The position numbers were made by a program, and so were the translations under genes. Of a stretch of DNA of 64,000 bases, positions 1-64,000 are shown piece by piece. This DNA is from Desulfonauticus sp. Lineage in GTDB: Bacteria; Desulfobacterota; Desulfovibrionia; Desulfovibrionales; Desulfonatronovibrionaceae. Position 1 is the first letter of the stretch; each line of letters begins with the position of its first letter. Location: positions 1 to 64,000 of the forward strand of contig JAUZRP010000002.1 of assembly GCA_030950395.1 (NCBI GenBank). Direction: 5' to 3'. Below the pieces are notes generated by a model that made no database searches, was not told the DNA's origin, and saw only the letters and a list, made by a program, of their open reading frames with translations.

Positions 1-258
1 ACTATTTATAAAACTAGCATAACTTCCCACCATTGTTCTTCGAAAATTAATATACTTTATCCAATACTTATCAAATATTTTTAAATTGGAAGTCCATTCT
101 TTTTCTATAATATATTCAATCAACGTGGTCTTGCCTGTGGACTTAGGACCGTATAGCCATAAAATTTCGTTGGGAATATCGCTTACCCAGTTTTTTATAA
201 ATTCTATTTCCCTTTCTCTATTTATAAACTCTTTTCCCCGAAACTCTCTTATTTGCAT
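1..258 (-). CDS. Archaeal-type P-loop ATPase, partial (C-terminus off window)
   Basis: Reading the minus strand from the ATG at 258 gives an open frame to base 1, so only the first 86 residues are visible. It begins MQIREFRGKEFINREREIEF and carries a Walker A motif GPKSTGKTT near residue 45. The layout (short N-terminus with an 'F.nRe.E' box, then a P-loop around residue 45) matches the archaeal-type AAA ATPase family often found as multi-copy, transfer-prone genes next to CRISPR loci. Function is unknown; such proteins usually carry a C-terminal PD-(D/E)XK-like or winged-helix domain, not visible here. The family call is from pattern recognition and is moderate. Confidence 0.6.
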   Translation of the reverse strand, partial: MQIREFRGKEFINREREIEFIKNWVSDIPNEILWLYGPKSTGKTTLIEYIIEKEWTSNLKIFDKYWIKYINFRRTMVGSYASFINS

Positions 259-260
259 AA

Positions 261-531
261 CTACTCCCTATAGTCTGTGAACCGTGATCTGTGAGCTGTT
301 ATGGACCAATTACAAATTACTAATCACTAATTACTAATTACAAAAACATCACGGGCAGACACATAGGTCTGCCCCTACAACCATTCCGTCCACTGTTCAC
401 AGATCACAGATCGCCCATCACCCTTCACCTATAAACCATCCACTATACACCATCAACCAATCACCAACCACCAATTACAAATCACCAATTACAAATTACT
501 AATTACAAATTATCAACCTCGTCCCCGTTCC
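261..531. other. Gene-free A/C-rich spacer with a small hairpin
   Basis: No coding frame is supported. The plus strand is built of irregular echoes of words such as caattacaaattact and caccaatta, a low-complexity pattern without fixed period. A perfect 8-bp inverted repeat, GGGCAGAC at 353-360 and GTCTGCCC at 367-374, could form a hairpin with a 6-nt loop; it lacks a T-tract on either side. The spacer separates the partial ATPase gene from the 3' end of dapB. Confidence 0.5.
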
Positions 532-1317
532 TTAGGTCAAAACATCTGCCATAGAATATAAGCGACCCGCTGCTTGCGAAGCAAGCCACTTAGCTGCTCG
601 AAGTGAGCCTTGAGCAAAAGTTTCTCTGGAGTGGGCCCTATGAGTAATTTCTATTCTTTCTCCTGGTCCCAAAAAGTAAACTGTATGATCTCCTACCACG
701 TCTCCACCTCGCAAAGTTTGCACACCAATTTCACCATCTGACCTTTCTCCAATCAAACCTTCTCGACAATATCTGGCTACCTCTTTTAGTTCTACTCCCC
801 TAGCTTCAGCCAAACATTGAGCTAATTTTAAAGCAGTGCCTGAAGGAGCGTCTTTTTTTAGCCTGTGGTGGATCTCACTTATTTCTAAATCATACTTTGA
901 TCCTAAAAGCCTGACCAGTTCTGGCAAAATTTTTAAAAGCACATTTATACCAACGCTCATATTCGGGGCCCAAAGAAAGGGAATCTGTTTAGCTGCTTCT
1001 TGTAAGATTATTAGCTCTTTTTCCTTAAAACCAGTAGTGCCCATTACTAATCTGGCTTTGGTCTTGAGACAAATTTTTATTGTGTCCAAACTCACTGCTG
1101 GAGCAGTAAAATCAATGACTACTGCTTGAGGATATTTTTCAAGAGCCTTGTCTAGTTCACTTCCTACCCAGACATCTGGATATTCTTTGGACAAGGACTC
1201 TAAATTTTCCTCTTTCTCTAAAACTGCTCTTAACAAAAAGTCCCTATCCTGCTTGACTAGCCTAGAAATAGTACTGCCCATCCTGCCTTTAGCTCCAAGA
1301 ACAATAATTTCTACCAT
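532..1317 (-). CDS. dapB: 4-hydroxy-tetrahydrodipicolinate reductase
   Basis: Cytoplasmic NAD(P)H-dependent reductase of the diaminopimelate/lysine pathway, converting hydroxy-tetrahydrodipicolinate to tetrahydrodipicolinate. The 261-residue length is typical. An N-terminal Rossmann nucleotide site VLGAKGRMG lies at residues 6-14, and the substrate-binding/catalytic motif HHRLKKDAPSGTAL is near residue 150, with the conserved His-His and Lys. The start ATG is preceded by AGGAGGAAT. It stands apart from dapA-dapF (29.5-31.3 kb) and is followed upstream by the unrelated AAA gene, so it is probably transcribed alone. Confidence 0.96.
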   Translation of the reverse strand: MVEIIVLGAKGRMGSTISRLVKQDRDFLLRAVLEKEENLESLSKEYPDVWVGSELDKALEKYPQAVVIDFTAPAVSLDTIKICLKTKARLVMGTTGFKEKELIILQEAAKQIPFLWAPNMSVGINVLLKILPELVRLLGSKYDLEISEIHHRLKKDAPSGTALKLAQCLAEARGVELKEVARYCREGLIGERSDGEIGVQTLRGGDVVGDHTVYFLGPGERIEITHRAHSRETFAQGSLRAAKWLASQAAGRLYSMADVLT

Positions 1318-1397
1318 AAGCCTTATTCCTCCTCACAATGTTATATTAATGTAACTCTCAAAATAAATTGTCTCTTTTCTAATCCACTAGTAACTAA

Positions 1398-2933
1398 TTA
1401 CACTATCTTTTCCCACTCAAATACCACAATATTTTTTTCTTTTTTACTAAACTCTATTCCTATCAGATAAATCTCTTTATAATCTTTTTTGTATTTTTCA
1501 AAATATCTCTTTTCCTTTATCTGCGATATTGCATCTTGAGTGGGTGTATCTTCTACTACCTTGAACTCTATTATATAAGCAGTGTCTTTATAAAGTATAG
1601 TAAGATCAATCCTTCCCCTATTTGTTACATCTTCTGCTCTTACCTCAAATCCTGTAGCCACAATAAGTGAATATATAACTGATGCGTAAAATCCTTCGTA
1701 TCTGGAAACTCTTTCAGTCCAAAAGTAGGGAATTGATGCAAAAAACGAATAAAATATCTCTTTTAATGCGTAAAAATTTTTCTTTCTTATCTCATCTCTT
1801 AGCCCAAATCTTATACTCTCTCCTAAACTCTGATCATCCAATAAATATACAATTATGTGTTTATTTAAACTGAGTTTTACCTCTTTGTTGGGATAGCTCA
1901 AAACATAGACGTTCTCGTCCAAGTCCCTGTATTTGTCCTTTATGGTCAAATATCCTGTTTGAAATAAAATATTTTCTGGAGTAATATTATCTATATCAAA
2001 GGATTCCAACATAAGATCTGTAATCTTTAACTCTTCTATCTGGGGCAAGAAAAAATTCTTTTCCATAAGAAGCTTGATCAAAAAAGTAGGCGTACCTGTC
2101 TCAAACCAATATGGTCTATAACTTCTCTCTGCAAACAACAAAAGCACATCAAAAGGATTATACACTCTCTCCCCTAACCAGGAATAACCATTATACCATC
2201 TGGCTATTTCATCTAAGTCAAAATCTTTTATTCTATCAAAAAATACCGTCTCTAAGTCCTTTTGCGTATATCCACATATTGTAGAATACTCTTGTGAAAG
2301 TGTTATATCTCTTAGCTGATTTAATCCACTAAATATGGATACCTTGCTGAATTTACTTACTCCTGTAATAAATACAAACTCTAAATACGCTTCTGTCTCT
2401 TTTAATACCGAATAAAAATTTTTTAAAACTTCTCTGTTCTGAATGCATATCTCTCTTATATCTATTGAATCAAGAATAGGTTTGTCGTATTCATCTATTA
2501 ATACAACTACTTTTTCTTTGTATTTTTCACTTACAATCTCTATAAGTTGCTTAAATTTTCCACTTTGAGAAGGATAATTTAATTTTACTTCAAACAATCT
2601 CTCATGGTCCAATAAAATCTCCTCTATTTTCATCCTCAGCCCTTGTTTTTCCCTAAACTCTCCTGTGCCAAAACTTATGTGTATTACTGGATGTTTTCTA
2701 TTCCAATCCCAATTCTCATAAAGATACAACCCCTTAAATAACTCTTTGTTGCCTAAAAACGCCTCCTTTAACGTGCTTATAAAAAGAGATTTCCCAAATC
2801 TTCTAGGGCGAGAAAGAAAAAAGTATTTGCCTTGTTCAGATAACTTCTTCACAAAATAAGTCTTATCAACGTAATAATAATTTTCTCCTATTATCTCACT
2901 AAACGTCTGAATGCCTATGGGGAGTTTTTTCAT
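1398..2933 (-). CDS. AAA-ATPase-like / PD-(D/E)XK (DUF1703-type) protein
   Basis: 511-residue protein of the AAA-ATPase_like plus PDDEXK_9 architecture. The N-terminus has the family's 'iGiqtFseIie..yyYVDKT.fi..L' opening and the degenerate P-loop-like box SRPRRFGKSLF near residue 45. A Walker-B-like VVLIDEYDKPI is near residue 145, and a C-terminal nuclease-like segment has IDLTILYKDTAYIIEFKV (D...ExK) near residue 450. Molecular role is unknown; the family is expanded and often horizontally moved. Its ATG overlaps the stop of the upstream RAMP gene by four bases, so it is probably the last gene of the cas operon or translationally coupled to it. A C-terminal remnant of a relative lies at 22505-22540. 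Confidence 0.85.
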   Translation of the reverse strand: MKKLPIGIQTFSEIIGENYYYVDKTYFVKKLSEQGKYFFLSRPRRFGKSLFISTLKEAFLGNKELFKGLYLYENWDWNRKHPVIHISFGTGEFREKQGLRMKIEEILLDHERLFEVKLNYPSQSGKFKQLIEIVSEKYKEKVVVLIDEYDKPILDSIDIREICIQNREVLKNFYSVLKETEAYLEFVFITGVSKFSKVSIFSGLNQLRDITLSQEYSTICGYTQKDLETVFFDRIKDFDLDEIARWYNGYSWLGERVYNPFDVLLLFAERSYRPYWFETGTPTFLIKLLMEKNFFLPQIEELKITDLMLESFDIDNITPENILFQTGYLTIKDKYRDLDENVYVLSYPNKEVKLSLNKHIIVYLLDDQSLGESIRFGLRDEIRKKNFYALKEIFYSFFASIPYFWTERVSRYEGFYASVIYSLIVATGFEVRAEDVTNRGRIDLTILYKDTAYIIEFKVVEDTPTQDAISQIKEKRYFEKYKKDYKEIYLIGIEFSKKEKNIVVFEWEKIV

Positions 2934-3727
2934 GTTTGGATTTTTCCTTTGTTTAGAGTTGTGTTTAAAAAAGTATTCAGACTATGTCCTGGGAGAAAAC
3001 AATATTCGCGATCTTTTATAAGAAGTTCGTTTTTATGATATCCTTCTATTTCTATTATTAATTCAATTTGTGAATTTATCTTTTTTAAATTATTAGATTT
3101 TACAGAGATATAATTAGCAGAAAAGAATTTTTTATGTTTTTGTAAATCATCTGAAGTATCTTTTAAAGGTACCAATTTAAATTTACCAAGTCCATATCTC
3201 ACATCTCCACCAACGTATATTATAAGCCCTGTTTTTAGAAAATTTTGTTTTATACTTTCATCAATATTGATAATTCCTGTCCAGTATAATTCTTTTTTAT
3301 CACCTGATGATATAACTTCTACCTTTTCTTGAGGTAAGATAACATCAATTTCATGAAGAGACTCATCTTTTGCCATTCTTGAAGTCGGAACAATTGCAGT
3401 GGAAACATAAGTATCAACAAACATTGCCCTAAATTCATCTTCTGAATATCTACCGAGATAAAATTCACCATTTTTGTATTCTGGCAATAAAGGATTTTCT
3501 CCTTGTTTATCAAAGCAGGGATAAAAACAGGAGATTTCTTTAAATACTTCTTGATTGTCAGACAACTTTCTTTGAGAACATTGAATATTATATGCCTTAG
3601 TCAACGCTCCCCACATAGTCCAGCCGGGAATAAAAATTCTCGTTTCACTTATTACTCCATAACTTCCCATCCCTATGTGAATAGGCTGAAGTTGCTTAAA
3701 GACAAGTTTATGCCATTTTTTACTCAT
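2930..3727 (-). CDS. RAMP-superfamily Cas protein, Cas5/Cmr3-position subunit
   Basis: 265-residue RAMP (repeat-associated mysterious protein) subunit. The N-terminal strand plus loop 'QLQPIHIGMGSYG' followed by 'IFIPGWTMWGALTKAY' resembles the first ferredoxin fold of Cas5/Cas7 proteins, and a glycine-rich loop YVGGDVRYGLGKFKL near residue 175 is the RAMP signature. In a module with Cmr1-, Cmr4-, Cmr5- and Cmr6-like genes, this is the member left to act as the Cas5-like subunit that would hold the crRNA 5' handle; that role is inference. Start at 3727 lies two bases after the Cmr5-like stop. It ends on ACATGA, overlapping the next gene's start. It is shorter than usual Cmr3. Confidence 0.7.
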   Translation of the reverse strand: MSKKWHKLVFKQLQPIHIGMGSYGVISETRIFIPGWTMWGALTKAYNIQCSQRKLSDNQEVFKEISCFYPCFDKQGENPLLPEYKNGEFYLGRYSEDEFRAMFVDTYVSTAIVPTSRMAKDESLHEIDVILPQEKVEVISSGDKKELYWTGIINIDESIKQNFLKTGLIIYVGGDVRYGLGKFKLVPLKDTSDDLQKHKKFFSANYISVKSNNLKKINSQIELIIEIEGYHKNELLIKDREYCFLPGHSLNTFLNTTLNKGKIQT

Positions 3728-3729
3728 CT

Positions 3730-4239
3730 TTATTCTCCCATTGCCTTTGCATGGTAGCGGGCATAGATAAGTATTTTTTCAAGTATTTCACGGAAAAAGA
3801 GGAGGTTTTGTAGGTTTTGAGAAAGATCAACAAAAAAGTTATTTAATAAATCATTTTGTTGTCCTTTTAAGTTGGCAATTTCCTTATCTATTTCTTTGTT
3901 TTTGTCTTTTTTACTCTTTTTCTCATTTTGTTTATTATTAATTTGTTCTTGTAATTGACTTATTTTATTAATGTCTTGCTCTGATAAAATTTCTCTAAAT
4001 AAAAAATCAAATCTATTTAATAACAAAATCAATCTTATCAATTCAAATTCTTTAAATTTGGATTCATCACTAACAAATTTCCAGTTTAATTCTTTTTTCG
4101 TATACACCCACCACGCATAAACCCCATCATTTGCCAAGACTCCCAACATTTTATCTATCTGATTTTTATCAACAATTTTTTCTTTTACTATCTCAAAAGA
4201 TATTTCATTTATAAGTGCATCAATATTGTTATTGCCCAT
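3730..4239 (-). CDS. Cmr5-like small subunit (Cas11) of the type III complex
   Basis: About 169 residues, mostly helical, with a Lys/Glu/Asn-rich coiled-coil stretch around residues 85-125. 'MLGVLANDGVYAWWVYTKK' near residue 35 resembles the helical core of Cmr5 small subunits. Size, charge and position between two RAMP genes support a Cas11 role along the filament belly. An open frame reaches 4266, but the ATG at 4239 is preceded by GGAGGT seven bases upstream and is preferred. It overlaps the 3' end of the Cmr4-like gene by 11 bases. Sequence similarity is weak, so the identification rests largely on context. Confidence 0.6.
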   Translation of the reverse strand: MGNNNIDALINEISFEIVKEKIVDKNQIDKMLGVLANDGVYAWWVYTKKELNWKFVSDESKFKEFELIRLILLLNRFDFLFREILSEQDINKISQLQEQINNKQNEKKSKKDKNKEIDKEIANLKGQQNDLLNNFFVDLSQNLQNLLFFREILEKILIYARYHAKAMGE

Positions 4240-5368
4240 CTTCATTACCTCCACCATTATCATCATGATTACTGTTATTACCTGAGGAAGAGGAAGATAA
4301 CTCCGTTAAAATTTTCATCCTGCCAAATCCCCTTGTAGTCATGCCACCAATCCCAAATATGTTGTAATACTTTTTTGCATCCTCCAGGGCATTCCAGATA
4401 TAAGTTGCCTCAGGTAAGTTATTATCACCTAAAGAAGTCTTATCAAACAATCTTATATTTCCATAAAAAATAGTTCCTCTTGGAATAGCTTCACTGGTAA
4501 AAAGAGCCTTTTCTTTTGCTGCACCAGTAATAGGATCAATGGAAACAGAGGTTCTTACTTCCAAATTTGAATTTATAATCTGAGAAATAAGGGAATCAGG
4601 AACGATAATAATGTCTTTTTCTGCTAAGCTACTTATTACTATACTTGATAAATCAATATTTAACTTCTCTATTTTATAGGGAAAATTCAACCAGCCTAAA
4701 TTAATATAACCTTCTCGTTTTGTGTCTTCAATTTGCTCTTGCGCACAAACTATTTCTTTTTCTTCAACCGTGTCTCCATTATTTAATATTCCAGCTTCTT
4801 TTAAAATCCTCTGAGAGCTAATCCACTTTACACCTAATCTCGTATAAACAGGAAAAAATAAAATGTTGAAATCAGAGAAAAACAACATCCCCTGCCAGCT
4901 ACAATCTTTTTTTGAAAAACCAAATGCCTTACAGACTATACAATGCCCACAATGACCGGTATTGCCGTCTTTATCTGTCTTAAATGGAGATTCAGCAAGT
5001 GTTTCTTGAGGAAGATTATCTTGTCCCGCACAGGTTATTTTCGCGATTTTATTACCATAAAAAGAAAGCCATCTGTTGTTTGAAAATCCATTTTTCCATG
5101 GTTCATTTTTTATCTTATCTACAAGTGAACTTTCTGAACGATTTTTTATTGTATTAAAATCTGGCTGATAATCTTTTACTTTGCTTATCAACTCCAATGC
5201 CACATAATATCGCCACGTTCCAGCAAGGCTTGAGCCGGGTATTTTTGGAATTTTAGTTATAGGGTCCCTTACTATAGTATTATCCACCCTGCCAATGGTA
5301 TAACCACCAGTTCCAATGTATATAGGATCTGTGGCTATTGCATAAATCTTTTTAGAATTATCAAGCAT
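4229..5368 (-). CDS. Cmr4-like RAMP (Cas7 backbone subunit)
   Basis: 379-residue Cas7-group RAMP. Cmr4-like landmarks in order: DPIYIGTGGYTIG near residue 14, IPGSSLAGTWRYY near residue 42, a CGHCIVCKAFGFS Cys cluster near residue 138, LFFPVYTRLGVKWIS near residue 170, DPITGAAKEKALFTSEAIP near residue 279, and the C-terminal glycine loop FGIGGMTTRGFGRM near residue 340. In Cmr complexes this subunit forms the crRNA-binding backbone and, where a catalytic Asp is present, cuts target RNA every six nucleotides; the catalytic Asp cannot be assigned here without alignment. The C-terminus is a Ser/Asn/Gly/Asp-rich tail that overlaps the next gene. One base separates it from the csx11 stop. Confidence 0.8.
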   Translation of the reverse strand: MLDNSKKIYAIATDPIYIGTGGYTIGRVDNTIVRDPITKIPKIPGSSLAGTWRYYVALELISKVKDYQPDFNTIKNRSESSLVDKIKNEPWKNGFSNNRWLSFYGNKIAKITCAGQDNLPQETLAESPFKTDKDGNTGHCGHCIVCKAFGFSKKDCSWQGMLFFSDFNILFFPVYTRLGVKWISSQRILKEAGILNNGDTVEEKEIVCAQEQIEDTKREGYINLGWLNFPYKIEKLNIDLSSIVISSLAEKDIIIVPDSLISQIINSNLEVRTSVSIDPITGAAKEKALFTSEAIPRGTIFYGNIRLFDKTSLGDNNLPEATYIWNALEDAKKYYNIFGIGGMTTRGFGRMKILTELSSSSSGNNSNHDDNGGGNEDGQ

Positions 5369-5369
5369 T

Positions 5370-8300
5370 TTAAACCTCCTTTAAGCCTGTATGCCAGAAT
5401 TCAAACATATCAAGAAACATTAACATTTTTTCTTTAAACGCTTTTTCAGTTAAATTATTTAGATCCTCAAAATATGAAAAACCTAAAACCTGTGCAAAGT
5501 TATCCTTATTACCCTTCAAATCTAAAATATTTACAAAAGAAGAGATGATAAATTTTTGAAAAGAAGTATCATTGTCTTGCCAGTCTTCAAGTTTTGAATA
5601 AATTAAAGAAACTAATTTTTGCAACTGAGAGGTTCTTTTTTCAAAAAAGTTCTTAAATTCTTTAAAATACTGCCACTCTTCAATATCATAAGGCCTATTT
5701 TGTTTTAATTTAATAAACCTTTTGGCATCTTTATAAAAAATATCATTTCTTCTGGCATTGGTATCCAAAAATTCAAAATCAAAGGTATTTTGATAAAAAT
5801 AAAACTTTTCACTATCAGCAGAATTTTGGGTGGTATCAAGCCATATTTTATTTCCTGTTTCAGGATAAAGATAAAACTGATACCTACCTTCTCCATCTAT
5901 CTTTTCAAAAAAGGAATAAAAATTTTCACTATCTGAAATCTGCTCCGGACTTTGTTGATAATGAAATGCTTTTTTTTGTCTGGCTTTAAAAGCCTTAGTA
6001 GAAAGTTCAATCCTTAAATTGTTCCATTCTTGTTTATCTCTTCTAATTTTTCTAAGAGCCTTAATACCAACATAAAGGGGTTTTTTATAGTCCTGAATTA
6101 TTACTCCAATATGCAGAGGAAGTTTGCCGTAGACATATCTAAAATGCTTAAAATATTCTTCCTGAACATTTTTTATTAAAATAGGAATATTTTCTGCGGG
6201 GATAATAAATTGCCAGCTTATGGGAGTGGGGTCCATTATGGAGAAATAGAGTTTGTAAGGTTGCTTAGTTGCATCTTCAATGTCTAAAGTAGCTACAACG
6301 CTATTGTCATCGCTTTTATATTTTCTAAGATGAAACTTATTCTTACCGGCGATCTTTTCAATTGAAGAAATTAAATAAACTGTTTTGTTTTTTGCCCAAA
6401 ATAAAATATCACCATCACAATACTCACCATCTTCAATCTCTATACCATTCCAGACCAATCTTTTTTGCCTATTTTCTTTTATACCAGCAAGATTAACTAT
6501 ATTATTACTTAGTTCCTCAAAAAACTCTCTTGTCGTGTCCCACACCCTTTTGAGTCTTGCAGGAGATGGATTTTTGCGTAATAGGAATTGCAAGATAAGA
6601 TTAGATAAAAATTCTATGTCTGAAACATTCAACTTATGCCAAACTATCTCTCTCTCTTCAAAATCTATTTTATCCTCTAATTTGTTTTCCTTTAATTTGT
6701 CTTTAATAAATTTTTCCCAATTTGAACCAATTGATCGTTCAAGAAGAAGATTATAAATTTGAAAGATAAAAAAATTAATTAGAAATATTTTATATAAATG
6801 ATCCTTTACAGAAGTGTTAGTATCATAGTCTCTAATATTAATTTTTTTTTCTTTCTTTCTATTCGTCCATATCTCATCTTCTTCAAAAAACAAAAAATGT
6901 TTAAGCCATTTCTTTTCTTTAAGTAATCTCTTGGCAACGTTTCTATAATCTTTATCAATGTTGGATATAGATTTATTATTTTTTAACTTTTTATAACATT
7001 CATCATAAGGTTTTTTCACACCATTTTCATCAAACAAATCTAAAAATTTAGACATTTTTTCTTCAATTTCATCAACCAGCTCTAATTTTCTAATCTCATT
7101 TTTTTCTAGTTGTTTTTTTACTGATAAAAATAAGTATTTTATATTTTCTTTTTGAACACCAAAATTTTCATCTCTTCCTACCAAACTATTCACCAAATCC
7201 CCATTAATCCACTTATCCAGCTCAAATTTTAAAGTTACAAGGGCAATTCTTCCGTTTTTATCCTGCAACTCATCTATCCATATCGTCTCATCATCTAAAT
7301 TTTCTATCCATTCATCAATCCTTCCTTCCATTCTACGTTTACAAACATCACATATTAAATCATCTTTACTTTGTTTATTAGCCAGCCTTAATTTACATAT
7401 CTGACATATCCCCTGAGGATTTGAATCATATTGACTTTCCAATTTTTCTTTAAAATTGAGTGGAATCTCTGCCTTTAAAAAATTCTCCTTTGCCTTTTCT
7501 AAAAGATGCCCTAAGTTCATAATTCCTCTTGAGGGCTCGGTTAAAAAGATTGCAGGATATATCTCACCCTTAAATTGATCAGTAAAAATTTCCTGTATCT
7601 TTTCTTTTATTTCATTTAAACCAGAATGCAGTTTATAAAAATTTCCAGATTTATCTCCTTTTAAATCTTCACCAACCACAAAATAAATCCCTGTCTCATC
7701 TCTATAAACCTCATTACCAATGGGATATTCTACTTCTAAAAGTTTTTTTATTTCATTATCAACTTTTTTAGATCTTTCTCTATACCATCTAATAGATCCT
7801 GCTTTTAATCCTTTTTCAGAAAGGCCAAGTTTATCGTATTGGATTCCAAGAATTGACCATTTTATTGAAGAAGGATTATTTTGATATTGCTCTAACTTAG
7901 AAGTATTTAAAAAAAGTTGTGCTAACACTGCTTTAAACATGGAAGAAGTCATATAGGCCTGCGCCCATAGAGTTACATCGTTTACAGGAAAACGAGAATC
8001 ACTTAATAAATTTAAATACCAAAGCCTTACCTTATCCGATATCCAGTTTCTAATTTCTATCCAATCAGAATTGCTATAATAGTGCTTATCTTCAAGAAAA
8101 CGATGTAAATCTTGCAAAAAACAAATCCGAGATTCATCAAAATCTCTTACCTTTATTTCTCTTTTATAAGAACCAAATGCATTTGATATCCATAATTTTT
8201 CTAATTGATTTTCTTGTTTTGGGCTTCCCTTATCTATCCCTGAATTTATATTTTCACATCCACGAAAAAATACCTTTTTAATAAAATTATTATTTGATGC

Positions 8301-8594
8301 ATCTCCCCAAAAAAACTCTTTCCAATCTATTTCATTTCCATCTGGGAGTCTCACCGTTTTATTAAATATAAAACGCTTCAATTTACTATCTGCATTCAGC
8401 AGATCGTTTTCAAAATGATTTTTCTCATAGTAGTCCTTATAACTTGAAAAGAGCTGAGCTGCCTCAGGAAAAGATTTCCTCCAATGGTTAAATCCTGCAT
8501 GAGTTTTACCAAGATTAAAAAGAAGAGAACCGATCTCAGCCTTTAAAATTTCATTTCTATTATTTTTTAAATTTCCTAAATACAAATTACTCAT
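5370..8594 (-). CDS. csx11: Csx11-family Cas10 (type III-C-like large subunit), catalytically degenerate
   Basis: About 1074-residue large subunit. Near the N-terminus EIGSLLFNLGKTH aligns with the usual Cas10 'lLHDLGK' site, but HD is replaced by FN (residues 27-28, counting from the GTG at 8597). A zinc-ribbon CQICKLRL...CDVCKRR lies around residues 395-420. The C-terminal palm has 'IPAENIPILIKN' and GKLPLHIGVIIQDYKKPLYV, the pattern of Csx11 proteins; where cyclase-active Cas10 has GGDD, this protein reads PISW (about residues 792-795). Family knowledge: Csx11 defines subtype III-C, whose palm cyclase is considered inactive. Thus neither the HD DNase nor cyclic-oligoadenylate synthesis is expected. 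ATG at 8594 is preferred over GTG at 8597. Gene junctions on both sides are one-base or overlapping. Confidence 0.8.
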   Translation of the reverse strand: MSNLYLGNLKNNRNEILKAEIGSLLFNLGKTHAGFNHWRKSFPEAAQLFSSYKDYYEKNHFENDLLNADSKLKRFIFNKTVRLPDGNEIDWKEFFWGDASNNNFIKKVFFRGCENINSGIDKGSPKQENQLEKLWISNAFGSYKREIKVRDFDESRICFLQDLHRFLEDKHYYSNSDWIEIRNWISDKVRLWYLNLLSDSRFPVNDVTLWAQAYMTSSMFKAVLAQLFLNTSKLEQYQNNPSSIKWSILGIQYDKLGLSEKGLKAGSIRWYRERSKKVDNEIKKLLEVEYPIGNEVYRDETGIYFVVGEDLKGDKSGNFYKLHSGLNEIKEKIQEIFTDQFKGEIYPAIFLTEPSRGIMNLGHLLEKAKENFLKAEIPLNFKEKLESQYDSNPQGICQICKLRLANKQSKDDLICDVCKRRMEGRIDEWIENLDDETIWIDELQDKNGRIALVTLKFELDKWINGDLVNSLVGRDENFGVQKENIKYLFLSVKKQLEKNEIRKLELVDEIEEKMSKFLDLFDENGVKKPYDECYKKLKNNKSISNIDKDYRNVAKRLLKEKKWLKHFLFFEEDEIWTNRKKEKKINIRDYDTNTSVKDHLYKIFLINFFIFQIYNLLLERSIGSNWEKFIKDKLKENKLEDKIDFEEREIVWHKLNVSDIEFLSNLILQFLLRKNPSPARLKRVWDTTREFFEELSNNIVNLAGIKENRQKRLVWNGIEIEDGEYCDGDILFWAKNKTVYLISSIEKIAGKNKFHLRKYKSDDNSVVATLDIEDATKQPYKLYFSIMDPTPISWQFIIPAENIPILIKNVQEEYFKHFRYVYGKLPLHIGVIIQDYKKPLYVGIKALRKIRRDKQEWNNLRIELSTKAFKARQKKAFHYQQSPEQISDSENFYSFFEKIDGEGRYQFYLYPETGNKIWLDTTQNSADSEKFYFYQNTFDFEFLDTNARRNDIFYKDAKRFIKLKQNRPYDIEEWQYFKEFKNFFEKRTSQLQKLVSLIYSKLEDWQDNDTSFQKFIISSFVNILDLKGNKDNFAQVLGFSYFEDLNNLTEKAFKEKMLMFLDMFEFWHTGLKEV

Positions 8595-9651
8595 CACTCC
8601 ACCCCTTAGGGATAGTTATGTCATTTTTATTACATTTAATCTTCTTGGTTATTAACTCAAACCTTCCCCAGCCAAGTTTTGTTTTTGCTCCAATGCCCAT
8701 GTCTTTTGCTTTTTCTATGCTCTGAACTAAAAAATCAATATCGTTTTTAATTTGTGCTTCTAAATCGTCATTTTTCATTAAAACGCCATCAAAAGGAACA
8801 TATACAATCTGTAAAATCCCTTCAGTCTCTTCTGGAACAACTTCATAATGGATCGGATTCGTGCCTGCTCTCTTTTTTCTATCGTGGGGATTTATTATTT
8901 CAAGGGAAAGTCTATTAAAATAGGTAGGATAAAAAATTGCCCTGCCTCTATGGGTGGTCAGATATAAAGGAAGTTCTTTTTTTGAGCCTTTTTCAAAACT
9001 TTCCCAAAGGTTCTCCCTTATCCATTCTTCGGGGTTTGTTTTAATCTTATCAATATCATCTTTTGTTAGCTTTAACCCAAGTTCAAAAAGCACATAAGTA
9101 ATTAATTTGTCAGGTTCCAAATTTGTATTTTCTTTTAAACTTTTTTCAATATTTTTTTGTAATTCTCTAAACTCATTTGAACCAGTGCCAAATATACGCA
9201 TAAAAGACCTTATTGTTTCTTTTTTATTATCACTTTCATTTATTATCTTTCTAAACGCACTGGCAATAGCTCCTTTCCACCCACTGCCTTTAATCATTGG
9301 CACTTTAAAGACCTTCTCTTTAAGACAAGGATTTTGAATTAAATAAAAATTATCATCATCTCTGGAGAAATAGGGGGATTTGAGTTCAATCTTTACCTGA
9401 AGGATAAAAGAATAAGGAATAAGATTGCTTACAAATTCTTGTAATTCATCTTCTTTAATGATTCCTGAAAAATTAGTTATATCTAAATTGGAATTCGTAT
9501 TCCCATTCAAAGGAATTTCATATTGTTTTGATGATTGAATTCTTTCTTTAAAGTTTTTCAGCTTTGAAGTATTAATAAAATTCCACTTTAAAAAATGGAT
9601 AGGATTTTTTTCATCATATGTTATTTTTTCATTAACTATTTCATAATACAT
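8587..9651 (-). CDS. Cmr6-like RAMP subunit
   Basis: 354-residue RAMP. Cmr6-type landmarks are 'VPMIKGSGWKGAIASAFRK' near residue 112, 'INPHDRKKRAGTNPIHYE' near residue 255, and the strong C-terminal loop MGIGAKTKLGWGRFEL near residue 320 (family consensus G.GAKT..GyG). In Cmr complexes this subunit caps the filament at the crRNA 3' side. It starts at an ATG with GGAGGATAA upstream, overlaps the ABC ATPase stop by 11 bases and the csx11 start by a few bases. The cassette of SIR2, middle protein and ATPase therefore feeds directly into this cas gene. Confidence 0.78.
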   Translation of the reverse strand: MYYEIVNEKITYDEKNPIHFLKWNFINTSKLKNFKERIQSSKQYEIPLNGNTNSNLDITNFSGIIKEDELQEFVSNLIPYSFILQVKIELKSPYFSRDDDNFYLIQNPCLKEKVFKVPMIKGSGWKGAIASAFRKIINESDNKKETIRSFMRIFGTGSNEFRELQKNIEKSLKENTNLEPDKLITYVLFELGLKLTKDDIDKIKTNPEEWIRENLWESFEKGSKKELPLYLTTHRGRAIFYPTYFNRLSLEIINPHDRKKRAGTNPIHYEVVPEETEGILQIVYVPFDGVLMKNDDLEAQIKNDIDFLVQSIEKAKDMGIGAKTKLGWGRFELITKKIKCNKNDITIPKGWSDE

Positions 9652-11782
9652 AGTTATCCTCCAGATAATTTTTTAATTCTTTTAATTTCTCAGCATAAAA
9701 CCCAGATAGATTCTCATTAAGATCTTTACCCTTTACAAGATATTCTTTAAATTTAGGACCTTTTTCAAGAGACCAATCTTCAAAATAAATCACTTTTAAT
9801 TTTTTTTCAGGAGGAGGCATCAGAAAATCTACCAATCTATTAGTTAAGTCATCATGATGAGATGAAATAACAACCTGTCTGTTATTGATGTCAGAATAAG
9901 CCATTTTTCTAAAAAGTATTGAGGCTGGTATTAATTGAGCAAGATCTAAACTCGTTGTTACATCATCGAATATTATTACTTTATGAGGTAATTTTCTACT
10001 TAATAAATAGTTTAATCCTATGGTCCATGCAATAGCTAGTTGAGTTTTCTGTCCCGTTGAAAAATTATCAAAATTTAATTCTTTTCCCTTTGAAGTGGTA
10101 AAAATATAGTTAGGTTTTAATTTTGTTCCAGAATTAACAATTTTTATATCCAGAAATTCAGAAGGAAAATGAAAAAATCTTAAAATTGAATTCAATGTGT
10201 AAGTTAATTCTTTTAATTTGTTTTCGGGTATTGTTTCTGTATTGGACAATATTACTGAATTTTTTCCCATTTCCTTTTTAATAATTTTTTCAGTATAATT
10301 GATTATCTCTTCTATTTTCTTAACAGTCTCTGAATTCTTTTTTTGCAGATCATATTCTTCTTTTAAATCTTTTTCTTTTTGTATCTGAAAATCCAATAAA
10401 CTAATTATTTCAGTAATTATGTATGTATTTTTATGTTCTGTTATTTTCTCTCCTAAAACATCTTCAAGCAAAACATTTTCAGATACTTTTAATCTCTCTT
10501 GTATCTCTTTTTTTAAATCTGATTTAATTATTAATTTATTAAAATTAATATGTTCACTTAAAAAGTGTATGTGTTGCGTTAAACTGTCTTTATCTTTTTC
10601 TTTTTGCTCTTTTATATTTTTCAATTTTTCACGCCATAAATTAAAACTTTTTCTCAATTCTTCAATATTTTCAGAAACTTTATTTAACCATAAGACAACT
10701 TCAGTTGGATAATATATATCCTTTAAATCAATAGCATTTTTTTTATAAAGAAAAAATATATCCAAAGCTTCGTCAAAGGAAGGTTGCCCGGGTATAGACC
10801 ATTTTTTTAAACTATTTTCTATTTTCTCTATTTCTTTGTTCAATTTTTCTAATTCTATTTTTTTATCATTTAACCTCTTTTCTAAAGTTTGCAGTTGATG
10901 GTTATTAAGCATTAAATAAAGATTTCTCCTTTCGTCAGCTATATTAATTTTTCCATCATATTTTACAACTCTACGATTGTAAAATTTATGCAAATTATTT
11001 AACATATCACTATCAAAGATATCTTTCTCTATTTTTGAAGTAAATTCATTAAAAAGATCTCTCAAGTTTCTTAAAATTTCAAGCAAATCACCTTTATCTA
11101 TCTTCTCATAATTTTTATTACTATTGAACTTTTTACTTATATCAACGAGAAAGTTGTAAAACTGCCTTTCAATATAATTAGGTATTCCTTTATTCTCAAA
11201 TGAAAAATTTTGCTTTATATCTTTAAATAATTCATACTTCTTTATTTCTTCTATCAACTCCTTCCACCTAATAAAAAATTCTCTTCTCCTTTCAAACAAG
11301 TTTATTGTAGAAGGTAAATATTCACTTTTAAGTTCAAGTATAAACGAATTTTTTATATCATTTAATAAAGGTCTTAGCTTTATGGAAGCCAAATCGCCTG
11401 AAAGTATCTTCAAAATGTCTTCCAGTCCAATGTCATTAAAATATTCCTGATAAAAGATAGAACTCAATTCGTAAAGTCTTGAATATGCATCATCTTTAGA
11501 AGTGAAAAACTCATCTTTATTATTTATTACACCATTTTTTCCATTTATTTGAATTTCAAAAGAATCATTTGAGCCTATAAAAGAAATATTTTCCCCAATA
11601 CTACTCAGAATTCCATTTTTACTATATCCATTTAACAATCTATCAAGTGCATAAATTATCGTACTTTTTCCCACCCCATTTTTCCCCGAAAGCAAGATTA
11701 TATCCGCATCAAGGTTAAAGACATGTTCCCCCTTAAATCCTCTAAAATTTTTTATCTTTAATTCTTTTATCCTTTCAATCAT
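9641..11782 (-). CDS. SMC/Rad50-like ABC ATPase embedded in the cas operon
   Basis: 713-residue ATPase with the split layout of RecF/SMC/Rad50 proteins. The N-terminal 'IKNFRGFKGEHVF' strand is followed by Walker A SGKNGVGKST (residues 32-41). The central region, about residues 300-520, is a charged Lys/Glu coiled coil. Then comes the signature FSTGQ (574-578, for LSGGQ), Walker B KVIIFDDVTTSLD and a His switch VVISSHHD. All ATP-site elements look intact. No nuclease or CARF domain is evident. It overlaps the stop of the 195-residue protein by ATGA and the Cmr6-like start by 11 bases. Similar ATPases pair with a small middle protein and a variable effector in ABC-three-component conflict systems; that assignment is inference. 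Confidence 0.85.
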   Translation of the reverse strand: MIERIKELKIKNFRGFKGEHVFNLDADIILLSGKNGVGKSTIIYALDRLLNGYSKNGILSSIGENISFIGSNDSFEIQINGKNGVINNKDEFFTSKDDAYSRLYELSSIFYQEYFNDIGLEDILKILSGDLASIKLRPLLNDIKNSFILELKSEYLPSTINLFERRREFFIRWKELIEEIKKYELFKDIKQNFSFENKGIPNYIERQFYNFLVDISKKFNSNKNYEKIDKGDLLEILRNLRDLFNEFTSKIEKDIFDSDMLNNLHKFYNRRVVKYDGKINIADERRNLYLMLNNHQLQTLEKRLNDKKIELEKLNKEIEKIENSLKKWSIPGQPSFDEALDIFFLYKKNAIDLKDIYYPTEVVLWLNKVSENIEELRKSFNLWREKLKNIKEQKEKDKDSLTQHIHFLSEHINFNKLIIKSDLKKEIQERLKVSENVLLEDVLGEKITEHKNTYIITEIISLLDFQIQKEKDLKEEYDLQKKNSETVKKIEEIINYTEKIIKKEMGKNSVILSNTETIPENKLKELTYTLNSILRFFHFPSEFLDIKIVNSGTKLKPNYIFTTSKGKELNFDNFSTGQKTQLAIAWTIGLNYLLSRKLPHKVIIFDDVTTSLDLAQLIPASILFRKMAYSDINNRQVVISSHHDDLTNRLVDFLMPPPEKKLKVIYFEDWSLEKGPKFKEYLVKGKDLNENLSGFYAEKLKELKNYLEDNYVL

Positions 11783-12366
11783 CCCATACCTCTTAACTCA
11801 TCAAGTTGTTTCTTTATTTTATTCTTCCACAATTGAAAGCATTCTTCTACACTACCTTTTACCATATTCTCTGAAATAGTTTCCAGAAATTTAATATAAA
11901 AACTTTCAAAATCTTTGTCTCTTTCTTTAATTTCTTTCTTTTGTTTTACAATTAAAGATGCTATTTCTTTCATAGAAAGTTCCTTAAATGAAAGTCCTTC
12001 TTTTATTGGTATGGACTCTTTAGAAATTTCTTCAAATATTACATCTTTTGATACCACAATAGAAAAATCCCCTCTATGCCAATCCTGATCTCCCGACAGT
12101 TCATGGAGATATGTGTAACACTTAGATTCTTTTATGTTCTCAAAAACCGCAACTACAGGAAAATTTAATTCAATTGCAAGAAGAGAATCTTTAAAATCAA
12201 GCAAAAACTCTCTCAAATGAGATTTTAAACTGTTAATATTGATGTTTTTATCTATTATTTTGAAAAGAATAAAAGCAGCAATATTATTAAGCTTAATTTT
12301 ATTTATTTTAATTTTATCTTCGGTTGAATAAGAATATTTTATCTGGCATTCATTATTATCTGACAT
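11779..12366 (-). CDS. Unknown small protein between SIR2 and ABC ATPase (middle component)
   Basis: 195 residues, no family recognised. The N-terminal half is a mixed alpha/beta region with KLNNIAAFILFKIID, and a conserved-looking GDQDWHRGDFSIVV lies near residue 92. The C-terminal half (about 135-195) is a Lys/Glu-rich helical segment ending QLDELRGMG. No membrane segment or signal peptide. The start codon follows the SIR2 stop directly (TAAATG) behind AAGGAG, and the stop overlaps the ATPase start, so the three products are probably made in fixed ratio. Position and size fit the 'middle component' of ABC-three-component systems, an adaptor between sensor ATPase and effector; this is a contextual guess. 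Confidence 0.6.
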   Translation of the reverse strand: MSDNNECQIKYSYSTEDKIKINKIKLNNIAAFILFKIIDKNININSLKSHLREFLLDFKDSLLAIELNFPVVAVFENIKESKCYTYLHELSGDQDWHRGDFSIVVSKDVIFEEISKESIPIKEGLSFKELSMKEIASLIVKQKKEIKERDKDFESFYIKFLETISENMVKGSVEECFQLWKNKIKKQLDELRGMG

Positions 12367-14118
12367 TTAAAATACTCCTTCTTCATATATTTTTAATTTT
12401 CTTTTTATACTGGGTCTTTCATTTGCTATAAATTTAGAGGGTTTTCTTACAGCATTAATTATAACTCTTCTTATAGAGTTTAGATCTCCTTGCAAATTTA
12501 AGTTAATTGTCTCGTAATAAGTGAAAATTGATTTAATATTAATCTGATAAAGAGAAAAATATTGTTCACCATTATCCTGTGCTTGAATCAATGTTCTTCT
12601 CGCACTATACTTAAAATTGTTCTTTCCAATAAGAAAAACAACTGAAAAATTATTATTATCTAAAGAAATACTTCTTCTTTCAAATATTTTAGTGGCAAAA
12701 TTATAAATATTTAAATTCTCTTGTGTTTGTAATATTGAAAATTTTCCTAATCTATTTTGCTTAATGTTAAAATCAAAATTTCCGTATAAAATATAAAGAA
12801 GAAAAATTAATTCAGCCACCAACTCTTTATTATGTGAAATTGGTATATAGTGAAATTTTTTAGCAGACATGTAAGAAAGCATTTTGATTATTTTAGGAAA
12901 AGGAATGTTATCTTTTTCATCTATATCACATAGTGAATCAAGTTTCTGGTCAGAAATAAATATTAAATGCTTTTTTGCATAAGGAATAAATGCTGTAAAT
13001 GAAGCATTTTCAGGCTTTGAAGAATAAACTAAAGCTTCTTTTATTAAATTTTTTAATATTTCTTTATAAATTAATTCCATTAAACTATCTGCAGGCAAAT
13101 TTTTCATTACCCCAAATTGTGTTTTCACCATTCCATTATTTTTATCAATTATTAATTTTTCTGAGTTATCGAGAGAAAAACCATTATGCAGACAGTATTG
13201 TTTAACAATATATTTATGAGTAAAACTTTTTTCTTCATAAACAGAAACTACTGGAGCATTGGTCATATCATATATATCCACCGGTTTATTATCAACATCA
13301 TCATTATTTTCTTCATTTTCTTCAAAAACTTTCTGCATTGTATGTAAAACTTGAGGTTCATCACTACCGTATCCAACAAAAAACAGAGTTGAACTTCTAA
13401 GTTTGTATCTAAAAAAATCAGCAGCCCATTGTCTTTTTCTCCAATCCTGAAGTTGAGTTTCAGTTAATAAAATTGATGCAGAAGTTGACTCATTTTGAGT
13501 AATCGCAAAAGCACATCCATTAATCTTATAAACTCTTAAAATAAATGAATCTTCTTTATCATTAAATCTCTTTTTAGATGCATATCTTGAAAATGTAATA
13601 TTATTAAATATTCTTACAACCGGTAGGTTATTGTTTCCATTCCCGAGTTCGTATTCCTTTCCCCAAATATCCAAATAAGCTTTCTCCATACAACAGTCAT
13701 AATTTGTTGTGATTATATCTGAAAGCAAGCCTTCCCTTACAATAAAAGCTATAAAATAATGTGCTTTTGTAGGTAAAAGCTTACAAAAATAGCTAATACA
13801 ACATTTGGCAATTAATTTATTTTGTGTATATTTTTTAAGAGTTTCAGTTCTAAAATTGTTAGTTCTATTTTTTTTATCAACCATTTTTTGCAACTCTTCG
13901 TTAGTCTTCCAAATTTCATCTTGAGATAGGCAAGATAAAGTTTTTTTTGTGCCCTCCAATTCATTTAAATTTATTTTCATTTTATTGATTGTATGAGGAT
14001 TGTAATAAACCTCCAATCCTTTGGCGTTATTTGATATTCCAGAGCCTAAAACAAATGTACAATTTCTATCCATAAGCTGCTTAACTACATATTCAATTGA
14101 ATTTTTAATAGTTCCCAT
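12367..14118 (-). CDS. SIR2-like protein, putative effector embedded in the cas operon
   Basis: 583 residues with an N-terminal SIR2-like Rossmann domain and an unassigned C-terminal domain from about residue 330. Visible motifs: VLGSGIS (23-29, the GAGxS loop), DIITTNYD (134-141, TTNYD box), VYKINGC (196-202) and LFFVGYGSDEP (245-255). In NAD-consuming SIR2 proteins the third motif carries the catalytic His (K.HGs); here it is Asn200 (AAT, one base from CAT), so hydrolase activity is uncertain. SIR2 domains in phage defence deplete NAD+. No CARF, SAVED or membrane segment is seen. Start ATG follows GAGGATAACTT, 41 bases after the Cmr1-like stop; no gap to the next gene. Confidence 0.75.
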   Translation of the reverse strand: MGTIKNSIEYVVKQLMDRNCTFVLGSGISNNAKGLEVYYNPHTINKMKINLNELEGTKKTLSCLSQDEIWKTNEELQKMVDKKNRTNNFRTETLKKYTQNKLIAKCCISYFCKLLPTKAHYFIAFIVREGLLSDIITTNYDCCMEKAYLDIWGKEYELGNGNNNLPVVRIFNNITFSRYASKKRFNDKEDSFILRVYKINGCAFAITQNESTSASILLTETQLQDWRKRQWAADFFRYKLRSSTLFFVGYGSDEPQVLHTMQKVFEENEENNDDVDNKPVDIYDMTNAPVVSVYEEKSFTHKYIVKQYCLHNGFSLDNSEKLIIDKNNGMVKTQFGVMKNLPADSLMELIYKEILKNLIKEALVYSSKPENASFTAFIPYAKKHLIFISDQKLDSLCDIDEKDNIPFPKIIKMLSYMSAKKFHYIPISHNKELVAELIFLLYILYGNFDFNIKQNRLGKFSILQTQENLNIYNFATKIFERRSISLDNNNFSVVFLIGKNNFKYSARRTLIQAQDNGEQYFSLYQINIKSIFTYYETINLNLQGDLNSIRRVIINAVRKPSKFIANERPSIKRKLKIYEEGVF

Positions 14119-14159
14119 AAGTTATCCTCAAATTTAAAACTTTTACAATGATGATAAAT

Positions 14160-15152
14160 TTATTCCTTTCTATTTTCTTCAAAATTTTTATACTTATTTA
14201 GTAAATGGTTGAAGAGTTCTTCTTTTAGCTCATCCTTAAATCCAAAAACATAAATATCTGAAAAATTATCTGGATCATATGCTGAAAAAAAGAATTTAGA
14301 AGCCTGTCCTTGTTTTCCAAAGTTCGTTACTCTAAACCTTTTTTCTTCTTTTAATCTTTGATAATGTTTAAAATTAAAACCTAATACCACTTCATTAGCA
14401 GGCAAATCTGGAATCGAAATTTTTTCAGCTATAAATATTTTATTTTCTATATCAGGTAGTTTAATACCTTCTAAATCTAAATCAGAAGAAATATTACAAA
14501 ATCCTAAACCAAATGACTTTTTACCTCCAACTAAAATTATTTTATTCTCATAGAATTTTAAAAATCTTTTTATATCATCAAAATAAATATCAGCAACATA
14601 AAAATAAAATTTAACGTTCTTAAAAAAAATTATTTTATCTTCATGTTTAAATAAGAGCTTATTAGTCCAGAAAGAAGAATGTATTGCTCGAGTATTCATC
14701 TTTTTATACAAAAAAGAATAATCTACATCTGATTTTTTAATTTCAAAGTTTTGAACATCAATATTCTTTATAGTAACCTGACTTTTCCATCCTGTGCATC
14801 CAAAAATTTGGGAAATTAAAGGTAAATTAATTTTATTCAAAACTTTTTTAATTGCATTATTTATGTCTTCATTTTCTTCCAAGTCTTTACTTTCTAATTT
14901 TAATAAGGATTCAAATGTATGTTTTTGGTAATTAATTTTATTATATTTTCTAATATACTCATCGAGATTATCTGATGGAATTCCTTTATCATTTAATTTT
15001 TCAGTTGGAATATTAAATGCTTTTGAATAAATATAGAACCAAAACCTCAAACTCCCCATTAAAGAAGATGGTCTTATTTTTGTGTTTTCTTGCCATGCAT
15101 CCCCTGTCCACAGAGGCGTTATGGTTTTTAAGGTAACTTTTATTTGTTTCAC
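14160..15152 (-). CDS. Cmr1-like RAMP, first gene of the type III-C-like operon
   Basis: 330-residue RAMP with the clear Cmr1 opening: LKTITPLWTGD (residues 8-18), IRPSSLMGSLRFWFY (26-40) and a C-terminal-half loop ILVGGKKSFGLGFC near residue 210. Cmr1 sits at the 3' end of the crRNA in Cmr complexes. Starts at GTG behind AAGGAG with an eight-base spacer. The 157 bases upstream to the YgiT-like gene contain a perfect palindromic site (15174-15206) and are the likely promoter of the whole ten-gene operon. A 41-base gap precedes the SIR2 gene, the widest gap in the operon, so an internal promoter there is possible. Confidence 0.85.
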   Translation of the reverse strand: MKQIKVTLKTITPLWTGDAWQENTKIRPSSLMGSLRFWFYIYSKAFNIPTEKLNDKGIPSDNLDEYIRKYNKINYQKHTFESLLKLESKDLEENEDINNAIKKVLNKINLPLISQIFGCTGWKSQVTIKNIDVQNFEIKKSDVDYSFLYKKMNTRAIHSSFWTNKLLFKHEDKIIFFKNVKFYFYVADIYFDDIKRFLKFYENKIILVGGKKSFGLGFCNISSDLDLEGIKLPDIENKIFIAEKISIPDLPANEVVLGFNFKHYQRLKEEKRFRVTNFGKQGQASKFFFSAYDPDNFSDIYVFGFKDELKEELFNHLLNKYKNFEENRKE

Positions 15153-15173
15153 TTGCGTTTCTCCTTATTGTTA

Positions 15174-15206
15174 TTGTTTATTAAACAAAACCATAGTTAA
15201 TAAACA
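15174..15206. promoter_or_regulatory. Palindromic operator-like site upstream of the cas/SIR2 operon
   Basis: TTGTTTATTAAACAA (15174-15188) is a perfect 7+1+7 palindrome. In addition TGTTTATTAA (15175-15184) is matched by its exact reverse complement TTAATAAACA at 15197-15206, giving repeated TAAACA half-sites with near one-turn spacing. It lies 22-54 bases upstream of the GTG start at 15152, where a repressor could cover the promoter. No regulator gene is adjacent except the YgiT-like zinc-finger protein at 15310-15561, which lacks its DNA-binding domain. Confidence 0.5.
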
Positions 15207-15309
15207 CGTGATTATTTATACTCAGAAAAGTCTATTTTTTCAAAGATTTTTATTTTCTGTTGCTCTTTCGAGAATCTATTGAAAATATTAAGCTTTATTT
15301 TCTTGATTT

Positions 15310-15561
15310 TTATATTTTCTTATCTCTTTGTATTTGCTCTAAAGTAAAAAGTCCATCCACCTTTCTTTGAAAATCATTTATTATTTTTTGATACTTTTTC
15401 ATCTCCTTGTTATCAAAAAATCCCTCCTTACATTCATCGCAAGAATATACTGTTAAATACAAAGACAATTTCTTTCCTTTGTATTCAAATACTTCCTCTT
15501 TTTTCTCAACTTTTATCTTTCCTGATCCACATATGGGACATACCTCACCGTTTTTATACAT
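15310..15561 (-). CDS. YgiT/MqsA-type zinc-finger protein, truncated antitoxin-like
   Basis: 83 residues. CPICGSGK at residues 8-15 and CDECKEGFF near residue 45 form the four-Cys zinc-binding domain typical of YgiT-type proteins (N-terminus of MqsA antitoxins). The sequence stops at LFTLEQIQRDKKI, where MqsA would begin its helix-turn-helix ('Lt.eEIr.iR'), so the DNA-binding part is missing. No MqsR/BrnT-like toxin was recognised on either side. It may be a decayed toxin-antitoxin gene or one of the short stand-alone YgiT proteins. Lies between the methyltransferase gene and the cas operon. Confidence 0.7.
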   Translation of the reverse strand: MYKNGEVCPICGSGKIKVEKKEEVFEYKGKKLSLYLTVYSCDECKEGFFDNKEMKKYQKIINDFQRKVDGLFTLEQIQRDKKI

Positions 15562-15660
15562 TTTTTCATCTCACGATTGTTTGAAATTTAATTTTTACTT
15601 AATAGAGGCTTTAGGCTTGTAAACACTTGCCATAACTTACTTATTAAACTTCGGTGTCAA

Positions 15661-17787
15661 TTAATTCTCTTCTATTATCCTGATTTCATCCTGAGTTAAG
15701 TTATAGAGTTTATAAACAATAGCATCTATTTCTTTTTCAAGCTCTTTCACCTGCTGTTGCTTTTCTTGGCTTTGAAGATAATCAGAAGAACTGGTCAGAG
15801 AAAGAATGTTTTTAACAAGTTGCTCAAGTTGAGAAGCCAGGTGTTGGTTTTCTGATGTAATAGTAGGGATTGGAAAACGGCTAATAAATTCTCCTTTTAT
15901 TTCTCCTTCTATACCTCCACCTTGATAATATTTGTAAAAAGCAAATCTGAAAAATTCACTATTAAATATTCCTAATAAGTAAAAAAATATTTTTTTAGAA
16001 GTTAAAAAATGTGTAGTTGCTTCACAATAAAAATTTTTTTCTATATAAGCAAACTTAGGAATTTTTGTTACCCTTTGCCACACTATCTTTTCTTTTTCAA
16101 ATTCTTGATAATATGCTATGGTGTCCTGTGTTTCAAACCATTTATTATTTGTCTTTTTTCTATGACCTTGTTTTCCGTCTTGTAAAAGTCTTTCTCCAAA
16201 AGAAGATAAGTATGCTTTGAGAGATGGATAATTATCTATTTTAATATGCAAGGCAGGAAATGTTCCAATTATAAACAAACCCTTCCACTCATAACCCCAT
16301 CTAAATATATCTCTTCCCCTTAAAACTGGCTTGATTATTTGCTCTGTTCTTTTTCTTTCTTCTTCTGTTTTACAGTTGCTCAGAATCTCATCTCTTGTAT
16401 TGGTATCAATAATAAAAGCTTTGTTGTATCTTGTTAAAACACCTCGATAAATTTTTACATCCCAATCCTTTAATGGTTTACCAATGTGTTCTATTTTCTC
16501 TTTTAAAGCTAACACATCAGAAGACGCTAACGTAAACACCTGCTTAGAAAGAGCACGTTGGGGCATTATGTCCAAATTTTGATAAATATATTCAACAACG
16601 TTATCCTTTGCCTTTTCTTTTTCTACCACCACATATTTTATAAGATGATCTTTATGTGGTTTTGTCTTTTTCAAAAGAATTATATTAGTATCTACTGTTT
16701 GCTCAAATACAGGATATCCACCAAAGTCTATTAGATAAATTATCTGAACATTGTCTTTTAAAAACTTTCTTAACCGTTCTCCATACTTTGCCCGCATCCA
16801 CTTATTAGAACTAATAAAAGTTAAGATCCCATTTTTTTTAAGAAGACTGTAGCCTTTTTCATAAAAGCAAACATAAAGATCCGCTGTACTAACAAATGTT
16901 TTATAACCTTGAGATTTTAAAATATTTTTAATTGATCTTATCTTTTCCTGCCTTACATAAGGCGGATTCCCAATTACAACATCAAACCCATCCTCTACTC
17001 CAAACATCCATTCAGGATCAAACCAGTCTGCCTTTGCAGTTTGGTCAAGTATGTTAAAGGATACAATTTTGTTTAATACTTTATCAGGCCAATTTAATCT
17101 TTTTAATTCCTCTTTTAATTTATCTTTTAATTTATCTATTTCTTTTATTAATCTAAATTTTTCAGTCCTTGTCTTTATAGTAAAATGTTTCTTATAGATT
17201 CTAGAAAGATCATTCTTTATTTTTTTCACCTTATCTTCAAGCAAAGACCTTGTCCTTTCTCTTTCCATTGTTTCTCTAATCCCTATCAAGGCATTTGCTG
17301 CAACAAATTTTGTCTCAAGATGTGGGAGTGGTTTTATTCCAAAATTTTCCTTTGTTTTATCTATTTTTTGATCAATAATAAGGGATAAGAAAAATCTAAG
17401 TTTACATATCTGAATAGCAATTGGCTGTATATCCACCCCAAAAATAGAATTTTGTATAATATATAATTTTCTTCCATAATCAGGATAATTCATATTTTCA
17501 TCAAAAATCTCATTTATCTCTTTTAACTCTTTCTCTCTTACCTGTTTATCTTTTATTTTTAAAATATCTTCAAACTCCTTCAAAGCCTTTTGATATTGTT
17601 TTTCTTCCCACAACTCATTTTTTTCATCAATTTTTCCCATTACATGTACAAGTTTATGCAAAATACCCATGGGAAATGCACCTGATCCAACTGCAGGATC
17701 AAGCACCTTAAGTTCATCTATTCTATCTATTATAGATTGTTTTTCTTGTTCAGAAAACTCGACATGCTCATCAGAATAAGATAACAA
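15661..17787 (-). CDS. Eco57I-like N6-adenine DNA methyltransferase, C-terminal part of a frameshifted gene
   Basis: Carries the catalytic half of a large Eco57I/type IIG-like protein: AdoMet motif I LDPAVGSGAFPMGIL near residue 35, and catalytic motif IV VVIGNPPYVRQ near residue 270, diagnostic of N6-adenine methylation. A C-terminal target-recognition region ends with a helical KELEKEIDAIVYKLYNLT. The TTG taken as start at 17787 is not a true start: the same frame reads on upstream through KDKTNIHEEKIRK into the N-terminal half at 17793-19121, which is one base out of frame. Together the two parts would give about 1,160 residues, normal for the family. Partner of the PLD-helicase gene. Confidence 0.85.
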   Translation of the reverse strand: MLSYSDEHVEFSEQEKQSIIDRIDELKVLDPAVGSGAFPMGILHKLVHVMGKIDEKNELWEEKQYQKALKEFEDILKIKDKQVREKELKEINEIFDENMNYPDYGRKLYIIQNSIFGVDIQPIAIQICKLRFFLSLIIDQKIDKTKENFGIKPLPHLETKFVAANALIGIRETMERERTRSLLEDKVKKIKNDLSRIYKKHFTIKTRTEKFRLIKEIDKLKDKLKEELKRLNWPDKVLNKIVSFNILDQTAKADWFDPEWMFGVEDGFDVVIGNPPYVRQEKIRSIKNILKSQGYKTFVSTADLYVCFYEKGYSLLKKNGILTFISSNKWMRAKYGERLRKFLKDNVQIIYLIDFGGYPVFEQTVDTNIILLKKTKPHKDHLIKYVVVEKEKAKDNVVEYIYQNLDIMPQRALSKQVFTLASSDVLALKEKIEHIGKPLKDWDVKIYRGVLTRYNKAFIIDTNTRDEILSNCKTEEERKRTEQIIKPVLRGRDIFRWGYEWKGLFIIGTFPALHIKIDNYPSLKAYLSSFGERLLQDGKQGHRKKTNNKWFETQDTIAYYQEFEKEKIVWQRVTKIPKFAYIEKNFYCEATTHFLTSKKIFFYLLGIFNSEFFRFAFYKYYQGGGIEGEIKGEFISRFPIPTITSENQHLASQLEQLVKNILSLTSSSDYLQSQEKQQQVKELEKEIDAIVYKLYNLTQDEIRIIEEN

Positions 17788-17792
17788 TTTTC

Positions 17793-19121
17793 TTATTTTT
17801 TCTTCATGAATATTAGTCTTATCTTTAAAATAGTGAAAAATGGCTCATCAACCATAAAATCTACAATTTCTTTTGGAGTATAATAGGAACCTGTTGCCTT
17901 TCTTGCAGTGGTTTGGGTCTCTGGATTATAGGCGGCAAGCAAATTTTCAAATATATGCCCTAAAAGTTCTGGATCTAAGGACACTTCTATATCTACTGGG
18001 CTATTTTCATCTGCTGTAAAATTATAATCTTTTAAAATAGTTATAAGTCCCCTTACTGGAACTTTCTTTCTCTTACCATAAAAATTAGATAAATCTTGCT
18101 CTATTTCTTTTGCAAAAAACAATTCATCAGGTATTTTTGCCCTTTTATTTTCTCTTCTAGTAAAACCATCAATTTGTTTCTTATCATCATCAAGGCATTC
18201 AAAGAGACCACCATTTATGAAAGGAACATCTTTAAATTCAGATATAAAATCCTCTGGAGGTACTAAAAGAAACTTTTCATATCTAAAAAGATTCTTAACT
18301 CCATAATTTGTTGCTCTATTTTTTAAAAATCCATCGTCTTTTGCCCACCCTCTTTTTTTGGGATAGGTATTTAATGTAGCAAAAAAAAGATTTTGCAACA
18401 CCACATTATAGTAATAGTCTTTTTGACTAAAATCTTTTACAACTTCTTTTAACCATGTTTCATTAAATATCTTTTCAGGAATAATAGACTTCTCCTTTAA
18501 AAACCAGACAAACATAATCCTAGTAATAAGCCTGATTAAATTTTCCTCAAGCACACCACCGGGAAAAACACTTCCTTTCAATGCCCAGGCAAACCAATTT
18601 TGAATCTCTGAATAAAATTCTTTTGTTAGGGGACGAGTAGAAAAGGCAGAAATTATATTTTCTAAAGTGTCAAAACTTGCTTCTATTAATGCTTTAACAA
18701 AGGTACGATAAGGTTTTCCTTTTTGCACATAATAAGTATATCTTTTATAATAGCTAAATTCTGATTTTGTTCCATAAAAACGTTGAAAAACTAAAGAAAA
18801 TCGAAAATTGCCAATATCATCATAAAAAACAAATATCCCCGCCTGAATTAAATCATCTTTTAATATTTTTTTAGCCAGATCGTATTGTCTTTTCTTACTA
18901 CTTCTTTCCGTAAGCTCTGTTGAGGTCTGTATAGCATATACATAAAGATCATTGCCATCTTGGAGTCTCAAATTTCCAATCTGTTGTATATTTAAAAATA
19001 TATCCTCTTCATAATCCATAACTCTTTGTTCCACCTGAAATTCTGGATTTTTATGGATAAAAAAACTTATTAAATTTTCCACAGAAAAATCTGTTGCAAG
19101 TGAATTTATAATATCATGCAT
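17793..19121 (-). CDS. N-terminal part of the frameshifted Eco57I-like restriction-modification protein
   Basis: 442 residues holding the N-terminal half of the methyltransferase. The first 150 residues contain a region (FQVEQRV...LYVYAIQT) of the sort seen before the methylase core in these proteins and possibly nuclease-like. Then come a helical domain and the motif GSYYTPKEIVDFMVDEP, which always precedes AdoMet motif I in intact members. After that the frame runs into 13 nonsense residues and a stop. Adding one base to the A5 run at 17836-17840 (plus strand) restores DEPFFHYFKDKTNIHEEKIR and joins it to 15661-17787. Its ATG overlaps the helicase stop by eight bases. Confidence 0.8.
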   Translation of the reverse strand: MHDIINSLATDFSVENLISFFIHKNPEFQVEQRVMDYEEDIFLNIQQIGNLRLQDGNDLYVYAIQTSTELTERSSKKRQYDLAKKILKDDLIQAGIFVFYDDIGNFRFSLVFQRFYGTKSEFSYYKRYTYYVQKGKPYRTFVKALIEASFDTLENIISAFSTRPLTKEFYSEIQNWFAWALKGSVFPGGVLEENLIRLITRIMFVWFLKEKSIIPEKIFNETWLKEVVKDFSQKDYYYNVVLQNLFFATLNTYPKKRGWAKDDGFLKNRATNYGVKNLFRYEKFLLVPPEDFISEFKDVPFINGGLFECLDDDKKQIDGFTRRENKRAKIPDELFFAKEIEQDLSNFYGKRKKVPVRGLITILKDYNFTADENSPVDIEVSLDPELLGHIFENLLAAYNPETQTTARKATGSYYTPKEIVDFMVDEPFFTILKIRLIFMKKK

Positions 19122-22100
19122 TGTTCTTCTCCTGATTTTCTATTGCTATTATAACCTCTTCTTTAATACCATGAATTAAATTTATTGATTTTTCAAGAAA
19201 ATCTTCTCCAAGTTCATTTTCTAATTTTGATATTTGTATTGCTAGATCAGATGGATTTTTTATATATTTTTCCAATTCAATTATTTTTGAAATAAAATAT
19301 TCAGACAATGTATGATATCGTTTTATATCTTCTAAAATATCTGAAATAAATCTCTTATAGGGAATAATTGATTTATCATCAATTTGAATAATAGTATTTA
19401 AAAGATTAGATGCCTTTCTACGAAGAAAACTTGAAGAAGACTTTTTACGATATAAATCTTTTTCCAGAATATTATGGTAATTTTCCCAAAATCTTTCACT
19501 TAACCTAAGAGATTTATCTTCTCTATTTGTTTTTATTTTATCATAAACATGTTCAAAACTTACGGCAACAGGCCTTTTTTCTCTATAATCTTTATATGCA
19601 ACAAATATATCTTTTCCCTTTTTTACAAACACCATAAGTTCATCCTTCTCTCCTTTTTTTGCAACTTTTATTCTATTTGGTAGATCTTTTACTTCTTTTT
19701 CTATATTAGGATTTTCTTTTTTTATCTTTTCATATTCTCTTTTGATTTTTGTAAAAAAACTCTCTTCCTCTTCTTCAATATAAGTATTTAATCTTTTATA
19801 CAACTTTGATTTTTTTGGCTCTTCATCAGGATCAAAAATTTTTGCATCTTCTCCAAGCACGTTGTGAATCATAAACATCTTTGTCTTGGCAATCTCTCTA
19901 GACTTTACTATATCTGCTCCCTGCTTGGTGGGGAAAAAATTTACAATATAAATTTCATTATAAATTTTTTTCCCAATTCTATTTATTCTCCCCACTCTCT
20001 GAATTACCCTAACAGGATTCCACGGGATGTCATAATTTATGACCGCACCTGCCCTATTTAAATTAAATCCTTCAGAAAGTTTATCTGTGGTTAGCAATAT
20101 TTGATACTTATCCTCTTGTTCTTTATATTGGGCATCAAAATTTTTGTACAATTCTTCTATTAGATTTTTATTTAAATTACCAAATGCTGAAAGTATTTGA
20201 TCAGGAAACTCTTTTTCAAGTACATTTTTTAGATACATTGCAGTATCTAAGTATTCTGTAAATATTACAACTTTTCTTTTTTGATCTAAAAACTTATTTA
20301 TACCTTCAATAAGTTTTATTGCCTTTGCATCATAGTTACTAATTTCTGTTTTATCCATTTCATTTAATAATTCTTCAAAAAGTTTTAGATCTTCTTCCAT
20401 ATGTTGAATAAACTTTTCTTTTTGTCTAAATTTTTCTACATCATATACTTTATAGTATTTTTTATCAAAATTTTCCCGTTTTAAATTTTCTTCATATTCT
20501 TTAAGTTTTATCAATATATCATCATTTTCTTCTTCTGATATGGATTCCATAAAACTTCTATCAAGAAGAAATTTTCCTGTTTTATTTATAAAAGAAAGAC
20601 ATATATTATGTATTTTTTGAAACCTAATTATACTTTCCTTAAATGCTCCAAAACTGCTTTCAAACCTCTTTACCATAAGCCTTCTCATAAAATCGTATAA
20701 ATTTTTCTGATATGTATAAAGAAAATTTTCCTCTTCACTTAATTTAATATCTTCAAAAAAATCAATGGGTTCATCAGGAAGTTCTTTTTCATATTTTATT
20801 GGAATATATATTGCTCCTTTAAAAAGTCCACCTTCATAAATTGAGGCAAAACTTTTTATTACTTTATCATAAAAATTTAATTGTTCCTGTGTTAATTCAA
20901 AAAACCATTCAATGGGATCTTTTACCTCTGAAAGCTCTATTTTTTCTTGGTAATATTTTAAATCAAGCCTATTTCTTCTAATCACAACAGGTTCTATAAT
21001 AGATCTAATTTCTCTAGCGATTTTTTTTGTCCTTGTCTTTACTCTATTTAAATTTATAGGAAGACTCTTAAATAGCTCGTTGTAATATGTTTCCGCTTGT
21101 TTTCTTCTTTTTATATCTTTAGAATTATGATAATTTTTTATATAGGCTAATTTTTTAAATTCTATTTCATAAGATGAAAATTTATGTTCTAAGTCTTCAT
21201 CAAGCACTATGGTCGATTTTTTAGGAACTGTAAATAATTTTAACAAAGCAAATAGATCCTTTGGACGATTATTAAATGGAGTTGCTGTCAAAAGAATTAC
21301 TGTCTTTCCCCTACATATTTCGTGAAGATAATGATAACTTCTTGTTCTTTCGTTTCTAAACCTATGTGCTTCATCAACTATAATTATATCAAAATTATCA
21401 TGTTGTTTTATTAATTTAAATATTTCTTCTAATTTACCTACAGACTTAACTTCCCAATCCCAAAGCTCAAAATCTTCCAAGTATTTTTTCCACCCAGAAG
21501 TCTTGTTCTCATCTCCCATAAGATGTGGAGGACATATAACAATACCCCTTTTTCCAAGAGCCTTTGCCACTAAACAAGCAATAACAGTTTTTCCAAGCCC
21601 AACCACATCTGCCAGAATGCTTCCCCCGTGAGTTTCACAATTTGCTATTGCCTGGGATACTGCTTCAAGTTGATATGTATATGCATGGTAACCCCTTTTT
21701 TGTAAGAAAGTTGTAAATTCTTCTGTAACAGAACTTCCTTTGTGAATGTCAAAATATAACTTTAAAAGATAATAAAAAGCCAAAAAAGGACTAATTTCTC
21801 GTAAAAAGGTTTTGTTTTTTATAATATTTTTAATCTGTAACACATCATTGTCTGTAATGGAGATTGCATTTTTCCATAAATTATCAAAATAACTTTCTGC
21901 TTCATCAAATCCATAATCTTTTATTTCGACATTAAATTCATCTTGAGATTCTATACCTGCTTTTGTAAAATTACTGCTACCTGTTATAAATATATTTGCT
22001 ACTATATCTTTTACACTATCATTCATTTTAAAAAGATATAGTTTGGCATGATTTGGATATAATGTCTTTTTTAAAACAAGTTTGTTTTCTTCTAAAAGTC

Positions 22101-22470
22101 TTAGGAAAAAATCAACTTGCTCATAAGTTTGTTGTATATCCATCTCTTCTGAATTAAATGCTTTTATTATAGACTCATAAAAATCATCTTTTATTTTGTT
22201 TACATTAAATATCTTCTTTGTTTTATCTATTTCACACAAACCAAAAGAACATTCATCTAACTTCAAGCCAACTAAAATTTTTATATGTTCTTGTGTTAGA
22301 CGATTTTGTTCATAAAGTTTTTTTAGTATTTCATAAAATTCTCTAATTCCAGAAAAATAAAAAAATCCAACTAAAAATTTCAGTTCCTTACTCTTCTCAA
22401 TAAGTATCTTGATCCTACTTTTTAAAGACTTTTCTTTACTATTGGTAATAAAAATTCCTTTTTTTGACAT
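19114..22470 (-). CDS. PLD-like nuclease / SNF2-family helicase fusion
   Basis: 1118 residues. The N-terminal phospholipase-D-like domain has one HxK motif (NHAKLYLF near residue 140) followed by ITGSSNFTKAG. A SNF2/DEAD-type helicase core follows: DVVGLGKTVIA (Walker A, near residue 288), IIVDEAHRFRN (DEAH box), LLTATPFNN (motif III), then helicase C-terminal VVIFTEYLD, TDKLSEGFNL and QRVGRINRIG. Helicases of this design commonly travel with Eco57I-like methylases in restriction or DISARM-like defence islands; here the methylase gene overlaps its 3' end. Probable role: ATP-dependent DNA translocation and cleavage of unmethylated DNA (inference). First gene of its operon. Confidence 0.85.
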   Translation of the reverse strand: MSKKGIFITNSKEKSLKSRIKILIEKSKELKFLVGFFYFSGIREFYEILKKLYEQNRLTQEHIKILVGLKLDECSFGLCEIDKTKKIFNVNKIKDDFYESIIKAFNSEEMDIQQTYEQVDFFLRLLEENKLVLKKTLYPNHAKLYLFKMNDSVKDIVANIFITGSSNFTKAGIESQDEFNVEIKDYGFDEAESYFDNLWKNAISITDNDVLQIKNIIKNKTFLREISPFLAFYYLLKLYFDIHKGSSVTEEFTTFLQKRGYHAYTYQLEAVSQAIANCETHGGSILADVVGLGKTVIACLVAKALGKRGIVICPPHLMGDENKTSGWKKYLEDFELWDWEVKSVGKLEEIFKLIKQHDNFDIIIVDEAHRFRNERTRSYHYLHEICRGKTVILLTATPFNNRPKDLFALLKLFTVPKKSTIVLDEDLEHKFSSYEIEFKKLAYIKNYHNSKDIKRRKQAETYYNELFKSLPINLNRVKTRTKKIAREIRSIIEPVVIRRNRLDLKYYQEKIELSEVKDPIEWFFELTQEQLNFYDKVIKSFASIYEGGLFKGAIYIPIKYEKELPDEPIDFFEDIKLSEEENFLYTYQKNLYDFMRRLMVKRFESSFGAFKESIIRFQKIHNICLSFINKTGKFLLDRSFMESISEEENDDILIKLKEYEENLKRENFDKKYYKVYDVEKFRQKEKFIQHMEEDLKLFEELLNEMDKTEISNYDAKAIKLIEGINKFLDQKRKVVIFTEYLDTAMYLKNVLEKEFPDQILSAFGNLNKNLIEELYKNFDAQYKEQEDKYQILLTTDKLSEGFNLNRAGAVINYDIPWNPVRVIQRVGRINRIGKKIYNEIYIVNFFPTKQGADIVKSREIAKTKMFMIHNVLGEDAKIFDPDEEPKKSKLYKRLNTYIEEEEESFFTKIKREYEKIKKENPNIEKEVKDLPNRIKVAKKGEKDELMVFVKKGKDIFVAYKDYREKRPVAVSFEHVYDKIKTNREDKSLRLSERFWENYHNILEKDLYRKKSSSSFLRRKASNLLNTIIQIDDKSIIPYKRFISDILEDIKRYHTLSEYFISKIIELEKYIKNPSDLAIQISKLENELGEDFLEKSINLIHGIKEEVIIAIENQEKNNA

Positions 22471-22504
22471 TAAAAAAACTCCATGAGTTATATTTTTTAG
22501 TTCT

Positions 22505-22540
22505 CACCTTCTCCCACTCAAATCCCACAATATTATTATT
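22505..22540 (-). pseudogene. C-terminal scrap of a second AAA/PD-(D/E)XK (DUF1703) gene
   Basis: The minus strand reads NNNIVGFEWEKVRT, matching the last residues NIVVFEWEKIV of the intact protein ending at 1398; the DNA is also alike (ctcccactcaaatcccacaa against ttcccactcaaataccacaa). Nothing else of the gene remains: upstream sequence is unrelated. It sits directly before the helicase gene and suggests recombination at, or loss of, a second copy that once flanked this island. Confidence 0.55.
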
Positions 22541-22654
22541 TCGTTGTGACTAATTTATTGCGTTACGCTCAAGCTTAGGGGACAATTTTATAAATATCCT
22601 TGCTAATTACATCGGATGACCTCATCTTGCAAGTGCCTGAAAATTTAAGATCTA

Positions 22655-22859
22655 TTATCTTTTTTCAAAAATTTCTAAAAACTCCTCACTTTTCATTATT
22701 TTTATTCCACAATTATAAAATTTTTTATCATTTGTAATAAAAATTTCACACTTGTTCTCTAATGCACATAGACATTGCAACACATCTTCAAAGCCAACTT
22801 GATTATCCAGGGATATCTTTATTGCCTTTTTTATTAATTTTTCTCCATAAGGAAATCCA
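22655..22859 (-). pseudogene. C-terminal fragment of a PIN-domain (VapC-like) protein
   Basis: The frame ending in TAA at 22655 reads FPYGEKLIKKAIKI, then GFEDVLQCLCALENKCE, IFITNDKKFYN, and ends SEEFLEIFEKR. This is the last third of a PIN-type toxin: the acidic 'FEDvLq..aA' helix, the 'IiTnDk.Fy' strand and the 'peEFl' tail. It breaks off at 22859, exactly at the left copy of the 11-bp inverted repeat, so the gene was probably cut by an insertion. The remaining two thirds are not found in the window. Confidence 0.65.
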
Positions 22860-22959
22860 TGTTGCGTTACGGAGAAATATATGCCAAGAAGGAGTTGGCG
22901 ATATTTTCAGGCAAGAAAAAAGATTTTATCTTTTTTAAAACCAGAAAAGGAGCGTGATT

Positions 22960-23967
22960 ATGCAAATCAGACTTCATAAGAACGCAACCACTACTCCAGC
23001 TTTAAGAAAAGCTATTTAGGAGTCTGATCTTTCTGAACGCAAACTGGCTCAAAAATATGGTATTTCCAGGTCCACGGTTAGAAAGTGGAAGAAGCGTGAT
23101 TTTGTCCACGATGCCCCGATTAAACCCCGTAATCCCAATACTTCTCTGAATCCTGAGCAGGAGTTTGTAGTGCTGGAGCTTAGAAAGACTTTTCTTTTAT
23201 CCCTTGATGATCTTTTGATTATCGTCCGAGAATTCTTTAAGCCTGACATGACCAGGACATCTCTTTATAGACTGTTAAGACGCCATAACATGCACAGGTT
23301 AAGCGACCTTATCCCGCAAGAAGAGAGTAATAAAAAGCAAGTGAAACAGTTCAAGGATTATGAGCCTGGTTTTGTTCATGTAGATGTAAAATATCTACCT
23401 AAGATGCCAGATGAAAAGAAAGCCAAATATCTTTTTGTAGCTATAGATAGAGCCACTAGATGGGTTTATCTGGAAATCAGGGCATCCAAAACAGAGTATA
23501 ATGCTTGTTCCTTCTTGGAAAATCTTATTAAAAAAGCTCCCTTTAAGATATCAAAAATCTTAACAGACAATGAAGCAGAATTTACAGACCGTTTTCAAAG
23601 AACAGATAAAAAATCTTCTGGCAATCATTTATTTGATGTAACGTGTAAGGAAAATAACATAGAGCATCGCCTTATAAAGCCACGTTCTCCCCAAACAAAT
23701 GGGATGGTTGAGCGCTTCAATGGCCGCATTTCTGAAGTCATAAGTCAAACCATGTTTAGCTCTAGTGAAGAGCTAAAACAGACTATTTATAAATATTTGC
23801 GCTTGTATAACCACCACATACCTCAAAGTTCCCTGGGCTATCTGACACCTGTTCAAGCTCTTAAAAAATGGCAACAAACTCACCCTCATCTCTTTGTTAA
23901 ATCGGTTTATAACAATGCGTTACTTGACAGCCCACGTAAATTCCTAAAAATCATGAGCCTTACATAA
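22960..23967 (+). pseudogene. IS481-like transposase with in-frame amber codon
   Basis: DDE (rve-type) transposase. ATG at 22960 follows AGGAG; after 19 codons the frame meets TAG at 23017-23019, then continues without break to 23967: KLAQKYGISRSTVRKWKKRD (helix-turn-helix), HVDVKYLPKM (first Asp), ILTDNEAEFTD (second Asp) and SPQTNGMVERFNGR (catalytic Glu). The stop is where related proteins have a codon such as CAG, so one base change would restore about 335 residues. The longer downstream frame from 23170 lacks the DNA-binding part. Likely inactive, unless amber suppression or reinitiation occurs. Confidence 0.8.
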
Positions 23968-24220
23968 CTTACCACTCTTAGGACAAGGATATAATGATCC
24001 CCTTTCAGCCCCAATCTTTATCTCAAGCCTATGAGGATTCACCCAAGTATCTAACCTCTGTTCAATAATTTTCCATGGGCACTTAACCCTAAATCCAATA
24101 TTAATAGCTCATTAGCTGAAAAACCGATACCTATTTGCTCCTTTTTACTCCATAATTTTAACCTTAACTAACACCTATCTAAAAAAACATCAAAAATTAT
24201 TTTTCTACAGTGAACGTTGA
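23968..24220. other. Non-coding stretch between transposase remnants
   Basis: No coding frame, repeat or RNA recognised. Probably decayed IS sequence, because it joins the IS481-like gene to the IS1634-like tail without any intact gene. Confidence 0.4.
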
Positions 24221-24544
24221 AGAACCATATTATCTAAAAATAACAGAGCAATAGAGATAATTTATAAAATCAAGGACAAAGAGACACTAGATCTTAGATT
24301 TTCAGGAGCTTACAAGATAAGGTCCTACAGAACAGATTTATCCACCAGGGAGCTTATGTCTACCTATATGCTTTTAACCAAGATAGAGCCATCTTTTAGG
24401 AGTTTAAAGCAAGATTTAAGTTTACGTCCAGTATATCATCGGTTAGATAACCGTATAAAAGGCCATGTTTTTTTGACCATATTGGCTATATCATCTACTA
24501 ACTGTAATAATGAAGGAGCTCAATTTAAAAGGCATAAGACATAA
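24221..24544 (+). pseudogene. C-terminal remnant of an IS1634-like (IS4-group) transposase
   Basis: The frame from 24221 reads AIEIIYKIKDKETLDLRFSG, then AYKIRSYRTDLSTRELM and YMLLTKIEPSFRSLKQDLSL, followed by RPVYHRLDNRIKGHVFLTIL. These are the closing blocks of IS1634 transposases: 'G.y.lrTn' followed by the 'Y..L..vE..FR.lKs.L.lRPvyH' segment with the last catalytic Glu. The upstream two thirds are absent and the frame ends shortly after the final helix. A dead remnant. Confidence 0.7.
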
Positions 24545-24832
24545 TTTCTCTACTATAAAAAGATACAGATCCCTCCTGTATTTTAACAACCACTATGCAG
24601 ACCATAGATAAAGATAGCATTTACATAAGGCAGGTATAAAACCCAGAACCCTTTCACATAGAGGTTTTAAATGCACCTGGAATATCTTTAAGTCAGGTAA
24701 AAAGAAGAGTAAGAATTACAAGATAAAATCTGTAGTGTAGAAAGAAAATTAAAAATACAATAATGATAACTAGTTAGCAAAAATTTTGACAAACTTGGAG
24801 TAATACTCGGAATTATTTGACATTATAGGGCC
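24545..24832. other. Non-coding stretch upstream of the ferredoxin fragment
   Basis: About 290 bases without a supported gene. It begins right after the IS1634-like remnant and ends where the ferredoxin-like frame opens. No terminal repeat could be assigned. Confidence 0.35.
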
Positions 24833-25069
24833 TGGTGTGCTTTTTGTCCTATTGGCTCTTTCTCTGCACTAGTCGGAGGGCATAAAAGGCATCTTTCCAT
24901 TTTACAAGAAAAATGCAAAGACTGTCTTTTGTGTGAAAAAGTCTGCCCTATGAATCTCAAAGTAGCAAGTAAAGCCCAAAATGGCACAATAAATAACCGC
25001 GACTGTTTACAATGTTTAAAATGCGTAACAAGCTGCCCTAAAGAAATAATTACTCTTAAAAAGGGTTAA
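24833..25069 (+). pseudogene. C-terminal fragment of a polyferredoxin-type membrane Fe-S protein (NapH/CcoG-like)
   Basis: The frame opens as WCAFCPIGSFSALVG and continues CKDCLLCEKVCPM and CLQCLKCVTSCPKEI before TAA at 25067. The 'RawCafCPiGs' box after a membrane segment, followed by two 4Fe-4S motifs, is characteristic of NapH/NosR/MauN-type electron-transfer proteins. The frame has a stop just upstream and no membrane segments, so the N-terminal two thirds are missing. The tail end touches the convergent Wzz gene by four bases. It shows that the mobile segment carries or disrupted a redox gene. Confidence 0.65.
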
Positions 25070-25929
25070 GATCTTTCTTTTTCTCTTTTTTTGGCATTTT
25101 CTAGCCATTCTAGAAAAAAGGCTAAAAATATTCCTAAGAAAAGGCCTGTTACCAAAGCAACTGCAAGGATGAGTTTTTTCTTGGGTTTATAAGGTTTTTT
25201 AGGAGTAACGTTAGTTTCAATCAAGATAAAAGGCTTTAGATTTTTAAGCTCGTTATATTTTGTAAAATAAGCCGTTTTAAGATCTTTTATTAAAAGTTCA
25301 AGTGTTGTTATGCCTTCTATTTCGTTTTTGTCTAAGGTTTTTTTAGCTAAAAGTTTCTTTTTAAGATTTTCTATATCGTTAACTTGTTTTTTAATACTTT
25401 CTATTTCCTTAGTTAAAATTTCTTTTTTGAGTTCAACTTTCTTTTTAATATTTGGGATTCCTTTGAGATAGTTTGCAATTTTTCTTTGGAGGGGTAAGAG
25501 ATCTTGGTTATTAATACTTTCTACTGTTATTTCGATTATGTCTTTATTCCCTCTGGGGATGTCGCTTGAAATAGAAACTATATTTTTAGGATCTTCTATA
25601 GATAATATTTTTTTCAGTTCATCGTATCTGCCTTCTTTTAAAAGGCTAGAAATCGTTTCTATTCCTTGTTTGATTTCATAAGTAGAAGCTCCTAGACAGA
25701 TAACCGTTCCATCTTTTTCTATTTTGGGTATTTCAAAAGCAAATTTTATTTTATAGATATCTTTAGCTAATAAAAGATAGCTAAAAGCAATAAGGAGGAA
25801 AATAATAGTTGTTATGGAGATAACCCATTTTCTCTTTTTCAGGGTTAGCCATAATTCGTACAAATCAATCTCATCTTCTTCGTAATAAGGCGGTAGATAC
25901 GGATACGGAATTTTTTGTTCCTTTTCCAT
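25066..25929 (-). CDS. Wzz-like polysaccharide chain-length determinant
   Basis: 287 residues with two membrane helices, at about 31-53 and 258-278, around a long extracytoplasmic region with a coiled coil (about 165-235). The N-terminal 'EIDLYELWLTLKKRKW' before the first helix and the Pro-rich box PKKPYKPKKKLI before the second are the Wzz/LPS chain-length signature. No tyrosine-kinase domain. Expected inner-membrane protein setting O-antigen or capsule chain length. It stands alone, with no glycosyltransferase or polymerase nearby, inside the bracketed mobile segment, so it may be a displaced piece of a polysaccharide locus. Confidence 0.85.
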   Translation of the reverse strand: MEKEQKIPYPYLPPYYEEDEIDLYELWLTLKKRKWVISITTIIFLLIAFSYLLLAKDIYKIKFAFEIPKIEKDGTVICLGASTYEIKQGIETISSLLKEGRYDELKKILSIEDPKNIVSISSDIPRGNKDIIEITVESINNQDLLPLQRKIANYLKGIPNIKKKVELKKEILTKEIESIKKQVNDIENLKKKLLAKKTLDKNEIEGITTLELLIKDLKTAYFTKYNELKNLKPFILIETNVTPKKPYKPKKKLILAVALVTGLFLGIFLAFFLEWLENAKKREKERS

Positions 25930-26253
25930 AAATTTTAGATCTCCTGCTAATAAATTTTTAACTGAATTTTAATGGGAACAAAAAGTTGCACAAGATGATC
26001 ACTCCTCTTGGTAGTTCATCTGACCTGAAATCACAGTCTTTTGAGAGACGATGAAGGCCCCTCCAATCATAAAGAGAGGTTCCGATAGATTCCGGATGAA
26101 ATTGAACACTATCTATTTGAAACTCCTTAATGAGTCAAGTAACGCAACATCTAATTCCCATTTTTTTACCATAAATTTCTCCTTGTTTGACATTATTGTC
26201 TATCAAATGTATTTTTCCAGACTTAAATAATAAACAGCTAATCTGAGCGATTT
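25930..26253. other. Gene-free stretch containing the right inverted repeat and an orphan gene start
   Basis: No full gene. GTAACGCAACA lies at 26139-26149. Just beyond, on the minus strand, AAGGAG, a six-base spacer and ATG at about 26172 open MVKKWELD, which then runs into the repeat and stops within 20 codons. This looks like the 5' end of a gene interrupted at the repeat; whether it belonged to the PIN gene whose tail is at 22655-22859 cannot be told. Confidence 0.45.
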
Positions 26254-26820
26254 TTAACGTAACGGTTTACATTTTTCATCCCCAAAAATTTCCCTTGCCT
26301 TTTGTAGAAAAATGTCAAACAGCTCTGTATTGTATAGATAAAAATGAATAGTTGGGACTAACTTTTGCTCCAATCCCCAGAAAATACTATTCAAAGCGAT
26401 CTCTGCTGCCCTATCCCAGGGGAAACCATAAGCACCGCAACTAATAGCAGGAAAGGCAATGCTTTTTAAATGATGCTCCCTGGCTAACTTTAAGCAGGAT
26501 TTATAAGTCTTTTCTAATAAAACCGGTTCATTTTGACTACCACCTTGCCAAATAGGTCCTACGGCATGAATTACGTATTTGGCCTTAAGATTAAAACCTG
26601 GGGTAATAACAGCCTCTCCAGGTTGCACACAACCCCGTTTGGATACAATCTCCTGACCTGCCTGCAATAATTTAGGTCCTGCAGCCTTGTGAATTGCCCC
26701 ATCTACCCCGCCCCCTCCTGCCAAATAAGGATTGGCAGCATTGACAATAGCCTCTGTTTCTGCCTGAGTAATATCTCCCTGATGCAAATAAAAACAACTG
26801 TTAGCAAAAGATATATCCAT
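26254..26820 (-). CDS. Macro-domain protein (O-acetyl-ADP-ribose deacetylase-like)
   Basis: 188 residues from the ATG at 26820, chosen over the frame start at 26913 because GAGGTAAAG precedes it and the fold begins there. Macro-domain motifs in order: GDITQAETEAIVNAANPYL near residue 12, GGGGVDGAIHKAAGP near residue 33, and VIHAVGPIW and ISCGAYGFPWDRAAEIAL near residue 118. These are ADP-ribose-binding loops of the YmdB/MacroD type, which remove ADP-ribose from proteins or deacetylate O-acetyl-ADP-ribose. Divergent from upp. Its chemistry (NAD-derived metabolites) is notable near a SIR2 gene, but they are 12 kb apart and a link is speculative. Confidence 0.92.
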   Translation of the reverse strand: MDISFANSCFYLHQGDITQAETEAIVNAANPYLAGGGGVDGAIHKAAGPKLLQAGQEIVSKRGCVQPGEAVITPGFNLKAKYVIHAVGPIWQGGSQNEPVLLEKTYKSCLKLAREHHLKSIAFPAISCGAYGFPWDRAAEIALNSIFWGLEQKLVPTIHFYLYNTELFDIFLQKAREIFGDEKCKPLR

Positions 26821-26942
26821 AACTTTACCTCGTTTTTTAAATTTTTCAGAAATGTCTACGGGGATGATTTTTAACAAGTTACTTGACCCCTGTCCAACTT
26901 TGAGATTAAGCAAAGGAAATTTGCAAATAAGGAGGTGCCCCT

Positions 26943-27569
26943 ATGTCAATTACTCTGGTAAATCATCCTCTAGTAAAACATAAAATAGGCATTTTACGCA
27001 AACACGACATAAGCACGAAAAACTTTCGGGAGTTGGCCTCAGAAATAGCCAGACTCCTTACTTATGAAGCTACAAAAGACTTAGAAACAGAAGAAATCAC
27101 TATTCAGGGATGGGCTGGCCCTGTAAAAATAGAAACTATTAAGGGCAAAAAAATCACTGTAGTGCCTATTTTAAGGGCAGGACTGGGAATGTTAGATGGA
27201 GTATTAGATCTGATCCCGGGAGCAAAAGTTAGCATTGTTGGTTTGTATCGCGATGAAAAAACCTTAGAACCTGTGCAATATTACGTAAAACTAGCCAAAG
27301 ACATCCAAAACAGAATTGCTCTCATTCTTGACCCTATGTTAGCTACAGGTGGCACCTTAATAGCCACTATAGATCTTTTAAAAAAAGCCGGCTGTTCCAA
27401 AATAAAAGGGCTTTTTTTAGTCTGCGCTCCTGAAGGCATCGATAAAGTGACCAAAGCTCATCCTGATGTGGAAATCTATACTGCTGCCATAGACGAACGA
27501 TTAAACGATCAAGGCTATATCTTACCTGGTCTGGGTGACGCAGGGGACAAAATATTTGGCACAAAATAA
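26943..27569 (+). CDS. upp: Uracil phosphoribosyltransferase
   Basis: 208 residues, normal length. Salvages uracil: uracil + PRPP gives UMP + PPi. N-terminal '[15 protein letters not shown]', PRPP loop [13 protein letters not shown] near residue 125 and C-terminal uracil-binding [17 protein letters not shown] are all present. AAGGAGGTG precedes the ATG. Followed at 72 bases by the uracil permease gene, together forming a pyrimidine-salvage operon, one of the few plus-strand units in the window. Confidence 0.97.
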
Positions 27570-27641
27570 AACGTATTCAATTTTCTTTTTGGGTAACAAA
27601 TTGCTCTTTATAAACCTAACAGAACGGTAAAAGGAGGTTTT

Positions 27642-28886
27642 ATGTCAACTCAAAACCCTGAGTACAAATTTCAACTTAAGGACTCCATTATTGGAGCCCA
27701 AATGCTCTTTGTTGCTTTTGGCGCTTTGGTGTTGGTACCAATTCTAACAGGCCTGGATCCAAACGTGGCCTTATTTACTGCTGGAGCAGGGACTTTATTA
27801 TTTCAAATCATTACCAGAGGAAAGGTACCTGTATTTTTGGCTTCTTCTTTTGCGTTTATTGCTCCAATTATTTATGGCGTTAAAACCTGGGGAATCCCTG
27901 GCACCTTATGCGGACTTGCTGCTGCAGGTCTAGTTTACGTGCTTTTAAGCCTTTTAATATCCTTAAAAGGAGTTGGTATCCTAGAAAAATTGCTCCCTGC
28001 CATTGTTACAGGACCTGTAATTATGGTCATAGGACTTATCCTCGCTCCTGTGGCTGTTCACATGGCCATGGGGAAAACAGGAGATGGGACCACGGTGCTA
28101 GTGCCAGAAAAAACAGCCTTAATCATTTCTATGGTTTCCTTAGCCACAACTATCTTTGTTTCTTTGTTTGGCAAAGGCATTTTTAAGTTTATACCTATTT
28201 TATGCGGTATTGCCATAGGTTATATCATCTCCATACCTTTTGGATTGGTAAACTTTACCCCTGTAATTAATGCTCCCTGGTTTGCTATTCCCCATTTCAC
28301 CTTTCCAGAATGGAATTTACAGGCAATTTTATTTATTGCTCCTGTAGCTATAGCTCCAGCCATAGAACACTTTGGAGATATCTTAGCTATTAGCTCTGTC
28401 ACAGGAAAAGACTATCTAAAAGATCCAGGCATTCATAAAACCCTCTTAGGAGATGGACTAGCCACTAGCCTAGCTTCTTTTTTGGGAGGACCTCCTAATA
28501 CTACCTATTCAGAAGTTACAGGAGCAGTTGCTCTGATCAAGATCTTTAACCCTGCCATTATGACCTGGGCCGCTATTGTTGCTATTCTGCTTTCTTTTGT
28601 TGGAAAGTTAGGAGCATTTTTACAAACCATCCCTGTACCTGTAATGGGTGGTATTCTAATTTTACTTTTTGGTGCTATTATGGTGGTAGGCATAAATACT
28701 TTGGTCAGGGCCCAAGTAGATCTTATGGAAGCAAGAAATCTAACTATTGTAGCCATTATCATTATTTTTGGCATCGGCGGCATGAGTTTTTCTGCAGGAG
28801 AATTCACTCTAAAAGGCATTGGCCTGGCAGGTATCATAGGAGTTTTCTTAAACCTTGTTTTACCCAAAACCAACCAATCTAAATAA
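27642..28886 (+). CDS. uraA: Uracil/xanthine permease (NCS2 family)
   Basis: 414-residue inner-membrane transporter with about 14 hydrophobic helices. NCS2 features are the QMLFVAFGALVLVP opening, the AIEHFGD motif near residue 240 (the family's substrate-binding Glu/His region) and GGPPNTTYSEVTGA near residue 280. Co-transcription with upp points to uracil/H+ symport. Preceded by AAGGAGG and followed immediately by a strong terminator at 28889-28922. Confidence 0.94.
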   Translation: MSTQNPEYKFQLKDSIIGAQMLFVAFGALVLVPILTGLDPNVALFTAGAGTLLFQIITRGKVPVFLASSFAFIAPIIYGVKTWGIPGTLCGLAAAGLVYVLLSLLISLKGVGILEKLLPAIVTGPVIMVIGLILAPVAVHMAMGKTGDGTTVLVPEKTALIISMVSLATTIFVSLFGKGIFKFIPILCGIAIGYIISIPFGLVNFTPVINAPWFAIPHFTFPEWNLQAILFIAPVAIAPAIEHFGDILAISSVTGKDYLKDPGIHKTLLGDGLATSLASFLGGPPNTTYSEVTGAVALIKIFNPAIMTWAAIVAILLSFVGKLGAFLQTIPVPVMGGILILLFGAIMVVGINTLVRAQVDLMEARNLTIVAIIIIFGIGGMSFSAGEFTLKGIGLAGIIGVFLNLVLPKTNQSK

Positions 28887-28888
28887 AA

Positions 28889-28922
28889 AAAAGGGGGTGA
28901 GATTAAATCTCACCCCCTTTTT
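28889..28922. terminator. Strong bidirectional terminator after uraA
   Basis: A run of A, then a perfect GC-rich stem (GGGGGTGAGAT pairing with ATCTCACCCCC) with a tiny loop and a run of T. It begins three bases after the uraA stop and ends before the converging gene at 28960, so it can serve both strands. Confidence 0.93.
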
Positions 28923-28959
28923 AATATCAACTACCTAAGTTCACCTTAAACTTTTGCCT

Positions 28960-29442
28960 CTAAAAAATACCCATCATCTTTAAAAAAGCGCCAAGTACTC
29001 CCAACACTGACACCATTATAGAAATAGAAAACATCCGTAAGGTAAAATTCCTATGCTCCTCATCCCTATGATCAAGTTTATTAGACAAGTTATCAATAGA
29101 TGTGATTAACTGACTAAACCTAAAATTCATATCCTCTTTTAAACTGTTAATACGCTTATCTACCTGTTCAAATCTCTTATCTACCTGCTCAAATCTCTTA
29201 TCTACCTGCTCAAATCTCTTATCTACCTGCTCAAACCTATACTCCATCTCCTTTTTTAAATCCTTAACGTCTTCTCTCATCAATTCCTGATTTCTTCTGA
29301 GCTCGTCTATCTGAACCTGTAAGTAATCAAACTTTACATCAAAATATTTTGTATTAGGCACCACTCCAGCAAACAAAGCAAAAAGTTCTGACGGAATTTG
29401 CTCTAATTGTTTACCAAAATCTTTTTGTTTTTTTTCACTCAT
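28960..29442 (-). CDS. Coiled-coil protein with tandem RFEQVDK repeats and C-terminal membrane anchor
   Basis: 160 residues from ATG at 29442 (AAAGGAC upstream; an in-frame TTG at 29460 is less likely). After a helical N-terminus it has the heptad RFEQVDK four times in a row, encoded by nearly identical 21-base units at about 29150-29235. Another heptad coil follows and a final hydrophobic helix FTLRMFSISIMVSVLGVLGAF at the C-terminus. This is a tail-anchored coiled coil of the DUF1640/Bdr-like sort; no enzymatic motif. The repeat number could vary by slippage. Downstream of dapA by about 70 bases, perhaps in the same transcript. Confidence 0.75.
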   Translation of the reverse strand: MSEKKQKDFGKQLEQIPSELFALFAGVVPNTKYFDVKFDYLQVQIDELRRNQELMREDVKDLKKEMEYRFEQVDKRFEQVDKRFEQVDKRFEQVDKRINSLKEDMNFRFSQLITSIDNLSNKLDHRDEEHRNFTLRMFSISIMVSVLGVLGAFLKMMGIF

Positions 29443-29528
29443 ATGTTCGTCCTTTACCAAGTTAAGGCTCTAATAGTAAAAGAGGTCCAACCAAATAGAT
29501 GTGGCCACACCTCTCACGTCTAACCTTC

Positions 29529-30410
29529 TTAGGCAAGAAGGTTATTTTGCTTTAATATAGAAATCAATTTTTCTTTATTTTCTGGACTCATTTCTACCAA
29601 AGGCAAACGCAACTCAAGGTTAATCCTTTTCATCAAAGCCAAAGCCGTCTTTACAGGTATAGGATTTGTTTCTATAAACATAGCCCTACAAATAGGCAAC
29701 AATTCTATTTGTAATCTGCCTGCCGTCTTTAGATCTCCATCAAAAAAACTCTTACATAATTCATGAGTCTGATGTGGTACAATATTAGAAATTACAGAAA
29801 TAACTCCTTTCCCTCCCAAAGACAACAAAGGCAATATAGTAAAATCATCTCCAGACAAAACAATAAAATCTGGTCCACAAAATTCTATAATCTCTGCTAC
29901 TTGTTTAAGACTACCAGAAGCTTCTTTTATTCCCTTAATTTCTGGCACTTCTTTAAATAATCTAGCTGCAACTGCAGGAGTAATATTTAGACCTGTTCTA
30001 GAGGGAACATTATACACAATCATAGGAATAGACACTTCCTTAGCAATAGCTTGATAATGAGCAACTAGTCCATCAGGAGTTGGTTTATTGTAATAAGGAG
30101 TAATTAATAAAACAGCATCAGCTCCTGCTTGTTTGGCAAACCTGGTAAGCTCTACAGCCTCTTTCGTAGAATTAGATCCAGCTCCAGCAATCACAGGAAC
30201 TCTTCCCTTTACCTGTTCCACACAAATCTGAATAACTCGTTTATGTTCCTCATGACTTAAAGTAGCTGATTCCCCAGTAGTACCACAAGGTACCAAACCG
30301 TCAATTTTTTGCTCTATTTGCCACTCTATATGTTTTCTATAAGCTTCTTCATCCACCAATCCATCTTTAAAAGGCGTAACCAAAGCAGTAAAAGCCCCCT
30401 GTAAATTCAT
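29529..30410 (-). CDS. dapA: 4-hydroxy-tetrahydrodipicolinate synthase
   Basis: 293-residue class I aldolase of lysine/diaminopimelate synthesis, condensing pyruvate with aspartate semialdehyde. N-terminal ALVTPFKDG, GTTGESATLSHEEH near residue 44, YYNKPTPDGL near residue 107, catalytic Tyr in VYNVPSRTG near residue 133 and the Schiff-base Lys in IKGIKEASGS near residue 161 are present. Ten bases separate it from dapF, which lies upstream, making a dapF-dapA operon. A 9-bp hairpin (29522-29545) overlaps its stop codon. Confidence 0.97.
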   Translation of the reverse strand: MNLQGAFTALVTPFKDGLVDEEAYRKHIEWQIEQKIDGLVPCGTTGESATLSHEEHKRVIQICVEQVKGRVPVIAGAGSNSTKEAVELTRFAKQAGADAVLLITPYYNKPTPDGLVAHYQAIAKEVSIPMIVYNVPSRTGLNITPAVAARLFKEVPEIKGIKEASGSLKQVAEIIEFCGPDFIVLSGDDFTILPLLSLGGKGVISVISNIVPHQTHELCKSFFDGDLKTAGRLQIELLPICRAMFIETNPIPVKTALALMKRINLELRLPLVEMSPENKEKLISILKQNNLLA

Positions 30411-30420
30411 TTTAACCTCC

Positions 30421-31260
30421 TCATATTTGCTCTAAAAGAGTTTTATCTAAAAATCCCCTATATACCAAAACTGTTTGGCCTTCTAAAAAAACTGTTTCTC
30501 CATCTAAATAAATACCAAGTTTTTCTCTTCCACTTGTTTCTACTTTTACTTCCCTGGCTAACAAGCCAAGTTTATTGCCTACATATACACAGGCACTAGC
30601 TCCAGTGCCACACGCATAGGTTTCTGCCTCTACTCCTCGCTCGTAAGTTCTTAACAGAATATAATCCTGATTCAAAATCTGAACAAAATTAACGTTTGTC
30701 CCTTCCGGAGCAAACAGAGAGTGAAAACGAATTTGCTTTCCCATCTCCTGAACATTTACTGCTTTTAAATCATCCACAAAAAATACCACGTGAGGCACTC
30801 CTGTATTTACATAGTGCACATTGATTCTTTGGGCTTCAAGATCTAAATTTATATTTAACTTTAAATCTCTAGGAGCTGTTAATTGAACTTTGACTAAATT
30901 TTCACCTTTAATTTCTGCCTTAATAACCCCAGCGTCTGTTAAAAAACAAAGTTTTTGAGGAGCTAGTTCTAACAAATAGGCAAGCAAGGCTGCGCATCTA
31001 GAACCATTGCCACACATCTCCGCCCTTGAACCATCTGCATTATAAAAGTGCCACTTAAAATCAACTTGATCTTGCTCCACATTTTCCAAAAAAATTAAAC
31101 CATCAGCTCCTATACTAAAAGCTCTTTTACATAACTTCTGGGCCCAGACACTCATCTCATCTTGAGACACAGACACATCCCTTAAATCAAACAAAATAAA
31201 ATCATTGCCACTACCCTGCATTTTGTAAAACGGTATATTCATTTCTTGTAATTTATTCAT
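30421..31260 (-). CDS. dapF: Diaminopimelate epimerase
   Basis: 279 residues, converting LL- to meso-diaminopimelate. Both catalytic Cys sites are intact: EMCGNGSRCAA near residue 82 and AYAC-type ETYACGTGASACV near residue 230. The opening FYKMQGSGNDFILFD is typical. Expected start is the ATG at 31260 or the internal ATG at residue 7. Located between the HU gene and dapA on the same strand. Confidence 0.97.
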   Translation of the reverse strand: MNKLQEMNIPFYKMQGSGNDFILFDLRDVSVSQDEMSVWAQKLCKRAFSIGADGLIFLENVEQDQVDFKWHFYNADGSRAEMCGNGSRCAALLAYLLELAPQKLCFLTDAGVIKAEIKGENLVKVQLTAPRDLKLNINLDLEAQRINVHYVNTGVPHVVFFVDDLKAVNVQEMGKQIRFHSLFAPEGTNVNFVQILNQDYILLRTYERGVEAETYACGTGASACVYVGNKLGLLAREVKVETSGREKLGIYLDGETVFLEGQTVLVYRGFLDKTLLEQI

Positions 31261-31337
31261 TATAAAAACCCTTTTTAAGAAACTTCAAAGCATACACTAT
31301 TATAAAAGGCCAATATTAAGTACTTACCCCTTATACT

Positions 31338-31613
31338 TTAACTATTTATAATATCTTTTAATTCTTTACCAGCCTTAAAAAAAGGCAATTTTTTGGGAGG
31401 AACATTTATTTTCTCTCCTGTTTTAGGATTTCTACCTACATATCCGGGATATTCTTTAATTTTAAAACTGCCCAAACCTCTAATCTCCACCCTTCTTCCT
31501 TCTACCAAAGCATCTTTCATAAGACCAAAAAAAGAATTCACAATAAAACTCGCCTCTTCCTGACTTAAATTCTTATCCTCTGCCAGTTTGTTAATAAGAT
31601 CACTTTTATTCAT
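31338..31613 (-). CDS. HU/IHF-family DNA-binding protein
   Basis: 91 residues from ATG at 31613, chosen because GGGGGAAG lies upstream; the frame extends to 31628. Typical histone-like fold with 'MNKSDLINKLAE', the beta-arm region GLGSFKIKEYPGYVGRNPKT and the closing PFFKAGKELKD. The beta-arm Pro and 'GRNPkTGE' are conserved. IHF-beta-like features (RGLGSF) suggest nucleoid organisation and DNA bending. Confidence 0.93.
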   Translation of the reverse strand: MNKSDLINKLAEDKNLSQEEASFIVNSFFGLMKDALVEGRRVEIRGLGSFKIKEYPGYVGRNPKTGEKINVPPKKLPFFKAGKELKDIINS

Positions 31614-31737
31614 ACCAACTTCCCCCATTCCTAAAATTCAAAAAACTAAAACCCCCTCTCTTAAACCCAAGCTTCTCATCCATCTAAAAACTGTCTCTTA
31701 AATCAAATACTTCCCAAAACTTTTGCTAAAAACTGAT

Positions 31738-32541
31738 TTAATCAATTAAATCTAAACCCTTTTTTAAAGAAGGCAACTGATCCACGACTTTTACCAAATT
31801 TTTAGCTATTGCCATCAAATCCTTACAGCCCTCAGATTGGGGCTTTAACTTGGCCAAAGGAATCTGTTTAGAAACAGCTTCTGCAAAATCCTTATTTTCT
31901 CTTATATAGCCCAAATAACCAAGCTCTACACCCAAAAATCGTTTACAGGCTACATTCAATCGTTCAAAGGTCTGTCTGGCCTGGGACTCGCCTTCCACCA
32001 TGTTTACAACCACCAGGAAATTGCTCTGATTGTATTTAGTCTTCAAGATCTTAATAACAGCATAACTATCTGTCAGAGAAGTTGGTTCTGGAGTAATCAA
32101 GATAATTTTTAAGGAAGTAGAGGCAGCAAAGGAAGTCACTCCTTCGCTAATGCCCGCACCTAAATCTAAAATAATAAAATCGTATTTTTTTAGAACATTG
32201 TTTAACTTTTGGACCAATAAAAAGTAAACATCTCGCTCATATTCTAACAACTCAGGGATTCCAGAAGCTGCTGGAATGAGGTCTAAATCTTGTCTTTCGA
32301 TATTTACGATCAATTCTTCTGGATCCACATCTGATTGAATAATGTCTTTCAAATTCTTTTTAGGAGTAATGCCAAGTAAAATATCAATATTGGCCAATCC
32401 TAAATCACAATCTAAAATAATCACTTTATAAGCTAAATTATAAAGCATATAAGCAAGATTTAAACTAATATTAGTTTTACCTACGCCACCTTTACCACTA
32501 ACAATTGATATGCTAATATTTTTTCTCTCCATACCCATCAT
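31738..32541 (-). CDS. MinD/ParA-type ATPase, FlhG (FleN)-like
   Basis: 267 residues with deviant Walker A SGKGGVGKTN near residue 15, VIILDCDLGLANIDILLG (switch I) and DFIILDLGAGISEG (switch II). The GLANIDILLG box and overall length match FlhG/FleN/YlxH, which sets flagellar number and position on the cytoplasmic membrane; a C-terminal amphipathic stretch is plausible. No flhF or flagellar gene is in view, so a chromosome/pole-positioning role is also possible. Overlaps the stop of the GGDEF gene by four bases (ATGA), so the two are coupled. Confidence 0.82.
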   Translation of the reverse strand: MMGMERKNISISIVSGKGGVGKTNISLNLAYMLYNLAYKVIILDCDLGLANIDILLGITPKKNLKDIIQSDVDPEELIVNIERQDLDLIPAASGIPELLEYERDVYFLLVQKLNNVLKKYDFIILDLGAGISEGVTSFAASTSLKIILITPEPTSLTDSYAVIKILKTKYNQSNFLVVVNMVEGESQARQTFERLNVACKRFLGVELGYLGYIRENKDFAEAVSKQIPLAKLKPQSEGCKDLMAIAKNLVKVVDQLPSLKKGLDLID

Positions 32542-33365
32542 CTCTTATTAAATAAAATATTTCTTTCACTCTCACTAATTAAAGTTTCTTGCATTGCTTT
32601 TTCTTCATAATAAAAAGAAATATAACACCTATTTTTACCATCTCGTTTTGCTTTATACAAATTTTTATCTGCTATTTCAAACAAAGTATTTTTATCTACC
32701 TCTCCCCGTCCAGCATAAACAACCCCACCCCCAGAAATAGTAACTTTTAAAATTTTCCCATTATCAAGGACAAATTTATGTGCACCTACTGTATTTAATA
32801 TCCTAGTTGACACTTTATGCACATAGCTCATATTTGCCCCTCGTAAAATAAGGCCAAATTCTTCCCCCCCAATTCTACACGCAAAATCATTACTTCTAAG
32901 TTTATTTTTAAAAATCTTACCAATTTCTTTCAACACTATATCCCCCGCTCTATGCCCATAGGTGTCATTAATTTTCTTAAAATCATCCACATCAAAAACA
33001 ACTATCCCCAAAGGAACGTTAAATTTTTTAGATTCTTCAAGCTCGCGAATTAAAGTTTCTTCAAAAAATCTTTTATTATATAAAGTCGTTAAAAAATCAA
33101 TATCTTTGTATTTATTCAAAGTAGATAATAATTCTAACAAAGCAAACGTTAACTCATATTCATTTTTTACTATAGGCAATAAAAACCAATTATAACCTTT
33201 ATCTATTTCAGATAAAACCTTTTTTACTTTGGCAAAATTATTTTTGCTTAAAAAAGTAAACAAAATATAAGTTAAATTACTATCAACCAGCGTGTCTTGC
33301 AATTCTAATTCTAATCTTTTTAATTCCAACAATAATTTTTCTTTATCTAAACTATCTAAACTCAT
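32538..33365 (-). CDS. Diguanylate cyclase (GGDEF domain)
   Basis: 275 residues: a helical N-terminal region of about 95 residues without recognised sensor, then a GGDEF domain starting at 'DFLTTLYNKRFFEE'. The active site reads GGEEF, and RSND precedes it by five residues, the position of the c-di-GMP inhibitory I-site (RxxD), so the enzyme should make c-di-GMP and be product-inhibited. The start overlaps the prfB stop (ATGA), and its product may act on the PilZ protein encoded three genes upstream. Confidence 0.93.
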   Translation of the reverse strand: MSLDSLDKEKLLLELKRLELELQDTLVDSNLTYILFTFLSKNNFAKVKKVLSEIDKGYNWFLLPIVKNEYELTFALLELLSTLNKYKDIDFLTTLYNKRFFEETLIRELEESKKFNVPLGIVVFDVDDFKKINDTYGHRAGDIVLKEIGKIFKNKLRSNDFACRIGGEEFGLILRGANMSYVHKVSTRILNTVGAHKFVLDNGKILKVTISGGGVVYAGRGEVDKNTLFEIADKNLYKAKRDGKNRCYISFYYEEKAMQETLISESERNILFNKR

Positions 33366-34478
33366 TTTTTATTTCTACCTGAATTAAAAAAAATTAAATA
33401 TTCCTTGATAAAGGCATCTAAATCCCCATCCAAAACGTTTTCTACGTTACTTGTTTCATACCCTGTTCTATGATCTTTTACTAAACGATAAGGATGTAAA
33501 GTATAAGTCCTAATTTGATGACCAAAAGAGATTTCTCCCTTGGCTTCATAGTCCTCCTGTTTTTTGGCCTGACGTTTAGCAAGTTCTTTTTGGAGTAGTT
33601 TGGCTTTTAATATTTTTAAAGCAATTTCTTTGTTTTTAAATTGAGAACGTTCACTTTGAGATTGCACCACAATACCTGATGGTTTGTGAACTATTCTTAT
33701 AGCCGAGCTAGTTTTATTAACGTGTTGTCCCCCTGGACCACTAGCCCTAAACGCTTCTATTTCTAAGTCTTCATCTCTAATCTCAATTTTTATATCCTCA
33801 CTTTCTTGAGGATAAACGTCAACCGAGGCAAACGAGGTATGACGACGACTTGAGGCATCAAAAGGAGATATCCTTATTAACCTGTGAGTCCCCTTTTCTC
33901 CTTTTAAAAAACCATAACTATAAGCTCCCTTAATATGTAAAGTAACGCTTTTTAGACCTGCTTCTTCTCCTGCCAAATAGTCAAGAAAGGCTATTTTAAA
34001 ATCATGTCTTTCTGCCCATCTCGTGTACATCCTAAGTAACATTTCAGCCCAATCCTGGGCTTCTACCCCGCCTGCTCCAGGATGAATCTCTAAAATAGCT
34101 TCAGCTTCATCCCCATCTGAACTTAATAACAACTCCATTTCTAAAGTAACTAAATCTTTTTGTAAACAATCTAAAGAATTCTTGGCTTCTTCTAGTCCTT
34201 CAACTTCCCCCTCTTCTACTAAAGACAACCACAACAACAAATCTTCTTTTTTAGAATATAATTCTTTAACTTTTTTTAATATAGTCTCTAACTTACTCTT
34301 TTTTTGTAAAATTGGTTTTATTGCTTCATGATCTTTCCAGGACTCAGGATTAGCCAACTTTTTTTCTATATCTCTTAATTCTGCTTCTTTAGATTCTAAG
34401 TCAAAGACGCCTCCATAAATCGTCTAATTTTGTTATCACTTCTGTACTAATTAACTTCAATTCATTACAATCAATCAT
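33362..34478 (-). CDS. prfB: Peptide chain release factor 2 with programmed +1 frameshift
   Basis: RF2 terminates at UGA and UAA. The main frame (from 34357) holds the peptidyl-hydrolysis motif GPGGQHVNKT. It lacks the usual N-terminus because translation begins at the ATG at 34478 in another frame: 25 codons ending DDLWRRL, then TGA (34403-34401). The autoregulatory shift site is intact: GGAGG (34414-34410), then CTT TGA C. A +1 slip at CTT gives GAC and joins to DLESKEAELRDIEKK. The spliced protein has about 371 residues, normal for RF2. Not a pseudogene. Its start overlaps the lnt stop. Confidence 0.95.
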
Positions 34479-36000
34479 TTTCCTGCCCTAACCCCTGAAA
34501 TATGATTTTCAAAAACATAAAAATTATAATAAGAAAAGGAAAAGCATAAATAAAATAAAAATATCTACAAAAAAAACTCTTTTTTTGAGACACACCAAGA
34601 TCTCCAATTAAATAATTCCTTTTAAACAAATCCAATTTTTTTAAAATTATTCCTTTACTAGAAACAAAAGCACTAATACCACTATTGGTGCATCTTAGCA
34701 AAAAACGTCGCTGCTCTACTGCTCTTAAAACAGCTAAATAAAGATGTTGATACGGACCAGAAGTATGGCCAAACCAGGCATCATTAGAAATATTTACTAA
34801 ACATTCTGCACCTGCCCTAACCCTTTGATTTACTAAATGCGAAAAAATTATTTCATAACAAATAAGCACTCCAAGAGCAAGCTTCTTTATTTTCAAAGGT
34901 TCAATAGACGTACCAGAAGAAAATGTACCTACTCCTTTATAAAAAAAGCCAAAAATAGAAGATAAAAATTTACATGGTAAATATTCTCCAAAAGGAACTA
35001 ACTTTTGTTTGTCATAAAATCCTATAACCTTGCCTTTAGTATCAATTAAATAAGCTCTATTAAAAAGGAGATATTTAGTATTGGAAATAAATTTATAACC
35101 AGGAGAACCAAATAATAAATAAACTTTGTATTTCCTGGCAAATGCTTTTATTTTATTAGATAAAAAATTGTTTTCCTGAAAATAAAAAGGCATGCAGGTT
35201 TCAGGCCAAACAATAAATCTAGCACCCTGTTGAACTGCTTTTTGGGATAACTTCAAATAAGTATTAAGAGTAAAAAGCTGGTATTTAGGATCCCATTTAT
35301 GCTCCTGATCTATACTAGCCTGAATCAATGCAGATTTTAATTTAGCAAATACTCCTGTCCTATAATGCAATAAAAAAAAATTTATTATTATAAAAAAAAT
35401 TATTAACCCTGTTGAGAGATATACATATCTTTTTTTTATTATAAGAAAAGATATAAAAATTATACAAAAGGCCAATCCCTTTGCTCCAATAAACTGAATA
35501 ATCTGAATCAAATAAGGATAAGGAGCACAAATTAAAGCTAAATCAGGCCAGGGGAAACCAGTTAAAAAAAACTCTCTAATTATTTCCAAAGCCATCCATA
35601 AACAAGCAGCAAAAAATGCTAAACCCAAAAAAGATAAATATTTCTTTGCCCAACGCACAATTAAATAGTACAACAACACGTATCCACCAAGATATAAACC
35701 TAACAAAACAGGAAAACAGCAGGACACTATCAAAGGTATCTGCCCATACCTATAACAAGGATAATACAGCCAATAAAAAACAGCACTATATCCTAAACTA
35801 GCCAATAAATAAATATATTTAGCATAATTTTTTTTTTGAAAAATTAAAACGTTTAGTAAAATAAGTAACATAAAAATAAACACAGGATTAGAATAAATAG
35901 AATTAGGATAGGCAAAGAAAAAAAAAGCTATAGAACATAAGGACCAAAAAAACAGCTGCAAAAAATTATTTTTACAATCAACTTTATTTAAAGACATCAT
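34471..36000 (-). CDS. lnt: Apolipoprotein N-acyltransferase
   Basis: 509-residue inner-membrane enzyme adding the third acyl chain to lipoproteins. About six N-terminal hydrophobic helices (to about residue 210) precede a nitrilase-like periplasmic domain. Catalytic triad pieces are visible: Glu in VWPETCMPF, Lys in KQKLVPFGEYLP and Cys in VLICYEIIF. A last helix lies near the C-terminus (FLIIIFMFLKII). Sits between corC and prfB, with a one-base gap to corC and an eight-base overlap with prfB. Confidence 0.95.
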   Translation of the reverse strand: MMSLNKVDCKNNFLQLFFWSLCSIAFFFFAYPNSIYSNPVFIFMLLILLNVLIFQKKNYAKYIYLLASLGYSAVFYWLYYPCYRYGQIPLIVSCCFPVLLGLYLGGYVLLYYLIVRWAKKYLSFLGLAFFAACLWMALEIIREFFLTGFPWPDLALICAPYPYLIQIIQFIGAKGLAFCIIFISFLIIKKRYVYLSTGLIIFFIIINFFLLHYRTGVFAKLKSALIQASIDQEHKWDPKYQLFTLNTYLKLSQKAVQQGARFIVWPETCMPFYFQENNFLSNKIKAFARKYKVYLLFGSPGYKFISNTKYLLFNRAYLIDTKGKVIGFYDKQKLVPFGEYLPCKFLSSIFGFFYKGVGTFSSGTSIEPLKIKKLALGVLICYEIIFSHLVNQRVRAGAECLVNISNDAWFGHTSGPYQHLYLAVLRAVEQRRFLLRCTNSGISAFVSSKGIILKKLDLFKRNYLIGDLGVSQKKSFFCRYFYFIYAFPFLIIIFMFLKIIFQGLGQEND

Positions 36001-36840
36001 TTATTCACTACCCGTGCTCTTATCTTTTAACTCGACTTTAACCCAATGAACATGTTTTAAGTCAGCATCTTCAATAATAATTTTAACATCTTTATCTTCA
36101 AATACCTCCCCTTTTTGGGGAACACGCCCCATTTTTTCGGACAAAAATCCACTCAAAGTATCTACCTGTTCGGAATAAAAATTGGTCTTTAACTTAGTAT
36201 TAAATTCATCCAGATCTATTCTACCTGCCACCAAAAACCTTCCATCTTTTTGAGAAATAATTTCTTTAGGCCTAGGCAAATCGTATTCATCTTCTATTTC
36301 ACCAACTATTTCTTCTAAAATGTCTTCCATAGTAACCAACCCAGCTGTGCCTCCATATTCATCAACCACAATAGCCATGTGTATTTTTTGGGCTTTTAAC
36401 TCCAACAACAAATCATAAACTCTTTTAGTTTCAACCACAAAATAAGGATCTCTCATAATATCAGATAATTTGGTATGTTCTTTATCCAAATAATATATTC
36501 TTAATAAATCCTTAGCGTGAATTATACCTACTATATTATCTTTTGTTGCTTCATACACAGGTATCCTTGAATGACCACAATCTATTACTATCTTAACCAA
36601 TGCATCTATATCATTATTCACTTCCACACAGACCATATCTGTACGAGGAACTATAATTTCTTCTACTCTAAGTTGCGTTAGTTTTAAAATCTTTAAAATC
36701 ATCTGATATTCATCATTTTGAAGGAGACCATTTTCTTTTGCCTGAGATAATAATGTTTCTAATTTTAACGAGGTATCTTCTTTATTTAAAAATAACTTTT
36801 TTACCCAATCCCAAAATGTAGTTTCTCCACTATTATCCAA
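36001..36840 (-). CDS. CorC/HlyC-type CBS-domain protein
   Basis: 279 residues if the TTG at 36840 is the start, favoured because GAGGGGGG lies six bases before it; the frame reaches a GTG at 36888. A CBS pair (about 50-170) starts at 'IMVPRTDMV'-like [13 protein letters not shown] and includes [21 protein letters not shown], followed by a C-terminal CorC_HlyC domain. There is no DUF21 membrane domain, so it is the soluble CorC form. Linked to divalent-cation efflux and often found just upstream of lnt, as here. Confidence 0.9.
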
Positions 36841-36914
36841 ATCTATCCCCCCCTCACACAGTAAACTTCTTTCCCAAATAATAAACACAATTTATTACAA
36901 TTATACCATCTCAA

Positions 36915-37964
36915 TTAAACCTTCTTTTCCCTATATAACTCTAAATATTTAGCAAACAACCAATTTTCCAAACGTTCACAACCTTGATCTAAAGCAATAT
37001 CATTCCATTCTATTTCTCCTTTTTTATCTAATTTACCTTCAGCAACAAATTGGAAACCAAAAAAATAAAAATCTAATTCACTTTCATCTGTAAAATATAC
37101 ATTTTTTAACCTACAAATAAAATAAAAGAAAGCTGGAGATAAACTTTTATCTTCAAACTCTATATATAAAAATACGTATTCATTTTCTTTTTTAAATTTA
37201 GACAAATTTTTTATTTTATCTTTTTTTATACCAAGCTTTATGCCACCCCCAGAAATATCCTTTAGCAAAAGCTCTTTGTTTTCCTCATCATACTTCGCCA
37301 AAGGCTCTCCCCAAGTCAAAACATTTTTTGAAAATCCTGCAAACTTATCCAAAACAGAAGGCCAAACCTGAACCACTTTCAGATACTTTGAAGGAATCTC
37401 TATTCGTAAAAACCTTCGTTTTTGACCAAGAAATACTACTTCTGGAAACTTAATCCTTAAAATGCAAAATCCTTTATCATCAAAGTCATACCCCTCTATA
37501 ACTGACTGAAAATTATAAAAAATAGGGTTTAAATTATCTCCTATTCTAAAAAAACAACTTAGTTTTCTACCCAAAAAAGACTTCTTCATTTTCACATACA
37601 AAGGAAGCTCAATGTATAAAAATTGCAATTTATCATCATAATCAACAAAGGTAGTATAAATTATTTGACTGGACTTTTCTAATTTAAGGTCAAATCTACT
37701 CCTTTGCCTTAAAGCAAAATCTAAAACGTGTTTTATAGAATCTTTATCTTTTATTTTACCAAATTCAATAACATTATTTTGCTCTTCTTTCTTCCTTAAA
37801 AAATAATTTATAACCAACAAAACAATTAAAAATAGAATTAAAAATACAGTGAAATAATATAAAAAATTGATAATGGCAGGATTAATGCCTGCGAATTGAA
37901 GGGAATTTCTGATTTGTTCAAAAAAAGAATTACTTGAGATAGTATAAATCATGGTCAAATTCAC
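36915..37964 (-). CDS. Membrane-anchored PilZ-domain (c-di-GMP receptor) protein
   Basis: 349 residues. One hydrophobic helix (FLYYFTVFLILFLIVLLVIN, about 34-53) is followed by a YcgR-like N-terminal beta domain and a PilZ domain. The c-di-GMP-binding pieces are visible: RRFLRIEIP (RxxxR-type, near residue 180) and DISGGGIKLG (D/NxSxxG, near residue 238). Expected to bind c-di-GMP at the inner membrane and affect motility, secretion or envelope. Overlaps the lipoprotein gene by 35 bases; the second Met (37952) may be the true start. A diguanylate cyclase gene lies downstream in the same gene run. Confidence 0.85.
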   Translation of the reverse strand: MNLTMIYTISSNSFFEQIRNSLQFAGINPAIINFLYYFTVFLILFLIVLLVINYFLRKKEEQNNVIEFGKIKDKDSIKHVLDFALRQRSRFDLKLEKSSQIIYTTFVDYDDKLQFLYIELPLYVKMKKSFLGRKLSCFFRIGDNLNPIFYNFQSVIEGYDFDDKGFCILRIKFPEVVFLGQKRRFLRIEIPSKYLKVVQVWPSVLDKFAGFSKNVLTWGEPLAKYDEENKELLLKDISGGGIKLGIKKDKIKNLSKFKKENEYVFLYIEFEDKSLSPAFFYFICRLKNVYFTDESELDFYFFGFQFVAEGKLDKKGEIEWNDIALDQGCERLENWLFAKYLELYREKKV

Positions 37965-38589
37965 AATTTTCTAAAGAAGATTGTAAAATTTTTATATGTA
38001 TATCCGCATCACTATTACTGCCAAGTGTCTTTTTTTCTTTCCAATCTTCTATAAGAAAAATTGTCCACCCATATTGTTTGTCTATATCAAAAGCTCTTTG
38101 CAAAAACTTATTTTTCCATTCCTTTGGAGCCACTCTGGCAATTTTTCGACAATATACTGATTGATAAACTGGATTTTTTTCCCTTTGAATAACTTTCCAT
38201 AATTCTGTAAAATCTCCAGATTTAATGAGACGTAAATAAAATTTATCTCTATTAATTCCAGATAATTTTTTATCTTTAGTATAAAAATTTGCAGTTTTAT
38301 AAAATCTTATCTTTTCCTGACCAATATATTTATAAAGCAAATATAGTTGATAATAATTTACACCTATCATCTCAAGATCATCAGCGCGAGCAAAAAAAAG
38401 ATTAGATTTATTAAAATAAATCTTTGCATCACAAAATCTACCCTGCAAAAAAGAATTAACAAACTGTATCCTATTTTGATAAGCAGATTTAACATAATTT
38501 GAGGACTTAAAAATCAAATTATGCTTACCAGAAAAACTACAACCTGCCAAAAAAACAAAAATCAAAATAAGCCAAAAATATCTTTTCAT
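37930..38589 (-). CDS. Lipoprotein of unknown function
   Basis: 219 residues with a lipoprotein signal: MKRYFWLILIFVFLAGCS, lipobox LAGC with Cys17. The mature part is charged and helical (tetratricopeptide-like character around residues 50-170, e.g. YYQLYLLYKYIGQEKIRFY), without a recognised family. Ser follows the Cys, favouring outer-membrane sorting by the general rule. Downstream of the Mla genes, so it may be an extra component of that transport system; that is only positional. Confidence 0.7.
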   Translation of the reverse strand: MKRYFWLILIFVFLAGCSFSGKHNLIFKSSNYVKSAYQNRIQFVNSFLQGRFCDAKIYFNKSNLFFARADDLEMIGVNYYQLYLLYKYIGQEKIRFYKTANFYTKDKKLSGINRDKFYLRLIKSGDFTELWKVIQREKNPVYQSVYCRKIARVAPKEWKNKFLQRAFDIDKQYGWTIFLIEDWKEKKTLGSNSDADIHIKILQSSLENCEFDHDLYYLK

Positions 38590-38643
38590 AATAAACCTTA
38601 ATACTTAATTTAAATTACCTACAATTTTTTCGCAATACATCTT

Positions 38644-39633
38644 TTAAGGCTGAGGCAAATCTATATTTTTTATAATTTCATCAGTTTGTTTAAATGGCCA
38701 CTTGGTCTGAAGAGAATTTAGCAATCTACTGCTTAAGTTTAACGAATATTCTGCCTCTATCTTAAGCCTATAAATATCTTTTGTAGCTTTTTTCACCTCT
38801 CTCGTAATATCCTCTACATTATCTAAAATAGGATCCAGTTTTTGTTTTAATTGCTTAAGATCCTGGACAAAAGATTTAGTTTCCTTCATTACACCCAAAG
38901 CCTCTTGTTCTATAGGGGTAATATTTTGAACCACACCAGTAGCATTTTGTAAAAGAACATCAATTGTTGTCACCAAGTTATCAGTATGCACCAACAATCT
39001 ATCAATTTTTCTTACAGGGCGTTTATCTTGAGTTAAATAATAAATCAAGCCTCTGCTAGTTTGAAGTTCATAAGTAATTTGCTCTATATTTTTTATAGTT
39101 TTTTGAAAACTTGCATTTTTATCTAAAAACTGATCTGTTATCTTGCGCACATTAGAAACAATTTTTTTCATATCTTCAATAACAGGTTGGGCCTGAGCAA
39201 TAAGTTCTCTTATGCCACCTATCTTAGTTAATACTAAGGTACTACCAGGAGCAAGTACAGGAGAATCTTGCGTTCCAGGAATAACTTTTAAATAAGGATT
39301 ACCTATTATCCCTTCTTGATCTAAAATAATCTTAGTGTTTTTACGAAACCATTTTTTATATTTTTCTAATACACTGATTTTTATTTTAATAAAATTCACT
39401 TCATTTAAATATAATTTCTCTACCTGTCCTATTTTAAAACCAGATAACTTTACAGGAATACCACGCTCTATATTTTCTCCAGACTTACTTATAACATAAT
39501 AGGTAATTCTTTTGGCAAAAATATCTTTTTTAATACCTATATATACCAATAAAAATATAAAAAAAACAATAAACAAAAACAAAATAAAACCTACTTTAAA
39601 TTCAAAAGTTTTAAATTTTTTATCTACGAACAT
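38644..39633 (-). CDS. mlaD: MCE/MlaD-family phospholipid transport protein
   Basis: 329 residues. An N-terminal membrane anchor (FILFLFIVFFIFLLVYIGI, about 16-34) is followed by an MCE domain with ISKSGENIERGIPVKLSGFKIG-like blocks (SG..i..G.pVrl.G..vG) and IGNPYLKVIPG. A long helical C-terminus (about 150-310) is typical of MCE proteins forming periplasmic tunnels. Part of an MlaE-F-D order with the permease at 40327 and a degenerate ATPase at 39793. Confidence 0.9.
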   Translation of the reverse strand: MFVDKKFKTFEFKVGFILFLFIVFFIFLLVYIGIKKDIFAKRITYYVISKSGENIERGIPVKLSGFKIGQVEKLYLNEVNFIKIKISVLEKYKKWFRKNTKIILDQEGIIGNPYLKVIPGTQDSPVLAPGSTLVLTKIGGIRELIAQAQPVIEDMKKIVSNVRKITDQFLDKNASFQKTIKNIEQITYELQTSRGLIYYLTQDKRPVRKIDRLLVHTDNLVTTIDVLLQNATGVVQNITPIEQEALGVMKETKSFVQDLKQLKQKLDPILDNVEDITREVKKATKDIYRLKIEAEYSLNLSSRLLNSLQTKWPFKQTDEIIKNIDLPQP

Positions 39634-39792
39634 ATAATCCTAAACACATAACTTTTTTGATTTAAACAAATAAATCGAAATATACAAATACCTTGCCCCG
39701 CTAAACTCCTACCACAAAAATATAACTAGACCCAATTATTATCAATCTTTTTAAATCTGAAACACATCAACCAACAAACATCTTGAAATCTT

Positions 39793-40296
39793 TTATAAAA
39801 AAAACCTCTCAAAGTCGATATCTTTAAAACTAGATAGATTATCTGTAGTAATTACTACCCAAAGATAATATTTTATCTTTAAACTTTCAAGAATTTTACG
39901 AATTAAATCAAAATCCTTTCTTACAGGATATTCCAAAAATATAATTTCAGATTCTACACACAAAGCACGAAGTAACATACATTTTAGCAATTCCTCATCA
40001 GTCAACCTTTCCTTTCTCAACCAAAGAACATCCTCCAACCCCAATATTTCAATAAAAAACTTAAATTTAATATAACAATTTTGTAAAGAAATATTTTCTC
40101 TATACATTAAAGGTAAAAAAATATTTTCTATCATTTCTAAATTTGACAAAAAAGGAACTTTTTTACTAATTATCCCTACATTACCAAATCCCATAGAAAA
40201 TATCTCAAACAAATAGTTTTCTAAATTCTTATCTTCTAAGACTATAAGTAAATCTCTATATTTTTTTTGTAAAAGAATATTATAGATATCTTTCAT
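39793..40296 (-). CDS. Degenerate MlaF-like ABC ATPase lacking Walker A
   Basis: 167 residues, in the place of mlaF between mlaE and mlaD. It aligns by pattern with an ABC ATPase but every catalytic element is eroded. DLLIVLEDKNLENYLFEIF stands where the P-loop should be, with no GxxGxGKS. PFLSNLEMIENIFLPLMYR fits the family's 'lLsnLtv.eNi.lPL' Q-loop block. LTDEELLKCMLLRALCVES replaces LSGGqqqRvaiARAl, and IIFLEYPVRKDFD replaces the Walker B 'lLLlDEPt.gLD' (Asp to Glu, Glu to Tyr). The frame is open and the flanking gaps are short, so the gene is maintained. ATP hydrolysis is not expected. Confidence 0.7.
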   Translation of the reverse strand: MKDIYNILLQKKYRDLLIVLEDKNLENYLFEIFSMGFGNVGIISKKVPFLSNLEMIENIFLPLMYRENISLQNCYIKFKFFIEILGLEDVLWLRKERLTDEELLKCMLLRALCVESEIIFLEYPVRKDFDLIRKILESLKIKYYLWVVITTDNLSSFKDIDFERFFL

Positions 40297-40326
40297 CAGT
40301 AAAATATCATACCATTGTAAATATCT

Positions 40327-41106
40327 TTATAACAAATAAAACAAGCTATCTACGATCAATATCGCAATAATTATGCTCATCATTCCATTGATTAAATTAA
40401 TAGGTATTTCTGTAATCGACCTGCTTACAGACATTCCTTTTTGAATAGAAATAGAAATTAAAATAAGTCCAAAAATACCAGATTTTAGAAACGTGAAAAA
40501 TATATCCGAAAAACTTAAAAAATTAACTATTTGATAAATATAATTTTCGTAATTAATTTCATGAAAAAATCCAAGAAACAGATAACCACCTATTAAAGAA
40601 ACAATTATAAAATAAAAATTTAAAACTATAGAACTAATAAAAAAAGCCAATATCCTGGGAAGATAAACATAATCTTCTATGGAAATGTCAAAAAAAAACA
40701 AAGTATCTATCTCACCGTGAAATCGCATCACGGATAACTCAGATATCACAGCCGTAGAAGAACGAACTAACATAATAATTGTTACTATAAGAGGACTAAG
40801 TTCATAAAAAACTGAAGTAACTATAAATTCTCCTATTCTGCCATAACTATTTAAACTTATCAATAATTCAAGAATATAATTAACAACGACCCCACCTACT
40901 ATTAATGCTGCTGCAAAAACAATAGAAAGACTTTCAACAGTTGTAAAATATAATTGACGCACAAAAACCCTAAAAACTGCTCTATTAAAAATCTTAAAAG
41001 TCAAAAAAGATGGAATAACAGAATATAAAACATTTAGTGCCTGTAAATAGGTAAAGATTTTTTCAGTAAATAATTTTCCTAAATAATAAATAAATTTATA
41101 AAACAT
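40327..41106 (-). CDS. mlaE: MlaE/YrbE-type ABC permease
   Basis: 259-residue inner-membrane permease with five or six hydrophobic helices and the MlaE-family core: a long amphipathic N-terminal region, ITIIMLVRSSTAVISELSVMR near residue 120 (family 'GR.GsA.aaElG.M') and FLKSGIFGLILISISIQKGM in the fourth loop. Usual role with MlaF and MlaD is phospholipid movement between membranes. Its cognate ATPase gene next door is degenerate, so energy coupling must come from elsewhere or be absent. Confidence 0.88.
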   Translation of the reverse strand: MFYKFIYYLGKLFTEKIFTYLQALNVLYSVIPSFLTFKIFNRAVFRVFVRQLYFTTVESLSIVFAAALIVGGVVVNYILELLISLNSYGRIGEFIVTSVFYELSPLIVTIIMLVRSSTAVISELSVMRFHGEIDTLFFFDISIEDYVYLPRILAFFISSIVLNFYFIIVSLIGGYLFLGFFHEINYENYIYQIVNFLSFSDIFFTFLKSGIFGLILISISIQKGMSVSRSITEIPINLINGMMSIIIAILIVDSLFYLL

Positions 41107-41191
41107 CTCTTATGCAATATAAAAACAAAAATTTAAATTTGTGTTTGCGATCATTTTAACATTATATACCAATATTTTCGCACTTCACTAA

Positions 41192-43093
41192 TTATAAAGA
41201 ACCTTTTCTCAAAGACATCTTTTTTAAATAAATCTCCAGACATTGCAAAGCAGCAGGGGTAACTCCAGAAATTCGACTGGCCTGTCCAAGGCTAACTGGA
41301 CGAATTTTTTCTAATTTTTCCACGATCTCTTTAGACAAACCATCGACTCTTTGATAATCAATATTTGGTGGCAATTTAATTTTTTCCAGACTTTTAAAAG
41401 AATTAACCAGTTCTTGTTGTTTTTGCAAGTATCCTTCATATTTGATGCTAATTTCAACTTCCTGTTTTACGTCAGATTCAAATTCACTTATGTGCGGACA
41501 AAAGACTTTTAACTGCTCTAGTTCCACCTGCGGCTGACGTAAAATATCTGCTAACGACACTTTTTTCTTGGGAAACGAAGCTCCTATGGCAGCTAATTTT
41601 TCTAAAGTGGATTTATCTGGCTTGATTTCCAAGTTATACAACATGTCCTTTAATCTTTTTATCTTTTCCATTTTTTGGGTAAACTTCATCCATTTTTCAT
41701 CGTCAATCAAGCCCAATCTTCTTCCAATAGGGGTCAAACGTTGGTCTGCATTATCCTCACGCAAAAGCAATCTATACTCAGCTCTTGAAGTAAACATTCT
41801 ATATGGCTCCTGAGTGCCTTTAGTAACTAAATCATCTACCAGCACTCCTATATAAGCCTCATCTCTGCCCAAAATAAAACCATCTCTATTTCCCTGTTCT
41901 TTACAGTACACGTTTAAAGCAGCCCATAAACCTTGAGCTGCTGCTTCTTCATAACCAGATGTTCCATTAATCTGACCAGCACAAAATAATCCAGAAATTA
42001 CCTTTGTCTCTAAAGATGGTTTTAATTGAGTGGGAAAAACAAAATCGTATTCTATACCATACCCCGGTCTTACAATAATTGCCTGCTCTAAACCAGGAAT
42101 AGTTTTTAACATTTTCTTTTGAATGTCTAAAGGCAAACTCGTGGGGATTCCGTTGGGATAGACTTCTGGACTAGTTAAACCTTCTGGTTCAACAAAGATT
42201 TGATGTCTGTTTTTATCCGGGAAACGCACCACTTTGTCTTCTATAGAAGGACAATAACGCGCTCCAACGCCCTTAATAATCCCCTGAAATAAGGGGGACC
42301 TATCAAAACCCTGCTTAATAATCTCATGAGTTCTTTCGTTGGTGTAAGTGATGTAACAAGGGACCTGAGGCAATAGTTTTGTTTGGTAATAAAAACTAAA
42401 CGGCTTTATCTCTCTATCACCTTCCTGAATTTCTAGTTTAGAATAATCAATACTATCTTTTAATAACCTGGGAACAGTACCTGTTTTTAATCTTCCCAAA
42501 TTTAAGCCCAGTTTTTTTAAAGATAAAGAAAGTCCTTTACTGGCCGGATCGCCAAACCTTCCTCCAGAATAATTTTTTAGCCCTATGTGAATAAGTCCCT
42601 GCAAAAAAGTACCTGTGGTTAAAAGCACATTTTTAGCTAAAATTACTTCATCAATAAGAGTCTTCACACCTTGGACAACACCATCTTTTACCAACACCTC
42701 TTCCACACAACCTTCTTGTATCCACAGATTGGGCTGAGCAAAAATATCTTTTTGAACCACCTCTAAATAAGTCTTACGATCAATTTGAACCCTGGTAGAG
42801 CGAACTGCAGGTCCTTTTCTGGTGTTTAAAATCCTAAACTGAATAGCAGCACTATCAGCCCATTTTCCCATCATACCTCCAAGGGCATCTATTTCTTTGA
42901 CCATATGTCCCTTAGCTAGCCCCCCAATGGCAGGATTACAGGATAAATGTCCAATACGATCAATATTTATCGTAATTAAAAGGGTTTTTAGACCAAGCTT
43001 ACTAGCAGCCATTGCTGCTTCACAGCCAGCATGGCCAGCACCTACAACAATGAGGTCAAAAACTTCTGGTGGGATTTTTTTACCAACAGACAT
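41192..43093 (-). CDS. mnmG: tRNA uridine-5-carboxymethylaminomethyl modification enzyme
   Basis: 633-residue FAD protein that with MnmE modifies the wobble uridine of tRNA. FAD site [19 protein letters not shown] is at residues 16-34, with [19 protein letters not shown] near residue 52 and the conserved Cys region [13 protein letters not shown] near residue 283. C-terminal helical MnmE-binding domain ends [18 protein letters not shown]. Normal length and complete. Confidence 0.98.
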
Positions 43094-43113
43094 ATAAGTC
43101 TAATTGCTTAATT

Positions 43114-44322
43114 TTAATCAAAAAGCAAGTTAAACATTATTCTGGCATCGTTTAAAGTGTTGGTAATAGATGAACATTCATTCGGTTGGTGGGCAAAACC
43201 CAATAAAGAGGACCAAACTGCTGTAGAATAACCTCTCTTTCTCAAAACAGAAGCAACTGTGCCTCCACCTATACCTACACATCTGGCTTCTTGTTGTAAA
43301 ACCTTTTTAATAGCCCGTTTTAATTTTCTCACAATCAAATCATCTTCTTTGGTGGGACAAGCGGCCTGCTCCTGAAGCACAATCTCGTATTGAATAGAAA
43401 CATTATATTCATCTTCTATTTGTTTCCCTATTAACTTTACTTCTTGTAAAACTCTATCCAGGGGATAATCAGGCAACACTCTTGCATCTATATAAAAAAC
43501 GTCTTTACCAGGAATGGTATTTATGTTGTCAACATTGCTTTCTTTTTTAGTAGGATTAAAAGTAGAATATGGAGGGCAAAATAACTTATCTTTTTTAGGA
43601 AAAATACGATGTAATTTAGACAATTCTAAGATAAAAGCTGAACAAGCAACAAGAGAATTAACCCCTTTATCAGGTACAGAGGCATGACACTGCTTCCCCA
43701 CTACCGTAACCTTTAACCAGAACATACTTTTTTCGGCAATTTCAATCTCCAAACCAGAAGGAACACCATAATCAGGAACTAAAAAAAGATCATTTGAAGA
43801 AAAAATCTCTGCCTGCTGCTCCACTAAAAAATTCAAACCATATTTACTACCTGTCTCCTCATCAGCAACAAACACTAATCCCAAAGAATAATCAGGCACT
43901 AAATTTTGCTCCTTTAGCGCCTTTAAAACCAATAAAGAAGAAACTATGGCCTGATTATTGTCTTCAACTCCCCGTCCGTAGAGCAAATCGCCTTCTACTC
44001 GTAAATCAAAAGGATCACTTTCCCATAAAGAAATATCTCCCTCTGGAACAACATCCAGATGAGAAATAATCCATAATATTTGTTCTCTTTTGCCTTTATA
44101 AATAGAAATAAGATTAGGTCGTTGGCCAGAAGAAACTCTCTGATCTAAGGCATTAAAAAATCTAACCTCAAGACCAAAGTTCTCTTCTATATAGGTAGCT
44201 AGATATAGGGCCTTTTCTTGCTCCCCATCTCCTCCATTTTCAGGAGACATAGCTACCCTTTGGACTAACTCTTTTTGTAAAGCAATAACACTATCTCTAT
44301 AAGACGATATTATCTTGTCCAT
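43114..44322 (-). CDS. M20-family metallopeptidase (dipeptidase/deacylase type)
   Basis: 402 residues with the two-zinc M20 framework: SHLDVVPEGD near residue 89, GRGVEDNNQA near residue 113, VADEETGSKYGL near residue 149 (catalytic Glu-Glu) and a C-terminal His in LLGFAHQPNECS. A dimerisation domain is inserted at about 190-300. The 'M20 family metallo-hydrolase' group covers Xaa-His dipeptidases, ArgE, DapE and DapE-like enzymes; its substrate cannot be fixed. DapE is a possibility given the lysine pathway here, but motifs are not specific. Confidence 0.88.
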   Translation of the reverse strand: MDKIISSYRDSVIALQKELVQRVAMSPENGGDGEQEKALYLATYIEENFGLEVRFFNALDQRVSSGQRPNLISIYKGKREQILWIISHLDVVPEGDISLWESDPFDLRVEGDLLYGRGVEDNNQAIVSSLLVLKALKEQNLVPDYSLGLVFVADEETGSKYGLNFLVEQQAEIFSSNDLFLVPDYGVPSGLEIEIAEKSMFWLKVTVVGKQCHASVPDKGVNSLVACSAFILELSKLHRIFPKKDKLFCPPYSTFNPTKKESNVDNINTIPGKDVFYIDARVLPDYPLDRVLQEVKLIGKQIEDEYNVSIQYEIVLQEQAACPTKEDDLIVRKLKRAIKKVLQQEARCVGIGGGTVASVLRKRGYSTAVWSSLLGFAHQPNECSSITNTLNDARIMFNLLFD

Positions 44323-44375
44323 AAAGAAAACTAAGGGGCAGAAAACAAAAGAAAATTCTACCCCTCCATAAAAAG

Positions 44376-44663
44376 CTACCTGCCCCTTGCAGCTCTTTTA
44401 GAAGCCTTTAATGGGTTCACCTTTACCTTTCCTTCGTTATCTACTACCGCCTTCACATGTGTAGCAAAGTTACAAGCTTTATGAACCCATTTTACTGCAG
44501 GTTCTGGAAAACTTAAACAATATTTTTCTCCAGAAAATTCTTTAATCCTTTCACACCCTTCACATTGCTCTACTACAGGATAACACCTGCCATCTTTATA
44601 AGAGCAACCTTTAGAAGTCATAAAAGCACATTCAAAACCTGGCCTTATAGTTGTACATTTCAT
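44376..44663 (-). CDS. PxxKW-family cysteine-rich protein
   Basis: 95 residues from ATG at 44663, preceded by GAGGAGG; the frame extends to 44702. Eight Cys are arranged in CAFMTSKGC, CYPVVEQCEGC and YCLSFPEPAVKWVHKAC, the last bearing the PxxKW motif that names this small family of sulfate-reducer proteins. Probably binds metal or Fe-S; function unknown. Lies 20 bases after the HesB-like selenoprotein and is probably co-transcribed, suggesting a shared Fe-S or metal role. Confidence 0.85.
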   Translation of the reverse strand: MKCTTIRPGFECAFMTSKGCSYKDGRCYPVVEQCEGCERIKEFSGEKYCLSFPEPAVKWVHKACNFATHVKAVVDNEGKVKVNPLKASKRAARGR

Positions 44664-44683
44664 TATAAATCCTCCTCTCAAAA

Positions 44684-44986
44684 TTATCCGCAAGAAGAAC
44701 AAGAACTACAACTTCCTCCTGTTGAGGGTAAGCTAGATTGCACTACAAACCCCATTTCATTTAAATCTACAACAAACGGAGCCGCACTATCAAATAAAGT
44801 TTGTTCAACCAAAAATGTAAAACCATCTACGTCAAAAACTTTATCGTTTTCTTTTTGCTCATCCAGAGCAAGTGCCAAACGCGGGCCACCTCAACCAGCA
44901 GCCAAATACACCCTAATAGGTGATTTTTCCTGTTGTGCAAAATAACGCTCTAACTGTTCCTTTGCCCTTTTTGTTACAGTAAACAA
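44684..44986 (-). CDS. HesB/IscA-like selenoprotein (UGA decoded as selenocysteine)
   Basis: 100 residues including Sec32. Translation starts at TTG 44986 behind GGAGGTG with a seven-base spacer: MFTVTKRAKEQLERYF, then RVYLAAG-U-GGPRLALALDE, ending GGSCSSCSSCG. The in-frame TGA (44893-44891) falls exactly where HesB-like proteins of this type have Cys or Sec, and both sides keep family sequence, so this is recoding and not a nonsense mutation. A hairpin fitting a bacterial SECIS lies 19 bases downstream. HesB-like selenoproteins are known in sulfate reducers; they are IscA-fold, possibly Fe-S or redox proteins. A track starting after the UGA (44878) gives only the C-terminal 64 residues. Confidence 0.88.
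44855..44871 (-). promoter_or_regulatory. Candidate bacterial SECIS hairpin
   Basis: On the minus strand TTGCTC-TGGAT-GAGCAA forms a 6-bp perfect stem with a five-base apical loop containing UGG. Its 5' end is 19 nt after the UGA of the HesB-like gene, within the spacing used by SelB-dependent SECIS elements. Confidence 0.7.
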
Positions 44987-45216
44987 AATTAACACCTCCA
45001 ATTAAAAATAAAGGATACATAACTAAACTTTATTTATGATTTTGTCAAATTTTTAACCAGCCTGTTCGAAAAAATAATCGACACTTGTATCAGAACCAAC
45101 ACGTAAGTTCGTCCTCTAACAGATAGCTATAACTTCCATTTACTCACAAATTTATACTGACAACCTCTAAAATTTCAGAGAAAAATTTATCTCTCATCCC
45201 CTTAAATGTAGAGGGA
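44987..45216. other. Intergenic stretch upstream of the selenoprotein operon
   Basis: No gene is supported. It should contain the promoter of the HesB-PxxKW pair (reading leftward) and the end of the RluD-CoaE gene. No clear terminator hairpin or tRNA was seen. Confidence 0.35.
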
Positions 45217-46797
45217 TTATAACTTAATTGCCAACAAGCATTTACCAGCCAGATCTTGTAACTTTTTCTTATACTTTTTGACCTTAAATCTCCTTAAAAT
45301 TTTTTTTAAACTATGCACCCGTTTTTTTAACAAGGCAATATCTCCGCTATTATCTAAAATAAAGGCACATTTGAGAAATTTTTTCTCCAACTGCATTTGC
45401 CAGCTATCTATCTGAACAATTTTTTCTTCAGACCATCCTCTAGCCAAAAGAGCTTGCTTTCTTAGGACCTCAGGTCTAAAAATTCCCACCAACACTGTGG
45501 GAAATGGTTCTGATGTAAAGCTCCCTTCCAAATAAGCAGGTATATCTCCCACAATCAAAGCATATTTTCTATGTTGTCTTACAAAATCCAGCCACTTGCC
45601 AAAAACTATAGGATAGATTTGTTTTTGCAATTCTAATCTCCAATTTGAAATTAAAAGATAATTAAACAAAACATTTTTATCTACCTCTCCCTGATCATTT
45701 AAAATATTATCTCCAAACAATCGTCTCAGAATAAAATAACCATCTCCATCTTTTTGATACAAATTATGCACTACTTTATCAGCTTCAAAAAACTCATCCA
45801 CCAACATTTTGGCCACCATAGTTTTTCCACTGCCAGGAAGTCCTTGTAAAATCACAATAAGAGGCTCTTTTAAAAGAAACAACAAGGCTCTTTTAAAATC
45901 TGGTGGCAATTCACTTCTAAAAGTTCTAACTTTTCCGTCTCTATAAGGGAAACTCAAAAAAGCAGCATGCAACATCTGACGTTGAACAAGTTTTTTTAAC
46001 AACCTCTCCCTTGTTCCAGATCCAGTTATTTCTCCACCATAAACTTTATCTCCTAAAATAGGATGGCCTATAAACTTAAGATGTACTCTAATCTGATGGG
46101 TGCGACCAGTAAAAATTTGCACCTGCAATAAACTATATTCTCCATCTGTCCACAACACCTTATAAGCGCTTTTGGCGATCTTGCCTTTTTTTTTTACAAC
46201 AGCCATCTTGGTCTTGTTTTTGGGATCCCGGCCGATAAAGGTCTCAATCACCCCTTCTTGTTTGTCTAACTTACCTTTTACCAAGGCCAGATAAATTTTA
46301 GAAACTTTTCTAGAAGAAAATAAGTCTGACAAATATTCCCTTGTGCTTTCTTTTAAAGCAACCACAAGCAGGCCAGTAGTATCTTTGTCCAAACGGTGGA
46401 CAATGCCTGGTCTTTCTCCAGAAATATTTTTTAATTGGGGAAAATGATAAAGTAAAAAATTAACCAGAGTACTATCTTCAATAGATGCTCCTGGATGGAC
46501 AGCCACATAAGGAGGTTTATCTACAACTATAAAGTCTTCTTCCTCATGAATTACATTAACGTTTCCCTTTACTGATTCCAGCTGATTAACAGGCTCTGAA
46601 AATCTAAATGTTATAATATCTCCAGATTTCAACCGATAGGAAGACTTTAATTGAACCTTTTGGTTAACCTTGCAACAACCCTGCTTTAATTGCTTAGTAA
46701 TTTGACTTCTAATAACACCTGTTTTTTGACTCAAAAATACATCAAGACGAATTCCCTGATCCGATTCTGAAACTTCATATCTCTCTATATTATTCAC
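45217..46797 (-). CDS. Fusion of RluA-family pseudouridine synthase and dephospho-CoA kinase
   Basis: 526 residues. N-terminal half (1 to about 310): an S4 RNA-binding domain (RLDVFLSQKTGVIRSQITK) and an RluD-type catalytic domain with HRLDKDTTGLLVVAL (catalytic Asp) and FTGRTHQIRVHLKFIGHPIL. C-terminal half (about 315-526): a CoaE-like P-loop GLPGSGKTMVAKML, FEADKVVHNLYQ and EKKFLKCAFILDNSGD. The first makes pseudouridine in 23S rRNA, the second makes CoA. The CoaE P-loop reads GLPGSGKT, where stand-alone CoaE has GxxGsGKS. Such a fusion has been annotated in Desulfovibrio-like genomes as far as I recall. No second coaE is in view. Confidence 0.88.
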   Translation of the reverse strand: MNNIERYEVSESDQGIRLDVFLSQKTGVIRSQITKQLKQGCCKVNQKVQLKSSYRLKSGDIITFRFSEPVNQLESVKGNVNVIHEEEDFIVVDKPPYVAVHPGASIEDSTLVNFLLYHFPQLKNISGERPGIVHRLDKDTTGLLVVALKESTREYLSDLFSSRKVSKIYLALVKGKLDKQEGVIETFIGRDPKNKTKMAVVKKKGKIAKSAYKVLWTDGEYSLLQVQIFTGRTHQIRVHLKFIGHPILGDKVYGGEITGSGTRERLLKKLVQRQMLHAAFLSFPYRDGKVRTFRSELPPDFKRALLFLLKEPLIVILQGLPGSGKTMVAKMLVDEFFEADKVVHNLYQKDGDGYFILRRLFGDNILNDQGEVDKNVLFNYLLISNWRLELQKQIYPIVFGKWLDFVRQHRKYALIVGDIPAYLEGSFTSEPFPTVLVGIFRPEVLRKQALLARGWSEEKIVQIDSWQMQLEKKFLKCAFILDNSGDIALLKKRVHSLKKILRRFKVKKYKKKLQDLAGKCLLAIKL

Positions 46798-46889
46798 TTT
46801 TAAAAACCATCTAAATAAACCTTATAAACACCAAATTCCTCTTTGATTTAAATTATTTAATCCCAATTAAATATTTAATGACCCTATCC

Positions 46890-47774
46890 TTAAGAAAACA
46901 CCAACTGCGTTCCAATACCACATTTAGTAAACATTTCTAAAATAATAGAATTTTCTAATCTACCATCAATAATATGAGTCTTTTTCACTCCATAATTTAA
47001 AGCCTCTAAACAACATTGTATTTTAGGCAACATTCCGCCTTTAATAACACCTTGCTCCATTAAATGCAGACTTTGTTTCAAAGTTAAAGTTGAGATAATT
47101 TTCCCCTCTTCATCCAACACTCCAGGAACATCTGTCAATAAAATCAACTTAGAGGCTTTTAAACTAGAAGCAATGGAACTGGCGACAAAATCGGCATTAA
47201 TATTATAAGTTTCTCCTGCATCATCTACACCCACGGGAGCTATAATAGGGATAAAGCCATCTTTTTGCAAAGAATTAATCAAAGAGACATTTACCGAGAC
47301 AACCTCTCCTACTTTACCTAAATCTATAATTTCTGGAGGAGCATCTTGTTTATCTATGACCATCTCTAGTTTTCTAGCTTTTAATAAAAAGCCATCCTTA
47401 CCTGACAGCCCCACAGCTTTACCGCCATTTAAATTGATAAGGTTTACAATTTCTTTATTTACTTTGCCCACTAAAACCATTTCTACTACATCCATTGTGG
47501 CTTCATCAGTAACCCTAAATCCTTGCTTAAATTCAGAACGAATCTGCAACTGAGACAACATGTTGCCTATCTGAGGTCCACCACCATGCACTATTACAGG
47601 ATTAACGCCTATATACTTCAATAAAACAACGTTTAAAGCAAAACTTTTTTTCAAATTTTCATCTATCATTGCATGGCCACCATATTTTATAACCACGGTC
47701 TGACCATAAAATTCCTTTATATAGGGCAAAGCTTCAAGTAAAATCCTGGCCTTTAACTTCTCTTGCTCCATCAA
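46890..47774 (-). CDS. argB: Acetylglutamate kinase
   Basis: 294-residue amino-acid kinase of arginine synthesis, phosphorylating N-acetylglutamate. KYGGHAMID near residue 25, [11 protein letters not shown] near residue 60, [15 protein letters not shown] near residue 193 and [15 protein letters not shown] near residue 245 are all present. The N-terminal segment before KYGGHAM (about 24 residues) resembles the arginine-sensitive hexameric form, so feedback inhibition is likely. No other arg genes nearby. Confidence 0.97.
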
Positions 47775-47843
47775 TTAAACTCCTTGTTCCCTAAAATTTC
47801 TCTCCCAAAATTTAAATTGGTTAAATTAAATTTTTTTCATCAA

Positions 47844-48272
47844 CTAAAATAAATGGGATGGAACATTTTTCAATCTTTCTTCTGCAGCTTTAAAATAGAT
47901 AGGATCAATTTCAATGCCTATAAATTTTCTCTTCATTTCTAAAGCAGCTACCCCTGTTGAACCTACTCCCATGAAGGGGTCCAATATAGTATCTCCTTCA
48001 TTACTGGCTATTTTTATCAAATGTTTTAAAAGAGCTACTGGTTTTTGAGTAGGATGTTTTGGATTTTTAAGCCGTTCTGGCCCCATACAGATGGGAGATT
48101 CAAAAAAATTATGCATCTCGCTTTGTTTACCAAAATTCCACGTATGCCCTTTATTCCACATACAAACAATTAACTCACAGCTATTTAAAAAACCTGCTTT
48201 TCTAAATTTTGGCACAGGATTTGTTTTATGCCAAACAAAAAACTGAAACGCAACACTTACTAAAATTAGGCC
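47844..48272 (-). pseudogene. C-terminal fragment of a DNA methyltransferase (DNA_methylase N4/N6 type)
   Basis: Only the C-terminal third remains: VWHKTNPVPKFRKAGFLNSCE, a conserved block before 'E.i..w.kg', then NPKHPTQKPVALLKHLIKI and the AdoMet motif DPFMGVGSTGVAAL with FIGIEID at the end. This is the beta-class order in which the catalytic DPPY box is N-terminal and here absent. In the same frame a TGA closes the reading at 48273-48275. The 123-residue frame starting at 48215 is thus a truncated product, and without DPPY it cannot methylate. A relic of a lost restriction system. Confidence 0.75.
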
Positions 48273-48327
48273 TCAAATAGCTTCGAACTTAATACTTAAA
48301 CTCTACTTACTTAACAACTACTAAGTA

Positions 48328-48840
48328 TTACATTTTATATTTTGTTAAATGAGCATCATATTTTTCTAAAATTTCAGACCATTTTTTACTTTCACTATCG
48401 GTTAAAATCTCCTCACCTTCTCTAGGAAATAACTTATCTGCCTCTAATAATAATTCTTTTTTAACCATTATTTTTACCTTTTCCCTCAAAGCCAAAGCAA
48501 TAGCATCAGAAGGTCTGCTATCAATAGATAATATTTGATGATTATGACTGATCATTAATCTAGCAAAATAAGTAGAATCTTTTATATCCATAATTTGCAC
48601 TTCTTCTAATTTGCCTCCCATCTCTCTAATCACCTGCAAACAAAGATCATGAGTTAAAGGACGAGGAGTCTTTACTTCATTTAAAGGAATAGAAATAGCC
48701 ATAGCTTCTAAGGCCCCTATCCAAATAGGTAGCACGTACTTTTCCTCTTCATCTTTTAAAATTATCAAAGGATTTTTAGTATTTTCATCCAGAGCCAACC
48801 CAAATACCTTCATCTCTATAAACATATCTATCTCCTTCAC
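48328..48840 (-). CDS. Bifunctional nuclease (BFN/DUF151) family protein
   Basis: 170 residues with the DUF151 core: KNPLIILKDEEEKYVLPIWIG near residue 22, 'EAMAISIPL' and RPLTHDL near residue 60, and SIDSRPSDAIALALR near residue 105. A plant homologue has RNase/DNase activity and a mycobacterial one regulates sulfur assimilation; the bacterial function is not settled. Located downstream of miaB with one small gene between, a common arrangement in this group. Confidence 0.9.
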   Translation of the reverse strand: MKEIDMFIEMKVFGLALDENTKNPLIILKDEEEKYVLPIWIGALEAMAISIPLNEVKTPRPLTHDLCLQVIREMGGKLEEVQIMDIKDSTYFARLMISHNHQILSIDSRPSDAIALALREKVKIMVKKELLLEADKLFPREGEEILTDSESKKWSEILEKYDAHLTKYKM

Positions 48841-48881
48841 CCCTTATTTTTTTATTAAAAATACCTACAACTTTTTTGACC

Positions 48882-49238
48882 TTACCTCTGGCCACTTAAA
48901 ATAAGTCTTTTCACTTCTTGAGGCAACTCAATCTTTGCCTCCAACTCACTAAAAACAGATTGCATTTCTTGTAAAGAAATATTCATTTCAAGTGGCAAAT
49001 AATCTGAAGTAAGTATAACTTTTTTATCAAATTGCAACATAAATTCACAGGGAATACAAAAATCTTTATCTTGTAAATGTTTTTGCCATAAATTATATAT
49101 AATTTCTTCTTTTGTATCCTGAGTAAGAAATATTACTTTTTGTTTTGCATCGTATAAAAAAATATAGTCTTTTTTATCTTTTATAAAAACAACTATATAA
49201 TATTCACTATCTTTTAATATTTCCTTTACTTCTATCAA
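48882..49238 (-). CDS. Hypothetical protein between miaB and the DUF151 gene
   Basis: 118 residues, no family recognised. Predicted mixed alpha/beta, no signal peptide or membrane helix; starts MIEVKEILKDSEYYIVVFIK and ends PQEVKRLILSGQR. Twelve bases after the miaB stop, with ATG inside a run that could use AATT-rich context only; likely translated with miaB. Conserved gene position would be the main support for its reality. Confidence 0.6.
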   Translation of the reverse strand: MIEVKEILKDSEYYIVVFIKDKKDYIFLYDAKQKVIFLTQDTKEEIIYNLWQKHLQDKDFCIPCEFMLQFDKKVILTSDYLPLEMNISLQEMQSVFSELEAKIELPQEVKRLILSGQR

Positions 49239-49249
49239 TTTTAATACCT

Positions 49250-50584
49250 CTACAATATATTTAACACTTTGCCCAACAAAGAATGTTTTTTAGCTTCCAC
49301 AATCTTTACGTGAACCAATTCACAGGCCAAAGTCTGCTCATCTATTTGGACATTTACTACCCTATTCCATAAATCTCTTCCTCTAAAAGTTCGGTTTTCT
49401 AATTTTGAATCAAATTTAACATTCTCCAATAAAATCTCTTCCTTTTCTCCTACTCTAGCCATATATTTTTTTTGAGTAATTTTTTCCTGTAATTCTTGCA
49501 ATTCTACAAGACGCTCTTGTTTTTCTGGCTCTGGAACTTTATTGGCCATCTTTTCTGCCCTGGTTCCAGGTCTATCCGAATATTTAAAAGAATAGGCATT
49601 TTCAAATTCGATCAAACGTAACATGTCTAAAGTTTGCTCAAAGTCATCTCTTGTTTCTCCTGGGAAACCCACTATCAGATCAGTAGAAAAAGCCATATCC
49701 GGCCTAATTTTTCTTAACTGCTCCACAAGAGACAAATACTTTTCTCTTGTATATTTACGCCCCATTTTTTTTAAAATCTTATTGGATCCCACCTGTAGAG
49801 GCAAATGCAAATGTGGACACAAAACGTCTAGTTCTCCAAATAAATAAATTAGCTCTTTAGACAAATCTTTTGGATGAGAAGTAGTAAAACGAAGTCGCTT
49901 TAATCCTTTTATTTTAGCAACATCTTTTAATAATTCCACAAAGCTGGTGCCGTCCCCAAACTTATCCTGACCATAGCTATTTACGTTTTGACCCAATAAA
50001 ACAATCTCTTTTGCTCCTCTTTCCACAAATTCTATACATTCACTAAGCACAGCATCTTTTGTCCGTGATTTTTGACGCCCTCTTGTAAAAGGCACGATAC
50101 AATAAGCACAAAAATTATCACACCCCTGCATTATATTGATAAAAACACTTGCTGGAGCCTTTTCAGGAAAAACTTTTTCCCGTTCTGGATAAAACTCTTC
50201 AAAAGAAATTAAACTAATCTTTTTTTGAGGATAGACAATTAACTGACCTATAACATCAGGAACCATATAAATCCCATCTGTCCCAAAGACCAAACGCACA
50301 TAAGGAAAACGCTCAAAAAAACCCATGCCCACCTGTTGGGCCACACAACCACCAATACCTACAAAAAAATTGGCATTTTTCCTCCAGATGCTTCTTAATC
50401 TTCCAACTTCACTATACACCTTTTGCTCTGGCTTTTGACGCACACTACAAGTATTAAAGAGCACAAAATCTGCTTCATCTGGGTTTGAAGTAAATTCGTA
50501 ACCTCTTTTACGCAAAGCCAAACATAACCAATTAGAATCAGCAACATTCATCTGACAGCCAAACGTAATAATACTAAATTTCAT
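49250..50584 (-). CDS. miaB: tRNA-2-methylthio-N6-dimethylallyladenosine synthase
   Basis: 444 residues from ATG at 50584, where the conserved 'MKFSIITFGCQMNVADS' begins; the frame runs on to 50623 with no RBS advantage. Radical-SAM methylthiotransferase: first cluster Cys in FGCQMN, NTCSVRQ and GGCVAQQ; radical-SAM triad in QGCDNFCAYCIVPFTRGR; C-terminal TRAM domain. Modifies A37 of tRNAs reading UNN codons. The start lies inside the 3' end of the kinase gene (overlap of 11 bases). Confidence 0.97.
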   Translation of the reverse strand: MKFSIITFGCQMNVADSNWLCLALRKRGYEFTSNPDEADFVLFNTCSVRQKPEQKVYSEVGRLRSIWRKNANFFVGIGGCVAQQVGMGFFERFPYVRLVFGTDGIYMVPDVIGQLIVYPQKKISLISFEEFYPEREKVFPEKAPASVFINIMQGCDNFCAYCIVPFTRGRQKSRTKDAVLSECIEFVERGAKEIVLLGQNVNSYGQDKFGDGTSFVELLKDVAKIKGLKRLRFTTSHPKDLSKELIYLFGELDVLCPHLHLPLQVGSNKILKKMGRKYTREKYLSLVEQLRKIRPDMAFSTDLIVGFPGETRDDFEQTLDMLRLIEFENAYSFKYSDRPGTRAEKMANKVPEPEKQERLVELQELQEKITQKKYMARVGEKEEILLENVKFDSKLENRTFRGRDLWNRVVNVQIDEQTLACELVHVKIVEAKKHSLLGKVLNIL

Positions 50585-51164
50585 CTGAACAAACCTGATC
50601 CAGCCATTTTTGAATAAAATCAAAAACCTGTTTTTTAGCTTCCTCTACGTCTAATTTATCGTTTTCTAAGACAAATTCCGCATAAGGGCTTTCTTCAAAT
50701 TCTACATCTACTCCAATAACTTCTCCCAATCCCGGAAATTGCTTGCCTGTTTTTTTTCTTTCCAAAGCTTTGGCATATAGACCGGCCATAACCTGCCCCT
50801 GAGGTCTTGTGGACTCTCTTTGCATAGCAGTTTCCAAAGAACACTTAATAAATATTTCAGCAAAAGGTGTAAACCGTTGTCTCACCCTCTCACGAAACCA
50901 TCTTTTGTAAGCCGCAGCATCCAAAACCACCCCCTTCCCTTGTTTGGCCAAACAAATGGCTTCATCTCCAAACATTGTATAGGCCAATTCTCTTTCTTCT
51001 TTGGTATAACTAGGATTGGGAAAGTATTCTTTTCTCTTTACATCCATTTCTAAATAGACAATATCTTGGTTTCTCTTATACTGTAAAAAATCTACTGCTG
51101 CTCTAGCTAATGTAGATTTACCACTTCCAGGTAAACCCACAAACCAAATTATCCAACCCCTCAT
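50574..51164 (-). CDS. Adenylyl-sulfate kinase-like P-loop kinase
   Basis: 196 residues from ATG at 51164 (GAGGAT upstream; the frame reaches a GTG at 51176). Walker A GLPGSGKSTLA is at residues 9-19. The overall plan resembles APS kinase (CysC), but the DLS-x-x-R PAPS loop is replaced by DAAAYKRWFRERVRQ. In sulfate reducers a separate APS kinase serves assimilation; a divergent substrate is equally possible since the phosphotransferase gene upstream is coupled to it. Confidence 0.75.
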   Translation of the reverse strand: MRGWIIWFVGLPGSGKSTLARAAVDFLQYKRNQDIVYLEMDVKRKEYFPNPSYTKEERELAYTMFGDEAICLAKQGKGVVLDAAAYKRWFRERVRQRFTPFAEIFIKCSLETAMQRESTRPQGQVMAGLYAKALERKKTGKQFPGLGEVIGVDVEFEESPYAEFVLENDKLDVEEAKKQVFDFIQKWLDQVCSDEI

Positions 51165-51172
51165 ATCTATCC

Positions 51173-52252
51173 TCACTCCATGTATTTATTGATATTAGCA
51201 TAATCAAAAACATCCTCATCTAAAACATTTTTCAAAAATCTAAATAAACCTTCTCGAACCGCTTTTGGATGATTAGGATACCATTCTGGAGAGGCAATAA
51301 CCAATCCTCTAAAAACATAAAAAGGAGCAATTACTTTTAATATTTCTTTATCATTAGTTAAAGAAAGATATTCATCCCAAAAAGTTAAATACAACTTTTC
51401 AAAATTTCCAGTCAATCTTGGTTCTTCATAAAGTCCAAACAATAAATAATTGCAACTCATAGTAGAAACATCATCAGCAGGTTCGCCCCATTCCCCTCTA
51501 CTTCTATCCAAAACAATAAAGTCTAGATCTTCTTGAATTAATACGTTCCAAGGATGAAAATCTCCATGCACCACACTTAAACGATGGCTAAAGGATTTTA
51601 ACTTCCAGCGCCAATCAATGAGCTTTTTCTCTAACTCTTGAAAATCAGCAGGACTAAAAAAAGAATAAGGATGGGGATAAGCATCAATCAGCCCCCAAAT
51701 ACACTCTGAATGTCCAATCAAATCTCTTATCCTTCTATAATATAAATCCTTATCCTCTTTTTTAGTGCTATGAATTCTTGCCAACCAGCGAGCAAATTTT
51801 TTGGCTAATTCAAAATCACTATTCCGCACATCACCTTTTCTAATTCTTTCTAAATCTAAAAAATAATCATAACCTGCAACTTTTTCGGTCAAAAGAAAAA
51901 ACTCTTCAGGTTGATCCACTGGCACTAACTGGCCATCCTTTCTTAAATACCCAAGCCCCACAGTAGGAACATGTTTTTCCATACGACCTGCACATTCATA
52001 TTGAAACATCAAAATAGCTGCCCTATCCCAATAAAATTGATGACCATATTTATCCCCTTTCATAGTAGAAAAAACCACAGATCTTGGCGCACCATCTAAT
52101 TCAAAGTGAATAAGTAGAGGTTTTCCATACCCAAAATCTTTCATCCCCTGCTCATCCAAAGAACCAATTTCACCCACCCCAGTTAGCCTAACATTTTCTC
52201 CAAAAGCCTGTTTTAAATATGCTTCTAATTGTTCCAGACCTATCTCTTTCAT
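51173..52252 (-). CDS. APH/choline-kinase-fold phosphotransferase
   Basis: 359 residues. C-terminal kinase motifs: SVVHGDFHPWNVLIQ near residue 240 (Brenner motif with catalytic Asp) and FIVLDRSRGEWGEPADDVS (Mg-binding Asp). N-terminal nucleotide-binding lobe is weakly defined. Related to aminoglycoside/homoserine kinases but no specificity can be read. Its stop and the next gene's start are within a few bases, and its ATG follows cutA's stop directly, so kinase, phosphotransferase, and cutA form an operon. Confidence 0.82.
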   Translation of the reverse strand: MKEIGLEQLEAYLKQAFGENVRLTGVGEIGSLDEQGMKDFGYGKPLLIHFELDGAPRSVVFSTMKGDKYGHQFYWDRAAILMFQYECAGRMEKHVPTVGLGYLRKDGQLVPVDQPEEFFLLTEKVAGYDYFLDLERIRKGDVRNSDFELAKKFARWLARIHSTKKEDKDLYYRRIRDLIGHSECIWGLIDAYPHPYSFFSPADFQELEKKLIDWRWKLKSFSHRLSVVHGDFHPWNVLIQEDLDFIVLDRSRGEWGEPADDVSTMSCNYLLFGLYEEPRLTGNFEKLYLTFWDEYLSLTNDKEILKVIAPFYVFRGLVIASPEWYPNHPKAVREGLFRFLKNVLDEDVFDYANINKYME

Positions 52253-52576
52253 CTAATTTTCCTCCTTAATTTCCTGTTGTATCCACTCTAAAAAAGGTCC
52301 ATGACCTTCGTGGATAGGTAAAAACACAACACAAGGGCAATTATAAGAATGTATTTTTAATACTTCCTTTTCAATCTCTGCCAATCTATGTCCGCTTGTT
52401 TTAATTATTAACACTACTTCTGTAGCCTTGTCTATCTTGCCCTCCCACCAGAACATAGACTCTACCTGAGGATAAATATTAGCACAAGCAATTAGTCTCC
52501 TCTCCAATAAATGACGGGCAATCTTCTTAGCCTCTTCTAAACTAGATGTAGTAATATAGCCCAAAAAACATCTCAT
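52253..52576 (-). CDS. cutA: CutA-family divalent-cation-tolerance protein
   Basis: 107 residues from the ATG at 52576, which follows GGAGGAGG; the longer frame to 52627 has no such signal. CutA core: GYITTSSLEEAKKIA, ERRLIACANIYPQVESMFWWEG and EVVLIIKT, then ending HSYNCPCVVFLPIHEGH. Trimeric ferredoxin-like protein associated with copper and signalling tolerance; role unclear. First gene of the small operon. Confidence 0.95.
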   Translation of the reverse strand: MRCFLGYITTSSLEEAKKIARHLLERRLIACANIYPQVESMFWWEGKIDKATEVVLIIKTSGHRLAEIEKEVLKIHSYNCPCVVFLPIHEGHGPFLEWIQQEIKEEN

Positions 52577-52627
52577 ACTCCAAACCTCCTCCAAAATCAC
52601 ATCTTTAGCCCAAAATATTTCCCCCAA

Positions 52628-52889
52628 CCTCTAAATTATGTTATCAAAAGTACTTATAAAAATAAACAATTATAAGGTACGACTGCAAAAATTAAAAACT
52701 TGTGTTTTTGATTAAACAAAAAGATCTTTTATATTTCCAAGTTAACGCATCCCAAGGTAATAAAAACCTAACAAATCCTACTGACCAACTTAGGCATTAA
52801 GGTGTTAGAGAGAAAAATGAAAAATACTGGGAAATAAAGGAAAGTATTTTAGTTATGTAAGTATAAAAAACTCATAAGGACAAAAATGA
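52628..52889. other. Intergenic stretch, no gene seen
   Basis: Contains the region between the cutA operon start and the end of the PAPS-reductase-like gene. A+T-rich, with no gene, clear terminator or RNA recognised. Presumably holds the cutA promoter. Confidence 0.35.
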
Positions 52890-53576
52890 TTAAAAGTAAC
52901 CAAGACTGGTTAACACGTCCATTTTCGCCTCTTTTTCTTGATTTCTTCCAGACCTCTCTTGAGGATCCAAACTAATAGAAGTACAGGGCATACACCCCAA
53001 AGATCTATATCCCTTATCGTATAAAGAACAATAAGGGATACGTTCTTTAAAATGAAAACTCCAAACGTCCATTTCTGTCCATTCCAAAATAGGATTTACT
53101 TGCAAGTAATCAGGATTAGTTCTTTTTTCAAATACACTCTTTTTATCTCTTGCAGGATTCTCGTCTGCTCTAATACCTGTAAGTAAAACCTCTATAGAAT
53201 TTTCCCTGATTGCTTTTTTTAAAGGCTTAATTTTTAAATTAAGACAACAATCTAATTTATATTTAGCCACATTATACCGTAAAAGATTGACGTCAGGTTG
53301 AACAATTGTCAAACCTACATTCCATGCTTTAGCAATTTTATCTCGGAATTGAATGACTTCAGGAAACTTCAAACCAGTATCAATATTAACTGCCTTAACT
53401 TTAGAACTATTTCTTTCTTGTAAAAATCTTTTCCATAAAAAAAGAACAAGAGTAGAATCTTTCCCTCCTGTCCAAGCCACATAAATATTATCTAAATTGT
53501 AATTTTCAAAAATATAATCAAAATAATTTATAGTGGTGTATAATTTTTCGTCCAAAGCCATTTGAATGTTTTCCAA
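52890..53576 (-). CDS. PAPS-reductase/ATP-sulfurylase-family (PP-loop) enzyme
   Basis: 228 residues with the adenine-nucleotide PP-loop WTGGKDSTLVLFLWKRF near residue 35 (SGGKDS-type), a substrate block LLTGIRADENPARD near residue 134 and a C-terminal GYRSLGCMPCTSI followed by RSGRNQEKEAKMDVL, which is reminiscent of CysD-type ends. Could be an assimilatory sulfonucleotide reductase or CysD-like subunit; only one Cys pair is seen, so the 4Fe-4S reductase form is unlikely. No CysN partner is nearby. Isolated by 262 and 198 bases of flanking DNA. Confidence 0.75.
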   Translation of the reverse strand: MENIQMALDEKLYTTINYFDYIFENYNLDNIYVAWTGGKDSTLVLFLWKRFLQERNSSKVKAVNIDTGLKFPEVIQFRDKIAKAWNVGLTIVQPDVNLLRYNVAKYKLDCCLNLKIKPLKKAIRENSIEVLLTGIRADENPARDKKSVFEKRTNPDYLQVNPILEWTEMDVWSFHFKERIPYCSLYDKGYRSLGCMPCTSISLDPQERSGRNQEKEAKMDVLTSLGYF

Positions 53577-53774
53577 TCTTCAACTGCAAAAATTAATTTA
53601 ATTAGTTAAACAAAAATTTAATAAAATTTTTTCAATAATTTAAATAAACTACAATTTAATCAAAAATAAAATTTATGAACCTTTAAAATTGTATCTTGTA
53701 ACTTAAATTAAAAAATTTAATATCCATGCATAACTACATCTTATAAATTGAACATCTTTAATTTGTTAAAACAA

Positions 53775-54413
53775 CTATGATTTACTAGAACAATGAGTTT
53801 TAGCAATACCAAAAAATTTTTTCAAATTAACAGCTATATTACCAGGCACTGCCTTCATATATAAATAAAAATTTTTATTCTTAGGATAAGCAGAAATGTG
53901 TAAAATATAATTCATATCTAAACCTTGTATACATTTTTTTATAAATTCCTTTGCAGATTCATTTTGATAGTATATAAAAAAAACAATATTAGATATTTTA
54001 TACGTTTCCTTTTGTAATGATGTATTTTTTATTTTATGATGAGGACTATTTGCTATATTTTTTCTTATTAAATGTGCTTCTCCCTTTAATTCATTTTTTG
54101 AAAATATTACAACATATAACCTATCATATTTAGATAATATTAAAGAAACAGGAAAATATACAAGAGTATGTCTAGGTAAAAGAGTAAAAGTACATTTTAT
54201 CTTATAAAAACAATCTTCAAGCTCATAATTAGCATGATATCCAATAAGACCACCTATATTAATATATTCTGTAATCTTAGGATTAATTGATTCTTCTAAC
54301 TCTTTAGAAATAATTTTACTCAACTTTTTATTCTTTTTACTTCCTCTTATAAATATAAGAGACGTAAAAACAGCAATAATTATCAACAAATAAAATATAT
54401 GACTTTCTAACAT
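53775..54413 (-). CDS. Membrane-anchored protein of unknown function
   Basis: 212 residues, N-terminal hydrophobic helix FYLLIIIAVFTSLIFIRG (about 7-24), followed by a basic, soluble domain with ISKELEESINPKITEYINIGG and a hydrophobic strand core. No family recognised. Might be anchored facing the cytoplasm because positive charges follow the helix. Low-complexity A+T-rich DNA on both sides. Possibly recently acquired. Confidence 0.55.
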   Translation of the reverse strand: MLESHIFYLLIIIAVFTSLIFIRGSKKNKKLSKIISKELEESINPKITEYINIGGLIGYHANYELEDCFYKIKCTFTLLPRHTLVYFPVSLILSKYDRLYVVIFSKNELKGEAHLIRKNIANSPHHKIKNTSLQKETYKISNIVFFIYYQNESAKEFIKKCIQGLDMNYILHISAYPKNKNFYLYMKAVPGNIAVNLKKFFGIAKTHCSSKS

Positions 54414-54685
54414 AATTTAACGTAATAAAAAATTAATTATAAAAAAGTTATCTTTATATATATCCCCAAAAAACACTACTTTTATCATATGATCAACTGT
54501 AAAAATTATTTTAAACAAGTATATACTTGCTCAACGAGAGTTTTTTTTAATAATTTAAACTAGCTATAATTTGAAAATTTAATCAAAAACTCCAATTTTT
54601 GAATTGAATTTTGAAGTCACGTCTTATTATTAAAAATATTTTACAAATTTTATAATTACCAATTACAACTTTCAAAATGTTTATT
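54414..54685. other. Very A+T-rich intergenic stretch
   Basis: No gene is supported. Unusually rich in A and T even for this genome, without obvious repeats or hairpins. Confidence 0.35.
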
Positions 54686-55570
54686 TTATTGAATTAAATA
54701 TTTTTTTATATATTCATCTGACAAATATTTAAAATTATTTATATTTAAATAAAAATCTAATTCCTTTAAATCAAAACAAAAAATATCTTTTTTAAATTCT
54801 CTGTAAAAATTATCTAATAATTCTCTATTCCCTGTAAATTTATTTAAAATTAAGAAATCAATATTAATACTAAATTTATTTAGATACTCAATTATCTTTT
54901 TAGTTTCTAAAAAAGAAAGTTTATCCTCGTTCAACACAGGTATAATAAAAGAATTATCTCTTATCAAATCTAACATCATAATATTATCTTCTAACATTTC
55001 TCTTAATTTCAAATAAATTTTATCTTCTTCTTTATTATATCCATACTCATCCTTTTTACCAATTGCATTTTTTATATATACCTTTTTAGAAAGAATTTTC
55101 TCTCTAATTTCCATAAGCTTTTTAATCCATCTTACTGATATTTCAGCAAACGTAATTATTTTTAGAGTAATACCAGTTGGAGGTGTATCCACCACTATAT
55201 AATCATAATTTTTAGATAGCTTTACAGTTTCATAAAGATATCTAAAAATAGAATACTCCTCCATACCTGGACTATATTCTATTATATCAATAAAATGTTC
55301 TATATTAATAGATGATAAATGTTTATATTGACATTTTATATCCATTTTTATCTTTTTAATATAACGCGAGGTCCATTTATCAATCTCAGCTTCTTTTATT
55401 GTTAAATAATCATTAACATCCTTAATTTTAAATATATCCATAAGATTATGCGCAGGATCAATAGATAACAATAAAGTCCTTTTCTTTAATAAAGACAACT
55501 TAACAGAAGTAATTGCAGAAACAGTACTCTTTCCAACTCCTCCTTTTCCAATAAAAAATAACAATTTCAT
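54686..55570 (-). CDS. ArsA/Get3-like anion-transporting ATPase family protein
   Basis: 294 residues from ATG at 55570, which sits one base after the preceding stop (TAAAATG); the frame also allows ATG at 55582. Deviant Walker A FFIGKGGVGKSTVSA at residues 5-19, switch I SIDPAHNLMDIF and switch II YIVVDTPPTGIT are intact, so it is an ArsA/Get3-type dimer ATPase. Members work as arsenite-pump ATPase or tail-anchored-protein chaperone. The Cys triad of ArsA is not seen, and no arsB is nearby. Paired with the small helical gene 55572-55856. Confidence 0.82.
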   Translation of the reverse strand: MKLLFFIGKGGVGKSTVSAITSVKLSLLKKRTLLLSIDPAHNLMDIFKIKDVNDYLTIKEAEIDKWTSRYIKKIKMDIKCQYKHLSSINIEHFIDIIEYSPGMEEYSIFRYLYETVKLSKNYDYIVVDTPPTGITLKIITFAEISVRWIKKLMEIREKILSKKVYIKNAIGKKDEYGYNKEEDKIYLKLREMLEDNIMMLDLIRDNSFIIPVLNEDKLSFLETKKIIEYLNKFSINIDFLILNKFTGNRELLDNFYREFKKDIFCFDLKELDFYLNINNFKYLSDEYIKKYLIQ

Positions 55571-55571
55571 T

Positions 55572-55856
55572 TTAGAACCCATCTAATTTCCCGGCCAGTA
55601 TAGCTAACATATCTTTAGTATTATGTGTTGAAATTAACATGGAAAAAATTTCTTCTTCCATATAAGGAAACAATTCTAAGGCAATAAAACTAGGGGGCAA
55701 CGGTATTCCTATAAACGCTCCAAACAAAAGTAATGTAAATACATTTTGCATTTCCTGTAATTCAAATTCTATTTTTTCAACTACAAAATGTTTATTTGCT
55801 TCATTTATACATTTAAAAATTTTTTTAAATTCTGATATAATCTTAAAAAAATCCAT
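55572..55856 (-). CDS. Small helical protein coupled to the ArsA-like ATPase
   Basis: 94 residues with a predicted hydrophobic segment NVFTLLLFGAFIGIPLPPSFI (about 39-59), otherwise charged helices. The Pro-rich GIPLPPSF motif is distinctive: archaeal and sulfur-bacterial small proteins with 'PLPPsf' next to ArsA-like ATPases exist, but I cannot name the family with certainty. Stop and the ATPase start are adjacent, so co-translation is likely. It lies downstream of cstA and its terminator. Confidence 0.6.
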   Translation of the reverse strand: MDFFKIISEFKKIFKCINEANKHFVVEKIEFELQEMQNVFTLLLFGAFIGIPLPPSFIALELFPYMEEEIFSMLISTHNTKDMLAILAGKLDGF

Positions 55857-55881
55857 TATTCTTTATTGTTATCAATTAAAT

Positions 55882-55928
55882 AAATAAAGAGTTCCTGTCA
55901 CATCTAATTTTACAGGAACTCTTTATTT
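55882..55928. terminator. Terminator between cstA and the ArsA-like pair
   Basis: A 17-bp perfect inverted repeat (AAATAAAGAGTTCCTGT paired with its complement at 55912-55928) with a 13-nt loop. Its A- and T-rich flanks give U-runs in both directions. It lies four bases after the cstA stop and separates cstA from the next transcript. Confidence 0.9.
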
Positions 55929-55931
55929 TTA

Positions 55932-57638
55932 TTAATTAATTTTATTTTTATTTTTAAAAAAATTAAATATAAGTATAAAGTTTAAGATAATCATTATTAT
56001 ATTCATCACATAAAGGATAATTCCTTGCCCATAATTCTTGGCCATAAATCCTGGTAAAACAACAATAACATACCATATAATCGCAGCTGTAACTGTAACC
56101 CAAAGCGCTAAAGCAGGAATAAGAGCATATCCTACATACTTCTTATCCAATTTTTTATATATCCAGGCTGCTACAGTAAATAAAGTAATTGCAGCTAATA
56201 GCTGATTAGCTGCTGAAAAGGAAGGCCAAAGAACTTTCCACTGTCCTGTCCATGCTAAATATATACCTAAAAAGGCCGGGATAGCAGAAGATACCCATCT
56301 ATTGCTTAAAAAAGTATATACTGAAGGATATTTTTCTCTAAGAGGCTCTGCTAATTCACTTATAGTATATCTCGCCAACCTATTAGTAGTATCAAGAGTA
56401 GTCATAGCAAAAGAACTAACCCACATAGCTGCAAGAGTAATCATAAAAGTTTTGGGGAGATGAAGCACACTAACTGTCATTTCTGCATACGAGGAAACAA
56501 AAATATTTGCTCCTCCGCCTAACTTTTTTAAAAGAATTTTATAATAATCTATTGCCCAATTCGAAATAGATGCTCCAGGATCTACTTTTTGTAAAGCAGT
56601 AATTCCAAAAGCAGCAATAGAAACAATTACTATAGTGGACAAAAATCCTTCCGTAAACATTGCTCCATAACCAATAAACAGAGCATCCTTTTCAGAACTT
56701 ATCTGTTTAGAAGAAGTACCCGAGGCAACAAGAGAATGAAATCCAGACAGAGCACCACAGGCTATTATAAGAGGAATAGCAGGCCAAAATGGAGTAGGTT
56801 TACCTCCTATAATAGGGGGATTAAAACTGGCAAAAGCTGGAACACTAAAACCTTTTAAAGAAAATAAAGCGGCTATTCCACCTGCTATCAGCCCAAAATA
56901 AAGCAAAAAAGAATTCATGTAATCTCTTGGCTGAAGTAAAATATTAACTGGAATAGATGCGGCTATAATAATATAAAAGAAAAATATAATCATCCAACTG
57001 TTATAAGATAATTTTAAAGGAGTTTTTGGACCGAGATATATAGACACCAACAAAAAAACAATGCCAATTAAAGTAGAAATAGAAAATGGTAATTTAGTTC
57101 TGTAAAGCAAAAACCCTAAAATTATTGCAAAAATTATTTTATACACGTATGCTGCTGCAGCATCTGGATGTTTAACATAAATCCCACCAATAACTGCGGC
57201 AAAAGCTGCAACTACTAAAATTAGTAATAATAAAATAAACCATGCAAAAGTCCTTCCTGTAAATTTACCCAACAGATCTGCTGCCACATATTGTACAGAT
57301 TTACCATCATATCGAACAGAAGCACATAAGGCCCCATAATCATGAACAGCACCTATAAAGACATTACCAAACCATATCCACAAAATGCCAGGTAACCAAC
57401 CATATCCCATAGCCAAAACAGGACCAACTATAGGTCCAGCTCCAGCTATAGACGCAAAATGATGTCCAAACAAAACAAACCTATGAGCAGGAACATAATC
57501 CACACCGTCATAAAGTTTTTCAGAAGGTACTTGAACATCTTCTCTTGCGCCCACAACTCTCTTGTCTAAAAATTTTCCATAAGTGAAATAAAAAATAACA
57601 TAAATAACAATAGCAGCTAACACAATGACACTACTCAT
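55932..57638 (-). CDS. cstA: Carbon starvation protein A, peptide/pyruvate transporter family
   Basis: 568 residues with about 16 hydrophobic helices. CstA landmarks are DYVPAHRFVLFGHHFASIAG near residue 48, GPIVGPVLA and GFHSLVASGTSSKQI near residue 300, and ASFAMTTLDTTNRLARY near residue 410. Family members move peptides or pyruvate into the cell. Upstream of the ATG is GGAGG. The upstream gap of about 530 bases may hold regulatory sites. This is the shorter form with a modified C-terminus. Confidence 0.95.
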   Translation of the reverse strand: MSSVIVLAAIVIYVIFYFTYGKFLDKRVVGAREDVQVPSEKLYDGVDYVPAHRFVLFGHHFASIAGAGPIVGPVLAMGYGWLPGILWIWFGNVFIGAVHDYGALCASVRYDGKSVQYVAADLLGKFTGRTFAWFILLLLILVVAAFAAVIGGIYVKHPDAAAAYVYKIIFAIILGFLLYRTKLPFSISTLIGIVFLLVSIYLGPKTPLKLSYNSWMIIFFFYIIIAASIPVNILLQPRDYMNSFLLYFGLIAGGIAALFSLKGFSVPAFASFNPPIIGGKPTPFWPAIPLIIACGALSGFHSLVASGTSSKQISSEKDALFIGYGAMFTEGFLSTIVIVSIAAFGITALQKVDPGASISNWAIDYYKILLKKLGGGANIFVSSYAEMTVSVLHLPKTFMITLAAMWVSSFAMTTLDTTNRLARYTISELAEPLREKYPSVYTFLSNRWVSSAIPAFLGIYLAWTGQWKVLWPSFSAANQLLAAITLFTVAAWIYKKLDKKYVGYALIPALALWVTVTAAIIWYVIVVLPGFMAKNYGQGIILYVMNIIMIILNFILIFNFFKNKNKIN

Positions 57639-57644
57639 TCCCCA

Positions 57645-58172
57645 TACCTCCTCCTAACAAATAATGTAATTAAGGTAAAAGTTAATAAAATATCTAAAAA
57701 TTACTGTCAAATCAAGATAAAACCTTTTTATTCCCCATCCAGACCTTTAGACCTTTTACCTTACTTTTTCTGGTTTTTCGACGCTTATTGTGAAGAACTA
57801 ATCCTTGATATTTTTTGAGAATAGTGAATATTTGAAATTCAAATTATGGAGTAAGAAAAAGCGAATATTTATGGGTGTTCAATTAATGAATTATTAACAT
57901 TGGGTATAGGGCAAGCTCTCCATGGAAAATTATTTATACTATCCCCTTAATTCCTGAGCAGGTTAAGATTTACCTATCATAACAACCAAACGCACGGCCT
58001 CGCTTTACTAAAAATGTCTAGACTTTTGGAGATACAGCACATATTCCCAATCCAACACCAATCAATATGCTAAATTATTTTCAACAAAACACACTAAATT
58101 AACAAAACAGTATCCTTAGTGTCAAAATTATCATTTATCGTAATAACAAAATTGAACTTTAGAGAACAATCT
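57645..58172. other. Divergent intergenic region between cstA and psiE-like gene
   Basis: About 530 bases without a supported gene. It must carry the divergent promoters of cstA (leftward) and the PsiE-like gene (rightward). A small repeated word gaatattt occurs around 57829-57875. No terminator, riboswitch or mobile sequence could be named. Confidence 0.4.
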
Positions 58173-58616
58173 ATGAGCATAAAATTTAATCTACCCAAAC
58201 GTTTTTTTGAAACAGGATCAGATTTGCTCCACTTAATTATTAGCATTTTGTTGATAATTTTAGGAGGAGCGTTTATCTTTCAAATATTTTTTAATTTTAA
58301 AGTCCTCTTTTTTACCAAAAATTTTGCCTATACAGTAGGTCTCATTCTAAACAAAATTTTCTTTGCCCTTATGATCTTAGAAGTAGCTCACACTGTAGTA
58401 ATATCTTATCAAGAACACGTGATAAAACCAGAACCATTTCTCGTAGTGGGACTAATCGCCACCATAAGACGCATCCTGGCAATCACTCTAAATCTAGTCG
58501 AAACCAATCCTCATCCAGAACGATTTTATATGACTATGGTGGAAATAGGAGTTTTATCCCTGCTTATTTTAATTTTAGTAATAGGGATCGTCATCCTAAA
58601 AAAATACGACAAATAA
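58173..58616 (+). CDS. PsiE-like (phosphate-starvation-inducible) membrane protein
   Basis: 147 residues from the ATG at 58173; a longer frame to 58119 is less likely because the family begins near here. Four hydrophobic helices: LLHLIISILLIILGGAFIFQ, TVGLILNKIFFALMILEVAH and two more, with the family's 'V.GLIATIRRILAI' block between. One of the few plus-strand genes. PsiE function is unknown; expression in E. coli depends on PhoB, but no pho box was looked for here. Confidence 0.85.
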   Translation: MSIKFNLPKRFFETGSDLLHLIISILLIILGGAFIFQIFFNFKVLFFTKNFAYTVGLILNKIFFALMILEVAHTVVISYQEHVIKPEPFLVVGLIATIRRILAITLNLVETNPHPERFYMTMVEIGVLSLLILILVIGIVILKKYDK

Positions 58617-58832
58617 CACGTATCTGTCCAAAAAGTTTTTGGAAATGTTTTCAGGTGTAAAGTCTGGGGCTAATGACCCCAAAGCTAAGAACAGTACAAT
58701 AACTTTTTAATTTTTTAAGTATAAAAACTCTCTTTTTTAGAGCACGTTTAGCTATACTAACTTTTTTTGGGGCCTGATTCCAAAATTTATTTAAACAAAA
58801 AATATTTTTAGATAATCGTTATCGCAATGAAG

Positions 58833-59810
58833 TTAAGCCAAAAACAATTTTATCTTAGCCAAAGATTCTATTTCTTCACTTAAAGCAAAAGTTTCTGTAA
58901 GCTCACTACCCCATACTACCAGTCCATGTTTGGCTAGATAAATTATCTGATATTTTTTACTAGCTTCTCCCACAGCCTGAGCCAGCTCCAAACTACCTGG
59001 TTCATATTCCGAAAGTTTCGTAAATCTGGGAAAAATAAACTTTGTTTCCAATAAAGACAAATCCAAAAGTTCTTTTCCTTGTAAAAACAAATTATTTAAA
59101 CAAGGGGGGTGGGTGTGCAAAACTGCTCTAGCCTTGGGTTGATTCTCATAAATAGATAAATGCATTTTAAACTCAGAAGAAGGATTATCTCCTGCAATAA
59201 ATTCTTTCTTTTGGAGATCAAAAACAGAAAAATCTTTAAAATCTAATTCAGCTTTAAAAGTTTTAGAATTAGTAATCAAAACTCTCTCTTCCAGTCGCAC
59301 GCTAATATTACCATTAAAACCAGACAACAGTTCTTTTTGCCAAGCCCAAAAAGCTATCTTTTGTATTTGGGAAAAATAAATAGAAGGAAAAAAAATGGTC
59401 TTACCTTGATAATCTTGCTCAGCCAAACAGGGCTTTATATCTACCACATATGTACCATCAATAGCTTCCAGAGGATGAACTATAATCCCATCCTCTTCCA
59501 ATTTTAAAATATCTACCTTATGAAGACCAATAGGATTGGGACGATGAGGTGACCTAGTGGCAAAAACTCCATGCAAGGGAACAGACCTATCCCCTCCCGG
59601 ATGCACCTTTAGACAATCCCTTTCGGCCAAATGCAACCAGGTCAGCAAAAAAACCTTTTGTCCTTTAAAAAGCTTCTCTAGCCCATCTCTATAATCTGGA
59701 AAAATAACTACTTTTGCAGGCGGTAAATTGGGAGTAGCCTGTCTTGGAGAAGCAATAAGATCTTTTAAAGGGGAAAAAATTTTCCCAATAAATTGAATAT
59801 CGGCTTTCAT
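58833..59810 (-). CDS. Fusion of TrmO-type tRNA methyltransferase and class II aldolase
   Basis: 325 residues. N-terminal half (1 to about 135) is TsaA/TrmO-like: 'IGKIFSPLKDLIASPRQ', LLTWLHLAERDCLKVHPGGD and GVFATRSPHRPNPIGLHKV, an all-beta fold that methylates m6t6A37 in tRNA. C-terminal half (about 145-325) is class II aldolase/adducin: SGFNGNISVRLEERVLIT, AVLHTHPPCLN (metal-binding His-x-His) and LAKHGLVVWG, lacking a clear second-domain Tyr. The two would normally be separate enzymes. Both keep key residues, so this looks like a true fusion. Co-orientated with and downstream of the qrc operon. Confidence 0.8.
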   Translation of the reverse strand: MKADIQFIGKIFSPLKDLIASPRQATPNLPPAKVVIFPDYRDGLEKLFKGQKVFLLTWLHLAERDCLKVHPGGDRSVPLHGVFATRSPHRPNPIGLHKVDILKLEEDGIIVHPLEAIDGTYVVDIKPCLAEQDYQGKTIFFPSIYFSQIQKIAFWAWQKELLSGFNGNISVRLEERVLITNSKTFKAELDFKDFSVFDLQKKEFIAGDNPSSEFKMHLSIYENQPKARAVLHTHPPCLNNLFLQGKELLDLSLLETKFIFPRFTKLSEYEPGSLELAQAVGEASKKYQIIYLAKHGLVVWGSELTETFALSEEIESLAKIKLFLA

Positions 59811-59816
59811 AATTAT

Positions 59817-59847
59817 TTTCAGGCAAGGCTTTTAACCTTGCCTGAAA
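59817..59847. terminator. Hairpin between qrcD and the TrmO-aldolase gene
   Basis: TTTCAGGCAAGG (59817-59828) pairs perfectly with CCTTGCCTGAAA (59836-59847) around a 7-base loop. No long U-run follows on the minus strand, so it may be a weak terminator or an mRNA-stability hairpin at the 3' end of the qrc operon. Confidence 0.6.
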
Positions 59848-59863
59848 TTATAAAATTATAGAG

Positions 59864-61102
59864 TTAACTTTTATTTAACTGACGTTCTTGAGGGAAAAGA
59901 GGAAGATACCTATAAGACAGACTAAGGACTATCACCCCAAAGGCAATTATTTCTATACTGGTTATCCATTCTACCCAATTCGGTGTATAAGAATGCCATT
60001 TGTCAAAAGGCAACACAGGAGCAGCACAAGTCTGAACCGTAAACACGTATCTATTTATGACAATACCAATACAATCCAAAATAGCTGCAGTATAAAGCAA
60101 AACAGGTATCCTTCTAAATTTGGGCACAATTAACAATATCGCAGGAATTACACCACACAAACCAATCTCTGTCCACAATAACCATTTGCCAAAACCTGCA
60201 TTATTATTAAACACCTGATCAAAAGTAAGACCCATTTTGGGCAAAGTAACTGTTGCCCAATACCAGGTATCTAAAATTTTAAAGAAAATATAAAAACAAA
60301 GTAAAGAACCAGCAATTTTACCCATGAGCATCTTAACGTCGTAAGAGACAAGCTTTCTCCCTGAAATTTTTTCCATGAGAGTAGCAATCAACATAGTAAA
60401 AGCAGGTCCTGAAGCAATAGCAGATACCACAAACAAAAAGAAGGTCCAGGGCCAGATAAAAAATCCTTCTCTATAAGCAAAAGGACGTCCAAACAATACG
60501 CCATACATACCACCTAAAGACCCCTGATGGAAGCAAGAAAGAAAAGTACCAACACCAGCAAATAAAGGCATAAAAATATGAAAATTATGAGCTAATTTGC
60601 GAATAAATAAATTCTGACTCAACTTTCTATTTTCCAAAATAATAGGAATATACTCAATTAACAATACAGTACAATAACAGGTGATACAAAAGATAACTTC
60701 TGTCAGCATAGAATGAACATTTGGGTGCCAATATCCAAACCAAGCTCTAAGAGGCTGTCCAATATCCAACACCAGAACCAACATAGCTCCCACATAACAA
60801 ATAAAACCAACTATTACTGCTAAATTAATTATGTTTTCTAATTCTTTAATCCCAACAATATACTTTAAAAAACCAGAGAAAAAAGCTCCTGCACCAAGGG
60901 CAATCACAGCCAAATCAAAAGTAATCCACAAACCAAATCCAAAATAATTGTTTAAATTAGTTGTAACAAGTCCTTTGGAGAGCACAAGATACATTCCATA
61001 AACACCCCAAAGCAAAATAGCTCCCCATATAGCCAACCAAATCATAAATTTGCCAAAAGAACAGCGCTGAACGCCTTCTGGTAACCATTCTTTATCTATC
61101 AT
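59864..61102 (-). CDS. qrcD: Qrc complex integral membrane subunit (NrfD/PsrC family)
   Basis: 412 residues with about ten hydrophobic helices of the NrfD/PsrC family, such as FMIWLAIWGAILLWGVYGMY and FGLWITFDLAVIALGAGAFF. The family's quinone-site DLAVIALGAGAFFSG and LDIGQPLRAWFGYWHPNVHS boxes are seen. QrcD binds menaquinone in the inner membrane and receives electrons from periplasmic cytochrome c3 through QrcA-C, storing them for sulfate reduction. Last gene of qrcABCD; starts three bases after the qrcC stop. Confidence 0.93.
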   Translation of the reverse strand: MIDKEWLPEGVQRCSFGKFMIWLAIWGAILLWGVYGMYLVLSKGLVTTNLNNYFGFGLWITFDLAVIALGAGAFFSGFLKYIVGIKELENIINLAVIVGFICYVGAMLVLVLDIGQPLRAWFGYWHPNVHSMLTEVIFCITCYCTVLLIEYIPIILENRKLSQNLFIRKLAHNFHIFMPLFAGVGTFLSCFHQGSLGGMYGVLFGRPFAYREGFFIWPWTFFLFVVSAIASGPAFTMLIATLMEKISGRKLVSYDVKMLMGKIAGSLLCFYIFFKILDTWYWATVTLPKMGLTFDQVFNNNAGFGKWLLWTEIGLCGVIPAILLIVPKFRRIPVLLYTAAILDCIGIVINRYVFTVQTCAAPVLPFDKWHSYTPNWVEWITSIEIIAFGVIVLSLSYRYLPLFPQERQLNKS

Positions 61103-61104
61103 GG

Positions 61105-61881
61105 CTATTCTCCCTTTGTTTTTTCAGTTGACAGATAGTTATCAGCCAAACGACGCACCCATTCCCGCTTACTATAGTAATACACTTGAGGATCTGTTCC
61201 CAAACGCTCCAATAATCTAAAGGCATATTTGCTCTTGGCTAGTTTGGCAACTTTGTGCTCTGGATTATTCAAGTCACCAAAAACAATAGCTCCGGTAGGA
61301 CAAATCTCTGCACAAGCAGGAATATACGCATCTTCTGGTAATTTGAGAGGGTCTTTGCCCTCATAACGCGCCTTTTCTTTGGCTTCCATAAAACGATGAT
61401 GACAAAAAGTGCACTTTTCTACTACACCTCTTGGTCTTGGAGATGCAGAGATATTTAGAGTCTTATCCAGACCTTTGGGCCACTTAGGATCATACCAATT
61501 AAAGTATCTAGCATGATAAGGACAAGCAGCCATACAATACCTACACCCTATACAACGAGGATAGATCTGACTCACTATGCCACCTTCCTCATCTTTAGTA
61601 GTAGCTACCACAGGACAAACCGTAGAGCAAGATGGTTTACCACACTGCATACAAGGTCTGGGCAGGTAAGCTATTTCATGATCAGGAAAAGGCTTACCAT
61701 TGCTTAGTTCATAGACCAACATCCAGGTCAAGGTCATGGTTTTATCTGAGCCATCCTGCATGGGAGCAATATTATTTTCTGCCTGACAGGCCACCATACA
61801 TGCTCCGCAACCTGTGCACTTATCTATATCGATAACCATTCCCCATTTTACTTTAAATTCTTTGTGTTCCATAGATTTCAC
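61105..61881 (-). CDS. qrcC: Qrc complex iron-sulfur subunit
   Basis: 258-residue periplasmic four-cluster ferredoxin subunit. Fe-S motifs: CTGCGACMVACQAENN near residue 22, CMQCGKPSCSTVCPVV near residue 77, CIGCRYCMAACPYHARYF near residue 110, and CTFCHHRF with CAEICPTGAI near residue 155. The overall DmsB/PsrB design and fixed order before QrcD identify it. No signal peptide, so likely exported with the Tat-bearing QrcB subunit. Thirteen bases after the qrcB stop. Confidence 0.93.
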   Translation of the reverse strand: MKSMEHKEFKVKWGMVIDIDKCTGCGACMVACQAENNIAPMQDGSDKTMTLTWMLVYELSNGKPFPDHEIAYLPRPCMQCGKPSCSTVCPVVATTKDEEGGIVSQIYPRCIGCRYCMAACPYHARYFNWYDPKWPKGLDKTLNISASPRPRGVVEKCTFCHHRFMEAKEKARYEGKDPLKLPEDAYIPACAEICPTGAIVFGDLNNPEHKVAKLAKSKYAFRLLERLGTDPQVYYYSKREWVRRLADNYLSTEKTKGE

Positions 61882-61893
61882 CTCTCTCCAATT

Positions 61894-63927
61894 TTAAGCC
61901 CTGACAACTTTTACTTGAGACTTATTCCAAACTTGAAACCCGCTACCCTTCTCTGTAACCACACTTAACACCTTAAACACATTGTCTCCCTTGCCACGCA
62001 CGTATTCATCCCAAGCCTCATGGCCAAAACCTAAGGGCACCGCAATGGTATCATCCATTACAGTCTCGGTTATATTCACCCTGCCTACAAATTCTCTGCC
62101 TGCCCCCTGCAATTTGACTTTATCACCTTGTTTTAATCCAAGCTTTTTAGCCGTAGTTCTGTTTACTTGAACATACAAATCTCTTCCCTTTAACTCAGAA
62201 TCCCTTACCACCACTACTTCTGTAGGTGTCAAAGCTTGAGTAGTATTACCCAAATAATTTCTCGCTACAGGTGCTAAAAACGTACCTTCTGTATCTGGCA
62301 CCAATCCGTTGGCTAAAATTTCTACTGAAAGCCTTAGTTGGTTTTGCCCAACCCATTTATTAGAAACCTTAGTTCTCCCACTCAATAGGTCCTCAAAATC
62401 AGCTCCTACAGCAGAAGCTTTGGCCTTTAACACATCTTCAAAAGACTTATAGCCAAGATCCTTTTTCAAACTCTTAGCAACTTCTAAAATAAAGTCTGGT
62501 GTAGATTTAGCATTGACCACTGGCTTAATGACAGGAGCAGCCACACTATAAATCACTTTACCTGAACCAAAAGGAGTATAAGCATCATCATATCTTTCTA
62601 AAAAGTGTGGCGCTGGCAAGATCAAATCACACATCACTGCTGTTTCATCTAAAAAAGTACTAAAACCAACCTTAAAGGGTATCTTAGAAAAAGCTTCTTG
62701 TACTTGAAGAGCTTGAGGCAAAGCATAAATCGGATTGGCATCATACACCATTAAAACGTCTATCTTTTTGTTCCCAGAAACTACATTTTTCAAAAATTCA
62801 CCCAAAACATTTTTACTTAGACTTGCTCTAGAAGGAGCACTCTCCACTACTTTTACCTCAGGCAAAAGAACCATCCCGCCTCTTTTATTCACGTTACCCA
62901 AAAGTAAATTAAGCAAAATACCACTTGTCCAATCAAAACTTCCACTTCCCTGTCCAAAATCTGAACCAATTATTACACAAGGTGAACCAGCAGCAACAAG
63001 TTCCTGAGCAAGTTGTTTTATTTTGTTAATTTTTACCCCTGTCTTAGCCTCTACCACAGCAGGAGTATATTTAGACAAAACAAAATTCTTAACTTCAGAG
63101 AAACCATCTATAGTAGCGCCTTTACCCATCTTTAACAGATAATAAGCTATACCTAAAGCCAAAACACCTTCCTGCCCAGGATAAACAGGCACCCACTCAT
63201 CTACAGCAGCTGCCGTACCTGTCTGAACAGGACCAGCATAAATATATTTTCCCTTTCTAGTGGCAAAAGCCTTTTGATTTCTAACAACAGTACCCCAACT
63301 GGATAAAATATCAGCCCCTAGACTCAATACATAATCAGAATTTTCTAAATCAAAGCCAATTTGTCCTTTTCCACCCATTTGACTCCAGGTATAAGCACTC
63401 ACCTGAGCGTCACTAGGCATAAAGTAAAAATCCTCACTGCCCAGCAAGGATAAAAACCCAGCCAACACTTCACTGGCTGATCCATTCTCATCACCACTAA
63501 TACAAGCTGCTTTTCCAGAGCTCAATTTTTCGCTCAAAATTCTTCTAGCCTCGTCCCAAGAAATAGGCTCAAATTTCCCATTATTGTTTTTAAGAGGTCC
63601 TTTTACTCTTGCTGGACGATACAACAATCTAACAGAACAAGAACCTAAAGGACAAACACCACCCTCACTCAAAGGATGCGTACTATTCCCCTGGGCAACA
63701 ACAGGCCTTTTACCTACTTTATGAATAGACAAACCACACCCTGCCGGGCATAACTTACAAACAGAAGCCACTTGAGAACGCTTTCCATACTGTAACTTAG
63801 GGATCCAAGGCCAATTTTGAGACCAAATAGACACATCATCTAAAGTTTTCCAGGGAATAGGCGTACACAAAGTACCTACAGCACCACCTACTAAAAAAGT
63901 AATAAATCCTCTTCGATCAAGTCCCAT
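61894..63927 (-). CDS. qrcB: Qrc complex molybdopterin-oxidoreductase-family subunit
   Basis: 677 residues from ATG at 63927, preceded by GAGGGGTGAG; the frame extends to 63942. A Tat signal LDRRGFITFLVGGAVGTL opens it, then a Fe-S site CKLCPAGCGLSIHK with a following CPLGSC, and the oxidoreductase domains ending in LKQGDKVKLQGAG and VPLGFGHEAW. In characterised Qrc this subunit belongs to the molybdopterin family but contains no Mo. It links QrcA haems and QrcC clusters. Confidence 0.93.
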   Translation of the reverse strand: MGLDRRGFITFLVGGAVGTLCTPIPWKTLDDVSIWSQNWPWIPKLQYGKRSQVASVCKLCPAGCGLSIHKVGKRPVVAQGNSTHPLSEGGVCPLGSCSVRLLYRPARVKGPLKNNNGKFEPISWDEARRILSEKLSSGKAACISGDENGSASEVLAGFLSLLGSEDFYFMPSDAQVSAYTWSQMGGKGQIGFDLENSDYVLSLGADILSSWGTVVRNQKAFATRKGKYIYAGPVQTGTAAAVDEWVPVYPGQEGVLALGIAYYLLKMGKGATIDGFSEVKNFVLSKYTPAVVEAKTGVKINKIKQLAQELVAAGSPCVIIGSDFGQGSGSFDWTSGILLNLLLGNVNKRGGMVLLPEVKVVESAPSRASLSKNVLGEFLKNVVSGNKKIDVLMVYDANPIYALPQALQVQEAFSKIPFKVGFSTFLDETAVMCDLILPAPHFLERYDDAYTPFGSGKVIYSVAAPVIKPVVNAKSTPDFILEVAKSLKKDLGYKSFEDVLKAKASAVGADFEDLLSGRTKVSNKWVGQNQLRLSVEILANGLVPDTEGTFLAPVARNYLGNTTQALTPTEVVVVRDSELKGRDLYVQVNRTTAKKLGLKQGDKVKLQGAGREFVGRVNITETVMDDTIAVPLGFGHEAWDEYVRGKGDNVFKVLSVVTEKGSGFQVWNKSQVKVVRA

Positions 63928-63942
63928 TTTCTCACCCCTCAT

Positions 63943-64000
63943 TTATTTATGACAAACATAGCAGGCATTGCTAGCCCCTCTCCGGGCATGACACCTTTCA
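63943..64000 (-). CDS. qrcA: Qrc multihaem cytochrome c subunit, C-terminal end only
   Basis: The last codons read RCHARRGASNACYVCHK followed by TAA at 63943, so two haem His sites (…CH and CYVCH) are visible and the rest lies beyond the window edge. Order qrcA-qrcB-qrcC-qrcD on this strand matches the sulfate-reducer operon, and only 15 bases separate its stop from the qrcB start, which fits co-transcription. Confidence 0.85.
   Translation of the reverse strand, partial: ERCHARRGASNACYVCHK

Follow-up and report, generated by a model that had tools for sequence, protein, structure and literature searches.

A predicted HesB-like selenoprotein gene in Desulfonauticus sp. with a SECIS-like hairpin conserved across three phyla

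Results

Gene layout at the locus

We analysed a 64,000-nucleotide stretch of a Desulfonauticus sp. contig (JAUZRP010000002.1, positions 1 to 64,000; hereafter the window), in which a HesB-like selenoprotein gene had been predicted at 44684-44986. These coordinates are correct, and the gene lies on the minus strand, which the original prediction did not give (Table 1). The frame comprises 100 codons, from a TTG at 44986-44984 to a TAA at 44686-44684, with a single in-frame UGA. The predicted UGA at 44893, the TTG start with a Shine-Dalgarno sequence and the hairpin 19 nt 3' of the UGA are all borne out, as is family sequence on both sides of the UGA, since the alignment to the NF038090 profile spans protein residues 2-95.

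Table 1. Features of the selenoprotein locus in the window
Feature	Position	Strand	Remarks
Predicted HesB-like selenoprotein gene	44684..44986	minus	100 residues, TTG start, TAA stop; NF038090, 104.9 bits
In-frame UGA, putative Sec32 of the UxGP motif (U-G-G-P)	44891..44893	minus	TGA at this site in relatives
SECIS-like hairpin UUGCUC-UGGAU-GAGCAA	44855..44871	minus	6-bp stem, loop UGGAU; 19 nt 3' of the UGA
Shine-Dalgarno sequence GGAGGTG	44993..44999	minus	6 nt 5' of the TTG; from sequence
PxxKW / DUF6811 cysteine-rich protein	44376..44663	minus	ATG at 44663; NF038144 and PF20657
402-aa gene, next downstream	43114..44322	minus	Same syntenic block; present at 14/16 family Sec loci

The standard-code ORF listing shows only a C-terminal fragment of 64 residues, which starts with the TTG at 44878. 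The claim that standard calling misses the gene holds to this extent; however, a curated model, NF038090, exists for the HesB-like Sec family, and the family is therefore not unknown to annotation. The plus strand carries a 126-aa ORF (44565-44945) antisense to the selenoprotein gene, and a length-based ORF picker preferred it to that gene. In a 526-aa ORF at 45217-46797 (minus strand), an RluD-type pseudouridine synthase (S4, PseudoU_synth_2) is fused to a dephospho-CoA kinase domain (CoaE). The 402-aa gene downstream is, by its sequence, presumably an M20-type peptidase. Near the selenoprotein gene, a consensus promoter scan gave 3 sites against 2.1 expected and a terminator scan gave none against 0.4 expected.

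Two other frames in the window, 31393-31698 (plus strand) and 25961-26206 (minus strand), contain a single TGA and are clear of longer ORFs. Neither has a Pfam match above the cut-off, and we therefore claim no second selenoprotein in the window.

Family membership

For the family profile searches U was read as C. The score of the window protein against NF038090 (IscA_HesB_Se) lies above the curated cut-off of 85 bits, and the match in the genome search reaches 98.1 bits. The protein stays below the cut-off of the HesB_rel_seleno model TIGR01911 (37.9 bits, cut-off 66.35) and narrowly misses that of Pfam Fe-S_biosyn (26.2 bits, cut-off 26.3). The IscA and ErpA equivalog cut-offs are far off (TIGR02011, 18.1 versus 150.6 bits; NF010147, 21.1 versus 117 bits; NF033940, 18.7 versus 65 bits).

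Residues U32-G-G-P35 match UxGP, the motif given for HesB-like selenoproteins in the accessible text of PMC13188914, with the UGA at U. In an alignment of 31 chosen sequences ten columns are invariant, including the Sec column (written as C) and those of the motif's G and P, and C93 is nearly so. Like most of the NF038090 matches listed for the phylum sample, which carry exactly one TGA, the window gene has a single TGA; its product differs from most Desulfobacterota members in being one residue shorter just before the Sec, and from NF038090 members in its longer CxxCxxC tail.

Conservation of the UGA codon and descent of the gene

Across 77 hits (loci L023-L098, including the window's own copy, L098), the codon at the Sec site is TGA in 66, TGC in nine, TGG in one and TAC in one, and the TGA codons span three phyla. 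Of the 395 genomes that make up the phylum sample, 220 have NF038090 matches at E<=0.001 and 168 pass the cut-off. Within the window's own family, which we label Desulfonatronovibrionaceae after its member L053, matches occur in 16 of 18 genomes; of the 19 copies, 16 have TGA and three have no stop. In two HesB-like ORFs from Deltaproteobacteria, L055 and L058, the Sec site is taken by Trp (TGG) or Tyr (TAC), and no UGA occurs.

Relative to a same-genus copy (L144), dN and dS are 0.114 and 0.81 over the 30 codons before the UGA, the only codons on which the upstream test rests, and 0.129 and 0.99 over the 68 codons after it. In all 15 comparisons nonsynonymous changes are proportionally fewer than synonymous ones both before and after the UGA, with dS saturated in many of them.

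In a tree of 74 rows and 107 columns, many forks of which are weak, Desulfonatronospira stands closest to the window protein (99/92), followed by Sec and Cys copies from the same order (98/93). Judging from this nesting, the gene is inherited vertically within its order. Horizontal acquisition from Bacillota, considered on account of an identical 17-nt hairpin, was rejected on the same grouping.

Sec (TGA) and Cys (TGC) HesB copies lie side by side at L047, L051, L052, L025, L026, L027, L034, L078 and L083. Such twins occur in several separate branches of the tree (the Desulfovibrionales-like family f2, family f16 and Clostridium), and the hairpin is missing from the Cys members of these pairs, which could serve as backups independent of selenium or as mixed-oligomer partners.

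A SECIS-like hairpin conserved in register

Each sequence was compared with 300 synonymous recodings for a hairpin with a stem of at least 4 and a loop of 3-8 with an early G. Such a hairpin beats recoding (p<=0.05) in 59 of 63 distinct TGA sequences versus none of the nine TGC copies, and for the window gene 0/300 recodings yield an equally stable one. Overall minimum free energy separates the groups poorly, beating recoding in 21/63 TGA and 2/9 TGC sequences. L055, which has no UGA, still scores as having the SECIS-like hairpin (p 0.017).

Across the 63 TGA sequences, 374 of the 378 cells of stem pairs 1-6 contain a standard pair; shifting the 3' strand by 1-3 bases lowers this to 96-220. 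At pair 5, 32 sequences have T-A and 30 have G-C; at pair 3, 51 have C-G and 12 have T-A; the loop is TGGAT in 57. Desulfobacterota, Bacillota and Atribacterota all have the hairpin at the same spacing from the UGA, with stem pairs that have changed on both sides. At loci L140-L185, a set that re-includes the window (L149) and probably L053 and L054 (as L152 and L155), all 42 TGA copies keep 5-6 of the six pairs and all 26 TGC/TGT copies keep at most four. Because the LALDE-type stretch is encoded by most Cys copies as well, the stem is no by-product of the protein sequence. The SECIS prediction proposed as a check on the gene thus yields a hairpin that is conserved in register and absent from the tested Cys copies.

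Pair 5 of the window's stem is T-A, as in most Bacillota and Atribacterota sequences, while its family f2 relatives have G-C. Since the gene appears to be inherited within its lineage, we infer that this T-A looks like a separate paired change.

With wider flanks the folding z-scores are not significant (-0.72 and +0.32), and the case therefore rests on the comparison with relatives; the 24-nt core alone gives -2.61. Rfam at gathering scores returned zero matches within the window.

Selenocysteine machinery

The original prediction held that a genome without selA, selB, selC and selD would make the UGA a plain nonsense mutation. The genome that contains the window (2.2 Mb, 172 contigs, 96.87% complete) has all four, each above its cut-off: the tRNA-Sec gene selC (86.2 bits; ARAGORN agrees, anticodon TCA), selB (398.2 bits), selA (600.7 bits) and selD (331.1 bits, with one in-frame TGA). 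The TGA in selD lies near the gene start (around 1501-1560 of locus L018, genome G000, contig C107), and because of it selD is itself likely a selenoprotein gene.

No selA match was obtained in at least five genomes with a TGA copy (G042, G069, G170, G272 and G388), perhaps owing to incomplete assemblies. In four family f72 genomes (G187, G211, G316 and G334) HesB lies about 1.5-1.7 kb from selA. A HesB-selA operon was rejected because an opposite-strand transporter-like gene separates the two in G187, the genome inspected.

Predicted fold

The AlphaFold2 model of the window protein, with U modelled as C, has a pLDDT of 84.0 and a pTM of 0.70, with the tail (residues 90-98) below 50. Its best structural match is E. 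coli IscA (1s98; Z 11.6, rmsd 2.6 over 90 residues, 17% identity), followed by SufA (2d2a; Z 10.9) and DsrR (2k4z; Z 10.5, rmsd 4.4); identity across these matches is 17-22%. The fold is thus predicted to be IscA-like. In a sequence alignment, U32 falls on the conserved Cys of AQ_1857 (1nwb), an A-type-fold protein. The window protein is thus set beside IscA, SufA, ErpA and DsrR by its predicted fold. A C-terminal CxC is typical of A-type carriers; the window protein ends in CxxCxxC (C93, C96, C99), and it scores under the NCBIfam cut-offs for IscA and ErpA.

The PxxKW neighbour

The gene that starts 20 nt past the selenoprotein stop codon, on the same strand, encodes a PxxKW protein with eight cysteines (NF038144, 125.9 bits, cut-off 40; PF20657, 134 bits, cut-off 35.8). 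In the window's own family PxxKW adjoins all 16 Sec copies and none of the three Cys copies, so that HesB-PxxKW synteny is family-wide. Outside this family it stands beside 0/91 HesB loci (30 from L023-L052, 34 from L055-L088 and 27 from L159-L185), within flanks that measure about 1.5 or 3 kb and in some cases stop at a contig end. Conversely, among 30 PxxKW loci from the phylum search, HesB is nearby only at the window's own. The peptidase-like gene downstream is also kept at 14 of the 16 family Sec loci, the other two lying near contig ends; because it travels with HesB-PxxKW, block synteny may suffice as an explanation.

Of the 395 genomes, 177 have both HesB and PxxKW, 43 HesB only, 95 PxxKW only and 80 neither (odds ratio 3.5, Fisher p 3e-8, uncorrected for relatedness); we give this co-occurrence no weight because relatedness is uncorrected. 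Clustering the neighbourhoods of 20 larger regions, the window and 36 contig loci revealed no widely common cluster near HesB, and no conserved HesB neighbourhood was found outside the window's own family. The largest cluster (13 loci) is an antisense ORF over HesB itself.

Discussion

The window almost certainly carries a genuine HesB/IscA-like selenoprotein gene, in which the hairpin would direct reading of the UGA as selenocysteine and the product would have an IscA fold. The prediction of a selenoprotein is thus supported, by the Sec machinery in the genome and by a UGA and hairpin conserved in relatives. Because the HesB-like selenoprotein family is already in print (PMC1794560, PMC9312934, PMC13188914), the gene is a sound further example of this known Sec-using family and no new kind. 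As far as the accessible text of these sources goes, the published family shares the UxGP motif and a single Sec with the window protein, is known from Desulfovibrio and other Deltaproteobacteria, and includes paralogous Sec and Cys forms; two reviews index it by TIGR01911, whose cut-off the window protein does not reach. In Methanococcus maripaludis, an archaeon, a HesB-like protein is a selenoprotein by mutagenesis and 75Se labelling, and its disruption mutant is unimpaired in nitrogen fixation (an unpublished observation quoted in PMC11097638, in its accessible text). It bears the same family name and is set beside the window protein here by its description. The literature searched, as far as accessible, contained no paper naming PxxKW, DUF6811, NF038090, IscA_HesB_Se or NF038144.

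In the mechanism that we favour, SelB and tRNA-Sec would decode the UGA as selenocysteine during translation, with insertion directed by the hairpin, a role strongly supported by the comparison with relatives. The product would be a small IscA-fold protein in which Sec32 aligns with the first conserved cysteine of A-type carriers. Together, this residue and the flexible, cysteine-rich tail (C93, C96, C99) may then bind an Fe-S cluster or a metal; alternatively, they may carry out selenol/thiol redox chemistry, in what would be a strict anaerobe.

That the UGA is instead a real stop, and the gene a plain nonsense mutation or pseudogene that yields fragments only, would fit the 64-residue standard-code ORF that follows it. 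This is highly improbable in view of the TGA at the same codon in most hits from three phyla, the conserved hairpin, dN well below dS on both sides of the UGA and the full Sec machinery in the genome. A far more serious alternative accepts the selenoprotein and assigns it selenol/thiol redox chemistry or metal detoxification in place of Fe-S carriage. A 2026 review, in its accessible text, anticipates a redox function for most prokaryotic selenoproteins that are still uncharacterised, and both the CxxCxxC tail and the scores far under the IscA and ErpA cut-offs would suit such a role; against it, the nearest solved folds are IscA, SufA and DsrR, and an A-type-fold protein has a conserved Cys where the window protein has Sec. 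We regard this alternative as quite possible, if somewhat less probable than not, and a redox role as a close rival. The likeliest role, from the modelled fold and the alignment, would be that of an A-type-like carrier or metal binder with Sec in place of a ligand cysteine.

The original prediction also saw in the PxxKW pairing a hint of a shared Fe-S or selenium-linked role. The pairing stands for every Sec copy of the window's own family and fails at all 91 loci examined outside it. That the two proteins form a working pair in this family would accord with the presence of PxxKW beside the family's Sec loci and not its Cys loci, the short same-strand gap and the cysteines of PxxKW, but the HesB loci elsewhere do without PxxKW in their flanks, many genomes have one gene and not the other, and block synteny with the peptidase gene suffices; we consider a working pair unlikely. 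More doubtful still is the idea that Sec HesB of this family works only with PxxKW, in a two-protein module for handling metal or selenium of which the Cys forms have no need.

In the reading that we prefer, the gene would confirm a selenoprotein that standard-code ORF calling cuts short. Its family offers a clean comparative demonstration of a SECIS element, with the same 6-bp stem and spacing in three phyla and their loss in cysteine copies, and the genomes with adjacent Sec and Cys copies provide a natural comparison for the function of HesB-like selenoproteins.
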